A stretch of DNA of 64,000 nt, taken from NCBI RefSeq assembly GCF_900005765.1, contig NC_041687.1, positions 620,001 through 684,000 on the forward strand. Direction: 5' to 3'. Below are positions 1 through 64,000 of this stretch, one piece after another. The notes under the pieces were generated by a model that saw only the letters and a program-made list of their open reading frames with translations, ran no database searches and was not told the origin of the DNA. This DNA comes from Plasmodium relictum. Its lineage: Eukaryota > Apicomplexa > Aconoidasida > Haemosporida > Plasmodiidae. The first letter of the stretch is position 1; each line of letters begins with the position of its first letter. A program made the position numbers and the translations under genes.

Positions 1-94
1 TTTTATTATTTTCTACACTTGTAACTTTTCCTTCTATGGATTTATTGAAAAGGATAAAAAAGAAAGTAAGAAAAATAATTGATGAGAGATTCAT
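1..94 (-). CDS. EXP1: EXP1-like exported/vacuolar membrane protein, N terminus only (partial)
   Basis: An ATG at 94-92 on the minus strand opens a frame of 31 codons that is still open at the window edge. It begins MNLSSIIFLTFFFILFNK, a clean signal peptide, followed by a short Lys/Glu/Asn-rich stretch. The pattern (short polar start, Phe/Leu-rich core ending FNK) closely resembles the start of P. falciparum EXP1 as I remember it. EXP1 also lies next to GCN20 on chromosome 11, so position agrees. EXP1 is a small dense-granule protein inserted in the parasitophorous vacuole membrane with one transmembrane segment. Only the signal peptide is visible here, so identity rests on that resemblance and on synteny. 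It is divergent to the GCN20-like gene, with a 1.86 kb shared upstream region. Confidence 0.6.
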   Translation of the reverse strand, partial: MNLSSIIFLTFFFILFNKSIEGKVTSVENNK

Positions 95-587
95 TTTTAT
101 CAAAAGTATGAAAAAGTAATTATTTAAAAGTTATATATATTTTTAATTTTAAAATACTACTATTATATATTGATAAATTTTTCTTAATTTTTCAAACTTT
201 GTATTTTTTAATTTATTTAAAAAATTTAATTAAAATTTAAATATAAATTTTTTTTCAATTTACTATATTCATAAAACTTGAAAACTCAAAATTTCAAATA
301 AACTTTATCTAGTAAAATTTATTTATATCTATCTTTTTTTTTTTTTCTTCTTTCTCTGATTATTTGTTCTTTTAAGTATATTTACTATATATAGTAGAGT
401 ACTTACCTTTTTTTTTTTTTTAATTTAAATTAATTTAGAAAAAAAAAAAATGCAATAAAAAAAAAATTCTCTTCTTTTTTATTTTAAATAAAAAATATAC
501 TTATGCTATAAAAAGATAATTGATGCATTTTTTTCAACATAATTTTGATCCGATACTATTTTTTTATAACATTCTAGATAATTTAGA

Positions 588-595
588 TGCATGCA
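588..595. promoter_or_regulatory. TGCATGCA palindrome (AP2-EXP/AP2-Sp type site)
   Basis: This is a perfect 8-bp TGCATGCA palindrome in otherwise very A/T-rich DNA. TGCATGCA/GCATGC is the known target of the ApiAP2 factor called AP2-EXP in P. falciparum and AP2-Sp in P. berghei. It lies about 490 bp upstream of the EXP1-like start. Function is inferred from motif and location only. Confidence 0.4.
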
Positions 596-853
596 AAAAA
601 TACTTGAAGCTAGTAAATATTTCAATTCTTTATTCTATTATAAAACACATATAAATACTTTATAGAAAAAATAATCACTTAAAAAATTATTCATAAAATA
701 ATATATAGAAATTAAATTATTGAACAATTATGTCATTTCTTTATGCCATAAAATAAAAAAAATAAATACTTTAATTTTTTTAAGGGACTTTTTTAAAAAT
801 AAAAACAATATATTTAGATATAAAAAAGCAAAATACATTATTTTTCTCTATTA

Positions 854-860
854 GCATGCA
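854..860. promoter_or_regulatory. GCATGCA site, second GCATGC core in the divergent promoter region
   Basis: This is a second GCATGC core, 266 bp from the TGCATGCA site. It could serve either the EXP1-like gene or the GCN20-like gene. Motif match only. Confidence 0.3.
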
Positions 861-1020
861 TATAAAAAACATTCCCGATATAATATATATAATATAATAT
901 ACTTTATATAATATAATACGGTTATTTTTATAAGTTTTTAGTACTTTGTAGAAAATTTTATGAAATGTTCAATGGAACTTAATTTATGATGATTACTTCT
1001 AGAGGTTTTAAATAACTCAG

Positions 1021-1046
1021 AAAGGTATGTAAAAAAGCATACCTTT
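1021..1046. other. Small inverted repeat (9-bp stem, 8-nt loop)
   Basis: AAAGGTATG at 1021-1029 is perfectly complementary to CATACCTTT at 1038-1046. It contains more G/C pairs than the surroundings. It could form a hairpin in DNA or RNA; no function is known. Confidence 0.4.
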
Positions 1047-1952
1047 ATTATTTTTAAAAATTAAAAATTATAAATAAAAATAGTGAAATATGAAAAAAAA
1101 AATACTTTTAAATTAATAATAGAATAACGAAAAAAAAAAGTATTAATAATATTATTTTTAAATAGGGGAAAATATAAATGTGAAAGTAAAAATATGTATG
1201 TATTTATTAAAAAAAATAATACCATTTTTAAATAAGGAAAAATACAAAGGTAAAAATTATATATATATTAAAAAAAAAATAATGAAAAATTAAAAACATT
1301 TATTAATAGTTTTAAAAGTCATAATTATGTATTAATAACTTTTCTAACAAAATCTATTTAAAAAAAAAAGAAAAAACGAAAAAAAGAAATTCATATTTTA
1401 AAAAAATGTAGTTCATAATAAAAATAATTTACTTACACAATTTTTTAAAGATGTAATTTAGTGTAAAAGATAAGAAAAATTAGTTATGGAATATCTTTAA
1501 AATGTTATTTCAAAAAAAAAAAGAAAACATTAAGCAGGAAAATATTTTTATAAAGATGTAAGTTTAAAAAAAAAAAAAAATAATTTATTTTTAAAGTAAT
1601 TTGTAACATAGCATAAAAATATATAAAAAAAATATTCTTTTTTTTTTAACAAATTACATATGTAAAAATAATAGAAGTGCTATTTTGTTGACTATTATTT
1701 TTAAATGAATAAAAATTAATTTAAATTTTAAATTTTTATTTTTATTCATTTTATTTCATTTCCTTTTTTTCTTTATATGGAAATTAAATAGTGTAAAAAG
1801 TGTTTGGTTTATTTAAACTTGTATTATTTTAACTTTTAATGCTGCTATTGAATTAAGTCAGTTCATTTTCGTTATTAGGTGTTTTTTATTGTAAGTTAAA
1901 TAATAAGGTTTAATAAGGTAAAATAAAAGGATAAATAAAAAAAAGTGAAAAC

Positions 1953-4322
1953 ATGAAAAATCTTTTAGAAAATTTATTTGAGCTCCTCGAATTTGATGAG
2001 GAAACTGAAAGTTATTTAAGAGAAAGAATAATTGATGAAAAAAAAAAAATATTGGAAAATGGTGTAGATTATTTTTATGATTTAGTTTGCTCATTTTCTG
2101 AAAAAAAAATAAAAAAAAGTAAAATAACAGAAATTTTTAACAAACACTTAAAAAGTAGCAATGTAATAGCTGATAAAAACAAAAATATTAATTACGAAAA
2201 ATTATCAAAATCCTTTAACCTAAAAGAATACTGGAAAAATAATAATATCATAGGTTATAATGATCCCTTTTTAGGAATACATGAAAAACAAATTAATTAC
2301 AATACAAATGTCCCCTTAAGCGAAAGTATAAAAATAAATAAGGAAAAAGAAAAACAAAAGCAAAAACAATTAAATTTATTTAAGGAATGGATTAAAAACA
2401 AAATTAAAATTCCATCACCTATAAGAGTACACAATTTGCTACATTATAATGATTCTAATAAGAACAAAACAAAAATTGAAAAAATGTATGATATTAAAAT
2501 TGATAACTTTAATTTAAGTATTGGTCAAAGGAACTTACTAAATGATACTACTTTAAAAATAAATGTTATGAACAAATATGGACTTATAGGAAAAAATGGA
2601 ATTGGTAAAAGTACATTATTGGCAAAGTTAGCTAGGTATGAAATTGAAGAAATAAAAAAAGACATTAGCATAGCCTGTATTGAACAAGATTTATTTCTTG
2701 AAGATGTTACTGTTCTGGAATCTGTACTGATGGTTGACAAACTAAGATATGATCTATTAAAAGAACTAGAATATCTTGAATCAATAAAAAATAAAAGAAA
2801 AGATAACATGGAAAATTTATGTGATGAAATTAAAGAAGAAAAAAAAAAAAATGATATAAAGAAAATTAATAATACAAAAGAGGGAAACAGCGAAAATATA
2901 GATGAACAAATATTAGCTATTTATGAAAAATTAAATAGTATTTCCTACTTAGAAACAGAAAAAGAGGCAAGCAAAATTTTATGTGGACTAGGTTTTGATT
3001 CTAATTTGCAGAAAAAAAAAGTAAACTCTTTAAGTGGAGGTATGAAAATGAGGCTATGCTTAAGTCGTATTTTATTTAGTAACAATGATATAATATTATT
3101 AGATGAACCAACTAACCATCTAGATATATACACAATACAGTTTTTGATAGATTACATAAAAAAATTAAATAAGACATGTATTATTGTTTCCCATGATAGA
3201 GATTTTTTAAATGAAGTTTGCACAGATATCATTCACTTTCATAATAAAAAATTGACTTATTACTCAGGAAATTATGATCAATTTGAAAAAACTAGAATAG
3301 AGCATTTATTACAACAACAAAGAGAATTTGATTCAATTGAAATGAAGAAAAAACATGTACAAAAATTTATTGATAGATTCAGATGCAATTCAAAAAGAGC
3401 ATCACTTGTTCAAAGTAGAATAAAGCTCTTAAATAAATTACCTGTGATAAATTTGGAGAAAGAAGAAACTCCATTTAGCTTCTCATTTTTAGAACCATTT
3501 TATATATCCAATGTTCTAATTAGATTAAAAAATGTGTCATTTAAAAATTCAATGTTTAAAAATATACAAATAAAAAAAAACACAAATATTATAATAGGGG
3601 ATAGTTTTAATGAAAATAATATAAAAATGAATTCAGAGTCACCTAATATCACTAAAGATGAAGAACTTGTTTCAACTAATATTAATAATGATTACCAATT
3701 TAAACATGAGTTTTTATTTAAAAATGCATCTTTTGAAGTAGACATGGACTCTAGAATTGCAATTTGTGGTGTTAATGGAAGTGGTAAAACAACATTAATC
3801 AAAATTATTTTGAATTTAATAGATGTTTTTGAAGGAGAATTACATGTTAGCAATAAAGCAAATATAGGATATTATTCCCAATACCATGTTGATAGTTTAA
3901 ATCCAATTTTTAATTCAATACAACAATTACAGTATAATTATTCCAGCAAAAATATAAAAGAAGAGGAAGCCATCAAATATTTTAATAAATTTAATATACC
4001 TACAAATATTTTATATGAACCCATATATGTTTTATCAGGAGGTCAAAAGAGTAAATTGGCATTAGCTATTTTAGCCTATAAAAATCCCAACATACTAATT
4101 TTAGATGAACCATCAAATCATCTCGATATTGAATCAGTTCAAGCCTTAATTGTAGCATTAAACTTGTATAAAGGAGGAATTATTATTATTAGTCACGACA
4201 CCTATCTAATAAAACATGTGGCTGATGAAATATATCACATAAATAATTTTACGAAAGAATTGATTAAGATAAACTATGATTTTGATAAATATACGAAATT
4301 AATACTTGAAAATAAGATATAA
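1953..4322 (+). CDS. GCN20: ABC ATPase of the ABCF/GCN20 family
   Basis: This 789-aa single-exon protein has two complete ABC ATPase cassettes and no transmembrane segment, which defines the soluble ABCF family. Cassette 1 has Walker A GKNGIGKST near residue 213, signature LSGGM near 360 and Walker B LLDEPTNHLD near 383. Cassette 2 has Walker A GVNGSGKTT near 606, LSGGQ near 694 and LILDEPSNHLD near 717. ABCF proteins bind ribosomes; yeast GCN20 works with GCN1 to activate the eIF2-alpha kinase GCN2. The N-terminal ~180 residues are charged and poorly conserved, as in GCN20. A long low-complexity linker (about 545-590) sits at the start of cassette 2. All catalytic motifs are intact. P. falciparum GCN20 is similar in size and lies beside EXP1. 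The start is the first ATG of the frame. Confidence 0.93.
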   Translation: MKNLLENLFELLEFDEETESYLRERIIDEKKKILENGVDYFYDLVCSFSEKKIKKSKITEIFNKHLKSSNVIADKNKNINYEKLSKSFNLKEYWKNNNIIGYNDPFLGIHEKQINYNTNVPLSESIKINKEKEKQKQKQLNLFKEWIKNKIKIPSPIRVHNLLHYNDSNKNKTKIEKMYDIKIDNFNLSIGQRNLLNDTTLKINVMNKYGLIGKNGIGKSTLLAKLARYEIEEIKKDISIACIEQDLFLEDVTVLESVLMVDKLRYDLLKELEYLESIKNKRKDNMENLCDEIKEEKKKNDIKKINNTKEGNSENIDEQILAIYEKLNSISYLETEKEASKILCGLGFDSNLQKKKVNSLSGGMKMRLCLSRILFSNNDIILLDEPTNHLDIYTIQFLIDYIKKLNKTCIIVSHDRDFLNEVCTDIIHFHNKKLTYYSGNYDQFEKTRIEHLLQQQREFDSIEMKKKHVQKFIDRFRCNSKRASLVQSRIKLLNKLPVINLEKEETPFSFSFLEPFYISNVLIRLKNVSFKNSMFKNIQIKKNTNIIIGDSFNENNIKMNSESPNITKDEELVSTNINNDYQFKHEFLFKNASFEVDMDSRIAICGVNGSGKTTLIKIILNLIDVFEGELHVSNKANIGYYSQYHVDSLNPIFNSIQQLQYNYSSKNIKEEEAIKYFNKFNIPTNILYEPIYVLSGGQKSKLALAILAYKNPNILILDEPSNHLDIESVQALIVALNLYKGGIIIISHDTYLIKHVADEIYHINNFTKELIKINYDFDKYTKLILENKI

Positions 4323-5019
4323 AGCATCTATCTTTTTTACTTTTATTATTTTTATGTTTCCAATAAAATGCATATATATAAATATATATATATAAACTTG
4401 CTACTAGTTTTAGGATATATTTTTTGATTAAGCCTATATAAATACTAATAATTTAAATGAAATTAACTAGTTATTATTTATAGAAATCAAATTAAATCAT
4501 ACTTAATATTTCTCATAAAAAACATATAGACTAATTTTTAAATAGGTAAATATGAAAATTAAGAAATAAAGCAAACTCATTTATAAGTATAAAACATTCA
4601 TGTTTTAGTACATTACAATTATTAAAAAAAATATCACAATTTAAAAAATTAAAATAAAATAAAGCATTAAGAACATGAAATGTTCTTTAAATAAATAGAA
4701 GTGCAAAAAATAGAGTAAAAATTCACGTAAAAATAAAAATAAATTATTCATAATTAAAATATATTTTATCATATAGAACCGAAATTTATTCAATGAATTT
4801 TACAAAAAAAAAAAGAAAAATTATACATATAAAAAATATAAAAATTAACTGTAAAAAACTGTAAAAATAATAGGTAAGTTCTTTAACAATCAAGGTAATA
4901 TTATAGGAGAAAAAAAGAAAAGAAAAAATTCCAAATTAAGCTTTTTTATTCTTTATATATTTAGTTTTTTGCTTATTTCCTTGAAATTTTTTTGTATTAA
5001 AAATTATATATCATCTTAT
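4323..5019. other. Convergent intergenic region
   Basis: This is 697 bp between the 3' ends of the GCN20-like and M16-like genes. It is A/T-rich with a short (TA)n run near 4373-4395. No coding or RNA feature seen. Confidence 0.6.
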
Positions 5020-8000
5020 TTATTTTAAAGCATTCTCCTTATCATTATCATTAGCATTGTGTACATAGCAATATTTCCTAATTTCTTCATAATCTATAGA
5101 ACATTTTTCTTTAATTTCTTTGTCTGTTGTAAACTTAAGTAGAAAATATTCTCTTATTTTTTTTATATTATCTGTGAAATTTTGAAATACATGAATATTT
5201 TCTGAAGACATTTCTTCATCACAACTCTTAAAATCTAAATAATTGCCATCCTTCAAATGACTTTTATCATCACTCCTAAAATAATCAATAAAATATTGAA
5301 AAAGTCCCTTTTCTCCTCTCTGAAGGAAATTTGGTAAATTAATAAAATTTTCCTTTTTATGTAATTCACCCATTTTAAATATATCGTAATTTGAAACACT
5401 CTTATTCTCATTTAATTTGTATGTTTTAATTAAATGTGAATCATCTATCAGTTGTACATTTGACATTTTTATATCTTTCAAATAGGAATAATTACATCTT
5501 TCGTTTATATTATTATTATCATTGATCTCCTTTTTATTATTTGATATATTAAAAGGTTTATATTCCTTAAAAATGGCTTTTTTTGAGTTTTTTAGAATAT
5601 AATTTATTTTATCTAAAATTATTTGGGGGCAATTAATCAACTCGTCAAATATTTTTATAATTTTATCTTTTTTGTCAAAGCATTCATGCCCAATGGTTAA
5701 TTGATCCATTATAGATGAATATTCCTGGTTAAATGTGTATATAGTATTATTTATTACATATGATTCTTTCATAATTTCTAGCTTCTTTATCAACTCAGGT
5801 ATTTCAATATTTAGTAGCTGGAACGTTAAGTATTTAACAAAAGTACATATGTCTGCCTGAAGTTTTTCAACTTCTTTATCGAAACTCTGAATTACAAAAA
5901 GTAACCCACCTAAGCCATAAGGTGTGAAAAAAGTTTTTACATTAACAATATAGCCATCATTATATCTTATCTTAATAAATTTAATAAAATCTGACGAAAT
6001 TAAATCAGCTATAATGTTAATTAAAACATCACTTAATATAGTTTCTGATTCAATCATGTATGATACTATTATTGAGTTACTTATGTTTTGACCAGTATTC
6101 TGGACATTTATTTCAATATCCTCATCATTAATTAATTTCCTTGTGTAATATGTAGATTCACTTCTTTTAATAACACTATTTGTTACTTTTCTTATGAATG
6201 ATTCACATAAATTTACTAAATATTCTATTCCCGATGCATTAAAAGATATTTGAAGTGAGTCTGAATTAAAATTTTCTTCCTCAAAGTCTTCTCTCTTTTC
6301 TGAAGCTTCTTGCTTTTTTTTTAAATATGAAGAATTGTTTTCATTATCTATCCTATAATATGCATTATCTTTTATTTTATGTTCATTATTATTATCAATA
6401 TTTTCATTGTTATTTAAATTGTTATCATCATGATTATTATTATCTTTGTCATTGGTATAATTATTATCAATATTACTATTATCATTATTATTGCTATTAA
6501 TATTTTCCGTCATATCACTATTAATATTATCACTATCAACATTAATATTATCTTTTATCTCATTATTATTATTATCAGTAATATTATTATTATTATTAGT
6601 ATTATTATAACTGTTATTATCAACATTATTTTTATTATCATTAAGAGAATTTTCATTATTTTTTGAATTTGATATTATAAGGTTTCCATATATGAAAATG
6701 CTGATATAGTTTCTTTGAAAAAAACTATTTATATATTTTACGTATGCATTATATGAAGGATAAAAAAAGAAAGAATTTAAAATATCATAAATTTCTTTAT
6801 CAGTTGGAATGTATTTGTTAAATAAAGAATGCATAATTTTTAAAGAATTTTCTATTCCAAATTTTGTATTTGTTTGTACTGATAAATTTAATTCATCATA
6901 GGCTTCATTGAATTCATCAGTTGAAGGAATTTCATTTGCTGACATCAGCTCTTCTAATTTCTTAAATAATTCTTCGAAAAAATCACTATTGGCTTCTATG
7001 TGTATACTATATGAGCCTGCACTATATTTTATATTTATATTTACTGAACAATTGGTATAATCGGAAAGAAATATCTTTATCTTTTTTTTTAAAATTATAA
7101 TGTGTATGCGAGTGAAAATATCTTCATAAAAAGTAAAGTTTTTAGAAGGAAAGTAAAAAATGATATCAGTCTTTACTCTTGAAACATTTGTTAAACCTTT
7201 TTTAAAATAAATATTATATCCATAAGAAGATTTAATTAAGCAAGGTGTGTTATATAAAATGCTTGATCTAAGTGCATTTTTATTTTCCTGTGACATGAAC
7301 ATTTGTTTATTTTCCGAGTATTCAAAATTTTCTCTATTATTATATGGGACACAGAAAAAATTTTGTTCATAAAAAATATTATCACTTCCAAAATTACTAG
7401 AAGGACAAACTTTTATTTCTGGAAGTTTAAGATTTATATCATTTATAATTTCCTTTTCATCAATAAGATATGGATTTTCCCCCGTAGCATATGTTATGGT
7501 AGTGTAAGGAATTTTACTTTGATTTGTAATGGAAAATTCATCTACAACATTTAATATATTTAAATTTTCATTCTTTATTAGAGAACCAATTAAACTTGTA
7601 ATTTTAATATGATTTCGGAAATCATTTTTGTCCCTATCTTCAATTAATTTATTAATAGTTGAAAATAAAGATGGATCATCTGAATAAGTTAATAATTTAT
7701 TAGAGTAATTTATTAAATCATTAAGACCAACGTTTACATCATTGTTGTTAAAATTATGATCAGTGACAAAGGCTTTTTCCCTATAATAGTCAAGTATGTA
7801 CTTATTTAGACCCTTATCTAAGCTATCATGATCAAATAATTTAGTAATTTCTTTAATAAATATATTGTATATATGTAGTAAATGAACTAAGTTACTTTTT
7901 CCTTTCTTTGTTAATTTTATTAGTGTTCCATAGTTCAAATAATATTTGTTATATGTGCTAATAATTTTAAAATCATATGCATATTTATTTTCTACTAATA

Positions 8001-11000
8001 ATTTATATTTTAATCCATTTATTTTAAAGTCGGAAAATATTTCTTGTAAAAAATTTATAGATCCAAATTCTTCAATTTTTTTATACAAATCAATATTAAT
8101 TTTAGAGCTCCAATATAAGTAAATTTGATCTTCCCATCCTTCTTTCTTTAGAATTTCAACATACTTACTTTTTTGGTTTGAGTCAATTATATAATTAGAT
8201 TTGTTAATAAACTCAATAAAAGTACCATATTCATTATCATTATATCCAAGGAAATTATAATGTGTATCATTATAAATGAAATTTGTGTTATCATAATGAT
8301 TTTTTCGTCTATTAAAGTTTCTCTTTCCCAATCCTATATGACTATTTTCTTTTCCTATAATATCATTTTCTTTTGAATAATTATAATTTTTTATTTTTTC
8401 AAAAATTTCTACAACTATGTTTTCAATATCACTCATGTTGTAATGATTGTCTGAACCTATTTTTTTTCCTAGTAATATAGATAGTGACATATTTTTAGGC
8501 TGATAACATTTTCTATGAAATTCATACAAAATTTTTTTTATATTTAATCCATTTCTTAAAACATTTTGACACAATGTAACGTAATTTCCATAAACAAAAA
8601 ATTTAGAATATTTAAAATCCGTGATATATTCACTAACAGTTTTTAGGCAATTCTCAGGATTATTCTCCATTGCAACATATTCATTATTGATTTCTCTGAC
8701 TTCATTTTCTATGTATTCTTCATCAAACACAGGATAAAACAAATTATCTGCAAATAATTTCAATAAATGGTGAACATCTTCAGAATTGGCAGTAGCATAG
8801 TAATTAGTAAATGATTCATTAGTATGGCAGTTATGTTCTGATGAATATTTCCCTAATTCACTTAACAATGTTGTACTTCTTTTTTGAGATCTATAGAAAA
8901 TAGAGTGCTGTAAAAGATGAGAAATTCCTGGAATTCCGTTGAAATCATCATATCCTCCACAATCAACGGATATAGAAAAACCTCCTTTGGGAGAATACTT
9001 ATTAATTATTCCTAATACTTTAAATTCATTATTTTTCAATTTAAAATATTTATACTCATTTCTATCATATTCACCTTTTTTTAAATTTATTTTTTCAGAA
9101 AATAAATTTTCCCAATTTTTTTCTGTTTTATTTAAGATCTTACTTTCTTTTTCTTCAGAAGTATCGTATAATTTATCATTTATGTATTCTTCAAATTTTA
9201 CAGGATTTATTCTTTTTAGTACTTCTCTTTTAGATTCATCAAGTCCGTCTGTATCTTCCATTGAATTTTTCATATCATTTTTTTCATCATTATCTGATAT
9301 ATTTTTAAGATTTTTCTGTTCCGAAAAATGGGGACTTTTTTTTTGACCCTCCTCATTAAATAATCCCCTTGGTTTTTCATCTGATTCACCTATTTTATAA
9401 AAATTTAAACCTTTAGGTAAGGCATTATTTAAATTATCATTTTTTTTTAGATATTCATCCATATTTTTTTGTTTTAACTCATCCTTTTCGTTATTTTTCC
9501 AATTTGAAATGTAATTATTATACGATTCTGTTGAATTATTCATTTTTCCATGATACATATCTTCTGGATCATATTTTTTGTCATTTTCCATGGAAAATGT
9601 ATCATTATTTTTTGGTTTCCTTTTTTTAGGGACTTTAAACACCTTTGATCCTGTAGGTTCATCAATATTTTCGCTTGATGTTTTATGTACTTCATTGTTT
9701 GATTTTTCATTTTCTAATTTGTTCACTTCCTGGATTTTTTCATCATTTTTAATATTCATAACATTTCGTGATGATTCCGATTTTTCTGAATTGGTATTGT
9801 CTAAGTTTTTTATGTAATTATTTATATTTTTAGGATCATTAAATAATAAATTTCCATTTTTATCACTGACATTATTATCACTTAGATAACTATCATTAGA
9901 ATTTCCTTTGCTATGATTATTAGAATTATTGTTATTTACATTATAATTATTTAAATTAAATTTATTTAGTCCATTTATGTCATTATCATTAAAACCATTA
10001 TTTATTTTATTTACGTCATTTATATTATTGCCATGATTTAAATTATTTGCACTCACGTTACTTGCATAATGCGCATTATTATTATTTAAATGAAATATGC
10101 TAGAACTATTATGATCATTTATGCTATTATTATTGGAAAAATTGTTATATATGCTATTTATACTATTGTTAATATCATTTAAGTTGTTATTTGTTCCATA
10201 TGTATCGTTTCTATTGTCACTCAAATTACTGTTATTTGCATTACTTGAATTACTTATATTGTTACTATTATAATTTAAATTTTGATTATTTGTGTTACTA
10301 TTATCATTTGCGTCATTATCATTATAGTTTACATTATTACTATTTAAATTATTGATATTTTTACTATTTTCATCATTTATATTATTCGAAATTGTTACAT
10401 CATGTACATCGTTTGCCCTATAAGTACTACTTAAATTGTTATAATTTACATTATTTATATTTTCTTTATTATCATCATAATTTAAATTGTTATTTATACC
10501 ATTTATATCGTATGCATTAGTATTATTATTATTAAAATTATACTTATTTGTTTGATTTATATTGTTAACATTGTCATCAATGTTCTTTGTAATTTTGTTA
10601 TTTACTTCGTCTATTTTATCAAAGTTATTAATGTCTTTATCATTATTATTGGAATTGTTTTTATGTGATGCTTTTATATCACTTATATTATTAGCATTAT
10701 TATTATTTAAAATATTACTATTTATATTACTTGTATCATTAAAAATATGTTCATTTTTTAAATTGTTTATATTATTTTCTCTTCTTAAAATTCTTATATT
10801 AGAGTTACTCACACTGTTTAAATTATTTGAGTTTTCATTATTATTATTAGTCAAGTGCTCCAATTTATTTGCTTTATTGTCTTTATCTAAATTATTTATA
10901 TTTTGTACGCTACTTGCATCATTTGTAATATTTCTTTTATTTAAATTATTTGGAGTATTTATACTGTTTACATTGTTTATTTCTTTTGTAATATTTGTGT

Positions 11001-11763
11001 CATCTGTATCAATTTCTTTACTTAAATCAGATAAACCACTAACTTCATTTTCTTCATCTAATACGTTAAGCTCATTTGAATTATATACATCTTTTAAATC
11101 ATTTAACCTTGTACTGTTTGATATATTGGCCTCATTTGACTCATTTATATCATATAAATCATTTTTTTTGTGACTATTTGAATAATTTAATTTACTTGTA
11201 TCATTTTTATTGATAAAGGCATTTGTATTGTCAAAATCATAGCTATCACTAAAATAATCGGTATCTTGATTTTCGTCATTGTCATATTGATTATCCTCTT
11301 TATTTAGCTTGTTACTTTCAATGGTTTTCTGCAAGGATTGATAATTTTTTAATTCAAGACTAGTATTTTTTTTTTCATTTTTAATCAATGAGGTACTTTT
11401 GTTGGATATATTTCTGTTAGACGCATCAAAATGCTTTTTTTTACTTTTTTTAATACCTTCAATTTCTTTTTCATTTTTCATATTATCAAATGTATCTTCA
11501 TTAATAAAATTACGCAATAAAAGAGATTCATTTTCTGTGTTTTCCTTGTCTACTTCATTTTTATTTTTGCTAGATTGGTTATAGTTAAGCCCCAGAATCA
11601 TTGCTTTGAGTTCTTCATCATTTAATCCATAATTAGTTCTATTATTTAATGAATTTTGACTTGAATGTTTTTGAAAAAATAAAACTAATAATAGCAAGCA
11701 TTTAACAGTCAAATATGTAGTTATCTTCGAATTTTTCATCATTTTTACATAAAATATTAACAA
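5020..11763 (-). CDS. Insulysin-like M16 family protein, secreted, probably catalytically inactive
   Basis: This single-exon protein has 2247 aa. A signal peptide follows a short Met-rich start (hydrophobic core about residues 20-33). In-frame ATGs at residues 8 and 9 give a cleaner signal peptide and may be the true start. Residues ~150-700 are Asn-rich repeats. The M16 domain begins near 920. The zinc motif HxxEH reads HLLQH at residues 949-953 (bases 8919-8905). Both His ligands and the distal Glu (about 1028, in EVREINNEY) are kept, as is the SFTNYY stretch typical of insulysins, but the catalytic Glu is Gln. Further M16 domains extend to the C terminus, interrupted by a second Asn-rich insertion (~1700-1810). 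Its position next to GCN20 matches the P. falciparum M16 peptidase on chromosome 11. The fold is clear. Loss of activity is inferred from the known effect of the same Glu-to-Gln change in insulin-degrading enzyme. A binding or regulatory role is possible. Confidence 0.85.
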   Translation of the reverse strand: MLIFYVKMMKNSKITTYLTVKCLLLLVLFFQKHSSQNSLNNRTNYGLNDEELKAMILGLNYNQSSKNKNEVDKENTENESLLLRNFINEDTFDNMKNEKEIEGIKKSKKKHFDASNRNISNKSTSLIKNEKKNTSLELKNYQSLQKTIESNKLNKEDNQYDNDENQDTDYFSDSYDFDNTNAFINKNDTSKLNYSNSHKKNDLYDINESNEANISNSTRLNDLKDVYNSNELNVLDEENEVSGLSDLSKEIDTDDTNITKEINNVNSINTPNNLNKRNITNDASSVQNINNLDKDNKANKLEHLTNNNNENSNNLNSVSNSNIRILRRENNINNLKNEHIFNDTSNINSNILNNNNANNISDIKASHKNNSNNNDKDINNFDKIDEVNNKITKNIDDNVNNINQTNKYNFNNNNTNAYDINGINNNLNYDDNKENINNVNYNNLSSTYRANDVHDVTISNNINDENSKNINNLNSNNVNYNDNDANDNSNTNNQNLNYNSNNISNSSNANNSNLSDNRNDTYGTNNNLNDINNSINSIYNNFSNNNSINDHNSSSIFHLNNNNAHYASNVSANNLNHGNNINDVNKINNGFNDNDINGLNKFNLNNYNVNNNNSNNHSKGNSNDSYLSDNNVSDKNGNLLFNDPKNINNYIKNLDNTNSEKSESSRNVMNIKNDEKIQEVNKLENEKSNNEVHKTSSENIDEPTGSKVFKVPKKRKPKNNDTFSMENDKKYDPEDMYHGKMNNSTESYNNYISNWKNNEKDELKQKNMDEYLKKNDNLNNALPKGLNFYKIGESDEKPRGLFNEEGQKKSPHFSEQKNLKNISDNDEKNDMKNSMEDTDGLDESKREVLKRINPVKFEEYINDKLYDTSEEKESKILNKTEKNWENLFSEKINLKKGEYDRNEYKYFKLKNNEFKVLGIINKYSPKGGFSISVDCGGYDDFNGIPGISHLLQHSIFYRSQKRSTTLLSELGKYSSEHNCHTNESFTNYYATANSEDVHHLLKLFADNLFYPVFDEEYIENEVREINNEYVAMENNPENCLKTVSEYITDFKYSKFFVYGNYVTLCQNVLRNGLNIKKILYEFHRKCYQPKNMSLSILLGKKIGSDNHYNMSDIENIVVEIFEKIKNYNYSKENDIIGKENSHIGLGKRNFNRRKNHYDNTNFIYNDTHYNFLGYNDNEYGTFIEFINKSNYIIDSNQKSKYVEILKKEGWEDQIYLYWSSKINIDLYKKIEEFGSINFLQEIFSDFKINGLKYKLLVENKYAYDFKIISTYNKYYLNYGTLIKLTKKGKSNLVHLLHIYNIFIKEITKLFDHDSLDKGLNKYILDYYREKAFVTDHNFNNNDVNVGLNDLINYSNKLLTYSDDPSLFSTINKLIEDRDKNDFRNHIKITSLIGSLIKNENLNILNVVDEFSITNQSKIPYTTITYATGENPYLIDEKEIINDINLKLPEIKVCPSSNFGSDNIFYEQNFFCVPYNNRENFEYSENKQMFMSQENKNALRSSILYNTPCLIKSSYGYNIYFKKGLTNVSRVKTDIIFYFPSKNFTFYEDIFTRIHIIILKKKIKIFLSDYTNCSVNINIKYSAGSYSIHIEANSDFFEELFKKLEELMSANEIPSTDEFNEAYDELNLSVQTNTKFGIENSLKIMHSLFNKYIPTDKEIYDILNSFFFYPSYNAYVKYINSFFQRNYISIFIYGNLIISNSKNNENSLNDNKNNVDNNSYNNTNNNNNITDNNNNEIKDNINVDSDNINSDMTENINSNNNDNSNIDNNYTNDKDNNNHDDNNLNNNENIDNNNEHKIKDNAYYRIDNENNSSYLKKKQEASEKREDFEEENFNSDSLQISFNASGIEYLVNLCESFIRKVTNSVIKRSESTYYTRKLINDEDIEINVQNTGQNISNSIIVSYMIESETILSDVLINIIADLISSDFIKFIKIRYNDGYIVNVKTFFTPYGLGGLLFVIQSFDKEVEKLQADICTFVKYLTFQLLNIEIPELIKKLEIMKESYVINNTIYTFNQEYSSIMDQLTIGHECFDKKDKIIKIFDELINCPQIILDKINYILKNSKKAIFKEYKPFNISNNKKEINDNNNINERCNYSYLKDIKMSNVQLIDDSHLIKTYKLNENKSVSNYDIFKMGELHKKENFINLPNFLQRGEKGLFQYFIDYFRSDDKSHLKDGNYLDFKSCDEEMSSENIHVFQNFTDNIKKIREYFLLKFTTDKEIKEKCSIDYEEIRKYCYVHNANDNDKENALK

Positions 11764-14700
11764 TTTTTTTTTTCAAAGAAAATACCACATATCGCTTTTT
11801 ATTTCTTAAAATATATACTTTAAATAAAAATCATACATGTATATTTCAGAAAATAATATTAATTGTATAAGAATTTAGCACCTTGTAAATTTTAAATATA
11901 ACGTGTAAAATGCATACTACACCTTTATTAAAAAATTTTCAAGGATGTTAATACATAAAAAAAAATATAATAAAATAAAAGTAAAATAAAATACAAAGTA
12001 AAACAATAAAAGTGACTCTACACCATTTTTTTTTTTAATTTTATACATAGAAAAAAAATTATGAGCGTTAATACATTTTTTTTTTTAATGTATAATTTTA
12101 TGTTTAATATATAGAATAAAATTTCGTTTGATCATTTAACTAAAATATATAATATAAAATATATTAATATAAAACAATATAATATAAAAAAAATTATAAT
12201 AATGAGAATATTCACTTTATAAAATAAAAAAAATACATTTTAGCACATTCTTCTTCAGTTTTCCAAATACACACACACATTTAGCTAGCAATATTTGTAA
12301 TTCTTTTTTGATAAAGAATATATATTTTTTATGAACTATTCATGTATTTTTTATGTAAAAAATAAAGATTTAAAAACGAATTCACTTTTTTGAAATTGTA
12401 CTGAAAAAATTATGTAATCTATTAATGTTTATCAAAAATATATTTTATATTTTAAAACAAAAAATAACATAAATATCGCAGTACCAATAAAGTATTACTT
12501 ATATAAATACATTTAAAAATATAAACACTTTCAAATTTTTATGTTTTCAATATTTATATCCTACGTTATTTTTTTTTGCTCTTGCCATATATTTCAGAAT
12601 AAAAATAAATGCTCTTGATACATCTATTAGCTCATTAATATATAAATATATATATATATATATATCTTTTTAGACAGTTCGTTTCAAAAGTAAAGGCACT
12701 ATGAAGAGTGTATACATTTTATTTTTAAATATTCTGGATTCCATGAACCAAAAATAATATATTATGTATAAATCGAAGACAGTAATAACTTCTGCAGCAA
12801 AATACATCGAACGTTTACCTTACTCAAATTGTGAACTTACAAAAAAATATGAAGTTCATTGTAAGATAATATTTCAAAGACTAAGCATACAAAACGTTTA
12901 AATAAAATGAAAGTTTTTCCAAACTTCATATTTTATGAAATTTTTTTTAATATAAATACAATAATTTTTTTTGGTTATAGTAACTTAATTTTTTTTTTCC
13001 TATTGTTCATAAAATTTTAACTTAATTATGGGTTGAATAATAAAAAATAATAAAAGAGCATAATTACAAAAAAAAAAAAGTTTTTAATAACTGAATAAAT
13101 CAAATAATATAAAATATTTTTAGAATAAAAATCTGTAATTCATTTTGTTTCATTTTTTGAATAGAGGAAGAAAAAAATTTTGTATAGACATATTTTCTTC
13201 ATAATTTTAGTGTTACTAAAAAAAGAAAATAATCATTTTATATTTGTTTTTTTGAAAAATAAATCATGTAAATTTTTAAAATGAATGAAGATTAAGTGTA
13301 AAAAACTATGTTTACATATGTTTTTTTATTTTTTCCATTTGAACATATAAGTGTGCTTTACATCATATCTAAATTTTATTATTACAACTTTACATATTTT
13401 ACTTTTTTTTTTTTATGAACTCAGAGTTTTTATTTTAATGATTAAAAAATTTTATATATTACAAAAAGTTTATTCTATTATTCAAGCATGTATATTTCTG
13501 AAAGTTGTTAAATGTTTTATGTAGTAATTTAAAAAATTGTACTTTATGCATAAATATATGATGATTTTATAAGTATTGTCTGAACAAAATTTAATAAATA
13601 AAATATAAAGAATATGAATTGCAAGTTTTTATATAAAATCTATAATTAATATTAAATATCCTGTTCTAAATATAGAAACTATCTCTACAAATACTCAACA
13701 ATAGAATGGAAAGTATTAATTGGGCATTTTAATACTTCTAATTTAGTGAAATGATAATACTCTCAAAAATTTAAATGAAATTTTATCTTTAAATATTTTA
13801 CTATGTCATAAAATTTTGTTTACATTTTTGCTGTGATTTGTATATACATATGATTATTCTAATAATTAGGAAAATAATGATATTTAAAGAATCATAAATT
13901 ATTTTTTGGGGTTTTTGTTTAATTTATTTTTCGATTTATTCATTATAAAACAAGTAAACAATAACCCTAAATATAACATCTAGACAAAGTAACAAAAATT
14001 AATAATAAAATAAAAAAAGAAAGATTTTAAGTAATATAAAAACATAATTTTAACAATGTTGCATGAAAAAAAAAATATAAAAGACAATTTAATTGTATAT
14101 GTTATATAAATAAAAATTTTAATACGCTTATTATTTCTTAAAGAATAATTTAAAATATAATATAAACGTAAATAAATTGTTAATAATAAAATAATTATTA
14201 ATGATTCAATGTAATACATTCGGACTTAGACTATGAAAATTTTTGTGTCTATTATTTAAAGTGAACAATAACAATACAGCAAAAAAAAAAATTTATATTT
14301 TATTTTTTTCTATTATTTTTAATTCATCCATTAAATAGTTGAAAGTTTTGTACATTTTTATATAGAAGATTTAAACATTATATATAAATGATACCACTTT
14401 TTGTTGTAATAGGATAATATAATTATATATACATCTGTTTAGGTAACTTGCTGGGTGTTCGTATATAAAATTTATTTATTTTAAACTATATTTTGTCGTA
14501 TTGATGAACTATTAACAATTAGTAAATAGAGCTAATTTATGTTTTATCATAAAATTTATAAAGATAAAAAGGTAAAGTTTTTTAATTTTTATTCTGACAT
14601 ATATCCAAATTTCACAATAATTCGTTTCTGATTAATATATTTAAGAAATTATAATTTTTTTTTATTTTATTGGCAAAACAATGACTATTTAGGAAACATT

Positions 14701-16400
14701 TATTTTTATTTTTTTAAGTGCTTTCATTGATATAAAAGGAGAGATTTTAATATCAAGAGTAGAAAATAAAACTAAAATATATATGATATAAATTTTTTAA
14801 TTTGGTAAATCCTATGCAAAATTAAATACATTTTTTTTAAATTGCTTTATTTATGCAATATATTTATATTATTTATGAAAAAAAATTATAATATTTTTAA
14901 TTTTCGAAAAACAAAATCATTTCATGATTTGATAGGAGTATCTTCAATTAATTTATAGAAATTATTAGGCTAATAAATATTTTTTTAAGTTAAAATTGTT
15001 AAGGCTTAAAAGTACATTGTATGTAAAATAATATAATTTTCTTCAGGCTTTAGAAAACACATGTTATATAAATGCTAGAATAAGGTCTTACAAAGTAAGA
15101 GTATTCCTATTCTTATATATATCTATCTTTTTATTGTGAATTCAATATTTTGAAAATATATTTTTATACATCTAGTAAAAAAAAAATTATATATTTTTGA
15201 AGTTCCTTATTTGATACCAATATTTTTTATAAAAAAAAAAGGTTAGCTTTTAAAAAGGATATATTAAATAAAATTTATAAAAAGTTTTATGTTTCGTAAT
15301 TTTTCAAATCATTGCATTTAAAAGGAAGGACATAAATTTCGAGATGAATTATTTAACCCTTAGGGAATAATTATTTTATTATAATTTATTATATACTAAT
15401 TTTTTTTAAAGAGTATATCTGGAATATTGATAAAGAAAGAAGTATATACCAAAAATTTAAATATACAATATTCATTGTAAAGTTTTTGTTTAATATTATG
15501 AAAAAAATTCTATAATAGAAATATTAGCTAAGCATTATTTACGTTAGTCTAATGTGTATATTAAAAGTACAATACCAAAAAGATATACTCCAATTTTTTG
15601 TTCTCACGATAATATTAAAACAAAAAAAACTTTTTAGAAGTGTTAAAGATTTTGTTCATGTTTATTTTATTTTGTCAAATAATTTTTTTTAATAAAATTA
15701 AAATTTATTAGAATATATATATATAACTTATTTCTATATTTTATGGTTCAGAAAGTAAAAAATATGATTATAACTTCAAAGATATATTATTTTTATCATA
15801 TTCTTCTATTTATTATAATATTTTATAAAAATGATTTTGACTAATAATTAATTTAATAAATTATAAATATTTATATAAAAGTTTAATATTCATAAAGAAA
15901 GAAAAAATATTAATATGCAATATGTTATTTTATAATATAAAGATATATGATCAAAAAAAAGAGAATATTTTAAAAGTACATATAAAGTGTAGAAATTTTT
16001 TCTAAAATTTTAGATTAAACATTAAATTATTATGGAGTAGGGAGTTATTATAAAGCTAATCATATGAACTATATGATATATAAAGAAAAAACTCTAAATT
16101 GGATATGAAGTAACAATCATTATCAAAACGTAAATTAAAAGTTTAGATGGAAAAAAGGAAATTAATACAAAAACCATAAATTGTATGAATTATATTAAAA
16201 GTATCTATGTAAAAAAATAAAATTTAGAGGGATTAATTTAAAAAAAATGTAATTTATTATTAATATATAAAGATCATGCTAAAAAAAGTATTAATTAAAA
16301 GAAGAAAAGGGCATTTTAAATTACAAACAAAAGTATATTCAACTAAAAATTCAATATATAATGCTATATTAATGTCATATTTATAAGATAAAATTATCCT
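11764..16400. other. Gene-free pericentromeric flank (left)
   Basis: This is 4.6 kb without a credible gene on either strand. It is A/T-rich but still has scattered G and C, unlike the block that follows. There is a short (TA)n run near 12644-12664. The 79-codon minus-strand frame at 13980-14219 has no coding character (Ile/Phe/Tyr/Leu only). No tRNA or other RNA gene was recognised. The first few hundred bases upstream of 11763 should contain the promoter of the M16-like gene. Confidence 0.6.
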
Positions 16401-19300
16401 TTTATTTTGCAAAAATTGGACAAAAAAAAAAAAAAATATATATTTATTAAAAATAAATAATTAAATAAATTACGCATGTAAATATTTATCAATGTAATGA
16501 AATGGAGATTTTGTAACATTTATTAATTCATGTAAGAAAAAAAAAAAATAATTACGTTTTAATATACATTAAAAATATAGTACATAATATATTAATATAC
16601 ATAGAATAAATATTCTTCTAAACATTTAATTGTTTTAATAATTAATGCATTATATTATTATTTAAAATTATTATTTTTATATAAAATTAAAATTATATTT
16701 AATTCTACTAATATCCTTATATATAATAATAGGTTTATTCCAAATAAATAAAATAACGTAATTATTTTAAACGAAACTTAAATATTAATTTAAAATTAAT
16801 ATTTTATTATTTCCATTTTACTTAATTAAAATAAATTAATTTAATTTATTAATTCACATTTCAATTAATTATATAATGTTTAATTTAATATTAATATTTA
16901 ATTTATTTCCATTAATTATTTTTAATTTATTAATATATTTTACATATTATACTGTTAAATAATTTTATACTTCCTTAAAATAAAATTGTTTTATTTTATT
17001 ATTTATTTAACTACTATTTTATTACTAATATTTAACTTAATTGTTTTTTATTTTATTATTCCATTAATTAGTTTATTATTTTTATTTATTTATTTATATT
17101 AACTATTTAATCGATTTATTATTTTTTCTATTAATTTAAACTCGAAATCAATTTAATTTAATTTAATTCGTTTATTTAATTAATTATTTCATCATTTAAT
17201 TAATTAATATTTATTTAATTAAATTGATTTATTATATTATTTATTATTTTTTTTATTATTTAATTATTAATTATTTTATTTAATATTTATTCAATTAAAT
17301 TGAATTATTATATTATTAATTTTTTTATTTAATTTATTACTCAATATTTATTTAATTAAATTGAATTATTATATTGTTTATTTTTTTAATTTAATTATTA
17401 ATAATTTTATTTAATTAAATTGATTTATTATATTATTTATTATTTTTTTATTATTTAATTATTAATTATTTTATTTAATATTTATTCAATTAAATTGAAT
17501 TATTATATTATTAATTTTTTTATTTAATTTATTACTCAATATTTATTTAATTAAATTGAATTATTATATTGTTTATTTTTTTAATTTAATTATTAATAAT
17601 TTTATTTAATTAAATTGATTTATTATATTATTTATTATATTTTTATTATTTAATTATTAATTATTTTATTTAACATTTATTCAATTAAATTGAATTATTA
17701 TATTATTAATTTTTTTTATTTAATTTATTACTCAATATTTATTTAATTAAATTGAATTATTATATTGTTTATTTTTTAAATTTAATTATTAATAATTTTA
17801 TTTAATTAAATTGATTTATTATATTATTTATATATTTTTTTATTTAATTATTAATTATTTAATTTAATTAAATTAATTTGTTATTTATTTAAAATTAAAT
17901 TAACTTATAATTTTATTTTTTTAATTTATTTAATTATTTATTTATTTAGTTATTAATTATTTAATTTATTTATAATTTAATTATATTTATATTTTTAAAG
18001 TATTAATACTTTGATTATTTTATTATTTATTTAGTTTAATTTATAATTTAAATATTTATTATTATTTATATAATTATTAATTATTTAATATATTATTTTT
18101 ACTTATTTATTAATTTAATTTAATTAATTAATTATTATACTGTTAATAAAGAGATATAATATTATTTATTTATTCATTAATTTAAGTACTTATTTAAATA
18201 ATTTAATATGTGTTCTTTTTTTTTTTTTAATTATTAATTTTATTTTATTACTAAATTGTTTAGTCTAATTAAATTTAGTATAACACTATTTATTTTATTT
18301 TACATTAATAATTTAATTTATTTTTTTAGTTTATTATTTTTGGTTATTAAATTAATTTTATTTACTTGTTTGCATTTAGTTTATATATAATATCATTAAA
18401 TTGTTTATTTCATTCAATATATTTATTTTATTTCTCAAATTATTATATTTATTTAATATATGTATATTTATTGAATTATTTTAAAAAAATTATTGTAAAA
18501 TTAAGTTATTTTTTTGTTTAATTCATCTTATTTATTAACATATTAAATATATATTTTTACAATTTATAATTTATTTGAATGTAATTTTTCCATATCTATA
18601 TATTGGTTTTTTAAGAATTTAGAATACATATTTTACTTAATTTGTTTTTAAGTATTAAAAATATTTAATTATATATTTTACAAACTATTTCATTTGGGAA
18701 TTTTTAAAATTACTATATAAAGTTTTACTTATTTTTTTGTGAAAATTTTTTAGATAACTATAAATATAGTGTATATTTAATTTAATTATTTTTTAAAATT
18801 TTATTTTATTATATTATCATTTAAATTATGAATAAATGAATTGTTTTATTTTAATTTTTTATTTTTTTATAATAAATATATTTATTATTTTAATTATATA
18901 AATATATATTCGTTTGAAATTTATCTCAAAAATAATAAATATAATTTTGTTTTTTTATTTTAATAAATATATTTATATTTAATAAAATTATAAATATATT
19001 ATTTATTTTATTATTATTTTAAATATTAAATATATATATAATGGTAATATTAATTTAATGATTATATTTAATTACATGTTTTTTTTTTAATTTTTATTGT
19101 GTATAATTATATTATTATTGCTGTTTATTTACTATAAAATATCAACTATATTTAATGATTTTATTATTTTTTTTTTTTATTAACTTTTTATTAATAATGG
19201 CTTATATATTCTGCGATTAAATTAATTAAAAGTAATTTTTTATTTTTTAAATATCATGTATATTTCAATTATATGTATTTAATTAATTTATGATAAATTT
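16400..19300. other. Probable centromere (near-total A/T core with tandem repeats)
   Basis: Across about 2.9 kb G and C almost vanish; many 60-base lines between 16560 and 18500 contain 0-3 G/C. A 196-bp tandem repeat lies in the middle (17217-17880). Known Plasmodium centromeres are 2-4 kb, more than ~97% A/T, one per chromosome, contain short tandem repeats and lie in a gene-free gap. All of this fits. Location between the M16-like gene and PDK1 also agrees with my memory of the chromosome 11 centromere in P. falciparum. The boundaries are approximate and judged by eye. Confidence 0.85.
17217..17880. repeat. Centromeric tandem repeat, three ~196-bp units plus a partial fourth
   Basis: The anchor AAATTGATTTATTATATTAT occurs at 17221, 17417, 17612 and 17808, giving periods of 196, 195 and 196 bp. 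Each unit is itself built of three related blocks starting AATTAAATTGA. In the first unit these start at 17217, 17293 and 17354, with the next unit at 17413, so blocks of about 76, 61 and 59 bp. The first block has ATTTATT after the anchor and the other two have ATTATTA, so blocks are distinguishable and the arrangement is a small higher-order repeat. Copies are nearly identical; copy 3 has a C at about 17670 and small length changes in T runs. Both flanks degrade into irregular A/T sequence. Confidence 0.85.
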
Positions 19301-22300
19301 GTTAAATTTTATTATTTAATTATTAAGTCGTATTTTCTCTTTATTTTAGGGTATTTAATTTTTAATTATAAGTTAGGGTTTTTCATTTCAAAGATTAATT
19401 TATTTTAGAGTCATAACATATTTTAATTTTTAGTATTCCTTTTTATGTTTCACTTTACAAATTAACAGGGAAATCTATGATTTATTTTTTTTTTTTTATA
19501 TTTTTGTGCCTTATCTGTAAATGTAATGATAAAATGATTAATTCACTACATCATTTCATTAATAAAATTTGAAATTGTATTTGTTATAATTATATATATA
19601 TATATGTATTTTTTAATTGTTCAAAAATGTCACAAATTAAATGGGGTTTTTTTATAGTCAAAAATAAATTAAAAATATAATTCATTTTAACTTGTATATA
19701 TAATGAATTTTTAATATTAAAAATATTCTAATTAAAGAAAAAATTTAATTTTTTAATATACATTAAAATAAATATATGTAAAAGTATATAATTTATAATT
19801 CTTTGGATAATATAAAGTAATATAAATATTTACTAAGCATATATATTAAAATTATAATGATAAAATTCCTTATTATGATAACAGATAGTTTCCTTATTTA
19901 TAATTTATCACTTTTATATTAGTTAAAATTATAAGAATTTATAAAAATATTTTACTTGAAACATAAGTCAAGGAATAATTTTTTCCAGGAAATGAACAAA
20001 GAATTTTGCATATCAATTCCTAATGAAATGTTTTGTTGCTTAATAATTGTTAAAGAATTCTTTTTTTTTTGGATAATGTAAGATATATTTATAATTATAA
20101 CAATCTATTTTTATTAGTAATTTACCAAAAATAAACGAGAATATGTATTTGATAGTTATAATTTTGTTTACAAAATAAGTCACTTAAACTTATTGAAGGA
20201 TAATATTATAAGAAACAGTAAATGTACTGTTACTAATTAAAATCTTTATAACTATTCTTATGTCTTTTTTTTTTTTTAATATATACACATAGTTTTATCT
20301 TTTTATTGATTTGATCATTTATAAGTTACGTAAATTAAGGTCTCATATATATATAATTATAAATTTATGCATATGGTAAATGCTCATTCATCTTCTACTA
20401 TGAATTACATCTATAATTGTAGAAGATGATGAATATTTTATACTTAAAGTCATAAAAAATTGTCATAAAGAACATGTATCTTTTAAAAGTTTAGTGTATT
20501 TTGAATAAAAAATGTTTCATTTTTACACCTTAGAAGAATAAAAGAAGGTAAATTTAATTATATAAAAATACGCAAGATGAGAAATGATTGAAACAAGATA
20601 AATTGTGTTTTTTTTGAGAATTGATGTTTATTTTTTAACATCATTGAATGTCTCAAAATAATGATAATGTTTATACTGATATGTTTTTTATATATTCACA
20701 TTATCAATTTTATATAGTTTATTATTAGAACTTTTACGCTAGATAATCAAAACATAGATAACTTATGTAGTTCTTTTTTTTTTGAAATATAGGTTTTATT
20801 TAAAAAAATTGTTATGTGCATACATAATTATGGATTCATTTTAAGTATACAAATTTCATATGTTGCTATATATATTAATTTTTAAACAATTTAAGTGTTT
20901 TATAATTACTGAATATTTAACTAAAGTTTTAAATTTTAATTTATATACAAGGGAGTTACATAAAAACGAAAATATAATTTCTATGCCCTCCCGAATGAAT
21001 AGATTAGATAGATCTTTATTTTATTAATTAAAATAATTTAAGGAAAAATATAATATATAAATGATCATATATATATATATTGAGAACTTTCTAAATAGGA
21101 CATTCATCAAATGACTTTTAATAATATTATATATGATAATCAAATTTCATGAAATTGAGCTTATGAATTTCTCCATTTGAAAATTTTTAAATTAAAAAAA
21201 TTTATCATAATTAAAATATAATATAGAATATTTCTTGTGAACTTAATTATACCTTTCTCAAGTGAAAAGTAATTGATGTTCTTTGTCTACATTAATAATT
21301 ATTTTTAGTAAGTTTTTGAAAAATTCAAAAAGAACGTCAAAATTTTTGCTTTAATATGCTATTTTTACACTATGTTCGTAGTAGATAAATTAAGAGAATT
21401 TCATTAGAAGATGAATGAAAAACTCCTAAATAATAAAAAATTAATTTTTTTACAGAACACGAAATTACAAGTTAATGAGATTATTTGAATAAAATATATG
21501 TTTAATTTTTCACAATTTTACTTTTTTCTACAAAAATGAAATATATTTTCTTTTTTTTTATGAAAGAACATATATCAAGGATTTAATATTCTTAGAAATA
21601 TTAACATTTTTTTATTACCATCTAATTTTATAACTTTTTACAAATTTTATTTATCGTTATAAAAGTTATTTTATTCAAAAACTTACTTTATCAAATATCT
21701 TTGTATTTTTCATTAACTCTGAATAATATGCATTTTTATATAGTTTAATCTACCAAATTTTTTTTTTAGATATACACTTAAAAGTTGATAAAATAATTTT
21801 TTTCTACATACTATACTAAAATTTTTGTTACCTTTTTTTTTAAGAAGATTGTGTTTCATTGGTTTTTTATATTAAAATATGAAAATAATACTATGGTAAA
21901 ATAATGGATTCTTATTGCAAAAAAGAAGAATTTATAAAACATTAAAGTTCATTGGAATAATTATATTATACATTTACCTTTTATATCTTAAAAACTTTTA
22001 CATATACTAAAAACTTCAAAATTTTATCCCATTTTTTTTCTAATTTCTATTGATATATATTGTGGAAATGAACATAACATTTTTTACTTAATTTTATTTG
22101 TCTAATGAGTTGAGAAAAAATAAAAAACTTTATAAAAATAAAATTTAATTTTTAAATAAATTTTTGTAAAAAGTACTCTCATAATATTTTGAAATAATAT
22201 TATTTGTAAATAAAATTTAGAAATAAAGCCAATAAAATATTGATATTGAAGATAAATTCTTATATAATGTAAGTGAATTAAAATATAATAAATAAAAAAA

Positions 22301-22320
22301 AAATTAAATTTCATCTTATG
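19300..22320. other. Gene-free pericentromeric flank (right)
   Basis: This is 3 kb in which G/C rises back to the normal intergenic level. No coding frame is credible. The 70-codon minus-strand frame at 22102-22314 lies just 3' of PDK1 and has only Phe/Ile/Tyr/Lys composition. A hairpin at 20388-20429 is listed separately. The end nearest 22320 should contain the PDK1 3' UTR. Confidence 0.6.
20388..20429. other. Inverted repeat with 11-bp stem and 20-nt loop
   Basis: TCATCTTCTAC at 20388-20398 is perfectly complementary to GTAGAAGATGA at 20419-20429. The stem has four G/C pairs, which is unusual in this gene-free, A/T-saturated flank. It could be the stem of a small non-coding RNA or a DNA cruciform. 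There is no matching family that I recognise. Confidence 0.45.
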
Positions 22321-23919
22321 TTATTTATTATTAAATCGTTCTAACCATTTATCTGCTTCTTTTATTTCCTTTTTTTCCTGTTCATCGAACTCATATATCA
22401 AGAAATTAACCGTTTCAACAATTCTCATCTTTAATGCTATAGATTCATCTTTTTTATCATAAATCAATATGTCACTTTTAATTATATTTAACAAATCACT
22501 TTTTAGTCTCTCTATATTTTTGTTATTTTCCCCGTAAGAATTATTTTTCATATTTTGTCTTAATTTCCTCCTTTCGTTTGCATATTCATGATATTTATTC
22601 ATCACATTTGTATACATTTTTTCTAATTCGGAAATTTCTTGGAACTTATAATTAAGAAGTCTGTAATTATACTTTTGAAAATAAGGGTGCTCTAAAATCT
22701 CTTTACATCCTCCTTTATATCCCAATCTTTCTTCTGGGTTGATATTAGTTAACTTTTCAATTAAATCAATTAATTCAGATGATATTATAGGTGGGTATTT
22801 TATTTCTTTTTTTTTTATTTTATTATAAATGAACCATTCCGTTGAACCATTAAACGGAACTGTACATGTTACCAGCTGATAAATAGTACATCCAAGACTC
22901 CATAAATCCCGTGCCTTACCACTACATTTGTTTATTAACGCTTCTGGAGGCATAAAGTTAGGAGTTCCAACATAATTTTCAAGTTTTTTTTTCTTCTTGT
23001 AGTTGTTATTACATTTATCTATATTTAAAGGATATTTACTAATTCTTAAAATATTTGAATGGTAAACATTCTCTTTCGAAATAAAATTGTTAAATTCACT
23101 ATTTTCAATGTTTTTAGGTTCTTTAATAACGCAGTTCTTTTTAATTCGATCCTTTAATTTTTTATCATTTTCTTCATTATTAAAATCTAAAACATTTTCA
23201 TTCAATTCTTCAATGTCTAAATTATTATTATTTGTAGTTCCAGATTCGTTTCCTGAGCTTTCTTTTATGTTCTTGTTATTTTTCTTTTTTAATCTGAATT
23301 TACTCAACTCTGGATCTTTTATTGTGGGTTCATTGAATGTTTCCACAGATATAATGTCTAAATCTTTAGAAGTACCAAAATCAATCAATTTTATTATTCC
23401 ATCCTTATTTATAACAAAGTTTTCGCATTTCAAGTCTCTATGAATTATATTTTTGCTATGTATGTAATCTAATGCATGGATCATTTGGAATATTAAGTTA
23501 AATGTTATATTTTCATTAACTCCAATACTACGATTTTTTAAAAATTCCCATAATTCATAATCAACATATTCATATAATAAATAAACATGTTGTCTATCTT
23601 TAAATGTATCAATTAATTTAATAATATTCACATGACCAGGAATATTTAATTTTGTCATAGCATGTTTTTCTATTAAAACATCATTAATTTTATTCATTCT
23701 TTTTACTTTTTCTTTTTCAAATATTTTTAGGGAGTATATTTTTGAAGGATTATTCTTCAATTTTACCATGAAGACTTCGCTGAAGTTACCACTTCCTATG
23801 TGCATATATACTTCAAAATCATCTTTACAGTATTTTGTAGGTATTTTATCTTTTTCACTTTTCATTATCTTTCCCTCAATGTCATAGAAATTTTTATTCA
23901 ATAAAAATCCTTTCTTCAT
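22321..23919 (-). CDS. PDK1: PDK1-like AGC protein kinase
   Basis: This 532-aa intronless protein is a Ser/Thr kinase with the glycine loop IGSGNFSEV (41-49), the VAIK-type Lys 65 (YSLKIF), HRDLKCEN (160-167), DFG (180-182) and PPEAL after GTPNF (318-328). The C-lobe reads KARDLWSLGCTIYQLV, then PF, then ERLG, with a Gly before the HPYF motif, as in PDK1 rather than Mps1/TTK. PDK1 phosphorylates the activation loop of other AGC kinases; in P. falciparum it activates PKA and is essential. Two oddities stand out. About 130 low-complexity residues (187-314) are inserted in the activation segment. The Ser equivalent to human Ser241 is Asn (ENYVGT). No PH domain follows the kinase; the tail is helical and charged. 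Synteny with the P. falciparum PDK1 locus supports the name. Confidence 0.82.
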   Translation of the reverse strand: MKKGFLLNKNFYDIEGKIMKSEKDKIPTKYCKDDFEVYMHIGSGNFSEVFMVKLKNNPSKIYSLKIFEKEKVKRMNKINDVLIEKHAMTKLNIPGHVNIIKLIDTFKDRQHVYLLYEYVDYELWEFLKNRSIGVNENITFNLIFQMIHALDYIHSKNIIHRDLKCENFVINKDGIIKLIDFGTSKDLDIISVETFNEPTIKDPELSKFRLKKKNNKNIKESSGNESGTTNNNNLDIEELNENVLDFNNEENDKKLKDRIKKNCVIKEPKNIENSEFNNFISKENVYHSNILRISKYPLNIDKCNNNYKKKKKLENYVGTPNFMPPEALINKCSGKARDLWSLGCTIYQLVTCTVPFNGSTEWFIYNKIKKKEIKYPPIISSELIDLIEKLTNINPEERLGYKGGCKEILEHPYFQKYNYRLLNYKFQEISELEKMYTNVMNKYHEYANERRKLRQNMKNNSYGENNKNIERLKSDLLNIIKSDILIYDKKDESIALKMRIVETVNFLIYEFDEQEKKEIKEADKWLERFNNK

Positions 23920-24543
23920 TTTTTCACTTTTTTTTTATTTTACATAATTTTAATAATTTCATTTTTGTATATATTTAATAATTGGAGTAAAAAAAATGTA
24001 TATTATTTAATTTTGTCTTATTTTTATAAAATCTTATTAAGTATATTGAAGTTCCAGCAAAAAATTCGCAATAAATGAATGTTTAATACTTAAAATGTTT
24101 ACTTAAATTTATTAACTTAATAATCACAACTAAAAAATTTTCATTACACTTTTAACAATTTTTAATTTTAATTAGAAATAATTTTGTAACTTTAATTTTA
24201 TTAATTGAAATTTCTAAAAAGAAAAAAATTAAAATATTTATATATTCTTTTTTTTAGTTCATATAATAAAAATCTATTTTTTGAAATTATTTTAAACAAA
24301 TTAAAAAAATAAAGTAAAAAGAAGTTATGCATTAATAAAAATAATAATTTAAAAAATAATAAAAACAATAATAATTATAAAAATAAGTGTAACATAATAC
24401 TTAAAAAAACAAAAATTAAATATATTTAAACTTTTTTAAGCACGCTTTAATGGATTATGAAAAATGTAAAAACTTTAAACTAAAATCTAAGTGTTTAGCA
24501 CATTCAAAAAATATATATATAAATATTTCAATTATGTTAATTT
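23920..24543. other. Intergenic region, head-to-tail minus-strand genes
   Basis: This is 624 bp holding the PDK1 upstream region and the 3' end of the heptatricopeptide-type gene. Only homopolymer-rich A/T sequence is seen. Confidence 0.6.
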
Positions 24544-26185
24544 TCAAATTGGACCATAAGAATTAACATCTTCTTTTATTTGTATAAAAGTGTCAAGAAC
24601 TCCTAAAATTCTATCATTTCCTTTCCCATTTATTGTAAATATATTATGTAAATTTTTTATTTGTGATAACTCCAAGTCAATAGCCTTTTTTTGTATAGCT
24701 ACTCCAAATTGCTTCCATAAATCATCGTCATGAATTTTCATTTCTTGCAAATATATTATAATATCATATAAATGCTGCATATGCATATTAACACACTTTC
24801 TTTTTAAGTGATAAAATAAATGATATAAAATTCTTCTATCTTTTATTTTTAACTTATATATACTAGTAGTAATTTCATGCATCATTGAACTATTTACGGT
24901 ATGATCAAGCCTTAAAAATCTTGATAATTCTAATGTATATTCAATTATTTTTTTATTTTTTATTTCATATTCTCTTAGACATACCCATATACTAGTTATT
25001 CCTTGAGCAGTTATCATAATTTTATTATTTCTTATATTTTTTATCATAAAATTAAATAAAAATAAAAAAAAAAAAGGGTCTGTTTTGTTCATAATAGCGT
25101 ATGATTTCATAATCATACATATATCTTGACTTAAGTTCTTTTTGCATCCATATAAATCTATTTTATTCTCATAATTTTCTTCACAAATATTTTCTAGTCT
25201 TTGCTTTTGCGATTGCAATTCTTTACTTTCGTTAAATTTTTTATAGGCATTGTAATATGAGCTCGTATTTTTAATTTGAAAATTATTTTCATTATTTTTT
25301 TGCTTTTCATATTGAGTACTATTTTCGTTTAAGTCCATTTTTATTTGATCCTTATGCTCTTTTATTATGCCATTTTTTATTACATTATTTGATTCTTCGT
25401 CTAATGAATTTAATAAATGATATACTCTATTTTTCACGCATACTAATTCTAAAGGAGGCAACCTGTTTATCTTAGAATAAGCCCATGATATTAATGATAA
25501 TTCATGAAGAGTCATTGTTCTAATACAATCACGTAATATCTTATTTATTTCCATAAAAAGATCTGATAAATAAAAATTGTTTTTCGCATAACTCCAAGCT
25601 ATTAAACTAATTGTCTTATTATCATAATTTAAAATGTTGTTTTTTAAGACATTTTCGTAAATAAATAATAGAGATTTAGTGTGCCCCAAAATTGCATATC
25701 TATGTAAAATGAAAAAAAAAAAAGGTATTTATGAAATATAAAACAATACTATTAACATAAAAGCTTTTTATATATATTTTTTTTTTTTAAGTATAAATAA
25801 TATTACGTTTAAAGTTTTACCTGTGTACAAGTGTGCTTATATTTGATCTAAAAATGTTTATATTGTTGAATATGAAATCATTATAACTATTAAACGTTGG
25901 AGACAATAAGTCAACTTTTTTCATATGATTAATATATGTTAATGAAGCTATAATATCTCTTTTACTGAATCTTTCTGAATGTTTATAAATTAAATTAGTA
26001 AATATATTATAAAATAAAGTTACTTAATGAAATATTGTTTTTTTTTCTTTTTTACCTTTGTTGTCATTACAAAATCTCATAAATTCTTCAAAATATACAT
26101 ATTTGTTCATCAAACTTGCATAATAGGTATCATGTTTCCAATTTAAAATTTTAGAATATCTTTTGATAAGGAATGGAAAACTCAT
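24544..26185 (-). CDS. Heptatricopeptide/RAP-type organellar RNA-binding protein, 3 exons
   Basis: The exon model on the minus strand is 26185-26056, 25974-25821 and 25699-24544. Donors are GTAAAA and acceptors are TTCAG and ACATAG. Lengths sum to 1440 bases, giving 479 aa. The N terminus (MSFPFLIKRYSK...) is basic and could be a mitochondrial presequence. The body contains helical repeats with the signature LSLISWAYSK (and SLIAWSYAK), typical of the octotricopeptide/heptatricopeptide repeats in the large Plasmodium RAP protein group. These proteins bind RNA in the mitochondrion or apicoplast, often fragmented rRNAs. No C-terminal RAP domain is visible; the protein ends soon after a repeat at ILGVLDTFIQIK. 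An Asn/Lys-rich spacer interrupts the repeats near residues 200-260. Molecular partner unknown. Confidence 0.75.
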
Positions 26186-26631
26186 AATTATAATTGTGGA
26201 TTAAATTATTTTTTCGTGTTAAAAAAAAAACAAAAAGAAATTTTCTCTTTTGAATACAAAAATTCCATTGTGATAAATTACAATTTTAATTATTAATTAC
26301 TTTATTAGTTTTTTCTAATATTTGAAAAACAGAAATCGTTTCATTAAAAATTTGCTATTATGCAATCAATTTTTTTTATCTTATAACTTTTTTCATAAAA
26401 ATGTTTTTTAACGAAAATAATAAAATAAATAATTCATTTTACCTCCAGATTTAAGGGAAAATGAATTTATTTTAAAAAAAAAAATAAGTTTTAACAACGA
26501 AAAAAAAAAAAAAAGTAATAAATAATTGAATAAAACTAATTAAAAATAAAAGTATAATTAATCATATTTTTTTTAATTTCTTTTATGATTTTTTTTTAGT
26601 TATTAAATTTTAAAGCAAATAAAGAAAAAAA
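26186..26631. other. Intergenic region between minus-strand genes
   Basis: This is 446 bp of A/T-rich DNA with poly-A runs near 26480 and 26500-26515. It contains the promoter of the heptatricopeptide-type gene and the 3' UTR of GPI16. Nothing else recognised. Confidence 0.6.
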
Positions 26632-28643
26632 TTAAATATATCTTGTTTCTTCCTTTGCTGTAAGCTTAAATATAAATCCAAAAAATAACGTGATAACACA
26701 TGTTGAGATAGCTATAACATTAAAAGGCATACCTAAAAAAGAGGGAAAAAATATAAAAAATAAATATTATTTAACAATGACACAAAAATTGAAATGACAT
26801 ATTTAAAATAAAAATATGAAACACTTATTACAATTTCATGTTTTTTTAATAAAAATTACTTGTGTCAGGTAAAATAGTATCTATTAATACGGAAGAGGTA
26901 TATTTATACATAAAGTCATCATTTTTATGTAGAATATGATTTCTTTTTTGTTTAAATATTCCACTTCCTAATAATTTACCTCTATCTATATCAAATTCAA
27001 ATTCAAATGATCTAATTTGTATTTTGACTACTTCAAATCTATAGTTACAAATCATATAAAGATAATGTATAATTAAAAAAAGAAAAGGAAAAAGATGATA
27101 AAATAATATTTTATATGTATCAACAATTCGTACGAAAAACATTAATTATAGTCTTCTATGTTGCACTATACTAAATGCATATTTTTATTTTTTACAAATA
27201 TAATTTATTTTCACAAAAAATGTTAAATTATGATTATTTATGCACTATTCAGTATAAAAAAGTATCTATTTATTATAAAATTATTACTTTCATTTAGAAA
27301 AACATTTTGTATAAAATGGACATAATAATTAAAGAGGAATAGTTATATATATAAAAAAAAAAAATTATTATTTACCTTATTATAATTTCACATTGAGGTG
27401 GCAAGTTATATTTAAAATTTAGGTAGTAATAGTTTCCATTACTTCGTGAGTTTTTAAGAGTTTCAAAATTACTAAATTTAAGATCAAATTGTTTAATTAC
27501 ATTATACCCAAAATATATAAAATTACAATGTTTTTTCAATTTATTATCTCCATGAGAATATTTTCCTTGAATCATCATAGTATGTAATAATGGTGATAAA
27601 TAATATGGTAATTTGTCAACAAATAAAAAATTGCTGTTGTGATTTTTATTTAAATTTTGAAATATATATAATAATGAACTCTGTTTCTTTTTTATATCAG
27701 TTGATATCATACTGTTAGCTTCCTCTTTAGCCACATTAACATTTATATATTCTTCTATGATATTATATTTTTCATTTTGTAGAATACTATACAAATTTAT
27801 GTTTTCATATACTAAATCTATCTTACCATATCTTTCTAATACTGTTGTAACCAAATTTTCTTTTTTTTTCTTAACCATGAGTGCAGTTCTATCTATTAAA
27901 GGACATTCATTTAAATTATATTTACTATTTATCAAATCTATTATCCTTACATCTCTTTTGTGTTCATGTGTTGTAACATAATCAACATACATAACTAAAC
28001 AATTTTCAATATCGTCCTTTAGCACAAACCCGATATTGCTAGAAAGCTTTGATATTAAATATGAGGGACTTACAGAATTAAATAACCCTCCAAAATTTTT
28101 GCAGGGATAAAGCTTCTTAATTAATGAAAAGTTTTCAGTACAAATGCTTTCATCAGGTAAAAATGCAAAAATTTCATTATCTACTTTAATCAAATCTTTT
28201 ATTTTCAAAAGGTTAGTTGATACACCTGTAATAGACCAAATATCATTTAATAGTTGTCGTAGAAGGAATAATTCGTCATTTGAAAATTCACTATATTCAT
28301 TTCCTTTAGAAAATTTATTTTTTTCTTTCTTCTTTAATTCGACTACAAGAGTAAAACCAAAAGGATAGGAATCCAAATATTTATTGTTATAATTATTTCT
28401 GTATACACCTCTTTTTATATTAATTTTAAGTGATTTTACATAATCTAATATTTTTAATATATTTAAAGGAAGAAATTCTTTATAATCTTTACCATTAATA
28501 TTCAATTTTAGTTTAACATGTACCAAATTATTATCTAGAGGTGTTATATTAATACTTTCATCTATTACATAAGAATTTACTAATGAATTAAAAAAAATAA
28601 TAATATAAATAATATATTTTACACCTTTCATTTGAATTTGCAA
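26632..28643 (-). CDS. GPI16: GPI transamidase subunit GPI16 (PIG-T), 3 exons
   Basis: Exons are 28643-27376, 27038-26860 and 26732-26632 (1548 bases, 515 aa); junction phases agree. A signal peptide (IIYIIIFFNSLVNS) is followed by a large luminal domain. The stretch ICTENFSLIKKLYPCKNFGGL matches in spacing the conserved PIG-T motif CTEN...L.PC...GL, and includes the Cys that in other species bonds to GPI8. The last exon gives a single C-terminal transmembrane helix starting SMPFNVIAIS, matching the PIG-T pattern SMPYNVI, then a short cytosolic tail ending TRYI. GPI16 is the core scaffold of the ER complex that attaches GPI anchors to surface proteins such as MSP1 and CSP, so it should be essential. 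The transmembrane exon lies downstream of two introns and is easily missed by ORF searches. Confidence 0.88.
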
Positions 28644-28988
28644 TTTTCTAAGTGTTATTTTTTTTTTTACAATTTTTATTATTTTAATTTTTTTTTTTAA
28701 TAAGAAATAATAATTTTTTTTTAGTATTCGTCCTGAATTTTTATATTTAAAAACTTAATTATAAAAAAAAAATAATCTTATAAACTCTAAAAATTTAAAA
28801 AAAAAAAAATTCTTGTACCATTATTTTTAATTTATGTGCTATTAGGAATTTATTCATTCGTATCATTAAACACAAATTTAAAAAAAAAAAAAAAAGACTT
28901 AAATCAATAATCTTTAAAATATTATTTTTATTTTTTAATGATTTAATTTTTTCTAGTGAAAAAAAAAATTCTTGAAGTTTTAAAAAGA
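28644..28988. other. Intergenic region between GPI16 and JmjC genes
   Basis: This is 345 bp of head-to-tail spacing with poly-A/T runs. Nothing else recognised. Confidence 0.6.
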
Positions 28989-31501
28989 TTAATTAAATAT
29001 GCTTAATCTTTTTTTCGGTAAAAATCTTTTTATTTTTTTCCTTTTTATCTTTTTATACTTTTTTATGTTCCAGTTAATATAATATGATAAAATATCTGAT
29101 ATATCTGAAACATTTTCTTTATTAAAAATTCCAATCTAAAATAGAAATAAAAAAATAAATTTAAATTGAAACTAGAAAAAAAAAAAAATTAAAATAATAT
29201 TCAAATAAAAAATTTAACAAAGGATAAGTAAAAAATTCTTTTTAATTTTGACGTACCTTTTTATATAAATTTTTATTTCTTTCATTTAGGTATTTGTCTA
29301 TGTAGGGATGATAAAATCTATTTTGAGCTTCTCCAGAATTATTCATATTTATATAAGGTGGATAATACCAATAATTAAATGCCAAATGATCTAAAAAAAA
29401 ATTTACATATAATTAATCATATATGAAAAAATATTTATAATTTAAAAATAAAATATAAAAAAATATGTATATAATATATTTTATTTAATATGATAATTTA
29501 TAATACATTTTTTTCTTGAAAACGATTTAACTTCATGAAACCAACCACATGGTAAATATACTGTTGAAAAATAATTTAAAAAAAAATATATATATTTTAT
29601 AACATTATATATATATATTATGTTTATTATATTATTTATAATATATTGTGATAATTTTTTCCTTCTTTTTTAACATATATCTCCTTCATTCATGTAAACT
29701 TCAATGTATTTTTGCTCTATATCAGTACTATCACTAAATATATCAACTTCTAAAAATTTGAGAAAATGAAAAAAAAAAAAAATTTTTAATGTTATTAATT
29801 CACTTAATTATAAAATATACAATAATAAAGAAGAAAAGAAGATTGCTTTAACCATTTTTTCTATCTGCAGTATTAATAATACAAAAATGGTTTGGAATAT
29901 CATCCCTTTTTTTTCCTTTGCATCTGAATTTAGATTTATATAATTTGTAATTTAAAATATTGTCCTCTAATATATTTAATCTAAATAAAAAAAGGAAATA
30001 TGTATTTCTAAATAAAGTACTTCATAATTTTCTATTTTAATTTTTTTTTTTATTTATTTTTGTAAATACTTCTTTTCTGCTTTATTTATCGATTTTTCTA
30101 CTATTTTATTTTCTATAAAATTATCTAAAAAAAAAGTGAGAATACGAATAATTGATAAGAAAAAATTATAATTCATAAATGTTAAGTATTTATATAATCA
30201 TTGATGGTTTATTTTTTGCTACTTCTTTTGTTTAAATGTTCAGTCATTGTATTAATATCATTGTATACTTTATCTATCTTTTTTTTGTAGACATCTAAAC
30301 AGTGTGATCCTGAAGTAGAAATTATATGTATATATATATGTTATCTCATTTATTGTTTTCTTATTATAATTATTACCATCACTTCTAATAAACGGAGAAT
30401 AGGTAATTAATCCGTTGTTATGAATACGATAAATATTTCCTTTTGAAATTTATTTTAAAATATAATAATTAAATAATTGATAGTATAAAAAAATGCTATA
30501 AAAAAAAACAAAATATATTTTATGTGAATCAAATAAACGAATTTACCATTTGTTTTTAAATCGTAAGCAAAATATGGACTATATATTCGAAATATTTTTT
30601 TCCCTATAAAGAATTATACATATAAAATAAAAAATACTAATTTTTCGACAAAATTAATTAAAAATTAATTTTAATTCATTTTATAACCTTTTAGTAAAAC
30701 ATATATATTATCATGATAATCATGATGCAAAAATGTTTTTAAATTTTTGTCATCATTATTTCCTAACCAAACGTTGTATTGATAAATTTCTAAATTACTA
30801 ACAATTATATAAAATAAAAACATAAAAATAGCAAAACTTCAAAAAAAAAAAAAAGAAAGAAAATGAAATTACCCCATTATTTCTAATTTCTTTGGAAGAA
30901 AATTGATCATTTGGCGAGTAATTGAATTACAAAAATCAGTTGGACCGTATATATTTTCTTTTATATACTGTGTATTTAAATAATAATTGCTGTTTCCTTT
31001 TTCTATTAGTGATAAAAATTTATGAAATTTCATTTTTTTTTTCTCTCCTATTCCGAAAGAATTTGATACTTTTTGTTCCAATTCAACATATAAATTTTCT
31101 ACATTTTCCTTCATAAAATTTATATCTAGATTACACCTCTTGCTAATTATATATTCACTAAAAAAATATAATTTTATAAAAAAATTAATATATATGCGTC
31201 AATTAATGAATTGAAGTAATAATTTAAGTAAGAAGAATATATAAAGTAAAAATTCTTCATACCTTCTTAATAAACATGGTTTTCTTTTTAAAATATAATC
31301 TAAATAAAATTGTTCTGCACTTATATTTTCATCAATTCTATCAATTTTATTTAATTTTTGTTTATGGAAACAAAACCTAGAGTATTAACAAAGTATTAAA
31401 TATTTTTAATTTAAATTTTTGTCTAACAAATACTAAAATTTTATTCTTTAAGTATTAAAATCTTATAAAAATTACCCCGTATACTCATTTTTTAAAGGCA
31501 T
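28989..31501 (-). CDS. JmjC-domain (cupin-8) oxygenase, 13 exons
   Basis: Exons on the minus strand: 31501-31476, 31376-31263, 31157-30873, 30797-30688, 30603-30547, 30439-30377, 30309-30223, 30124-30070, 29980-29853, 29749-29675, 29560-29507, 29390-29257, 29135-28989. They total 1335 bases (444 aa) with consistent phases. The fold is JmjC: an N-terminal region reading ISAEQFYLDYILKRKPCLL, then NVWLGN, then the metal motif HHD (His166-x-Asp168) in FLHHDYHDNIYVLLKG, and the distal His342 in YLPCGWFHEV, followed by HLAFNYWYYPP. The Fe(II) triad is intact, so an active 2-oxoglutarate oxygenase is likely. The spacing between the two halves of the triad (174 residues) is long because of a charged insertion (exons 6-9). 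The architecture resembles JMJD7/HSPBAP1-type hydroxylases more than histone demethylases with PHD fingers. Substrate unknown. Confidence 0.85.
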
Positions 31502-32583
31502 TTTTGTAATGTAAAATTCAAGTTAATTTTTGAAATAATAAATTATTCTAAAGAAAAAAATATGCATAAATATTTTATATATACGCATACAGATATAGAA
31601 GTTTTAAAAATTAATTTATATTTTTGTTTTACACTATTATGAATTGGTTTCTACATATTATAGAATCACTTAGAAGTATTATTTTCTAAATTTTATATTA
31701 AAAAATAATGGAATTCCTTATAAACATATATTTTTATTTTTCTGATTATATTTTTTTTTTTCTTTGTATTGTTCATTAATTTGTGTAATTATTTTAAAAG
31801 CTAAAAATAGAAGTTGATAACAATAAAAATTAAAAATATGAAATATTTTTTTCAACAAAATTTCTTATATTATTTTTTCAAAAAAATTCTTATTAATTAC
31901 AGAAGTATAATATATTACTGAGACTTCTTTTATAGATTATTGCAAATGCTTAATAATAAAAAATATATTTTTTTTTTATATTTAAAAAAAAAAATTAAGA
32001 TATATTTTTGGTATACTCCAAAGATTGATGCTAAGTTAATTTATAGGTATTTAATGTTTAAGCTATTAAATTAAAATCATCTGATGAAATTTACATTTAT
32101 TTAAATGATGCAACAAAATTACTTTTTTATTATCTTTTTCTTTTTTTAAATTAAAATCAAGAAAATGATATTTTTTTTTTTTTGTGGCATTTTACCTCTA
32201 TTATGATTTTATTATATTTTTAATGAAATACGAATGTTATTACGAACAAGTGAAATTATCGAATTTACATTAATATATATATTTTTTTCTCTTCAATTAA
32301 TAAAATTTGTAGTACAATAATAATACAATATTTATATAATTAGCATTCTTTTTGAGGTTATTTATATGCTTTTGTTAATTGTATTATTTAATATTATACT
32401 CTTTAAATAAATTAAATAGGGTCAACATAATATATACTATAAAAACAAAAAACTTTGGCTTAGTTAACTACCTTTTAATAGTTTTTTTTAAATATATTTC
32501 TAAAAGAATTATTTTTTATTGATAATAAATTTTATTTATATGCTGCGTATTCATATAAATACTGAACAAGCAAGGTGAAAGAA
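31502..32583. other. Divergent intergenic region
   Basis: This is 1.08 kb between the JmjC gene (minus) and the membrane-anchored protein gene (plus). It should hold both promoters. Only A/T-rich sequence with T runs is seen. Confidence 0.6.
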
Positions 32584-33633
32584 ATGATTGGCACGCTTGA
32601 ATTTATATTTATAGTTATTATTTCTTTATTTTTTATAAAAATATATAAATATTTTTATAAAAAGAAATATGAGAAAGATAATTTCCCATCTAAAAAATTT
32701 GAGATAACTTGTTTGTCCTCAAATTTAAAAGTTGATATTATATGTGATATAACAAATAACTTTGGAAAATATTATGCTAAAGAAGCTATAAAAAAAAAAA
32801 ATATAGTATGTATAATTCCTGTACATAAAACCCACAATAAAAAATATGAAAATGTTGATAATTTTAATGAGTTTATGGCTGAGTTTTTTAAATTTCTAGA
32901 TATAAAAAATGGAAAACTAATACTAGCAAGTGAAAATAATTGTTTGTATGATTATTTACAGATTTCCCCAGAGGATGATGATGATGATATTTTATTAGCC
33001 TCATGTATTATTAATAAAAACATATCAATAATTGTTTGTGTTATTAATTATGATAAAGAGATTGAAAATCAACTTGATTATTATTTAAAGAATAAAAAAA
33101 ATAATATTTGTGCATTTATAAATAATTTATTTTTAAAAAATATAAATGACTTAAGAGATGAAAATGTAGAGTTAAGAGGAAAAAAATGTCCGTTAATTTC
33201 TAATAGAGAATTCAGTGATCTTTTAGAATTATTTGATTTCATGAATGTTAAAAAAGACTACTTACTTGATTTTTATTCAATTATGCTAATAAATATGAAA
33301 AACTTTTCCTATTTTTACAAACATTTAGGAAATTTAAGCTCAGGAACATTTTTAAATGCACATATATACGACAATTTTATATATTCAAATATATATAATT
33401 CCTTAATGGATATATATCATAATTTAATTTGTGAAAAAGTAAAAAAAGATAAAAAGAAAATTTATGTTAAAAAATTTTATGCATTTTATTGTCTAAAGTA
33501 TGATTATAAGAAAATGGTAAAATTTGCTTCGATGAAATTAAAAAATAATTTATTCTTGTTTTATTTCTATAATATTTACTACTATATTTACTACCAATTA
33601 GTCCTGCATTTTTCAAAAAAAAATTATTTATAA
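32584..33633 (+). CDS. Membrane-anchored conserved-looking protein, possibly a degenerate short-chain dehydrogenase
   Basis: This is a 349-aa single-exon protein starting at the ATG at 32584 (MIGTLEF). The GTG nine bases upstream is not needed. One N-terminal transmembrane helix (about 5-22) is followed by a Lys/Tyr-rich cytosolic flank. Residues ~50-85 have a Rossmann-like beta-alpha-beta pattern, with DITNNFGKYYAKEAIKK followed by IVCIIPVH. This recalls the TGxxxGxG segment of short-chain dehydrogenases but with the glycines mostly lost. Residues 85-300 alternate hydrophobic strands and helices. No convincing YxxxK catalytic pair is visible. The C terminus is aromatic and hydrophobic (FLFYFYNIYYYIYY) and may dip into the membrane. 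I do not recognise the gene; the SDR idea is tentative. Confidence 0.7.
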   Translation: MIGTLEFIFIVIISLFFIKIYKYFYKKKYEKDNFPSKKFEITCLSSNLKVDIICDITNNFGKYYAKEAIKKKNIVCIIPVHKTHNKKYENVDNFNEFMAEFFKFLDIKNGKLILASENNCLYDYLQISPEDDDDDILLASCIINKNISIIVCVINYDKEIENQLDYYLKNKKNNICAFINNLFLKNINDLRDENVELRGKKCPLISNREFSDLLELFDFMNVKKDYLLDFYSIMLINMKNFSYFYKHLGNLSSGTFLNAHIYDNFIYSNIYNSLMDIYHNLICEKVKKDKKKIYVKKFYAFYCLKYDYKKMVKFASMKLKNNLFLFYFYNIYYYIYYQLVLHFSKKNYL

Positions 33634-34677
33634 TATTTTTATCTTTCTAAAATGTTATTTTATTTTGTTTTTGTGAATTATTTTTCTATGAAAAGATAAG
33701 TTTTTATACTAAATAGAATAAAAAAAAAAAAAATAAATAAAATATATTTTATCTATTTCTGTTTAATATTGTTTTTTTCTTTTTTATATTAAGAGAATCA
33801 ATTCATTTATTTGAAGTAGAACAAAATATTATTACATTTTTTGTATAAATTAGATTTATATTATTATATTTTTTATGTATGAAGTATATTTTAAATGCAT
33901 ATGATTTTATGTTTTAGTTATTAATCCATTTTCTAATGGATATATAATTATGATATTTGTGTAGCATTAAAATCATAAAATATTTAATGACAGTTTATTG
34001 ATTATTTAAAATATAATAAAATTGTATTAACACTTTTTAATTAAAATCCTCTTATATCTAAAAATGAGGCAAATTTAAAAAAAAATTAAAAAAAAAAAAA
34101 TTAAGCAAAAAAATTAAGATTTTGTTATTAAAAAAAAAAAAAAAAAACATTTATACACATAATACAAAATGCAATTTCAGTGATTTTTTGTTTATTTAAA
34201 AACTCTTGAAGGAATTAAAATTAGTTTTTATATTTTTATTGATATATATTTTTATATTAAATAAAATTGTAATTTGCATTATGAAAATTTATTATATGTT
34301 AATAATAATTTAAAATTTTAAAAAATTTTCATGTTTTTAAAACTTTAAGTAATACTGCTATTTTTCATACGAATTATTGCAATTTGTGATATAATTATTC
34401 AGAAATTTTCTAAGAAAAAAAAAATTCAATTAAAGCATAGTTAAATAAAACAATAAGATGATTTACCTTTTTTTATTACAGATTTATTTTAGTTTTAACA
34501 TGATTTGAGAATTATAATCAAGAAAAAAAAAAGGAAAGAAAATTTTTTTTAATACAATTATCATAAAAAATTCAGACTAATTTTCCTTGAAAATAAATCA
34601 ATTTTTTTTTTTTTTTTGGTATAGATTTATAGTTATTTATATGTATAAAATATTAAATAATATATTTTTATTTAAAA
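33634..34677. other. Intergenic region, plus-strand genes
   Basis: This is 1.04 kb with several poly-A runs (33721, 34086, 34131) and a poly-T run at 34602-34617. No coding feature seen. Confidence 0.6.
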
Positions 34678-36666
34678 ATGGAGAATATTAAAAATATAGA
34701 AAATGTTTTACAAACTACACATGTTAAAGATTTTGAAAAAAATAAGGAAAAAAAAATAAATGAAGAAGAAATTCCTAATGAAGCACAAAACGAAGAACAA
34801 TTGAATATAAATATATCTAATAATAATATGCAGAATGAAGAAAAAAATTTGATACCTCATAATATTCCTATTAAAGAATATAAAGTAGAAATTGATACAA
34901 ATGAAGAAATGAATATTTTAAATAAGAATGAGTCAGTATCTAATAATGAAAAAGAAAATAATTTAAAAGAATCAACTGCTCAGATAACAATAAATAATAA
35001 AATTAATAAGAATGAAATAAATATAACATCAGTTAAAAATAAAGATGAAAAAAGTAATAATATAATAAGAAGTAATAAAAGGAAAATTGATGATGAAACC
35101 AAAGAATCAATTTCCAAAAAATTAAAAATTGAGAGTATTGAACATGATTGTGAATTAAGTTTACCAAATAAAATAAATAATAGTATTTTTAATAGTGAAA
35201 GTAATATAAGGTCATATATAAAGAAAATAAAAAATAATTTCCATATATATTGGAAAGAGTGTGAATGCCAATTAAAAGAACTAGAAAATTGTTTTGTAGA
35301 GAATGAAAAACTAATTAAGGAAATTGTTTGTGAAAATAACAATGCAATAAATAACAAATATATAGGTAATGAAATGGAAGAACATATGAAAAGAAAAATA
35401 GAAAAAAAAAGAAAAATATTAAATAATATTATGAACATAAGATTGAATTACAGAATCATTGAGATGTATTTATTTACTATGAGGCAATTCTCTTATTCAT
35501 TAAAAGAAATTAATGATTATGTTTCTCTTATTTTAGATGAAAATAAAATAACAAAAAGTAACTATGAAATGATAATTGGAAATTTATTGAAATTCAAAGC
35601 AAAAAATTATGAAGATATAAAAAATACTATAGAAAAAAAAATGCTATCTATGGATAAATTTTCTAAAAACAAAAATGAAAGTATATATTCAAGAGATGAT
35701 TTTTCTCATTTACAAACTTTAAAATGCTTACAACATGAAATATCCGAGCGTGTTGATGCGAAAACTGATTTACGATTATTAATGATAAAGAAGAGAGAAT
35801 ATTCTGAAAAATTTATGAAAGAGAACCAAAGAAAAATTATTTCATTTAATAAATTATCATCATTTAAACAAGGTATTAAATGTATTATTGATAAATACAG
35901 TACATTGAATTTAGAACTTTCAAAATATTTATCAACTTTTTATTATAAAATTTTTAATCATCAAATTGAGTTGAGTGTCAACAATATTTCAATTTTAAAT
36001 AATAAAAAACCATTTAATTTTTTTTTTGTTTTTAAAGAGCAAAGTAATACTAACGATGTTTTTAATTACATGAAATATGATACTATTACAAAAATTAGAA
36101 AAAATAATGGAAATTCCCCTAATTGTAAGGAAGTTCACAATGAATATATAGCTCTAAACTTTCATACAAAAGATAATTTTGATATTTCCATTTTACCTGA
36201 TTTAAAATATCTTAGTTATTTAAATGTAGAAATAGAAATATCTTATTTATACAGTAGTGATTGCTTAGTTGCAAAAACAAATTCTATTGAATTCATAGGG
36301 TTGCATAATGGACGTAAATTATTATCCGATATATATAGCAATCAAGATCATTTTCTTTTATTTTCAAAAGATATAAATGATTTTCAAAATTTTAAATATG
36401 GTTTTCCTTTTTTATGGCTGAATGCAATGGCAGAAAGATCGTATACATTGGATACAGAACATGAAATATGTCAAAAAGATGAATCAAATAAAAAAAGTGA
36501 AAATAACAATACTATAGAAAATTTTCAGAATGACAATTTTGATAAGAAAAAATTATCAGATATATATAATTGGCATTTAAATAGAACTTTAGATATATCT
36601 GTGCTTTTCTCAAAAATATTTACAAGAAGTAAAGAAAAAAGAAAAAATATATATATAAATAAATAA
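34678..36666 (+). CDS. THOC5-like protein (THO/TREX mRNA export complex), tentative
   Basis: This is a 662-aa single-exon protein. Residues 1-150 are Asn/Glu-rich and end in a basic cluster (NKRKIDDE, SKKLKIE) that could be a nuclear localisation signal. Residues ~185-440 are helical and coiled-coil-like. Landmarks occur in the order found in animal THOC5: LLKFKAKNYEDI near 302 (like CLEFKSKHEEI), LKCLQHEISER and a basic coil, then LSKYL. A beta-rich C-terminal half follows, with KPFNFFFVF, HNEYIALNFHTKD, FPFLWLNAM near 573 (like HPYLWVQKL), and a terminal helix containing LNRTLDISVLFSKI. Human THOC5 is close in length (683 aa). THOC5 scaffolds THO, which couples transcription with mRNA export. 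Each match is weak; the shared order and length persuade me. It was not confirmed by any search. Confidence 0.5.
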   Translation: MENIKNIENVLQTTHVKDFEKNKEKKINEEEIPNEAQNEEQLNINISNNNMQNEEKNLIPHNIPIKEYKVEIDTNEEMNILNKNESVSNNEKENNLKESTAQITINNKINKNEINITSVKNKDEKSNNIIRSNKRKIDDETKESISKKLKIESIEHDCELSLPNKINNSIFNSESNIRSYIKKIKNNFHIYWKECECQLKELENCFVENEKLIKEIVCENNNAINNKYIGNEMEEHMKRKIEKKRKILNNIMNIRLNYRIIEMYLFTMRQFSYSLKEINDYVSLILDENKITKSNYEMIIGNLLKFKAKNYEDIKNTIEKKMLSMDKFSKNKNESIYSRDDFSHLQTLKCLQHEISERVDAKTDLRLLMIKKREYSEKFMKENQRKIISFNKLSSFKQGIKCIIDKYSTLNLELSKYLSTFYYKIFNHQIELSVNNISILNNKKPFNFFFVFKEQSNTNDVFNYMKYDTITKIRKNNGNSPNCKEVHNEYIALNFHTKDNFDISILPDLKYLSYLNVEIEISYLYSSDCLVAKTNSIEFIGLHNGRKLLSDIYSNQDHFLLFSKDINDFQNFKYGFPFLWLNAMAERSYTLDTEHEICQKDESNKKSENNNTIENFQNDNFDKKKLSDIYNWHLNRTLDISVLFSKIFTRSKEKRKNIYINK

Positions 36667-36789
36667 AAATAATAATCATACTTTGCTTTTTTTTTTTTTT
36701 AATTTATTAGTACTATTTAGAATATGGGATATTTGGCAAATTCGTCATTACAAGTAAAATTTAATTAATCTTTTGAAAAATTAGAAAAT

Positions 36790-37764
36790 ATGTTTTTATT
36801 GATGTCATTATACTTATTTTTTGTGTATAGATATTACCCAAATGTTTTTCCTCCTTTTTCTTGTGAAAAACATCTTGAAGCTTTAAAAAAAATTCAATCA
36901 GTTTCATTACAGCAAATATCTTATTTTGATATTATAACTGAAGAATCCTATTTAAAAGAGGAAAATGAACATACTGATGTAACTATTTTTTTATAATGCT
37001 GTTTATAATTATATTTATTTTAATTAATTTTATTTTAGTATTTCATTTTTATACATTTATGGAAAATTTTCTTTATTTCTATTATTTTGTATTTTTATAA
37101 TTTTTCTCTTTTTGCTCATATATGCATAGTTTTACTTTGTTTAATTGTTATTTTTATATAGGAATGCAGCAAAGATAATATATATGCCTGTTGTTTTATT
37201 CAATTATATGAATCCTGCTTAGTAAAAGCATTTATCAGTATTCCCTTCAACGGAAAGTAAAATTATATTTTGGAAAATACAAAAAGGAAATAGTTTTCCT
37301 GTAAATTAATATAAATAAAAATTAATTGATACATATACATATACATGTTTTTTCTTTTATAGGGAACCTTATTTTAGTGTATTTTTAACAAAAAAAAAAT
37401 ATTCAAGAAGGTTAAAGGTAATAATTTAAAGGAAACTTAAAATATTTATATACCTTTTCTATACATAACTATAATTTTTTTTTTGTTTCTTTTTTTTTAT
37501 TCAAGAAATTGCAAGATTATTTAAACACAACAGTTGTAAATAAACATTCTAGAATTGAAGATACACAAAGACAAATTATATTAACTCTGCAACTAGCAAA
37601 ATTAAGGGTTTGATATAAATTCCTTATATAAAATTATTTTAAATTTTTTTTAATGTTATTCTTAATTTATCTCCACTTCATTGTTTTTATAGGAAGGAGC
37701 ACATAAATACTTTAAATCGTTTAGTAAAAATTCAACACTTACATTTGATGAAGACATAAGTTAA
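36790..37764 (+). CDS. Small five-exon protein of unknown function (start uncertain)
   Basis: Exons with good splice sites and phases are (36790)-36978, 37162-37256, 37363-37417, 37506-37607 and 37693-37764. Counting from the ATG at 36790 gives 513 bases, 170 aa. The 5' end is uncertain: an acceptor-like TTTTTTGTGTATAG ends at 36830, and an upstream ATG at 36724 (MGYLANSS) could be a short first exon, either with donor GTCATT or with a better donor GTAAAA that does not keep phase. The protein contains FPPFSCEKHLEALKKIQS, an acidic segment, a hydrophobic strand-rich middle (YACCFIQLYESCLVKAFISI), and a basic helix LKKLQDYLNTTV followed by RQIILTLQLAKLREG. I do not recognise the family. It lies 123 bp after the THOC5-like gene on the same strand. 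Confidence 0.65.
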
Positions 37765-38403
37765 TGATATACGTACACTTCTTTTTTGTACTTTAAAGAA
37801 TTTGATATAAAAATTTTAAAAGAAAGGTAAGCTTGAATATTTGTTCTTTTAAATTATGAGCTTGTCTTCAATTATTAATTTTTTTATTTTTATATATATA
37901 TTAGTTTTTTTTTTTTTAAATACTTATACATTTTTTGTAATTTATTTTTGTAAGTCTAATTAAAATTATTTATTTCATTTTTTTTTTTTAAATTTTTCAA
38001 ATTCAAAATAATTAAAATACATTATATTTGTAAAAAAATATTTGTGCAAAAAAAAAAAAAAAAAAAAATTTTGAAAAAAAGTTCAGAACACTTAATTTAA
38101 ACAATTTAATTTTTTTTTTAATATTTTTTAATTATGTTCTCTTAAAGCTCAAAATTTAAAGGGAGATAAAAAAATTGAACATTATGAATCTTTAAAGATA
38201 ATAAGCATTGATTTAACTTTTTTTTTTTTTTTTTTCTAATTATATCAAAGTGAAATAATATAAACAATAAAAATTAATATCAAAAAAAGATATAATAAAA
38301 AATAAAATAAAATAATGCATAATAAAGATTTTGCAATAATTCATAGCAATATATATATATATATGTTAGTTTATCAAAAATTTATTTCAATAAAAAAAAA
38401 AAA
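37765..38403. other. Intergenic region upstream of the polo-box-like gene
   Basis: This is 639 bp with very long homopolymers (poly-A at 38049-38068, poly-T at 38219-38235). Promoter expected; no recognised motif. Confidence 0.6.
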
Positions 38404-41400
38404 ATGCAAAATTTTGTCGACTTGGATCACATAAGAACTAGTAATGTAACTTCGGAAAATCACCATAAAATATTGAAAAATGTTGAAGAAGTTAGTGAAA
38501 ATAATAATAATAATAATAAAAATGATCAAAATTGTTTAATAAGTGAAAATATGCATAATAATATATCTTATGTATGTAATAATAATATTGATGACAAACA
38601 TACACTAAAGCATTTAAAAACAAAGGATATTACTGATCAGAATTTTCTTATTCATTCAGATAATTACTTAAGAAATAATGAACATTCTAAGGAAATTTTT
38701 AAAAATGATGAATCAAACACAAAAAATTTAGAAGAAGCTGTTAATAGAAGAAGAAAAATTAGAGAAATGATATCAGCATATAATTCGTTAAATTTATCTA
38801 GTTGTAATTTAGATAACATAGATATTCAAAAAAAAATATCATTACATCATTTTGATTACAATAATGATGAAGATGATAAATGCGAAAGTTTTGTTAAAAA
38901 AAATATACCAGAAGAAAACTATACGGATAAGTTTCATAAAAACCAAAATAAGAAGGAAAATAATTATAATTATGATTCAAGTATCACATATAAAAATAAT
39001 GATATATCATCATGTAATAATTATTCCTATTACTGTAATAACGATAATATAAAATCTAGGATAAATGAAAATATACTAGATAAGTCATTTATTAATGATG
39101 ATGATGAAATGGATGATTATAAGACATTTTTAACACTTGATAGTAATCAAACCATCTTTAAGAAAAAACCTCTTAAGCTTCCGGATATTTCATTTCTTAA
39201 TAATAGCAGTAGGAATTATAATACTATGCATAATGATGATAATGATAATGATATTCTAAGGAAAAAAATAATTTATGAAAAATTAGATTTATCATCATTC
39301 TGTTATGATGATAATAAAAACATAAATTTTCTTTCTCAATGCAATGGTGAAAATTCTACATTACAAAAGAGAACAGGTATAAATGAATTTAATAAAGTTT
39401 GTGTAGATAACAATATTAGTTTTTATGAATTAAAAAAGGAAAGTAAAAACAACATAGTTAAGAATTACATAAAAATCAATAAAGTAGAAAATTCAAATAT
39501 AGAACAGCTAATTAATAATAATTTAAGTCATTCTAATAATTATGTAGATAAAAAAATTAAAAGTTATGAACAAAAACATTTGAAAGAAAATAGTTATGCA
39601 AATAGATTATCATCCAAGAATGATTTAGATAATGCCTATTTTAAATATTACAATTTACATAGTAGTAGAAAACCAAACGATAAGAATAATAATTTACATA
39701 GTAGTACAGTAAAAACCAAGAAGGAACAAAATATAAATTTCATAAATAAAATTAGTAATGCAAGTATTGTTTATTCATCTGAACTTAAATATAGTAATTT
39801 ACCTGAAAATATAAGTAAAAAAAATTACAAAAATTACAATAATAGTAAGTATGAAAATATAGATAATGAACATCTAAATGATAAAGTAAAATTTTCTCTT
39901 GAAGAAAAAACGTATTTGAATTCTTCATATATTAAAAATATAGAAAAATTTAAAGAATTATTAATTAATGCAACAAAGGATAATTTAAATGAGTATGTAA
40001 AATGCTTACAAAATATTAATAATAAGAAGTTAAGAAATTATAAGCATTATGTTAAACAAGTAAATAATTATAGCATAAGTCAATATTTAAATACTACTTT
40101 TAGGGCATCTGTTCCTCAAAAAAATATTAGAGAATTAATGTTAAATAACTCAGATACATTTTCTTCTATACAAAAATGCTTAAATGAAAGTGATGATTTA
40201 AGCACAACAACACATAGTGACAATAGTAGCATTAGTAATTTTACATATAAAAGTTTAATAAATAGTAATAATAACAATAATAATCTTAGTTTGAAAATTT
40301 ATAAAAGAAAAAAAAAATATCATTTAAGGAACACTAGTACATTATCAACCACTTCTACTAATGAAATTAATTCTTGTTCTGAAAAAATAAAAAATGAAAT
40401 AAGCTTTAGTTTAGCTAATAAAAATAGACAAAAAAAGTATGATAAAAGTAGTTATAGTTTTAGTAATGTTAATCCAAAATTAGAAAATGTTATTAATAAA
40501 AATAATTTTCCTAATATTAAAGAAAATGATTTTTATAATTTAAAAAGATTAGATAATTTAAATGTAAAAAACGTAAAAAAAGAGCAGAATTTAGATATAA
40601 ATGATAGTTTAAAAAGTAATTATATTAAGCGAATTTTAAAAAAAAAAAATTTGTATGAACCTTTAGAAAATTATATTGTTGAAAAAAAAATTTGTAATTC
40701 TGATTATGCAAACAATTATAAAAATTATGATAAAGATAATTTTAAAGAAAATGAGTATATATGTTCTTTAAAAAAAAAAAAAAAAAAAAAAAGAAATATA
40801 AACAACAATATTAATTATATACATAGTTCCAAAAATAAAAATAAAAATAAAAATTATTTTCCTTTTAATACAGATTCTGAAGATTATAATAAGAAGTTAA
40901 ATAGTTCATCTGTTTCTTTGTTACGAAGTAATTCATGTGAAAATAATTACAAAAAATTATTATCTAATGACGAATTAAATAAATCAAATAATCAAACAAA
41001 TAATACTACAAATAATAAAAATATCTTATATATTAAAGATGGTGATAATAATATCAAATATGAAGACAACAACTACCATGAGGTAGACAAATTCCCAAGA
41101 CAATCATTATTTAATTGTACAAATAATTTTCTAAGCAAAAATGTATTATCTAATATAAACCAAGATAATGTAAATGAGGAAAATATGTATGAATTAGGAC
41201 AAATTAGAAAAAATGAAGATACTAATGGAAATAATAGTTGTGAAAGCAATAGAAGTAATATGAACAATGAAGATTTTAGTTATATAAATTTTTTAAAGAA
41301 TAGGAATTTTATTAATATTCATGATAATGCTTCAAAAAATGGAAAAATGGAAAATAATAATGTAATATATCTACAAAATGATACATGTGAAAGTAATATT

Positions 41401-43836
41401 AATAATGATCTTTTGAATAAAAAAAAAAGTTTATGTTTAAGTAAAAAAAATTCAGAAGATTTTCCGATGTATGATAAAAAATTAATAAAAATTGATTCTT
41501 TAACTAAAGAACGTAATAAAATTTCTTACAAAGATTCTAGCTTAATTAGAAATAACAATTTATTTTATTTTAATAATGTAGATGATAAAAATGAAATAAA
41601 TAGTATAGAAAAAAAAAATGAAAATATTTTATTGAATAATATAAAAAGAGAAAATTTCGATAATTCTATATTTATAAATAAAAAAGAGAAAGATAGTGTA
41701 AGCATTGATGTTTTAAATTTTAATTTTCAAAGTAGTCCAAATAATAATGTAAATTTGAATAAAAATAATTTTGAAATTCCAAATAATATTCAAGAATACA
41801 ACTGCCAATATCCTGAACACGCAAATAAAAGTGAAGGAAGAGATATTGGAGAAATTATTAGAAATAATAAAACGAGAATAGAAAATTTATATGATAATGA
41901 ACCAAGTCAAAGCGATTACTATTTAAGTGAAAATACAAGTGAATGCAAATATAATATAAACGAAAATATAGAAGATAACAAAAACTCTCGCCCTTTTTTA
42001 AATAAATATGATTATTTTTATAAATCCTTAAAAGAAAACTCTTATTCCTTTAATTCATATAAGGAAGATATTGAAAATAAAAGTGTTATCGGATGTTCAC
42101 TTGATAGTTTTAATGAGGAATTTGATAATCCAATTTCGGCACCTACACCAGCTGCATCCAGTTTTTCTAATATAAGTTTAAACTCATCTTATAATAAAAA
42201 TTTTAACAAATTGAACGTATTTAACTTGAAAAATAACCAAAATAATAATGTATGTGAAATACATAATCATTTGAATGATCAAAAATATTATATGAACATT
42301 GATGAATTAAAAAAAGGTAACTTTTATAATAATAATAATAGTAAAAGTAATTATGATAAAAGTAGTACTGGTAATAAAAATTTCAATAATAGTAAGGAAA
42401 AAAACATAAATTTAAATTTAGTAAGCGATAAAAATAAGCATAATATTTATGAAAATCATAGGCATACAATAAATACTAATAAAGGAGAAAATTCTTATTC
42501 TGTTAATCATTTTCTTAATAAAAAATATGAAATGTCAAATGCTTCTACTAATTTTTTAAAAAATAACATAAATAATACAGAAAATAATTTTGATTTTATA
42601 AATAATAAAAAATATAATGACAATTCACAAATATTGATAGATAAAAAATATACTAATTTCACTAACGTTTTTAAAGACAATATAAACAAAAAAAATATTT
42701 CTGATACATTTAGTGAAAGTACTGTAAATAATAGAAAAAGTTTAAATAGTATTATAACCAATAATATAAACAATTTGGATAAAAATTTGATTCATAACAA
42801 TGAAAATATTATTATTCAAAAACCGTTATATAAAGAGATATACAACAATTATACTTTTAGTAAAAAAAATAATTCACCTGAAACGTTAACAAATAATTTA
42901 ATAAATTTAACAGAACCCAATTGGAATTACAAGAAAACAAATAAAAATAGTGTCAATAAAATAGTAAATACTTTAGAAATAAAAGACATAAAGATAAACA
43001 CAAAACAAGGAATATTTGAAATAACATCTGTTGGAGAAGTAATTTTTACATTTTTAGGAAGATCAGAAATCAAAAGATATAAAAATGTAAAAAAAAAAAA
43101 CATGAATATAGACATATCAAAACCAAGAAAGTTATTATTTATAATTGAAATAGATGGAATAAATATCAAAATAAAAGATGTGTTAATGAATGAAGTTCTA
43201 GACTACTATAATATATTTGAGGAAGAATTACCAAAAACACACAATGCAAGGTATGAATATGCATACAATGTAGTTGAAACGTTAAAAAAGCATACACCTA
43301 AAGTATCTTTAACAAAAAAATGGTTTGGTACATATCATTTAATGAGCAATGGAAGCACTCCTGATTTTATTGCAATATTGAATAACAATATGTTTATTGA
43401 AAAAGTTGAAATTAAAAATAATCATGTAACATTTATTTTAAAAGATAGAACTAGTATAACCATACATAATGATGATTTGAATGAAATAACCACAAACTTT
43501 ACTAAAAAAACAATAGAGGAAAAAGAAAAAAGTGTAAATGATAGTAAAGGAAGTTATAATTTTTTAAAGGAAATGAAAGGAGATAATGAAGATATAAAAA
43601 TTATTTTGATGAATTTACAAAAATTGTTAAAAAAGACAGGGGTGTCAATTGATATAATTATTCAAAATTGGTGTAATACTTTACATGCCTATTCACATTG
43701 TCTTAGTTTATTAACAAAAGGAAATGCAGAATATACATTGAAACTAAAAAAAGCATTAGCAGATATGACAGAAAAAACAGAAATCCATAGAAGGAACATC
43801 TATTTTTCTATTTTCCCAATAATAATAGAAGAATAA
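38404..43836 (+). CDS. Kinase-less protein with a C-terminal PLK4-type cryptic polo box
   Basis: This is a 1810-aa intronless protein. Residues 1-1515 are Asn/Lys/Ser-rich low-complexity sequence with no kinase motifs (no glycine loop, HRD or DFG). The last ~290 residues (from about 1523, LEIKDIKINTKQGIFEI) are folded. They resemble the cryptic polo box of PLK4/SAK, in order: a PB1-like beta sheet with GIFEITSVGEVIF; the inter-strand segment LPKTHNARYEYAYNVVETL and KHTPKVSL, which aligns with LPEKYWRKYQYA...KTPKI of PLK4; the PB2 strand GTYHLMSNGSTPDFIAILNNN (compare ILMENSPGADFEVWFYDG); a helix with HAYSHCLSLL; and a terminal FPIIIEE matching FFPIIIG at the end of the PLK4 domain. That domain dimerises and docks PLK4 to centriolar Asl/SPD-2-type receptors. 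Neither a kinase nor a third polo box is present. Basal-body role inferred. Confidence 0.72.
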   Translation: MQNFVDLDHIRTSNVTSENHHKILKNVEEVSENNNNNNKNDQNCLISENMHNNISYVCNNNIDDKHTLKHLKTKDITDQNFLIHSDNYLRNNEHSKEIFKNDESNTKNLEEAVNRRRKIREMISAYNSLNLSSCNLDNIDIQKKISLHHFDYNNDEDDKCESFVKKNIPEENYTDKFHKNQNKKENNYNYDSSITYKNNDISSCNNYSYYCNNDNIKSRINENILDKSFINDDDEMDDYKTFLTLDSNQTIFKKKPLKLPDISFLNNSSRNYNTMHNDDNDNDILRKKIIYEKLDLSSFCYDDNKNINFLSQCNGENSTLQKRTGINEFNKVCVDNNISFYELKKESKNNIVKNYIKINKVENSNIEQLINNNLSHSNNYVDKKIKSYEQKHLKENSYANRLSSKNDLDNAYFKYYNLHSSRKPNDKNNNLHSSTVKTKKEQNINFINKISNASIVYSSELKYSNLPENISKKNYKNYNNSKYENIDNEHLNDKVKFSLEEKTYLNSSYIKNIEKFKELLINATKDNLNEYVKCLQNINNKKLRNYKHYVKQVNNYSISQYLNTTFRASVPQKNIRELMLNNSDTFSSIQKCLNESDDLSTTTHSDNSSISNFTYKSLINSNNNNNNLSLKIYKRKKKYHLRNTSTLSTTSTNEINSCSEKIKNEISFSLANKNRQKKYDKSSYSFSNVNPKLENVINKNNFPNIKENDFYNLKRLDNLNVKNVKKEQNLDINDSLKSNYIKRILKKKNLYEPLENYIVEKKICNSDYANNYKNYDKDNFKENEYICSLKKKKKKKRNINNNINYIHSSKNKNKNKNYFPFNTDSEDYNKKLNSSSVSLLRSNSCENNYKKLLSNDELNKSNNQTNNTTNNKNILYIKDGDNNIKYEDNNYHEVDKFPRQSLFNCTNNFLSKNVLSNINQDNVNEENMYELGQIRKNEDTNGNNSCESNRSNMNNEDFSYINFLKNRNFINIHDNASKNGKMENNNVIYLQNDTCESNINNDLLNKKKSLCLSKKNSEDFPMYDKKLIKIDSLTKERNKISYKDSSLIRNNNLFYFNNVDDKNEINSIEKKNENILLNNIKRENFDNSIFINKKEKDSVSIDVLNFNFQSSPNNNVNLNKNNFEIPNNIQEYNCQYPEHANKSEGRDIGEIIRNNKTRIENLYDNEPSQSDYYLSENTSECKYNINENIEDNKNSRPFLNKYDYFYKSLKENSYSFNSYKEDIENKSVIGCSLDSFNEEFDNPISAPTPAASSFSNISLNSSYNKNFNKLNVFNLKNNQNNNVCEIHNHLNDQKYYMNIDELKKGNFYNNNNSKSNYDKSSTGNKNFNNSKEKNINLNLVSDKNKHNIYENHRHTINTNKGENSYSVNHFLNKKYEMSNASTNFLKNNINNTENNFDFINNKKYNDNSQILIDKKYTNFTNVFKDNINKKNISDTFSESTVNNRKSLNSIITNNINNLDKNLIHNNENIIIQKPLYKEIYNNYTFSKKNNSPETLTNNLINLTEPNWNYKKTNKNSVNKIVNTLEIKDIKINTKQGIFEITSVGEVIFTFLGRSEIKRYKNVKKKNMNIDISKPRKLLFIIEIDGINIKIKDVLMNEVLDYYNIFEEELPKTHNARYEYAYNVVETLKKHTPKVSLTKKWFGTYHLMSNGSTPDFIAILNNNMFIEKVEIKNNHVTFILKDRTSITIHNDDLNEITTNFTKKTIEEKEKSVNDSKGSYNFLKEMKGDNEDIKIILMNLQKLLKKTGVSIDIIIQNWCNTLHAYSHCLSLLTKGNAEYTLKLKKALADMTEKTEIHRRNIYFSIFPIIIEE

Positions 43837-44621
43837 AAGAGAACTATATTATATAATTATTTTTGTTCTTTTTTTTTTATAATACTTTAGTATATATATG
43901 TTTTTCCATATGATTAAAATTTTTTTTTCTTTTTCTTATATTTTTTTAAGTTATAAAATATATTTGTCTTAATGTTTATATATATGAATCATTTGTCCTT
44001 TTAAAAATTTTTTAAATATTAAAAACATTAAAAAAAAAATTATAATACTATAGTAAATTATATGAAATTCTATGTACTTTAATTTTTCTTTTATATTGTT
44101 TTAGTCCATTATTTTTATGAAAATTTTTTTTTTATATGAACATTATAAAGATGCATATTTAAGTAATGATTTATAAATTTTTTTTTTTTTTGAAATTATA
44201 ATTTTTTTATAATGCGCGTTTTTTTCATACAAAAAAACTTAGTGTAAATTTTAATAAAGGATACCTAAGAAATCTAAACATAACATTTTAAGTATAATAA
44301 AATAAAAAATAATAAAACATATAGAAATAATAGAATAGTTAATTTAACATAATAATTTTTCTTTATCATTTTTTCTATTATCTTTAACATTTTTATTTTA
44401 AAATATTCTTATAAGAAAAAGATAATATTATTTTTTAAATTTATAAGCAAAATTTCCCTCTGTTTAATAAAATATTTATTAAACTATAAAAAATAAAGGT
44501 ATCTTTTCTAATTTTTTTTTAATAAAAGTTTTATATACTTTATTATTATGAGACTTTTCATTTTAAATAATATATTTATGTTAATTATTAATTTACTGAA
44601 AAATAAATTTATACAGAAAAA
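43837..44621. other. Intergenic region
   Basis: This is 785 bp of A/T-rich DNA between two plus-strand genes. Nothing recognised beyond T runs. Confidence 0.6.
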
Positions 44622-47600
44622 ATGGAAAGTGCTAGAGTATATGGTCTTGAATTCAAACCAATAATTGAATTTAATAATTATGAAGGAGGTGTAAAGCTAA
44701 CAAAAAAGCTAAATATAAAAAATACGACTAAAAATATAATAAGGTTTAGATTTTTATTTCAAAGTAGCTCTTATTTTACTTTTCCACTTCAAGAATTAGA
44801 AAATATTAGCCCTGGTTTAAACAAAAGTTATTCTATAAGTTTTTTAAATCCGTTAAATGATTTTCAGACAATTTGTGAAGAATTAAATATAGTAATAGAT
44901 GACAGTGAAAAAGATAAAATAATATCTATAAAACTGAAAGCTACACCTTTAAAATGTGATATAGTTTTCCCATCTATATTAAACTTTAAAGACATGGTAA
45001 TCAATCAGAAAAACAAAGAAGAATTAGTTATAGCAAATCAAGGTTCATTAAATGCAATTATCAAATTATCACATAAAAATTTATCAAAGGAAAGAAAGAT
45101 AAAAATTAAGTTAGATTCATCTCAATTTTTTTTGAAAAAAAAAGAAAAAAAATTAGTTGAATTAACAATATATTCAGAAATTCCTCAAAAATACAAAGAG
45201 TTCATATCATGCTCCATCATTGAAATACCTAAGCATCTGGAAAAAAAAATTTATTTTAAGAAAGATGATAAAATGAATAAAACTATAAATCCATATGAAA
45301 ACGAAGAAAAAAGTATAAATGATATAATACAATTATTAAATGAAGAAAATATTAAAGTACGTTTGATCAAAAAAAAAATTGAAATAAATTGGATTTCAGT
45401 TTTACCACATGTTAATATTTTATTGGAAAAAGACAAAGAAATATTTGATAAAAATATCATAAATTTTGGTCAAATAACATTAGGACAAAAACTTACTAAA
45501 ACTATATATTTGCAAAATCTAACTAATGCACCAATTAAAATAACAGTAATGACTTTTTTTTGTTGTATACATATAATATAAATATATATGAGCTTTTTTT
45601 CTTATATTTTTTCCATTTGTAACTCTTTTAGTTTTGGAAATTTTCATTTTTTCTTCATATTTACCTATTTTGTTGTTTTTTTTATTTTCTTTTACTTTTT
45701 TTTTTTTTTTTTTTCTTATTAAAAGGCTAAAAAAAAAAAAGAAAGTAACGTTTTTACTTTTTTAAATGAAAAATTTATATTGAAAGAAAAGTCAAAAGAA
45801 GAAATCATTTTAAGCATTGATGGAAACAATCCTGTTGACAATTATACAGAAATAATTCAATTTACAGCATGTAGTGATTATTCCATTGAATTATATTTAG
45901 TATGTGAAATTAAAAATGCAAAATTATTCTTCTCAAAGACAATTTATATATTTGAAAACATGAAATTAAAAGATAACATTAATGAAAAAATAACCATAAG
46001 AAACGACGAAAATACAGATCTTGATGTTGAAGTTATAAACACTGGAAATTTTATAAATATAAAAAATAAAAAATTTACTATTAAGAAAAATAGTTTTTAT
46101 TCTTTAAATTTAATGTGTGAATGTATTTATCCTATAAATGTTTATAAAAGGCTATATTTTTTGATTCATTTAAATAAACAAATTTATTATGTAGATATTA
46201 TTTGTAACTTCTCTATAAATTATGAAATGTGCCCTATTTCTATGCATCACATATATAGATATAAACATTTAATGAACGATAAACAAGTATTATACAACTC
46301 CTATTACGAAAGAAATAATTATATTGATATATGGGATTTTCCAGTTGAATTTAATTCTTATAATGATACTTCATGTGAAACACTAGATGATATAATAGAT
46401 ATAAATGAGAAGTAAATTTAATTATTTTAAAAAAATTATTACGAATATCTTATGCCTTTAACTTTAAAATAATATACAAGAGCAATTTTCTTATTTAAAA
46501 TAGACTCATAAATTAAAATAAAAAACATATATATTTTTATACAAAAATATATTTTTTTTTTTTTTTTGTAAGAGATGTATTTATTGTCCCCAAAGAATTA
46601 GAAGTCTTGGAATTTGAAGAAAAATATTTAATGATCATAAACAAAACATCAATAGAATATACATGTGTATGGTCAAGTATGTTAGATAAAAAAAGAAAGG
46701 ATTATAGTATTTTTGAAGTAACACCTATAGAAGCACAACTTTTACCTTTCAGCTGTCAAAAATTTAAGTAACCCCCTAAATTTATTTGAACGCTTTTTTT
46801 TTTTTTTCTTTAATAGATATTTGAATTTTTTTTTTTTTAAGAGTTAAAAATATAAAAATGCTTAAGGGAAAATTTGTTCGAGAAGTTTATGAATGTATTG
46901 TATTCCCTTCTAATAACAAAGATTATAGAAAATGCAACAGTAGAACATTATTACCACCTTTATTTTTATATATTACTTTTTTTCAATTTAAGATAAAATA
47001 TTTATGTGAACCAGAGAAAATAAATAATAATTTACTATTCTTTCCGACAAAAATTTGCTTTTTAAATATGATTGAAGAAGAAAAGAATTATGTTATTGCT
47101 AAGTTTGAAAACAATACAGACTCTACTCAAATAATTGATTTTACACAATTTAAAAACGATATTGAGGGAATAAAGTAAAAATATAACAAAAAAAGAATTA
47201 TTTTTCTTTATTTCTTTAAAATTTTTTTATGTTTTGTTATTTATTATAGAATATATCCATTGATAGGTTATGTACCCAAAAAAAGTTTTTTAAATGTTGT
47301 TATTTTTTATTTTCCAAAAAAAAAAGAATTAGCTCTATCAGAGAAAAAAATTTATTATTTAGTAAATGGAATTGAAAAAAATTATATATCTGTTTTTGTT
47401 TCCCATGAGATAAATAATGTCATGTTAAACAAAGGAAACTTAAATATAGTAAAAATATATTTTTTTTATATGAATACTAACTAAAACATTTCATTTATAA
47501 TTTTTTTTTATTATTATTTTTTTATTTTTATAAAGAATTTACCTCATGTAAGCACTGAGACAAAAAGTATAAAAAAAGTGCCAATTGAAAATTTTACTGA

Positions 47601-49546
47601 AAGGAATACCTTATGTTTGTTGGTTAAGGAAGATTCATATGAAATTGTAGATGTTAATATAGAAGGAAAGAACAAATGTATTGAACAAAAAAAGGTTAAT
47701 AATGAAGAACAATCATATATGGATGAATTTCATAACGAAGAAACATGGGAAAATAAAGAAATTACATTACTTAATGAAGACAAAAAAAATAATTTTTATT
47801 ATTTTTCTTTATTACCTTTCGAAAAAAAAAATTTATACTTTTCTGCTTATTGTAATTTTAGTTTCATTGAATCAATACCTTTATTTTTCACTTATTTTAC
47901 ATATATAAATGATACAGATATGAAAAATAAACTTGCGAATTTTAAAAATGATATAATAAATCATTTCAAAAATTGTAAAAAAATTCATATTAAAGTTAAC
48001 ATAGCCAAGTGCTCTTTAATACTGAAACCCAATATAATTGAAAGTAAACCAATCATATGTGGGCAAAAATTTAATACAAAGGTAATGAATAAGTAAAAAA
48101 AAAAAAAAATTTTTATAAGATTTTTTAAATATGCTAATTTTTATTTTATTTATAGGTAAGGATAGACAATGAGCATCCGGTTAAAATAAATTTCAAGATT
48201 AAGACGAACATTTTTCAAATTGACAACAAAAATTTTTTGGGTATGGCAACAAACTTTTCATATATTATCTTTATTTTTTTTTTTCAAATTTTTTAACTCT
48301 TCTATTTTTATCTTAAGATCAAGAAGAAATTAAAGAAGCGGAAAAAAATATAATAATTGAGAAAAATGAAGATTCAATAAATGCATATTCCACCAAATAT
48401 TTATATGTTAGCTTTGGTTCTAACAAAAAAGGACGCTTTGTTTATAGATTTTTTGTCACAGTAGGAGGTAAAAAATAAAACTTCGTAAGAATATAAAAAA
48501 TTCAAAGTTAGATATAAAGTATTTTTTACAAATCGAAAAAAAAACAAAATTAAAAAAAAATTTTTTTTTCAGAAAATAAGTATGAAGATAAAAAATTATA
48601 TATATATATATATATATATGACAAAGAATAAAAATAAAAAAAATAAATATAAAATTGTATATAATAAATTGACACTTTCAGAAACTACATTGATATAATA
48701 CTAAACGTGGTTATGCCATATTTTGAAATTATTGATATAAATGATTTTAAGACTCCCACATCAATATATTGGAACATGACTTCTATTGATCAAATCAATA
48801 TGTATTCTTATTATTAATTTTTCTATAATATTTAGTCACTATTATTTATATAGTTTACTAATAATTTGTGCTCTTGTTTTAATACATGATTAAAATAACT
48901 GTAGGTATTTAAAAGAAAATATATCAAAAATAGACAGAAAATACAGAGAAAGCCAAGGAATAGAGAATATGAAAAATTTATTCAGCCAATTTAATTATAT
49001 AGAATTTAATATTGGAAATAATACATTAAATGAAATAACAACTGTGAATTTAATTTTATACAATCCACTTGATATATCGCTTGATGTTCATATAAATACT
49101 ATAAAATCTTATATTATTCCTATTTTGCCTCCGTATTCCAAAAATAAAGAAGAACAAGTAAATTTAATGAATTATATATGTGTATATATCTGTTTTTTAT
49201 ATATATGATAAAATAATTTTTTTTACAAAATTTAAATAAAATGAACAGTTTTTATTTCATGAATTCTTTTTTTTATTTATAGTTAGCTCATATTTTATAC
49301 GTAGATAACACTTTTAGTAATTATATGAGATGCTTAGATAACTGTGAAATTAATCCTATGAAATTCAAAATAAAAGGAAAAAGCACAAAGACCATAACTA
49401 TAGTATATAAGCATAAGTACATTGGTTTTTATAACATGCCATTAATTATTGATGTGAAAAATGGAAAAATAGTTCCTCTCAATTTATCTTCTTTTACTTT
49501 TCACCCTAAAATTCCTCCTATTTATTTAATGAATATTAAAGTATAA

Positions 49547-49639
<93 letters not shown>

Positions 49640-51474
49640 GAAAAATGTTGTAAATTATTTGATTATTTTAAGGTATTATTATAAATATTTATACACTTTT
49701 TTCTATTTATTACTTGTGTGAATTTTGCTTTTCTTAAGGATTTGAATCAAAAAGTTTTGGGATTAAAAAATGAATGTGTCATAAATGTAGACATGCTAAA
49801 TGATAGTGAATTAGATATATATTATGATATAGATAAAAACAACAATTTTATAGTGTTAAATCCTAGTGGTGTCATTAAAAAAAGGAAATATGTTTCTATA
49901 TTCTTAATCGTTTCAAATTTGACTAGATATACAATTAATGAAACCTTGATACTGAATGCACATTTTAAATATTTGCAAAAAAATATAGTAATACTAATAA
50001 AATTACGTACATACATACATGTATATATATATACAATTGTAAAATTATTTTATAGGAATTAAATAAAATAAAAATGGAGCTAAAATTAAGTAGTATATTA
50101 AATGATGTATATCAAGATGAGCACAAAAAATTTAATGTGTTTACTAATAAATACATTTATAATATTCATGATCAATATATCAAGACATTCTGTTCAAATT
50201 TTCTTCCTTCATATTCTTATATACATGTTAAAAATAAATTATTTTACATTTCACCCAGTTCTATTAGTATTTTATATGCTCCAACAAAGTTAAAAAAAAA
50301 AGAAATATATGCATCATGGTATATATCTAACATAATCATAGATATAATTTTTTTTTTCTTTTTATATTTATTAGTTCTATAATTGAAAGAATTATTATTA
50401 TTAAAAATTATTCATCTTTATATGATTTAAAATTCAAAATTTCTAATAAAAACACACTACCAGGAAATATTTTAAAGATTTCTCCAAACAAAGGTTAATA
50501 ATGATAATAATAATAATAATAATCCTTTCTATGAATTATAAGTTAATTATTTCTCTTCTATTTATATACAATAGGAATTGTGAAAATAAAAGAACAACAA
50601 ATTTTGAGATTTACATTTATTTTAAATGATATATTACTAGATATAGAAGGAAATATTCAAATAGAATTAAGATTTATAGATGAGGATTTTTCAAAAGATG
50701 AAAATGAAGAAATGAATCGTAAAATTGACAATTTCGCTGAAACTAAAATTGGTAAATAAAAAACTTTTCTTTATTTATTAAAAATTATTTTTTTTTCTAA
50801 TTTTTATTTTCTATTGAATAATTAGAAGAAATATATGAAGACACGAGAGAAGAAAAAATAGAAAGTTTAGAAAATAAACTTTTGTTAGTATCAAAAATAA
50901 AAAGAAAAAAAATATTGGATGATATAACTTTTTCATATGCCCAAAAAATATTTGATAATATTCAAAAGTTCAAATATACATACGTAATAATTATGAAAGA
51001 AATTAAAAAAATTTATTAATAAAAAATATATTACTTTCAATATTTTAAAAAAACAAATATATATATATAAATAATAAAATAGGATAATATTAATAGCAAC
51101 ATGCTTCAAAAAGCAATAAGACGTTTGTATGGAGCTAAAAATGGTATAAAAAAAATAAAAGGCTAAATCTAAAATTAAAGTTTATACAACAATTTTTAGA
51201 GAATAATAATATAAAAAAGAAAAAAAATTAATTTATTAATAGATGACATGGATAAAAAAGAAAATTTAAAAGAGCCAGAAAAAACGGGAATTAAAAACCT
51301 TTCTAAATTTTATTTTTATATTTATGTGAAGTTGTTTACATGTAATTTTGATGATGTAAAAATAAAAACGAAAAATTTTGAGGATTTGGTTAAAACTAAT
51401 ATTTACCCACGTTTTTTGTATTTTAATAAATATATTAAATTACCGATTCCATTTGAAGGAAAATCAAAAAGTAT

Positions 51475-51518
<44 letters not shown>

Positions 51519-52161
51519 TGCCACTTTTTAAAATTTGTTTTCTCTGTCTTTAAAATAAATTTTAAGGCTTGTTTAAAAGACAATATTTTAATTTCGATAA
51601 ATTGGAAAAATTAGAAATTGAGGAAGATGGAATTCATCACAAACAAAAAATTATTTATGAAAAAAGTTAGCATATATTATATTCCTGCATATTTTTCATT
51701 TTCTTCGCAAATTTCAGCATTATGTTTTCTTAAATCAAAATTTTATGATTTTGTTAAATCTTTTTAGAGGATATTTACTGCTCTATGTTCGCAGAAATGT
51801 TTAAAAGCATAATTAAGAAGCACATAAAAAAATATATTATATGTCTTTTTGAGATAAACGCATGTTCAATTCAAACAATTGAAAGCATTTTAAACGAAGA
51901 CTTAATTGATATAATGACCCGTTTGTTTTAAAAAAAAATATATTAATACATACAATGAATATATGTAAGATGAATTTTATTCTAATTATATTATTTTTTT
52001 TTCTTTTTCAAGGAAATAAGAGGATCGATTCAAATTTTCAAATGGAATATGACTACACGTTTTTGAAGCCCGCAATTTTATCCCATTTTTTTTCAGATAT
52101 TTTTTCAGACATTATTAATAACCTTATAAAAAAAAAGATTATATTTGCAAAAAAAGTTTAA
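44622..52161 (+). CDS. CFAP65-like axonemal protein with repeated ASH/MSP-type domains, 22 exons
   Basis: Exons: 44622-45545, 45726-46411, 46573-46767, 46842-47174, 47250-47448, 47536-48081, 48156-48240, 48318-48467, 48573-48579, 48682-48801, 48905-49157, 49283-49540, 49739-49988, 50056-50318, 50375-50493, 50575-50750, 50826-50983, 51083-51143, 51243-51470, 51567-51665, 51768-51920, 52013-52161. They sum to 5412 bases (1803 aa) in frame. Repeated beta-sandwich units have the ASH/MSP look, for example KKLNIKNTTKNIIRFRFLF...LENISPGLNKSYSISF, then KEELVIANQGSLNAIIKL and TKTIYLQNLTNAPIKI. The start (YGLEFKPIIEF), the CPISMHHIYRY block and the KYLMIINKTSIEYTCVWS block recall CFAP65, a central-pair/axoneme protein needed for sperm flagella. 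CFAP47 or another HYDIN-like family member is possible. Exon 9 is only 7 bases. Expected role is in the male gamete axoneme. Confidence 0.7.
49564..49637. repeat. (TA)n dinucleotide run inside an intron of the CFAP65-like gene
   Basis: This is about 70 bases of nearly uninterrupted TA repeats within the intron between exons 12 and 13. Shorter TA runs occur in other introns of the gene (48598-48619 and 51480-51515). It is a likely length-polymorphic microsatellite. Confidence 0.9.
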
Positions 52162-52235
52162 TTGGAATATTCCATAAACGTTTTTAAAAAAAAAAAAAAA
52201 AGAAAAGAAAATAACTCCCCTTTCATGATTATTTA

Positions 52236-53048
52236 TTAAAAAAAATCTTCTTCTTGTTTATTAAAATCATTATTTTCTTCTAATTTATCAAAATAATCAA
52301 TATCATTTTCATTTGTAGAATCTACACCTGTATTTATGTATTCATTTTTATTTTTATTATAAGCATCAATTGCTGATTTAATCCTTTTTGCTTCTTTATA
52401 TTTTTCCACGTAAACTTTTAAGATAATATATAAAGAATATGATGCAATTAAAATTGTTGAAAAAAACAAAGGTGATGATCTAAATTCAGCTAAAGATATG
52501 GATAAAAAGTAATGTTTTCTTGTTTTTGGAATATTCATAAATAATAACTTTTCTCTAAAGATATTTTTAATAACAAGTTCAATTTTTTTATTTAACAAAA
52601 ATTTGTATAATGAAAATGAAGCTAAACAAAAAGTTCCAGCAAGGAAATATTTTGTTAAGATAACTTTATTAACTATTATTTTATTAATTAATTTATTCCA
52701 TAGATGTTTTTTATCTTTTTCATTCAAAGAAATATTTTTAAACTCTTTTATTGGTTTTTCAGAATTTTGTAAATATATAATATTTAGTTTATGTTTTTTC
52801 ATAGTGTCCTTATTTTGAATTGTTCCATTTTTATTTATATTTAATGAATAATATTTCTTGCTATGAAATCCTATGAACCCATACTTAGTATTCTTATTAT
52901 TTATTTTCTTGAAATGGTTATTATTTTTAAAATATAGGTGATTCTTTAATTTTGTTCTTTTAATACATTTAATATTGAAAAAAGTTAAAAAAAAAAATTG
53001 TATGAATATAAATATTTTACTTAGAAACATTTTATAAGATATTTTCAT
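52236..53048 (-). CDS. Signal-peptide membrane protein, possibly apicoplast-targeted
   Basis: This 270-aa single-exon protein begins with a hydrophobic signal sequence (FIFIQFFFLTFFNIKCI, about 13-29). A highly basic Lys/Asn-rich stretch of ~60 residues with few acidic residues follows, the typical layout of a Plasmodium bipartite apicoplast leader. Two transmembrane helices come later (about YFLAGTFCLASFSLYKFLL and ILIASYSLYIILKVYV). The C-terminal ~50 residues are Asn/Glu/Asp-rich and would face the same side as the basic loop between helices, or the opposite side if the first helix is re-entrant. I do not recognise a family. The stop lies 74 bp from the stop of the convergent CFAP65-like gene, so their 3' UTRs must overlap. 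Confidence 0.7.
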   Translation of the reverse strand: MKISYKMFLSKIFIFIQFFFLTFFNIKCIKRTKLKNHLYFKNNNHFKKINNKNTKYGFIGFHSKKYYSLNINKNGTIQNKDTMKKHKLNIIYLQNSEKPIKEFKNISLNEKDKKHLWNKLINKIIVNKVILTKYFLAGTFCLASFSLYKFLLNKKIELVIKNIFREKLLFMNIPKTRKHYFLSISLAEFRSSPLFFSTILIASYSLYIILKVYVEKYKEAKRIKSAIDAYNKNKNEYINTGVDSTNENDIDYFDKLEENNDFNKQEEDFF

Positions 53049-55251
53049 GAATATGCTATTATTATGAAGTATATTAATATATTCATTTTTTTTTTTTTTG
53101 AATAAAAGGGAAAGAAATTGTAACTTCTTTTTTTTTAAATACTTTTTAATTTAATTTTTAATTTATATAAATATATTTTTCTTATTGTTATTTATTGTAT
53201 AGTTTAAATAAATATATCAAAAAATGCCCTATTATTTATGTGTACTGAAACATATACACACATTTATTTTTTATTCTCCAAATATTCATATAATTTTTTT
53301 TAATATTTAATTGTTTTCTTTGTAAGTCGATTTTTTTCTTCACATATTTTATATCATAATTGATGAGTTTTATATTTTCATAAATTTCTCGGTATTTTTT
53401 TAAATTACTTTTTTTTGTAAACACAAATGCATTTTAACAAGCATGTAGCTTCTTCATTTATGTTATTTATAGTTAACTTTTTTTTTTCTTTTCTTTTTGT
53501 ATTTAATTCTCTAATAACTTATTTGTATCATTCATCTGAATAATATAATTACTTTACTAACTTTCAGTAAAAAATTAAAAAAAAAACCTGAATCATCTAC
53601 AATTTAAAATCATGTAAATTAACATATAACTCGTCACACACATAATAAGGAATATGCACACAAAATATACTAATATTTATATGTATTGATTTATATTCTT
53701 ATGATTATACAAGTAAAAATAATATTAAAAATTAAAAAAAAAAATAATTAGAGAACAATAAAAAAAAAAAAAAATTAATATAATTAAACAAATTATCCTA
53801 CAATGCATGCATAAAAAAATAAAAAAAATATTAGTTGTTCAAGTAAATGTTAAAAATGAAAAAAGAAAAAAATTTATTCAGATCAGTATGGAAATGAGAA
53901 TAAAAAAAAATAAAAGCAAAAAGTAAAATGGACGTCGTATTCCTAAATGTCACTCTACTTTTAATTAATTTTTTTTTTTTTATTTTATTGAAAATTTATA
54001 GTTTTTGATGGAATAAATACTTTTATTTTACTTATTTGAACATGAAAAAAAAATTACATTACATATGTATTTACTTTTGTTTCAAAAAAATCGAATTTTT
54101 TTTATAAAAATCTATATAAATATCACTTTAAAATGTGCCGCGTAAAATATAAGGGTTAATGTAGCTTTTTTTTTTTTTTCCTTTTAAATTTCATTCAATT
54201 ATGAATTCTGTTAATAAAAAATCAGTTTCGCAAAATTCTTTTTTTTTTTTTTTTTTTTTATAGCAAATTCATATTACTATTAGTTGTAAAATTTTTTATT
54301 AATTTTAAATCCTTGTAATTAAATTTATGAAAACTTTTAATGCATACATCAATTTAACTTCCTTGATTCATAAATCTTCATTTGTTTTTATTAGATGGCA
54401 CATAAATATTTTTTGTATTAGTAACATATTTAATATAAATTTTTTATTATTATTTTTAAATAATATTTGTTATTTCATAAAGTTTTTTTTGTTTTATTTT
54501 ATCACTTTATTTTAAACATTTTAAAGTATTTGCAAACGCCAATGTGTTTGCTAGTAAAATAGTATTCATTATTTTATTTATTTATTTATTTATTAATTTT
54601 GTTTTAATATTTTGATAATTCATTTCTTTTATATTTTATTGAAATGGTTACGTTTTGTATAATTCACCTTCATTTCATGTTTCATATTTTTTCATATTTA
54701 CACATAATTACGTTAAGTTAATAATACCTTCTTGAACTTAATAAAATTTTTTTATATATAATGTTAGGATACAAGACACTTTCAACAAAAAAAAAATCCT
54801 ATACGATACAAAAATTGAAAATTATGTGTCTATAAATGATTATGCTTTTTCATTTTTTTTCTTATTCGTAGTTTATGAAAATGTAATGTTTTTTTTTTTT
54901 TTGTAAACTATTTTGAATTATATGATAAAATGAAAAAAAGAAATATATAAACGATCGCAATTTTACAAATACATGAAATCTTTAATTCTTACAGTGCATA
55001 ATTCCCACCACCAATATAAATTATTTTTTCTTTAAGTTAAAGAAAATCTTTATTTTTATTTTATTAAAAATATATCTTTGATGATTTTTGCAACAAAACA
55101 TTCTACATAATATTTTTTTTTTCCCCTTTTTTGATTATTTATTTTTTTAATAATTGTGTCAATTTTTCTAAACAAGAACATACATATTAGTTTTATGCTT
55201 TTTTGTTAAAATTTTTTTTCAAAATTTTGTTAATTTTTTATCTTATACATT
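53049..55251. other. Divergent intergenic region upstream of CDPK6
   Basis: This is 2.2 kb of mostly homopolymer-rich DNA between the membrane-protein gene (minus) and CDPK6 (plus). It contains a TGCATGCA palindrome (53804-53811). A Lys-rich 62-codon frame at 53236-53424 on the minus strand lacks an early ATG and is treated as a doubtful exon in the findings. The 62-codon plus-strand frame at 54327-54515 has no coding character. Confidence 0.6.
53804..53811. promoter_or_regulatory. TGCATGCA palindrome in the CDPK6 upstream region
   Basis: This perfect 8-bp AP2-Sp/AP2-EXP type site lies about 1.44 kb upstream of the CDPK6 start and 760 bp upstream of the divergent membrane-protein gene. AP2-Sp drives sporozoite genes in P. 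berghei, and CDPK6 has a reported sporozoite role, which makes the site plausible. Motif match only. Confidence 0.35.
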
Positions 55252-56115
55252 ATGGTGTTGGAAATTTTGAAAAATAATTTTGAAAGAAAAGGGGAAAATT
55301 ATTACAATAAAAAAATTCATAATAATTCCAGTAAGTACAAAAAGAAAAAAAAAAAATTTTTTTTGTTAGAAGAAGACAGTGAAAAGGATAGTAGGAATGT
55401 AGAAAGTGGAATTAATGAAGAATCATATAACATATATGAATTATATGAAAATATGTCAAATAAAAACAAAAAAAATTTGGATTATTCTTTTCCGAAGCTT
55501 AACAAAAATGGATCTATAACTAAATGCAAAATTGGAGAGTTATATAAAAATTCAAAAGAAAATCTTCATTATGGTACAAACGAAAATGATATTTTCACTG
55601 ATGATATATACGAAAACGATAATTTTGATGATGATAATTTTGTTGAGGATGAAAATATAGAATATAAAACGTACAATTCTTATGCAAATCCAGAATCTAA
55701 ATTATTTAATAATTATTCAAGTATAAACATAAAAAAAATGATTGAGCGCGATAAGAGATGTAATAAACCCGAAAATATATTGTATAATAAATATAGTTAC
55801 AGTAGTAATTATGATAAAAAAAATATAAGTAAGTGTGATTCAAACATAATAAGAATTTTAAAGAATAAGAAGAAAAGTATTGAATATAAAAAAAAAAATG
55901 ATAATCATCAAAAAAAAAATATTTCGTACAACTATAATGGGAATGTTAGATATAATCAAGATAATTATAAAAATTATAATGATAATGATGAAGAAAATAG
56001 TAATTATGAATACGATGGTGATGGCGATGGAAATTATTATAATTATGAAAGTGAGGATAAAGATACTGATGATGAAGGTGCTGATAATGTTGATGTTGAT
56101 GCTGATGATGATGAC

Positions 56116-56200
<85 letters not shown>

Positions 56201-59200
56201 GTGATGGTGATGGTGATGATGATGATGATAATGGTAATGATGATGTTGATGATGATGATGGTAATGATGATGATGCTGATGAAGATGCTGATGATGAATA
56301 TGAAGACGAAGATGACAATGAAAATGGAGATAATGGAGAAGAAAAAAGAATAAATGAATTAAAATTTGTTAAAAAAATTAAAGAGAAAGATGAAAACGAT
56401 GAATATGAAGAAGATGCATTTGAGGAAGACGATAATAGCATTGAAGAAGAGGAATATTTAGGAGATGAGGAAGAAGAAGGATATAAAAAAGAAAAGGATA
56501 AAAATAGAGATAATTATGATATTGAAGAGGAAAAAGAAGAATATGATGATATAATAAGAAAGAAAGGAGACGAAGAAAAAGGAAAAAAGAAGAAAAAAGT
56601 AAATGAATTCTTAGAAGGTTATAATAATAAAAATAATAATGAAAATAAAAAAAAATACAATAATATAAAAAATATTAACGAAAATAGACATAAATTAATA
56701 AATGAATCTAAGGAAGAATATCAAAGTTCAAAAAAAAGAGATGGATATTTTGAAAAACAATTTATACCTGATAAAAGAGAAGAAAATGAATCAATAGTTC
56801 CATATGACATTTTAAATGACGAAATAAATAATAAAAATTATGAATTTAAAGTTATGAACTATAAAAAAGAGTGTCAAGAAGACAATTATAAGAAAAAAAA
56901 AATAAAAAAAAATCAAGAGTTATTAAAATTATATATTGATGAAAATAATAGCGAAATCGATTTAACCGAAAATATTTTATCAAACTCAAAAAACATTGGC
57001 ATAGAGAATAAAACAAAAAATGATGTTTTTAGCTCTGATAATTTTAAATTTAATTATAATAAAAAGATATATCAATCTATGAATAAAAGTGATAAAATGA
57101 TTAAGGATAATAACAGTGATAATACTATTAATAAAAAGTTAAATTGTAAACAAAAAGAAATAATAAATAATATTGACTATGAGGGAAATTCGTTATATAA
57201 AAATACACATGAGGATAGTGGTGATATATTAAATAGAAAAAACGATGATTTAAAAGAATTAAGATTTAACGGAGAAACAATCCAAGAAATATATTCTGAA
57301 GATAAAAAAAAAAATAATATAAAAAACTTCTTAGATAAAATGAAAAATAAAAAAAATAGTGATGATGTTTCTAAAAAGGAAGATAAAAAAAATGAACTTT
57401 TACAAAGAAAAGATAAAAAAGATAAGTTAAAAATGAAATTTACTGATATTTTATATGCTGGGGCATTAGGACAATTTTTTCACCGCAGCAAAAATAATTT
57501 TGCAAATTCATTATCACCTCAAATTAAAGGGGAAAATACTTTTGAACCATCTAATAATTTAAATAATTTAGATAAGTTTAATTTGGATGATTATAAAATA
57601 TCTAATATAAAGGATAAATATGAAGAAAATTTATCACATAAATCAAAGGATAAAGAAAAAATATATTATAATAAAAGAGGATTAGAAACAGAACTATATA
57701 ACAATTTCAATGAAAAAACTAATGATGATAAAAATATATGTTGTAATTCAATTAAAGAAAAGTTAGATATCATAAAAGATGATAAAAAATATAATGAATT
57801 AACTAATAAAAAAGAGAAAACCAATTTCCTGAGATTTTCAAATGCTTTAAATGATAAAAATAACCCAAAAAAGAGTGATAAATATGATAAAAATAAAAAT
57901 TTATATATAGATGATCCTTGTAGTTCAAAGCATAGTTATATTAATGACATAAACGAAAAAAAAAATGATGTTTTCAAAAATTCTAATAGCGTAAGAAATA
58001 TTATTATAAATAGGAATTATTACAAAAATAAATATGATAAAAATTTAGGTGCGAAAAATGAAAAAATGAATGAAATTGAAAATAAAAGAACTTTATATGC
58101 ACAATCATCCTATAAAAATGGTTCTGGAAGTGACAATAAGACGAAAAGTTTACAAAATATCAAAAAAAGGGAAGAAAAAAAGAAACAAAAATTTAGAAGT
58201 AAAGAAAAGAAAATAGAGGATAAAAAACAAAAGGAATTAGAAATAAAAATAGATGAAACGTTAAGTAGAAAGATGATTGAGAATAATGAATTAAAGAATC
58301 ATGATGAAATTGATGAAGAATATATAGTAACACCCTTTTATATAAAAAGTAAAATAGATAAGGTTTTAAAGAATAGTGAAATTTTTGAGAGATCTGCTAG
58401 AGCAACATTTCAACAATTTGATATTAAAAATAAAAATTTTCTACATTTTAGTGAGATTGAATCATTGATACAAAAATTATGTTATAATTTGGAGCTTCCT
58501 CCTGTTGATAGTTAGAAAACAAAAAATAATGTTTATATATATTTTATTAATCTTTGTGTTATAGTTGTTTTATTTTATATATAATTATATGTGTATACGT
58601 ATATATATATATTTACATATATTTTTTTTAATTTTTTTTTTTTTCTTAAGAAAATATATTATCTATAGTATACAAAGACTATGATAGTAGTAAGAACAAT
58701 AGTATGAATTATACAGATTTTCGCCAAATGTATTGGGATTTGTTAAAGCAAATAAAAAAAAAATATTATCCTACTAAGAATTTTAAAATAAAAAGAAATT
58801 GTATTATAAGTAGAAAGAAATTAGGTGGATATGATTATTCTTCTATTTATAACTATTTAAGCTTCAAAAAAATACTTGGATGTGGTGCTTTTGGTGAAGT
58901 ACATTTAGTTGAAGATAATATATGCAAACTATATAAAGTTGTTAAGATATTAAAAAAAAAGAGCATGAAAAATGTAAAAATAAATGAAGAAATTAATGTG
59001 TTAATATATTTAGATCATCCTAATATTATAAAAATTTTTGATGTGTATGAAAATGTTGATTGCACATATATTGTTATGGAGTTATGTGAAGGTGGTGAAT
59101 TAATGAATAAAATTAAGAACTCCGAAAAATTTAATGAAAAATACATAAAAAATATAATGTTTCAGATTTTATGTGCTATAGCATATATGCACAGTCATAA

Positions 59201-60774
59201 TATAGCTCATAAAGACTTAAAACCGGAAAATATTTTATTTAAAGCAAAGGATGATGACACTTTAAAAATTATTGATTTTGGTTTAGCAGAATTGATTAAT
59301 AAGTCTGAAGGAGTTAGTAAAACAGCTGCAGGAACTGTTTTATATATGGCACCAGAAGTATTTAAAAAAAATTTTACAATAAAATGCGATATATGGTCAG
59401 CAGGTGTAATTATGTTTTTTTTATTCACAAAAAACTTACCATTTTGTGGAAATACTTATGAAGAAGTAAAACAAAGTATATTTAAAGATGAACCAGATTA
59501 TAAAAGTTTAAAACCCCAATTATCTCAATCAGCTTTACATATATTAAAGCTTATGTTAGAAAAAGATTATAATAAAAGGCCTATGGCAGCAGTGGTAAAA
59601 ATAAATATATAATATTTTATATTTTAAAAATTTTATTATATATTAGATAGTCTTTTAATATACAAATAACTGCTTTTTAAATAAAGGAATAAGTTATTAA
59701 AAATTTATATAATTAAAAAATATATATATATATATAATAATTTAAATATGTAAGTTATATAAATAAAATTAATGTAAATTATTATTTTATTTTAATTTTT
59801 TTATCCCTTCTTAGCTTTTGCACCATCCGTGGTTTCAGGGTTATCTTGATCCAATTGAAATTTCTCCTAGCACGCTGAATAATATAAAGTCATATATGAA
59901 ACATTCAAATATAAGAAACATTATAATTAATATAATGGCACACGAATTAAGTATAATAAATAAGCATATCAAATATATCAATGAAATATTTTGTAAAATA
60001 GATACAAATCATAATGGATCACTTAGTCATAGAGAAATTTATACTGTTCTGTCAAGTGCAGGTATAAAAAAATGGGACATTAATAGAATTGTTCAAGCTT
60101 TAGATATTAATGATAGAGGGAATATAACTTACACAGGTATAATTATATATAATATATTTATATATGTTCTTTCAAAAGCTAATCATATTATTTAATAAGA
60201 ATACATATATATAATGTTAAAATTTTTTTTAATTTTTTAGAATTTATTGCTGGATGCTATAGATGGAAAAATATAGAACCAACGTTTTTAAAGGCAGCTT
60301 TTAATAAGATAGATAAGGTTGTAAATATATATATATGAATATAGATGTAAACATATCATTATGCAAACATAAAAATATGTAAAACTTTTTACTTTTCTAT
60401 TTCTAATTAAGAATATTACAGATTTAATTTATATTCTCGTAAAAAATATTTTAAAAAAATAAAATTTTTTTTTTGTCTTTTTTCATTCTACAGGATGAGG
60501 ATGGTTACATCAGTAAAAGTGACATTGTTACATTGGTTCGAGATAAGGATATAGACAGTAATGATATTGATAATTTTTTATCATCTGTGTATAGCATAAA
60601 AAAGGATATACCTAAGGACAAGAAAATAAATAAGGTATATTTTTAGCAAAAAAAAAAAAAAGAAAAGAAAAAATAATCATAATTTTAATTCATTTTATCT
60701 TTGTGAATAATGTTTTTTTCTCTCAATAGGTAAGTTTTGAAGATTTTAAGGAATATATGTTAAGTACATTTTAG
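55252..60774 (+). CDS. CDPK6: Calcium-dependent protein kinase CDPK6, 6 exons
   Basis: Exons are 55252-58510, 58651-59594, 59815-60136, 60241-60317, 60494-60634 and 60730-60774, totalling 4788 bases (1595 aa) with matching phases. Residues 1-1030 are low complexity with a poly-Asp tract near 285-317. Two EF-hand-like helices precede the kinase: ATFQQFDIKNKNFLHFSEIE (about 1053) and YKDYDSSKNNSMNYTDF (about 1093). The kinase (about 1156-1410) has GCGAFGEV, HKDLKPEN (Lys in place of the usual Arg of HRD, near 1272), DFGLAE and MAPEVF, and ends HHPWFQ. The regulatory tail has EF-hands DTNHNGSLSHRE, DINDRGNITYTE and DKDEDGYISKSD; the fourth is degenerate and lacks calcium ligands. N-terminal EF-hands with a very long extension are characteristic of CDPK6. 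In P. berghei CDPK6 acts in sporozoite activation for hepatocyte invasion. Position on the chromosome also agrees. Confidence 0.88.
56104..56203 (+). repeat. GAT trinucleotide microsatellite encoding poly-Asp in CDPK6
   Basis: This is about 33 nearly uninterrupted GAT codons (one GAC) within a longer Asp-rich tract reaching to about 56330 with Gly, Asn, Val and Ala interruptions. The tract would be strongly negative. It is likely to vary in length between isolates. Confidence 0.95.
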
Positions 60775-61745
60775 AGCCATATAGAAAAAAAATAATAATA
60801 GCAAAACAAAAATCTTAATTTTTTAGATAATTAAAAATGAAGATCCTTTTTTATATTATTTTTAATTTTATTTTATATATTGTTTTTAAACATTTTTTTT
60901 TTTTTTTATCAAAAAAACTGCATATAATAATGTATCATTTTTAAATTACATATTTTTTATTATTTAATATTTAATAAAGAGGTCTTTATATATGTTATTT
61001 AATATTTATAATTAGTTTGTCTTTGTATTTTGTTATCATTTTTTTCTTTTCTCCTTTTTTTTTGTTTAATTTTTCAAAATATTATTTAAATTTTTTCTCC
61101 TTTATACTGTTTTATTGTTGAAACACATAACATGCATAATATTTTAAAAGTAATCTCATATATTAATAATTTTTTATGAAATCATACTATGATTCTGGTT
61201 AAGCAGAAAAAAAAAATTAATATTCCTTTTTATTTTATACCTCTATTTTTTTAGTGAATAATATTATATTATATTATATTATATTATATTAAAATATTTA
61301 TTAATTAAAAAAAATTATTTTTATGAATTAAAAATTATTAATAAAAAACTTTTTAATGATAATGCTTCGTGCTAAATAGTTATAAATAACAATCATGATA
61401 AGAATAAGAATAAAAATAGACATATTAGACACTAAATATTAGGTCCATATTTAAGATATAGTTTTTTTTTTTTTTTTTTTTTTGGCTTACTTATTTTTAG
61501 AATTCATTTTAGAAAAGTAAAAAGAAAAAAATAAAAAATATAAAGAAATAAAAAATAGATTTATAGATTTTCATGTAAATATAAGATGAATTGTAAAATT
61601 TAGCTATTCGCTATATGTTTTTTTTTTTTTTCTACATAAAAATCATACATAAATTTGTCTAAATTTTTTTTTACTTTTATAAAATATTTTAAACATAGAA
61701 AATTAAAAAAAATATAAATTTTATATCATTATTTTACATATAAAT
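60775..61745. other. Intergenic region between CDPK6 and the dynein-like gene
   Basis: This is 971 bp between plus-strand genes. It has a short pentamer tandem repeat (ATATT, six copies or so, 61257-61290) and a long poly-T run (61462-61483). No coding feature seen. Confidence 0.6.
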
Positions 61746-64000
61746 ATGACAAAATTTTCTGAAGATAATTATGATACTTTGAATTTAACAGAGCTCAAAA
61801 GTAATATTCAAGAGAAAAATATAATAGGTTACAGTATTAATTATACAGTAGATGGCTTATTATTTTTTGGAGGATTTAAAATAGATTTTCAACAAAATAG
61901 TGGATATATTTGCAATGATGCTTATTTAATTCATATAAAAAAAGAAAAAGCGGAATATGAAAATATTACAAGTAAAATAAAACCTAATTTGAGGTGCTAT
62001 CACAATTCTTGCACTTTATTAGAAAATTATGTAATAATTTTTGGAGGATTAAATAGCGAAGTACCGTTTGTTGCTTTAAACGACTTGTGGATTTTCAATA
62101 GTTTAAATAAAACTTTTGTTGAAATAAAATTCAATTGTAAAGAAAAAGGTGAAGAGACAAAAACAGAAAATTATGATGATGCTTATGGAAATGGAACATT
62201 ACATGAAATGGATGATAGTGATGATAACAAGGATGATGAAGATGATAATAATGATGATGAAATTTTAGATAATGTATATATTAAAAACTTAAAAAAATAT
62301 TTGAAGTATCATAAAAACGAAGGATCATGTGCAAATAATGTTCCTTCTCCACGTTATTTTTCTAGCCTAGATTTATATATAGTTAAAAAAAAAAATATAG
62401 ACGAAAAAAAAGAATATGAAAAAGATGAGATAAACATAAAAAATAATAAAATATTAGTAAATAATGTAGATAATTATGAATATTTTAGTCTAATTGTATT
62501 TGGTGGATACGGTGGTTATGGTTATGATAGAAGCAGTTATAATGATCTTTATGAATACAATATTTTAAACAACGAGTGGACGTTAAGATCTTGTAAAGGA
62601 AGCAATCCTTCAAGAAGATATGGACATATTTCATTTATAAATGGAAATAATTTATTTATATTAGGAGGAACAAATGCTGAAGTCAGTTTTAATGATATGT
62701 ATTCATGTGATTTGAAGAAAAATGAATGGTCTGAAGTTGATTTTTCTTATTCCTTTAATGTCGCAAAAGTATTTTGTAGAAGTGTATTAGTAGAATCGAT
62801 AGATAGAAACATAATTTTTATATTTGGTGGTTGTAATATAATTAGTGACGAAAAAGGAAATAGGAAAATAGAATATAATAACATTAAATTAAATATGTTA
62901 AAATTATATGATAATTTTAAATTAGAAGAATTAAAATACAATGTAATTAAAAAAAAGGAAAATATAAAAAATAATTGGGATCATAAAAGTGCTATAAGTG
63001 ATAGTAATACGAATTGCCTAATGGAGAAAGAAGAAAAAAATAAAAATGGTAAAACTAATACTTATGAGGATAGTATGTCCAATAATATAATATTTTCTTC
63101 TATTACTTACGATTTTATTGATTCTAATATAATTATTTCAGATTCCAAAAGGAAAATATATATAATGAATATAAGTAAAATTATAGGCCCCAAATACGCA
63201 ATTTTTAGTTTATCTCCAAAATACTGTGATATAAATGGAGATAAAAAAATTTTATTGAAAGGGAAAGGATTTACTAATGAAGGAAAAATAATTGTAAAAT
63301 ATAAATCAGAAAATGTTAATTTATTTAGCGATGGAATTTATATAAATGAAAATAATATATATACTATTGCACCTAATGCAAAAAATAAGATAATAAATAA
63401 AATTTGTGAAGTTCAATTATCTATCAATGATAAATGCTACACAACCAATAATTGTCTCTTAGAATATTATTATAATATTGATCCAAGAAATACTTTAATG
63501 TTTGGAACTGGATTATTAGAACCTGTATGTTTAAAAGAAAATAATTTTTTTTTTCTAATAGCTAGAAATAGCTTAAATGAAAATAAAAAAATAGGTGGAG
63601 ATAAGTTTCAAATAAGTATTATATATGAAAATAAAAATGAAAAACATAATTTAAAATACACAATTTATGATATAAACAATGGATTATATATAGTGAAATA
63701 TTTTCCTTTTTCTAATCCAAAAGAAGTAAGTGAAAATAAATATAACAGCACAAAACAAGAGGTAATAACAAATGAAAATGAACTAGAATTAAATAAAAAT
63801 GATGTAAGATCAAATGAATACATAAAGAAAAATAGTAATATAGACACTTTTACTCACGATTCTCTTGAAAATAAGCAATCAACAGACATAGAATTAAATA
63901 AAAATGATAACGAAAATAAAAATTTTAATAATAATGATAATGATAATAATGAATTAGATTTCAATGGAATTTTACGAATATCAGTAAAATTAAATGGAGA
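61746..64000 (+). CDS. Kelch-IPT-filamin N terminus, probable outer-arm dynein heavy chain (partial, cut by right edge)
   Basis: An ATG at 61746 opens a frame that stays open for 751 codons to the window end, so the gene continues outside. Kelch repeats are marked by Gly doublets preceded by hydrophobic strands: LLFFGGFK (~41), VIIFGGLN (~98), LIVFGGYGG (~248), LFILGGTN (~304) and IFIFGGCN (~358), each with downstream Tyr/Trp of the blade. An acidic insertion splits blades 2 and 3. An IPT domain follows (~483-570; SPKYCDINGDKKILLKGKGF), then a filamin-type repeat (FFLIARNS, GGDKFQISI, DINNGLYIVKYFPFS) interrupted by an Asn/Glu-rich insertion and resuming FNGILRISVKLNG. Kelch plus IPT/filamin at the N terminus is the layout of the Chlamydomonas outer-arm alpha dynein heavy chain. 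A dynein heavy chain follows CDPK6 in P. falciparum as I remember it. The motor domain is not in view. Confidence 0.72.
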   Translation, partial: MTKFSEDNYDTLNLTELKSNIQEKNIIGYSINYTVDGLLFFGGFKIDFQQNSGYICNDAYLIHIKKEKAEYENITSKIKPNLRCYHNSCTLLENYVIIFGGLNSEVPFVALNDLWIFNSLNKTFVEIKFNCKEKGEETKTENYDDAYGNGTLHEMDDSDDNKDDEDDNNDDEILDNVYIKNLKKYLKYHKNEGSCANNVPSPRYFSSLDLYIVKKKNIDEKKEYEKDEINIKNNKILVNNVDNYEYFSLIVFGGYGGYGYDRSSYNDLYEYNILNNEWTLRSCKGSNPSRRYGHISFINGNNLFILGGTNAEVSFNDMYSCDLKKNEWSEVDFSYSFNVAKVFCRSVLVESIDRNIIFIFGGCNIISDEKGNRKIEYNNIKLNMLKLYDNFKLEELKYNVIKKKENIKNNWDHKSAISDSNTNCLMEKEEKNKNGKTNTYEDSMSNNIIFSSITYDFIDSNIIISDSKRKIYIMNISKIIGPKYAIFSLSPKYCDINGDKKILLKGKGFTNEGKIIVKYKSENVNLFSDGIYINENNIYTIAPNAKNKIINKICEVQLSINDKCYTTNNCLLEYYYNIDPRNTLMFGTGLLEPVCLKENNFFFLIARNSLNENKKIGGDKFQISIIYENKNEKHNLKYTIYDINNGLYIVKYFPFSNPKEVSENKYNSTKQEVITNENELELNKNDVRSNEYIKKNSNIDTFTHDSLENKQSTDIELNKNDNENKNFNNNDNDNNELDFNGILRISVKLNG

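Follow-up and report, generated by a model that had tools for sequence, protein, structure and literature searches.

The closest known system is the cryptic polo box (CPB) of the kinase PLK4, also called SAK (Pfam PF18190 and PF18409; PDB 4n7v, 4g7n and 4nk7). In PLK4 this domain attaches the kinase to the centriole by way of segments of Cep152 and Cep192, and both complexes are named in the titles of PDB entries matched in this work. A second comparison is the PLK1-type polo-box domain (Pfam PF00659), which is of the same fold class if the domain described here is a polo box. Polo boxes were also retained after loss or truncation of the kinase in other proteins of other lineages, namely PLK5 and kinetoplastid kinetochore proteins, which were compared by description and which we take not to be of PLK4 type. 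PLK5 is described as having polo boxes without an active kinase (PMC7653357) and the kinetochore proteins as having a divergent polo box (PMC6881465). PLK4 itself is described as the master regulator of centriole duplication, with a third polo box (PB3) that binds STIL (PMC4530586).

Polo-like kinases (PLKs) are considered lost in malaria parasites, which nevertheless assemble centriole-like bodies when they make male gametes. The absence of PLKs from Plasmodium or apicomplexans is stated in PMC8789139, PMC8705618, PMC7653357, PMC4743101 and PMC3025120. According to PMC8789139, P. berghei forms eight basal bodies de novo from a deuterosome-like structure in a SAS6- and SAS4-dependent manner, early defects of the microtubule-organising centre (MTOC) occur without SRPK1 or CDPK4, and either the lost kinase is unneeded or others fulfil its role. 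A later paper reported SAS4 to be dispensable for male gametes (PMC9098390), so that this pathway is debated. Cep152, Cep192 and SAS-5 are listed among absent proteins in PMC8705618; the partner of a Plasmodium CPB would therefore have to be another protein.

The window analysed here, a stretch of 64,000 nucleotides of the P. relictum genome, carries on its forward strand an intronless gene at 38404-43836, open across 5.4 kb and encoding 1810 residues. A long Asn-rich low-complexity body precedes a C-terminal CPB-like domain. Conserved blocks lie in this body at 38734-38793 (residues 111-130; 12 sequences compared) and at 39118-39195 (residues 239-264; YKTFLTLDSNQTIF...PDISF). The domain begins with a polo box 1 (PB1)-like part at 42958-43293 (residues 1519-1630), made up of strands and the helix LPKTHNARYEYAYNVVETLKK and recognised by Plk4_PB1, shuffle and profile tests. 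The linker TPKVSL and the polo box 2 (PB2)-like strands, including LMSNGSTPDFIAILNNN, occupy 43294-43482 (residues 1631-1693), where Plk4_PB2 matches fall. Alignments place after them a variable insert at 43483-43587, of species-dependent length and absent from the human and fly CPBs, and a C-terminal helical part at 43588-43833 with the closing motif FPIII (43813-43827). In position this last part corresponds to PLK4's PB2 helix and FPIII; taken alone it is not significant. The chain terminates 2 residues past FPIII, leaving no room for a PB3 after the CPB.

No kinase domain was detected by Pfam in the protein or in the 5 of its 11 other full-length relatives that were examined. The kinase motifs DFG and APE were absent from all 12 sequences, look-alikes of other kinase motifs occurred singly in 3 of the 12, and the frames upstream of the gene were too small for a kinase exon. 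The initial annotation had described a protein that lacks a kinase and stops at the domain end; no kinase exon turned up, and taken as a whole the observation is confirmed in part and its interpretation supported in part. Though it has a PLK4-type domain, the protein is not PLK4: the N-terminal Ser/Thr kinase domain and PB3 of the whole enzyme are missing, and there is a very long disordered body instead.

The domain has in common with the PLK4 CPB, in the same order, the PB1 strands, the helix LP..h..rYeYA, the linker TPKv, the strand LM..g..pDF and the FP closing motif, and the protein ends where the CPB ends. It differs in its sequence (~21% identity) and in the variable insert within PB2. 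Alignment scores against the human and fly CPBs were compared with those of shuffled sequences, and in 8 of 8 comparisons none of 1000 shuffles reached the real score. Across the 12 Plasmodium sequences, none of 300 shuffles did so with the fly CPB; with the human CPB the count was 0/300 in 11 sequences and 1/300 in one. With PLK1 as the negative family the real score was reached by 89-300 of 300 shuffles, so that PLK1-type likeness was not above shuffles in any of the 12. Profile comparison by hhalign matched the domain to the PLK4 CPB with a probability of 74.7 (P 2.6e-5) over ~127 columns running from PB1 into PB2; the score was 39.9, against at most 21.8 for 100 column shuffles and 15.0 for the reversed profile. 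The hhalign probability against PLK1 was 0.1.

Pfam searches with the PB1 piece gave Plk4_PB1 in 12/12 sequences (best E 7.2e-4), the match of the window's own piece spanning positions 4-105 of 107; with the whole domain Plk4_PB1 was found in 11/12 (best 0.0057) and Plk4_PB2 in 6/12 (best 0.027), all of these matches being below the curated cut-offs. When PB2 pieces were cut out, Plk4_PB2 matched 4 of 5, the P. berghei piece being the one without a match, and the PB2 strands alone and the C-terminal tail alone matched weakly. The full-length protein gave no Plk4 family, and POLO_box matched neither the full-length protein, the whole-domain set nor the cut PB2 pieces. For control, 12 ORFs of the window supplied 26 pieces, 5 of them taken from residues 1-1445 of the protein itself. 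These hit 34 families at E <= 10, and no Plk4_PB family was among the best 25 of these (down to a best E of 0.14). By our estimate rather than a computed probability, two adjacent PLK4 families matching in the correct order among 24736 families would be hard to get by chance. The PB1-like part is thus of PLK4 kind by the shuffle, profile and Pfam tests, though below the Pfam cut-off. Taking these results together, the C-terminal part is very probably a relative of the PLK4 CPB, and no relationship to the PLK1 polo-box domain could be detected. The proposal that the last ~290 residues line up with the CPB through both polo boxes is upheld for PB1 and is weaker for PB2 taken alone.

Relatives at E <= 1 numbered 12 Plasmodium proteins, the window's own included, with lengths of 1702-2009 aa. 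Most of the conservation fell in the last ~290 residues, short blocks being present in other parts, and the nearest relative found was that of P. gallinaceum, with a domain 87% identical. The whole-protein search, limited to the length range of the whole protein, yielded these 12 and none beyond Plasmodium; a search with the domain alignment (8000 best candidates scored) and one with a 711-aa piece likewise gave no non-Plasmodium relative at E <= 10. All of these searches require common 5-residue words and fitting lengths, and distant relatives could escape them, so that the ortholog survey proposed at the outset is informative for Plasmodium. With the domain as query, the P. relictum genome (22.6 Mb, 514 contigs) returned only the domain itself at E <= 10, giving a copy number of 1.

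On these grounds the domain is read as a conserved, PLK4-specific relative of the CPB, carried on a kinase-less Plasmodium protein, its twin fold and function being inferred. That it serves as a kinase-less scaffold, docking through the CPB at whatever site, is the reading we favour and consider fairly probable. Two polo boxes would be joined in the folded domain, which may form dimers and would bind a short partner segment in the way the PLK4 CPB binds Cep152 and Cep192. Docking would bring the long disordered body and its few conserved blocks to one cellular site, and whatever binds the blocks at residues 111-130 and 239-264 would be carried along. The likeliest site would be a basal body or MTOC, where kinase activity would be supplied by another enzyme. 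By analogy with PLK4, a scaffold role at this particular site is proposed tentatively, at slightly under an even chance; the protein would fit the PLK gap in the basal-body pathway and may be localised there. A stricter version, in which the centriole-docking part of PLK4 was kept as a free-standing CPB that seeds or licenses the de novo basal bodies of male gametocytes while another kinase phosphorylates, is doubtful. A centriole-adaptor role in general is weakened because the protein stops at the end of the CPB, the STIL-binding PB3 being missing, and because a UniRef label, KIC10, ties one relative to the Kelch13 neighbourhood.

That label underlies the better surviving of two competing explanations, in which a PLK4-type CPB has been re-used off the centriole: the protein would be KIC10, from the Kelch13 neighbourhood, with its polo box serving in blood stages as docking adaptor for the K13 endocytic compartment or its surroundings. 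UniRef names the P. yoelii relative Protein KIC10, and KIC1-KIC10 are described as identified through proximity labelling with a K13-biotin ligase (PMC8100002). A correct label would place the protein in blood stages near K13 and would favour another use or a double role. The likeness to KIC10 consists in this name, however, which stands on 1 of the 12 sequences with its source not given; another relative is named FHA domain-containing by UniRef, so that such names can be automatic. Neither KIC10 nor polo appears in the main text of a paper on domains of K13-compartment proteins (PMC10718435), and the literature searched held no domain assignment for KIC10. We consider this explanation unlikely. 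An equation of KIC10 with PF3D7_1123500 was rejected, that gene being called Golgi protein 2 in one paper.

The scaffold reading presupposes a polo-box fold, which was examined by structure prediction and by open searches. The models were of low confidence (pLDDT 39.7 for the 289-residue domain, 41.2 for PB1 alone), probably from shallow alignment depth. In Foldseek with the full-domain model the first ten places went to PLK4 CPBs (E 1.3e-4 to 7.7e-3); the remaining 40 of the best 50 of 669 matches (E <= 10) were polo-box domains of Cdc5 or PLK1, those of PLK1 type at ranks 12-50, so that all of the best 50 were polo-box domains. Because TM-scores were ~0.2, rmsd was 13-16 in most rows and Foldseek also scores residue letters, and is thus not independent of the sequence evidence, we take this as support and not as proof of the fold. 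With the PB1-only model, none of 547 matches reached E <= 0.001; PH domains of Rtt106 came first and a PLK4 chain third. The predicted twin polo-box fold is accordingly favoured by the full-domain ranking and left unconfirmed by the models.

Open PDB searches gave PLK4 chains at E 0.3 with the window sequence, one unrelated chain being higher. With the profile, PLK4 lay at E 0.26-0.77, below ribosomal S21 (E 0.088) and interspersed with MAGE-G1 and NSE3; with the P. berghei sequence PLK4 was at E 0.06, below MAGE-G1 and NSE3 at 0.04. In Pfam, MAAL_C matched the whole domain in 11/12 (best E 0.00038) over part of that family's profile only, and is regarded as a helical chance match. MAGE/NSE3 matched ~70 residues and MAAL_C 32-88, as compared with ~127 columns for PLK4. 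The matches to MAAL_C, DUF4545, DUF4988, Rad9, MAGE-G1/NSE3 and ribosomal S21 were discounted, without individual shuffle tests, for being short or partial. No other family gave a better match across the entire domain, but short unrelated matches equalled PLK4 in open searches. A Plasmodium-specific strand-and-helix domain that is not a polo box, its PLK4 likeness due to chance or convergence and chosen through the initial annotation's idea, would account for these equal scores, for the lead of PH domains with PB1 alone and for the low-confidence models, but is improbable given the shuffled and reversed scores far below the real one, the negative behaviour of PLK1, the longer PLK4 alignment and the control pieces.

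No paper on a cryptic polo box and no earlier report of a CPB-like domain in Plasmodium was found in the literature searched, most subscription papers being outside its scope, and no polo box lacking a kinase turned up in a targeted search of the papers. An AlphaFold survey of P. falciparum proteins of unknown function mentions neither polo nor PLK in its main text, and its supplements may list the domain (PMC11079077). If the relationship to PLK4 is true, the docking part would either have outlived the PLK4 enzyme or have been acquired separately, and the PLK4 CPB would gain an alveolate branch in its history. It would also provide one gene with which to study the de novo onset of eight basal bodies in malaria parasites.

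Genome scans with Plk4_PB1 returned nothing, the window's own domain being missed as well and control genomes being silent, so that these scans carry no weight either way. One POLO_box genome match was rejected, as it comprised 21 aa of open frame and two stops. A scan with STIL_N returned nothing, though no control responded either, and the Tcp10_C (SAS-4) profile gave two sub-threshold matches. SAS-6 was present above cut-off: SAS-6_N matched at two places (contigs C11 and C14), one a 703-aa frame and one a short frame, which are perhaps SAS-6 and a SAS-6-like protein.

Elsewhere in the window, two protein kinase genes were seen at 22321-23919 (reverse strand) and 58704-59612 (forward strand), with Pkinase E values of 6.3e-56 and 5.2e-62. 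The 1087-aa ORF at 55252-58515 (forward strand) had no Pfam match at E <= 0.01. A control piece that weakly matched FmiP_Thoc5 (E 0.05) probably derives from the upstream ORF at 34678-36666 (forward strand), which as a whole gave no Pfam match at E <= 10; if the match belongs there, this ORF would encode a divergent form of subunit 5 of the THO complex. The next gene downstream, at 44622-46415 (forward strand), matched HYDIN/CFA65-like and CFAP65 Ig-like domains and seems to encode a flagellar (axonemal) protein, spread over two or more exons or frames.
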